From contig JABDKS010000429.1 of NCBI GenBank assembly GCA_013002105.1, positions 1-7,250 on the forward strand: DNA of 7,250 nt, read 5' to 3'. The notes under the pieces were generated by a model. The model was given only the letters and a program-made list of their open reading frames with translations, was not told the DNA's origin and ran no database searches. Each line of letters begins with the position of its first letter. Within the stretch, counting starts at the first letter, position 1. The DNA is from Pirellulaceae bacterium (lineage in GTDB: Bacteria > Planctomycetota > Planctomycetia > Pirellulales > Pirellulaceae). Of this stretch, positions 1 to 7,250 are shown one piece after another. Position numbers and translations under genes: made by a program.

Positions 1-218
1 TCGTGGGACATCAGGCTGGCAAATTGCGTATGGTTTTGGTTAGTCCAGGACGGCGATAAACTGTCTACACCGTCCTACACTTGTTCTTGTATATCGGCCT
101 TCGCCGGTCCTTCCCACCCCGTGCCCCCGTTCTTTGACGTGTTCTCCAACCGAAACCTTATCCGTGGCGGCTTGATGAGGACGGGTGCGGATATTTTTTC
201 TCTGATCGGCTGACTGAC
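1..218. other. Upstream region of truB, no identifiable gene
   Basis: No recognisable gene. On the plus strand, frame 3 is open from the window edge to a TAA at 57-59 and could be the last 18 codons of an upstream gene (ending VSPGRR), but I do not recognise the family. Frame 1 is open from base 1 to a TGA at 211-213 and reads as non-protein-like sequence rich in Trp, Cys and Phe. A 7-base perfect inverted repeat, AGGACGG (47-53) and CCGTCCT (70-76), spans the frame 3 stop and could be a weak terminator, though no T-run follows. No convincing promoter or ribosome binding site for truB is visible. Confidence 0.4.
47..76 (+). terminator. Possible weak hairpin at the end of an upstream gene
   Basis: AGGACGG at 47-53 pairs perfectly with CCGTCCT at 70-76 around a 16-base loop. 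It overlaps the TAA at 57-59 that would end a possible partial upstream reading frame. There is no U-tract after the stem, so intrinsic termination is uncertain and the repeat could be chance. Confidence 0.2.
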
Positions 219-1103
219 TTGTTTGGTTTTCTAAATTGTGACAAGCCGCCCGGAATCACTTCACGGGATGTCGTGAACGTGGTTCAACGTCGCTTGCGAC
301 CTGCGAAGATCAAAGTGGGGCACTGCGGTACATTGGATCCGCTGGCCGAAGGCGTTTTGGTGATCGGCGTCGGCGCGGCCGTGCGATTGGTCCCGTATGT
401 CCAACAACAACCCAAGCAATACCGAGGCAAATTCCGACTGGGAGCCTCCAGTGAAACCGGCGATTTAGAAAAAGGGTTTACCGAACACCCCGATTTGCCA
501 ACTCCATCTCTGGATCAACTGCAGTCGGCGCGGCAATCGCTGATCGGATTGATTCAGCAAGTCCCGCCCGCCTATTCCGCCATCTGGGTCGACGGTCAAC
601 GAGCCTACGAACGTGTCCGTCGCGGCGAAGATGTCGAGATGCCGTCACGGCAGGTCATGATTCATGATTTGCAAATCGTCTCGATGAATTATCCCGAATT
701 CGAATTGGACATTGTTTGCGGATCGGGTACCTACATTCGCACACTCGGAATCGACCTGGCACGGGCCGTGGGATCGACCGCCGTCATGACCCATTTGAAA
801 CGTACTGGGGTGGGTGACTTCTCGATCGAGAGTGCTGTCACGATCGACCAATTACGTGACGCTCCATTAGAGCCGTTGCTGTTTCCCCCAATTCGTGCTG
901 TCAGTCATTTGCCGCGATTGGTTGTCGACGAAGACGGCTCGCAGCGGTTGGCCAATGGACTTTGTGTCGAAGGAACACCCAGCGGCGATGTCAATGAACA
1001 GTCGGATGTTGCGGCGGTCAACGAAGTCGGGGAGTTGCGAGCGATACTGCGGCGCAAGTCACGCGGGTGGTGCCCCTACCGAGTCTTTCCGCTGCCAACG
1101 TGA
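219..1103 (+). CDS. truB: tRNA pseudouridine(55) synthase TruB
   Basis: Converts uridine 55 in the T-loop of tRNAs to pseudouridine, in the cytoplasm. The 294-residue protein opens directly with the family start (MFGFLNCDKPPG) and carries the catalytic motif GHCGTLDPLAEGVL at residues 34-47, with D40 as the expected nucleophile. It also has the TGD motif at 80-82, PPAYSAIWVDGQRAYE at 116-131 (family motif with Y119), and the CGSGTYIRTLGIDLA block at 167-181. The C-terminal part, from about residue 230, would be the TruB C-terminal/PUA-like region; it is divergent. The start is TTG at 219: the frame is closed by TGA at 135-137 and no ATG or GTG lies between, so TTG is the only start that keeps the conserved N-terminus (CTG at 210 is less likely). 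No Shine-Dalgarno is visible. It converges on pyrD, with palindromic repeats in the gap. Family length (about 290-315) fits. Confidence 0.96.
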   Translation: MFGFLNCDKPPGITSRDVVNVVQRRLRPAKIKVGHCGTLDPLAEGVLVIGVGAAVRLVPYVQQQPKQYRGKFRLGASSETGDLEKGFTEHPDLPTPSLDQLQSARQSLIGLIQQVPPAYSAIWVDGQRAYERVRRGEDVEMPSRQVMIHDLQIVSMNYPEFELDIVCGSGTYIRTLGIDLARAVGSTAVMTHLKRTGVGDFSIESAVTIDQLRDAPLEPLLFPPIRAVSHLPRLVVDEDGSQRLANGLCVEGTPSGDVNEQSDVAAVNEVGELRAILRRKSRGWCPYRVFPLPT

Positions 1104-1181
1104 CGTTGATCCCCCGAGAGTCAATGAATCCATCACGCGTAGCGAGCGAGCCGCCAAGAACATCCCCATCACCTGTAACCC

Positions 1182-1203
1182 GTAGGCCAGGACCAGTCCT
1201 GGC
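1182..1203 (+). repeat. GTAG-headed palindrome (REP-like), copy 1
   Basis: GTAG at 1182-1185 is followed at once by a perfect 8-base inverted repeat, GCCAGGAC (1186-1193) and GTCCTGGC (1196-1203), with only two bases (CA) between. A GTAG tetranucleotide at the 5' foot of a stem-loop is the known hallmark of bacterial REP elements served by RAYT transposases. Assignment to that class is inference from layout alone. Confidence 0.6.
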
Positions 1204-1256
1204 ACAACTGGCAACCCCGTGCGACCCGGACCTGGCCCGGCACCACTAGCAACCCC

Positions 1257-1278
1257 GTAGGCCAGGACCTGTCCTGGC
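1257..1278 (+). repeat. GTAG-headed palindrome (REP-like), copy 2
   Basis: Same layout as the copy 75 bases upstream: GTAG at 1257-1260, then GCCAGGAC (1261-1268), the two-base spacer CT, and GTCCTGGC (1271-1278). The stem is identical to copy 1 and the orientation is the same. The middle unit (1213-1250) has GTGC in place of GTAG and an imperfect stem, so it looks decayed. Confidence 0.6.
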
Positions 1279-1328
1279 ACGACTGGCATCCCTGTCCGCC
1301 AAGACCCTCCATCACAAACCACAATGCG

Positions 1329-2255
1329 TCAGGGTCGCTGCAGCGTGCCGACCACTTCGGCCACCGATGTCGCATCGAGTTCCGCCAGGGCGTCAGGGAG
1401 TTGGTCGATCAGGCGTGTCGATATGGTGGGGTCGTAATAGTTCGCCGTTCCAATTTGTACCGCGGATGCTCCGGCGACGATGAATTGCATCACGTCATCG
1501 ATGTTGGCGATTCCACCGATACCAATAATCGGAATGTCGACCGCCGATGCGACTTGATGCACACACCTGAGCGCGATCGGCTTGATCGCCGGGCCGCTCA
1601 GACCGCCCATCCCATTGCCCAACATCGGGCGTCGTTTTCGCCAATCGATCGCCATTGCCAGCACCGTGTTGATCAAACAAACCCCATCGGCGCCACCGTC
1701 CGCCGCGCCCTGCGCGATCTGTGCAATGCTGGTCACGTTGGGGGTTAGCTTCGCCAGGATCGGGACGGGGCATTTTTCGCGGGCTGCTGCCACGACGTCA
1801 CGACAGGATGTCGCGTTGGTTCCGAAGTCGATCCCGCCGCTGACGTTTGGGCATGATAGATTCAGCTCGATCGCCGATACACCCGGTTCGTTGCCGACGC
1901 GGTGGGCGAGTTCGACAAAGTCATCTTGGGTGCGACCAGCCACACTGACGACGACCGACGTTCCAATTTCTCGCAAGTACGGCAGATGCTGCTGCAAAAA
2001 TGCGTCGACGCCATCGTTGTCCAGCCCGATCGCGTTGAGCAATCCCGCGGAGGTTTCGACGGTTCTCCACGGAGCGTTGCCGATGCGTGGTTCGGCGGTG
2101 ATCGTTTTGGGCAGCACACCACCGATTCGCGAAACATTGACGATCCCTTGCATTTCGCGGGCGTAACCAAAGGTGCCCGATGCCACCATGATCGGATTCT
2201 TGAGCTTCAATCGACCCAGCGAGACGGACAAGTCGATCTTGGTGGCGGCATTCAT
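1329..2255 (-). CDS. pyrD: Dihydroorotate dehydrogenase, class 1B catalytic subunit
   Basis: Oxidises dihydroorotate to orotate, the fourth step of pyrimidine synthesis, using FMN. The 308-residue TIM barrel shows the N-terminal NPIMVASGTFGY (20-31), the catalytic loop ELNLSCPNV (130-138) with Cys135 as the base, K169 in AKLTPNV, the GGLSGPAIKP signature (217-226), and the phosphate-binding GIGGI (245-249) and GASAVQIGTA (262-271). The active-site cysteine marks class 1 (class 2 enzymes have serine). The AMAID...GGLSGPAIKP block points to class 1B, the NAD-linked form that normally works with the iron-sulfur/FAD subunit PyrK, which is not in this window. Start is ATG at 2255, with TAA in frame upstream. 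No clear Shine-Dalgarno. It lies 168 bases downstream of coaB on the same strand; a 15-base-period array lies just upstream. Length is normal. Confidence 0.96.
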   Translation of the reverse strand: MNAATKIDLSVSLGRLKLKNPIMVASGTFGYAREMQGIVNVSRIGGVLPKTITAEPRIGNAPWRTVETSAGLLNAIGLDNDGVDAFLQQHLPYLREIGTSVVVSVAGRTQDDFVELAHRVGNEPGVSAIELNLSCPNVSGGIDFGTNATSCRDVVAAAREKCPVPILAKLTPNVTSIAQIAQGAADGGADGVCLINTVLAMAIDWRKRRPMLGNGMGGLSGPAIKPIALRCVHQVASAVDIPIIGIGGIANIDDVMQFIVAGASAVQIGTANYYDPTISTRLIDQLPDALAELDATSVAEVVGTLQRP

Positions 2256-2309
2256 TGCGAGATAGTGGTTGGAGAATTGGTTCGAATGATCGTTGGATTC
2301 TGCAAATTA

Positions 2310-2389
2310 CGGTTCGTCGACTTTCGGTTCGTCAGAGTGCGAGTCATCAACGTGCGAATCAACAATGTGCGAATCATCAAAGTGTCTGG
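2310..2389 (-). repeat. Tandem array, 15-base period, upstream of pyrD
   Basis: Between coaB and pyrD, plus-strand units of exactly 15 bases run 2330-2344, 2345-2359, 2360-2374 and 2375-2389 (for example CATCAACGTGCGAAT and CAACAATGTGCGAAT). The period continues to the left, where CGGTTCGTC occurs at 2310-2318 and again at 2325-2333. In pyrD sense the consensus is about ATTCGCACGTTGATG. The array ends 55 bases before the pyrD start, so it lies in the promoter or leader region. It is not part of either flanking gene: in the pyrD frame a TAA closes the region. Confidence 0.7.
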
Positions 2390-2414
2390 GCCCTGCAGTT
2401 TGCCCGCTAGGGCC
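2389..2414 (-). terminator. Possible hairpin downstream of coaB
   Basis: GGCCCT (2389-2394) pairs with AGGGCC (2409-2414) around a 14-base loop, starting about 10 bases after the coaB stop on the minus strand. A nested GCCC/GGGC pair is an alternative fold. No T-run follows, so it may be an attenuating structure or simply chance; coaB and pyrD could still be co-transcribed. Confidence 0.2.
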
Positions 2415-2423
2415 ATCGATCAT

Positions 2424-3062
2424 TCAATCCTGTTTTAAAACCAGGCGATCATGAATGTGGAACATCAACTCGTCAGCGACGTGCATTTTGTCGCCGTTAA
2501 TCGAAGCGATCACATCGCCGATCGGGTCAAGCAGTTCCACGTCGTTGTCAGAGGCATCGATCGCTTGAGGTCCGTTGCTGACCATCAAGTCGCAGCACTT
2601 TTTTTGCAGTTTGACTGTCGCGCGGAACCGTCGGTCCTCCGTCTCCAGCGCGAATCCAACCACCCACTGATCCGAGCGTTTGTTCTGACCGAGCATCGCG
2701 ACGACGTCCGGCGTTTCGATCAATTCCAGCACAAGCGGTTGTCCCGTCTTGGCGATCTTGTCGGTCTTCACATACCGCGGCATGTAGTCGCACGGAGCCG
2801 CGGCACCAATGGCGCCATCGCATTGATCAAAGATCTTCTTGGCCGACGCCAACATCTCGTCGGTCGTCAACACCGACACGACGTCCGCGCCGGCAGGGTA
2901 ATCGACGGCCACCGGTCCACTAATGACAACAACCTCGTGACCCAGACGGAGCGCCGCGTCGGCTAATGCTGCTCCCATTCGACCGCTCGACGCGTTGGTC
3001 AAGTAACGCACGGGATCGAGATACTGACGCGTCGGACCGGATGTAATCAGAATGCGCGACAC
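2424..3062 (-). CDS. coaB: Stand-alone phosphopantothenate-cysteine ligase (CoaB)
   Basis: Joins cysteine to 4'-phosphopantothenate using a nucleotide (CTP in most bacteria), in coenzyme A synthesis. The 212-residue protein matches only the CoaB half of the common CoaBC fusion. It shows ILITSGPTRQYLDPVR (4-19), TNASSGRMG (22-30; N23 aligns with E. coli CoaBC N210), ISGP (47-50), AAAPCDYMP (87-95; D92 aligns with D279), K102 (aligns with K289), and VVGFALET (134-141). The usual AAVADYRP has become AAAPCDYMP. No CoaC decarboxylase domain is fused or adjacent, so CoaC must be encoded elsewhere. Start is GTG at 3062, which keeps the conserved first strand. It begins 10 bases after the stop of the TerB-like gene, suggesting one transcript, and pyrD follows 168 bases downstream. 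Confidence 0.93.
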   Translation of the reverse strand: MSRILITSGPTRQYLDPVRYLTNASSGRMGAALADAALRLGHEVVVISGPVAVDYPAGADVVSVLTTDEMLASAKKIFDQCDGAIGAAAPCDYMPRYVKTDKIAKTGQPLVLELIETPDVVAMLGQNKRSDQWVVGFALETEDRRFRATVKLQKKCCDLMVSNGPQAIDASDNDVELLDPIGDVIASINGDKMHVADELMFHIHDRLVLKQD

Positions 3063-3072
3063 AGCAACCAGA

Positions 3073-3435
3073 CTATTTTTTCAAAGTCTCTGCGATCAGA
3101 CGATCTAAGTGTTTTTTGTCCAAATCCATTTTCACTGCCGCGAGCGCAAAGAGACGCTTCTCACCTTCTTCCAGCCGACCATCGGCGGCCATCATTCGAA
3201 TCAAGTCACACATCAACTCTTCGCGTGCCGCTTGACTGTTGGGCAATTCCAATGCCGCATCGTCGCTCAAACCGAACTCGATCGCTTTTTGTAAATCAAT
3301 CGCGGTCAAACCGAGCTCCGCACACCGGTCGGCAACCATGTTGACTTCGCGCTCGCCAATCGACCCGTCGGCCATCGCCATCACGACCAAGTTACGAAGG
3401 TGCCGTTGCTGTTTTGTGTTTTTGTCGTCTGTCAT
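3073..3435 (-). CDS. TerB-like helical protein of unknown role
   Basis: A 120-residue, soluble, probably all-helical protein without signal peptide or membrane segment. It resembles the TerB/tellurite-resistance-like domain: two related halves each carry an acidic loop, ADGSIGEREV near residues 22-31 and ADGRLEEGEK near residues 87-96. In TerB-family proteins such Asp/Glu clusters can bind metal. The function is not known, and no other tellurite-resistance gene is nearby, so a resistance role is not implied. The ATG at 3435 (MTDDKNTKQQ) is chosen because the domain begins soon after it. The frame stays open to an ATG at 3579, but that 48-residue extension translates a 14-base tandem array and looks spurious. 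Its TAG stop is 10 bases before coaB, so the two are probably co-transcribed. Confidence 0.75.
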   Translation of the reverse strand: MTDDKNTKQQRHLRNLVVMAMADGSIGEREVNMVADRCAELGLTAIDLQKAIEFGLSDDAALELPNSQAAREELMCDLIRMMAADGRLEEGEKRLFALAAVKMDLDKKHLDRLIAETLKK

Positions 3436-3496
3436 AGTGCCGCTGAGTTTACCCTGGCCCCCCCGATCACGGAAGACGACGTGGCGAAATGGCCAG

Positions 3497-3595
3497 ATGC
3501 CCAACTCATTCGGCGCAGTTCCATTGGCCCAGCTCAAATGTGCCAGTTCGTTTGGCCCAAGACGTGCGGCCCAGAACATTCGGCCCAGGGCTCAA
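3497..3595. repeat. Tandem array, 14-base period, upstream of the TerB-like gene
   Basis: About seven degenerate units in a row between the SH3 gene and the TerB-like gene: 3497-3510, 3511-3525 (15 bases), 3526-3539, 3540-3553, 3554-3567, 3568-3581 and 3582-3595. Clear examples are GGCCCAAGACGTGC, GGCCCAGAACATTC and GGCCCAGGGCTCAA. The GGCCCAG half is better kept than the other half. Because 14 is not a multiple of three, the array is unlikely to be coding. It ends 61 bases before the chosen ATG of the TerB-like gene. Confidence 0.7.
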
Positions 3596-3603
3596 CTAGC
3601 GAC

Positions 3604-3617
3604 CCGCGGCATCGCGG
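3604..3617 (-). terminator. Small hairpin downstream of the SH3 gene
   Basis: CCGCG (3604-3608), loop GCAT, CGCGG (3613-3617) form a perfect five-pair stem about 70 bases past the stop of the SH3-domain gene on the minus strand. There is no T-run, so a role in termination is only a possibility. The rest of 3596-3688 holds nothing I can identify. Confidence 0.25.
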
Positions 3618-3688
3618 ATTGGGCGATGCATCGTTCTTAGACAACGCACGGCATGCTGGGAGACCACTATCAACAACCGGGGGAACGA

Positions 3689-5701
3689 CTATCGACGCGT
3701 TCGCAACGCTTCGCTGGCCAAAATGTGCGGTGTGTTCAGCCCCTGCACAAATCCCTGCTGGCCCGATACATCGATGTGGCTATTGATGTGATGGCGCAGA
3801 TTCACGCCGGGTGCCGGCGTGATGTAAGCGATCGTGTTGCCGACGTTGTCCGTCAATGCAAACGGCGGACTGTTCTCGCGGGCTGAATAGACCTGCACCA
3901 GGTAGCCCGAAGCCGTTGGTCCCTGCGGAATCGTGGGCATCTGTGTCGCCACGCCTTGAGGCATGGGGGCTGCCGCACCCTGCGGTGACAGTTGATCGAC
4001 CGCCATCTGGGCGACGCCATTGGGAGCGGTCGCTGATTGAATCGGCATAATCGCCGTGGCAGGCATGACCGACAGACCGGCTCCCGCGACGCGTTGATGC
4101 GGCTGCGTTTGTCCATCACGACGCGACGCGACGCGTTGATATTGGCCGACGCGTTCGCTTAGCAGTCGAGCGCGGGCGGCGGTCAAATCATCCGTCGATG
4201 TTTGCACCATCCGGTTTGCAGCGTCGGCAATCGGTTGTGTCTCGATCGCCGTCGCAGTGTTTGCCATTAATCGCGACAGCATTAGATGCAGTTGTTCGAC
4301 ATCCGCTGTACTCGCTTCCGCTTCGATCGCCGCAATCGCTTCTGCCGTGGGCATTGTGGCCGCCGCGACCCGTGCCGTTTGTGGTGCGAACGTGATTGGC
4401 TCTTGGCCGCCCACCTGCTGAATCGCGCCGTTAGGAAATCGGTTGGTGCCAGGCGGTGCCAACGACGGTGGCAAGTTCTGTCGTGCCGCACCGATGATCC
4501 AATTTTGTTCATTCGCCGGTTCGGCCGCTCGCGGTGCTGCCGCGGATCCAGAAGCACCAATTTCGATCAATCGTGGACGCGATACAAAATCGGCTGCCGC
4601 GAGTCGTGGTTCGCTGCGCGTCGGTGCCGTCGCATCGGCGACCGATGCCGTCGCGTGATGCGCAGGGCCAGTGTGTGTTTGGGAGATTGAATCTTCGACC
4701 GCTTGCCGCACCGGATTGTTTTCCCAACTGGGACTCAATCCACTGCCCACCGCACCGGCTTGGTTGGTCGGTGAGGACTGTTGCGCCGTTACGGCAGCCT
4801 GAGGTGCAGCGCTCAAGACCGGTTGGTCACCGTTGTCCAGCGGCTGCAGCCGACCGGGATTGCGACGTGATGATTCGATGCCAACGGTACCACCGGCGGT
4901 ACGGATTGGCGCTGGAGTGGGCGTGTTGACCGATGCCGTGTGATCACCCACATGGTGTAATACCGATGGGCCCAGATCTTCGGTTTGTAGGGCGTCAACT
5001 GCGGATTGGGTATCGGCTGTACGTGCTTGCGAAGTGTTGTGCTGCGCTATGCGTTGCTGCTGTGACGAGTCGACCGATCCGGTTGGGGCGCGTTGCCCAC
5101 CTTGCCGTTGAACGGTCGCGATCAGCTCTTCGGCCGTTCGGACAATTTGGTCGCGATGGACCCAGCGAAATTCGCCCGACGGCGGCACGATGCGATACCA
5201 CAATTGCGGACCATCGGGACCTTCGCGCTCGCTGCGGCCAATGATCGTGACAGGTTCACCCTGGGCCAGTTGCACTTGCCAGCGATAGCGTTTGGCGCGA
5301 CCCAGATGAGTTCCAATCCAAGCAACCGTGCGGTCTTCGATCACGGTACCACTTTCGCCACCCTGGTCAGCTTGAACAGTCGACGCCGGTATCCAGCAAA
5401 AGCTTTCACTCGGCGGTCGTACACCCAACCAACCATCCGCCGTTTCGACGTAGACATCCAATTCCTGACCATGACGCAGCGGATCGGTCCGATAGTATTC
5501 TTCGCTCGGACCGCACCGCGTGTAGGCTTCTTCGTATGCGACCAGAACCGTATACGGATCACTGGACAAACCCTGCTGCGCATCAGTGTTCTCCTGCGCG
5601 TTGGTATCGTGCGGCACCATGCAAACGGCAAAGACCGCCAATGCAGCAGTCGTCAGCAGGGATCGGACGGAGATCAAAACAGGACGTTCGGCCGTTTTCA
5701 T
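3689..5701 (-). CDS. Secreted SH3-domain protein with planctomycete-type architecture
   Basis: A 670-residue protein probably exported to the periplasm or cell surface; the molecular role is unknown. Residues 1-35 look like a signal peptide (basic start, hydrophobic core about 14-29, likely cut after TNA at 33-35). Residues 50-110 form a bacterial SH3-like domain (YTRCGPSEEYYRT, then PPSESFCWIPA). Residues 120-187 form a second (WYRIVPPSGEFRWVHRDQI). A long Ala/Gln/Pro/Thr-rich, probably disordered stretch runs about 200-460, then a helical segment at 466-530 and a second low-complexity linker. A C-terminal domain (600-670) contains PPFALTDNVGNTIAYITPAPGVNLRHH and a GQQGFV turn, a pattern I associate with conserved planctomycete SH3 proteins. 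The ATG at 5701 is preferred over one at 5836 because it starts directly before the signal peptide; a weak AGAG lies 12 bases upstream. It is divergent from the 6271 gene and 253 bases from the TerB-like gene. Confidence 0.85.
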   Translation of the reverse strand: MKTAERPVLISVRSLLTTAALAVFAVCMVPHDTNAQENTDAQQGLSSDPYTVLVAYEEAYTRCGPSEEYYRTDPLRHGQELDVYVETADGWLGVRPPSESFCWIPASTVQADQGGESGTVIEDRTVAWIGTHLGRAKRYRWQVQLAQGEPVTIIGRSEREGPDGPQLWYRIVPPSGEFRWVHRDQIVRTAEELIATVQRQGGQRAPTGSVDSSQQQRIAQHNTSQARTADTQSAVDALQTEDLGPSVLHHVGDHTASVNTPTPAPIRTAGGTVGIESSRRNPGRLQPLDNGDQPVLSAAPQAAVTAQQSSPTNQAGAVGSGLSPSWENNPVRQAVEDSISQTHTGPAHHATASVADATAPTRSEPRLAAADFVSRPRLIEIGASGSAAAPRAAEPANEQNWIIGAARQNLPPSLAPPGTNRFPNGAIQQVGGQEPITFAPQTARVAAATMPTAEAIAAIEAEASTADVEQLHLMLSRLMANTATAIETQPIADAANRMVQTSTDDLTAARARLLSERVGQYQRVASRRDGQTQPHQRVAGAGLSVMPATAIMPIQSATAPNGVAQMAVDQLSPQGAAAPMPQGVATQMPTIPQGPTASGYLVQVYSARENSPPFALTDNVGNTIAYITPAPGVNLRHHINSHIDVSGQQGFVQGLNTPHILASEALRTRR

Positions 5702-5897
5702 CGCAAAAATTTCTCTGACAGCAAAGGGAACGCTGGGCCGATCACGCGACAATGTGCGAACGGCTTTTGGGCAGCGCAAGCTTTCCATTTGGTCGATACC
5801 GAACCAGCGGCCACCAGCACAAGATGAATCGTGCAAGACGACCGACGCACAGATCGCACCGGTTCGTCATTTTCAGAATCCAACCAGGGCATGAACT

Positions 5898-5935
5898 AAC
5901 GGGAAACCGGCATGGTTGCGTCTTCACGTCCCGTT
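5898..5935. promoter_or_regulatory. Inverted repeat in the divergent region
   Basis: AACGGGA (5898-5904) is the exact reverse complement of TCCCGTT (5929-5935), with a 24-base interval that contains a nested AACC/GGTT pair (AACCGGCATGGTT). It sits about 200 bases from the SH3 gene start and 335 from the other gene. It could be a regulator site or a small RNA structure; seven base pairs is weak evidence and chance is possible. Confidence 0.2.
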
Positions 5936-6033
5936 CGGGTAGCGTCGCAGCGGACTACCAGATAACACTCGCTCTGCAAGAACCGTCTCTCGGGGCCGCA
6001 GAGGGCACGTCATCCTGCTGGCCCACTGCCAGA

Positions 6034-6078
6034 ATTTTGCACGGTCGGATCTTGCACGATCGGATTTTGCAAGTGCTT
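6034..6078 (+). repeat. Tandem array, 15-base period, three units
   Basis: Three adjoining 15-base units: ATTTTGCACGGTCGG (6034-6048), ATCTTGCACGATCGG (6049-6063) and ATTTTGCAAGTGCTT (6064-6078). The first two differ at only two positions; the third keeps the first eight bases. The array lies about 190 bases upstream of the amidohydrolase-family gene. The ATT..GCACG core resembles the 15-base repeat upstream of pyrD read in pyrD sense (ATTCGCACGTTGATG). Confidence 0.7.
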
Positions 6079-6270
6079 ATCAAGTTCGTCGCTGAATCAC
6101 CCATGGCTTTGCTGGCAAAGGGGTTCCAGATCAGCGTTTACGCTCGACCAAGTCGACTCGTAGACTCCCAATACGGGTCCAACGTTTAGCTCGCGCTGAT
6201 GTTGTCTCCCCGTTTCGCAAGATGATTCACCGTCGCTGTTCATTTGTCCCATTTTTATTGACGCTCCATC

Positions 6271-7077
6271 ATGTGCCTTTTGATCAGCTGCGAATCGGGA
6301 GGTCAACGTGTTCCCGAGCAACTGATAGAGAATCACGCAGTCCACCTATCCGCGTCGCCCGATCGGCGGGAGCAGCGGCAAGCGACACCGCGTAACAAGC
6401 ACGCCCACCGACGATCGCCACCGAACTCCGATTCGTTTGCAAGTCTTCCCGAATCACTTTCCCATGATGCAGCGGCGCGATACGCGGCACGGCGGATCGC
6501 CGAGCGTTTGCAAGCCCCGCTGATCCAGCACGACTATTCACTCGACTTGATCGACGTCACTCGATCGTTGCGTCATCGTCGACTTTATTCGTCGCTCACA
6601 CGGGGCTGCGATGAGCACCAGAAAGCGTGGCTGATCGATCATGTTTATCAGCCCTATCGTGATCGCGTTCGCAGTGCGATCGGTCAGCAGTTGTGCCGGC
6701 AAGTGTATGTGGTGCATTTATCCATCCGCAGTTTTGACCAGTTCAGTCCCAAGCAAAAACGGCGTCGCGCGGACGTCGGGTTACTGTACGATCCAGCGGT
6801 GGTGGACGAAGTCGACTTGTGTGCCGATTGGCTCGAAGAAATGTATTTCGGTGTCGAAATGCTCAAGGTTCGTCGCAACTATCCGCGACGCGGCACGGTC
6901 GACAGTCTGACGCGGGCAATGCGAACCGAGTTTTCTGGACAGAACTATCTGGGTGTCGAAGTCCTTTTGAATCGAGCCTGGGCGGCGCGCGACGTAGCGC
7001 TGCGAGATGAAGCCATTGATGCGATGTGTACGAGTCTACAAGCGGTTCTGCAGCCGATCCAAAATGCAGCCGCGTAA
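6271..7077 (+). CDS. N-formylglutamate amidohydrolase-family protein, possibly inactive
   Basis: A 268-residue cytoplasmic protein of the N-formylglutamate amidohydrolase family (Pfam PF05013), whose studied members hydrolyse N-formylglutamate in histidine breakdown with a bound metal. Family blocks are clear: LLISCESGGQRVP (3-15), LSH (63-65), DVTRSLRHRRLYS (95-107), HLSIRSF (149-155), RRADVGLLYDPA (165-176), RRNYPRRGTVDSLT (201-214) and NYLGVEVLLNRAW (225-237). Two usual histidines are replaced: CEHGG is CESGG (S9), and HLSVHSF is HLSIRSF (R153). Both are expected to sit at the metal site, so the protein may be inactive or have changed chemistry. Residues 20-62 form a hydrophilic Arg/Ser-rich insertion longer than usual. 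ATG at 6271 is the start: TGA at 6259-6261 closes the frame upstream. No Shine-Dalgarno. No other histidine-breakdown gene is nearby. Confidence 0.85.
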   Translation: MCLLISCESGGQRVPEQLIENHAVHLSASPDRREQRQATPRNKHAHRRSPPNSDSFASLPESLSHDAAARYAARRIAERLQAPLIQHDYSLDLIDVTRSLRHRRLYSSLTRGCDEHQKAWLIDHVYQPYRDRVRSAIGQQLCRQVYVVHLSIRSFDQFSPKQKRRRADVGLLYDPAVVDEVDLCADWLEEMYFGVEMLKVRRNYPRRGTVDSLTRAMRTEFSGQNYLGVEVLLNRAWAARDVALRDEAIDAMCTSLQAVLQPIQNAAA

Positions 7078-7118
7078 ACCCCAAGTTCACCGCGGCGGCG
7101 CAACCCCATCGGTCCAAA

Positions 7119-7140
7119 GTAGGGCCGGCTCCCACCGGCC
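7119..7140 (+). repeat. GTAG-headed palindrome (REP-like), copy 3
   Basis: GTAG at 7119-7122 directly precedes the inverted repeat GGCCGG (7123-7128) and CCGGCC (7135-7140) with a six-base loop. The stem sequence differs from the copies near 1182 and 1257, but the GTAG-plus-palindrome layout is the same. It lies 42 bases past the stop of the amidohydrolase-family gene and could also terminate its transcript, although no T-run follows. Confidence 0.5.
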
Positions 7141-7141
7141 G

Positions 7142-7228
7142 ATTACATCCCGCCAATTACATCCCGCCATATGCGCAATCTCATCCAGTTGATTTCATCC
7201 ACTCGATAGCGTGCCGTTGATCGCGTGC
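7142..7228. repeat. Tandem array, 14-base period, downstream of the amidohydrolase-family gene
   Basis: Two identical units of ATTACATCCCGCCA (7142-7155 and 7156-7169) are followed by diverged units that keep the 14-base step. Shifted by three bases, units such as AGTTGATTTCATCC (7187-7200), ACTCGATAGCGTGC (7201-7214) and CGTTGATCGCGTGC (7215-7228) share six-base ends in pairs. The array lies between two palindromes (7119-7140 and 7233-7250). No gene is visible here. Confidence 0.6.
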
Positions 7229-7232
7229 AGTT

Positions 7233-7250
7233 GGCCGGTAGGGACCGGCC
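7233..7250. repeat. Palindrome at the window edge, possibly another REP-like copy
   Basis: GGCCGGT (7233-7239), loop AGGG, ACCGGCC (7244-7250) is a perfect seven-pair inverted repeat that reaches the last base. Its reverse complement, GGCCGGTCCCTACCGGCC, matches 16 of 18 bases of the 7123-7140 palindrome, so the two may be an inverted pair around the array. It also holds GTAG at 7238-7241 followed by GGACCGGCC, which could instead be the first half of a new GTAG-headed stem cut by the window end. Confidence 0.4.

Follow-up and report, generated by a model that had tools for sequence, protein, structure and literature searches.

The window, by which we mean the whole analysed stretch of 7,250 nucleotides from a Pirellulaceae bacterium, contains Pfam matches for truB, pyrD and genes encoding CoaB-like, TerB-like and N-formylglutamate amidohydrolase-like proteins, together with a long gene that has no Pfam match. 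Four tandem arrays with a period of 14 or 15 bp were delimited:

Array 1, 2298..2384, no strand: period 15, about 5 copies, in the gap between the CoaB-like gene and pyrD (lag-15 match)
Array 2, about 3499..3588, no strand: period 14, about 6 degenerate copies, in the gap between the TerB-like gene and the long gene without a Pfam match
Array 3, 6037..6071, no strand: period 15, 2.3 copies, in the divergent gap before the N-formylglutamate amidohydrolase-like gene
Array 4, 7123..7233, no strand: period 14, degenerate, downstream of the N-formylglutamate amidohydrolase-like gene (best lag-14 segment)

The fold z of each array was compared with 200 dinucleotide-preserving shuffles of its own gap. 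The periods given in the first-pass annotation stood for array 1 (z 9.9 at period 15), array 2 (z 11.9 at period 14) and array 3 (z 6.9 at period 15), with 0/200 shuffles as high in each case, and were less secure for array 4, where z is 4.9 at period 14 and was reached by 5/200 shuffles. Array 4, the weakest of the four, is made up of a pair of short blocks (7138-7169 and 7205-7233) with degenerate copies in phase between them. Lags of 5, 6, 7, 8 and 10 as a source of the periods scored at most 5 in arrays 1-4, against 16-32 at the true period. The short tandemly repeated heptamers of cyanobacteria also form short-period intergenic arrays, with a period of 7; the window arrays are unlike these, as lag 7 scores only 3, 2, 1 and 2 in arrays 1-4, respectively.

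None of the arrays lies in a Pfam-matched gene, which agrees with the original placing of all four outside genes, but short unsupported ORFs overlap them and array 2 would fall mostly inside the TerB-like ORF if an alternative upstream start (3579) were used; the start at 3435 alone satisfies the TerB-like Pfam match. The four sequences had been described as different from one another, and in five of the six pairs the best rotated unit match was indeed not above that of shuffled units, while arrays 2 and 4 are borderline (9/14 match, p 0.049 uncorrected). Within array 1 the identity between copies drops with copy distance (0.75, 0.69, 0.60, 0.53), as it does in array 4 (0.62 for neighbours, then 0.45, 0.40, 0.18 and 0.20), a fall that serial local duplication predicts; array 2 has no such drop (0.64, 0.63, 0.56, 0.71, 0.80). 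No structured RNA was seen in the window with Rfam at gathering thresholds. Array 4 is flanked by two palindromic stretches that start with GTAG (7119-7140 and 7238-7250), and GTAGG is found in the window at 1182, 1257, 4987, 5522, 7119 and 7238.

Comparison DNA and gene calls

Comparison DNA was taken from relatives of the window organism, identified by a search with the CoaB-like protein; the best 80 of 192 relatives provided a set of 80 loci. The closest relative among the matches listed is K23_9 (CP036526.1), with a CoaB-like protein of 80% identity. Longer samples were analysed from K23_9 (600 kb), CA13 (200 kb), TBK1r (520 kb in the final count) and SV_7m_r (600 kb), together with a phylum draw of 20 stretches from 19 genomes, which may include further Pirellulaceae. 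The ten control groups, all Pseudomonadota and all plasmids or chromids except E. coli, were pSymB, two S. medicae replicons, pAt, E. coli K-12 (150 kb) and further replicon stretches from S. americanum, Cupriavidus, Caballeronia, Neorhizobium, Paracoccus and Indioceanicola. Rhodococcus pRHL1 and Deinococcus MP1 (50 kb each) served as extra controls. A home-made Markov model supplied the gene calls; some short genes fall into the intergenic counts, so multiples of three may be inflated there.

Tandem repeats and their length mode

Perfect tandem repeats of 12-18 bp are in marked excess in the intergenic DNA of the sampled Pirellulaceae, with 128 in 535 kb compared with 2 in 184 kb of the ten control groups, a density about 22-fold higher; none was found in the 50 kb each of pRHL1 and MP1, and pRHL1 has three weaker coding arrays of 12, 12 and 21 bp. 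Pooled by length, the intergenic perfect repeats number 31 at 11-13 bp, 80 at 14-16 bp and 28 at 17-19 bp, with a peak of 34 at 15 bp. The peak is not a threshold effect, because short lengths are the ones that chance matches inflate. The check proposed in the first-pass annotation, an autocorrelation spectrum of intergenic DNA, gives, when run on relatives, an excess with a mode of 14-16 bp in the sampled Pirellulaceae and nearly no excess in the controls, and its view that a shared period with unshared sequence indicates a common generating process is supported. The period is, however, a broad peak and not the fixed step that had been suggested.

Array density, measured as intergenic arrays with an ungapped score of at least 20 at lags 11-23, was 7.9 per 100 kb in K23_9, 39.2 in CA13, 19.1 in TBK1r, 28.6 in SV_7m_r and 24.5 in the 80 loci; the controls have 1 in 184 kb. 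The phylum draw is low, with 8.1 arrays per 100 kb and 2 perfect 12-18-bp repeats in 49 kb. Counts at 11-13, 14-16 and 17-19 bp were 3/3/1 in K23_9, 3/8/0 in CA13, 4/7/6 in TBK1r, 8/28/7 in SV_7m_r and 13/34/14 in the 80 loci, such that SV_7m_r and the 80 loci together account for 62 of the 80 in the 14-16 bp class. Three sets show the 15-bp mode clearly, TBK1r only weakly and K23_9 not at all. The excess is strong, and the mode is strong in the pooled data but uneven by genome.

Confinement of the excess to intergenic DNA had been named as support for a distinct repeat class. Such confinement was not seen, as repeats of in-frame lengths (12, 15 and 18 bp) are also in excess within genes: coding DNA carries 55 perfect 12-18-bp repeats in 2575 kb of Pirellulaceae and 0 in 780 kb of controls. 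By length, there are 12 coding repeats of 12 bp, 32 of 15 bp, 9 of 18 bp and 7 of 21 bp, and only 4 of lengths 10-20 are out of frame. The 15-bp mode is common to coding and intergenic DNA, after the frame filter.

Turnover at orthologous sites

Arrays of lag 11-23 with a score of at least 14 were followed between TBK1r and G042. The 27 intergenic arrays of TBK1r comprise 13 without a locatable site in G042, 9 absent there, 2 with a changed copy number, 2 eroded and 1 the same, and the corresponding figures for the 21 intergenic arrays of G042 in TBK1r are 10, 7, 2, 2 and 0. Among coding arrays, 5 of 27 from TBK1r have no site, 15 are absent, 3 changed, 2 eroded and 2 the same (2/22 locatable arrays kept); for the 30 from G042 the values are 3, 15, 3, 3 and 6 (6/27 kept).

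At the site of array 1, coaB and pyrD are adjacent with a usable gap in 33 of 81 sequences (the 80 loci and the window). Only three of these gaps contain an array, and the units differ: 15 bp in the window, 23 bp in L012 and 18 bp in L036. The 33-bp gap of K23_9 has no array, so that array 1 is missing there, and a search of the K23_9 genome with array 1 gave a best E of only 0.18. A difference of one unit is seen elsewhere among the loci, where L028:1631-1671 is 19 bp present twice and L013, L024 and L025 are shorter by 19 bp.

This turnover bears on the proposal that a protein tiles the DNA, that is, that the arrays are tiled sites for a DNA-binding, regulatory or replication protein maintained by selection. 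In its favour, the window arrays are all found between genes, one in a divergent gap, and have similar periods. Against this, most locatable arrays are missing at orthologous sites, the three arrays among the 33 coaB-pyrD gaps each have a different unit and period, no general motif was found, and the same lengths are in excess within genes. Maintenance at the orthologous place, as expected of iterons or regulatory sites, was not seen for the gap of array 1, the one gap in which it was followed. Selected binding sites are accordingly a scarcely credible explanation.

Indels between close genomes

TBK1r and G042 were aligned over 267 kb (89% identity), and a flank-quality filter passed 237 of 655 indels of 4-80 bp and removed 418. 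Among passing indels of 9-80 bp (n=148), 17 are tandem-type, and lengths of 12-16 bp make up 13 of these 17 compared with 43 of the 131 others (Fisher p 0.0009); 11 of the 13 fall within called genes, whose reading frame by itself favours 12 and 15. In nearer pairs, which share genomes and are not independent, 3/4, 4/4 and 4/5 tandem-type indels are of 12-16 bp. Among the control pairs, Sinorhizobium (81 kb) gave 1 tandem-type indel of 9-80 bp and E. coli (36 kb) gave 0. The rate of tandem-type indels (17 in 267 kb) is not significantly different from that of Sinorhizobium (p 0.055).

Sequence features of the units

No general motif was found across the array units beyond local families, and outside SV_7m_r no word is shared above chance. 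In SV_7m_r, GGGGAC is present in 10 of 78 arrays, where the maximum for any 6-mer in 200 random draws was 8; a palindrome cluster accounts for at least some of this sharing, and at L170 duplications are located within clusters of the GGGGACAGTCCCC palindrome. Units from K23_9, CA13 and SV_7m_r gave no significant hairpin or purine-skew signal. Unit GC is slightly higher in K23_9 (p 0.004) and SV_7m_r (p 0.046), but not in CA13. In the window, folding is not improved over shuffles in arrays 1, 2 and 4, and is mildly improved in array 3 (z -1.57, 19/200 as good).

These features are relevant to whether the arrays are remnants of dispersed REP-like palindromes spread by RAYT-type transposases. 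GTAG-tagged REP palindromes have been reported in the PVC superphylum (PMC3733652), GTAG-started palindromes stand on both sides of array 4, matches to Y1-type transposases are present in 8/9 relatives, and the SV_7m_r duplications lie within palindrome clusters. The window thus shares GTAG-started palindromes with these elements, but the 14-15-bp units are not themselves such palindromes: GTAG is missing from them and they do not form the stem-loop unit that carries the tag. Given also the folding results, the lack of a significant hairpin excess in the three genomes and of a shared word outside SV_7m_r, an origin from REP-like elements is very unlikely.

Two-copy perfect intergenic repeats of 12-17 bp (n=75) were examined for overlap at their ends. 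Overlaps of 0, 1, 2, 3 and 4 bp were found in 13, 13, 9, 7 and 3 repeats and longer ones in 30, whereas random duplication would give 55, 28, 11, 4 and 1% at 0 to 4 bp. The excess suggests microhomology; it is inflated by decayed third copies, so the measure cannot separate slippage from nick repair. The five perfect duplications between close pairs have overlaps of 0, 1, 1, 5 and 7 bp.

Discussion

The most probable reading, to which we give about two chances in three, is that the arrays are local minisatellites produced by a mutational process and not selected binding sites. With the same probability, and on the strength of the relatives' length spectra, the window arrays would have arisen by tandem duplication that does not depend on sequence and favours steps close to 15 bp. 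A mutational generator fits the absence of a general motif and of a significant hairpin or purine-skew signal, the agreement in length between genes and gaps, and the quick turnover.

In the proposed mechanism, a stretch of arbitrary sequence of about 12-18 bp, preferentially about 15 bp as in the spectra of the relatives, would be duplicated head to tail. Some arrays would then expand or contract, most simply via slipped-strand mispairing; arrays with as many as 17 copies and differences in copy number among relatives support this step. The copies would subsequently diverge and leave neighbours most alike, as in arrays 1 and 4, and within genes nearly only in-frame lengths would survive. Two candidates for the 15-bp step are polymerase slippage across a few bases of microhomology and the repair, with fill-in, of two nearby nicks on opposite strands.

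The main competitor is an ordinary slippage background without length preference, in which more short tandem duplications would persist just because a genome is large and its gaps are long and weakly constrained. Short-unit satellites are listed for many prokaryotes in PMC6749651, where some are suggested to have arisen locally as DNA duplication errors; the indel rate of the close pair, which is not significantly different from the control pair, and the absence of a clear mode in K23_9 also favour such a background. It does not account for an intergenic density 22-fold above the controls, a coding density that is also raised, or a pooled spectrum that is non-monotonic and peaks at 15, and we regard it as unlikely.

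The preferred reading, sequence-independent duplication near 15 bp, may tentatively be taken further. Pirellulaceae would possess an activity that duplicates DNA in a programmed length, namely an enzyme of repair or replication with a fixed reach that makes tandem copies of about 15 bp anywhere in the genome and forms a signature of the lineage; we consider this possible, though doubtful.

The nearest published behaviour found is that of the E. coli topA R168C mutant (PMC6954433), in which every insertion recorded in one assay was a tandem duplication of 2-19 bp that had formed de novo. The likeness lies in head-to-tail duplications that arise de novo and do not need existing repeats; the difference is that topA R168C is a laboratory mutant for which the part of the paper available describes no 15-bp mode. 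An R168C-like change in TopA was rejected as the cause in the relatives analysed here, because R168 is intact in 9/9 of them (11/11 topoisomerase IA sequences); R35 is unchanged in 10 of the 11, and the one that differs is a divergent paralogue. Two other candidates were rejected: loss of the 5' nuclease domain of PolA, which is present in 9/9 relatives, and Ku-dependent end joining, as array-rich SV_7m_r has no Ku match (Ku is present in 5/30 phylum-draw genomes).

Minisatellites as such are already known, including the short-unit satellites of Rhodopirellula baltica, so the earlier remark that no named class covers these arrays is only partly right. In the available part of PMC6749651, satellites are defined as at least 4 repeats of 10-200 nt, at least 60% of them of identical length, and R. 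baltica has 29, of which 27.6% have units of more than 30 nt. The window arrays resemble those satellites in being tandem, with units of 10-30 nt that are often mutually unrelated. Relative to the minimum of 4 repeats, arrays 1 and 2 have about 5 and about 6 units, array 3 has 2.3 copies and array 4 is degenerate; arrays 1, 2 and 4 align gap-free at one lag, with copies too degenerate to delimit for a comparison of lengths. The same part of the survey gives neither a 15-bp mode, a joint coding and intergenic spectrum nor turnover between close relatives. In the literature searched (titles and abstracts), no 15-bp duplication mode in planctomycetes was found, nor any account of such a mode in coding DNA or of the turnover.

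The Discussion of PMC6954433 calls the first formation of tandem repeats from non-repeated DNA unknown. A family with a preferred duplication length in both coding and intergenic DNA would offer a natural setting for tracing the generator. It would also be a warning that such arrays are not to be read as regulatory sites. If a length-programmed activity does exist, it would provide Pirellulaceae with a steady supply of five-residue protein insertions and of new intergenic arrays.

GTAG-started palindromes in the window

Palindromic repeats starting with GTAG occur at three places in the window, either as an array or as single stretches. The GTAG family name is taken from PMC3733652, and the palindromes are putative members only.

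GTAG-started palindromic features of the window
1179-1306: palindromic repeat array, 37-bp unit, 3.4 copies
7119-7140: single palindromic stretch, on one side of array 4
7238-7250: single palindromic stretch, on the other side of array 4, truncated by the window end

Array 4, the period-14 array near the window end, is flanked on both sides by such single stretches (7119-7140 and 7238-7250).

Repeats and TopA in relatives

In the relative SV_7m_r, the palindrome GGGGACAGTCCCC is densely clustered (L170, 18700-20000), with one arm and its flank duplicated locally (13-17 bp). The density of GTCCCC in intergenic DNA is 0.99 per kb in this genome versus 0.27-0.28 in three relatives. A repeat roughly 135 bp long (L126, about 8756-8891) is dispersed in TBK1r, recurring at 88-95% identity in at least 20 further places of that genome; among the matches listed, further copies are also in G042, G044 and G045.

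In G005 (L293), TopA is accompanied by a second, divergent topoisomerase IA-like sequence, which has an identity of 0.25 to the N-terminal part of E. coli TopA and V in the R35 column.

In G042, several adjacent arrays with periods of 14 and 16 lie at 9.38-9.72 Mb (L240-L246, L262-L271), and one of these spans 239 bp. Compared by eye, they share the pattern CCCCATC followed by a T-rich part, and this resemblance suggests a local satellite family.
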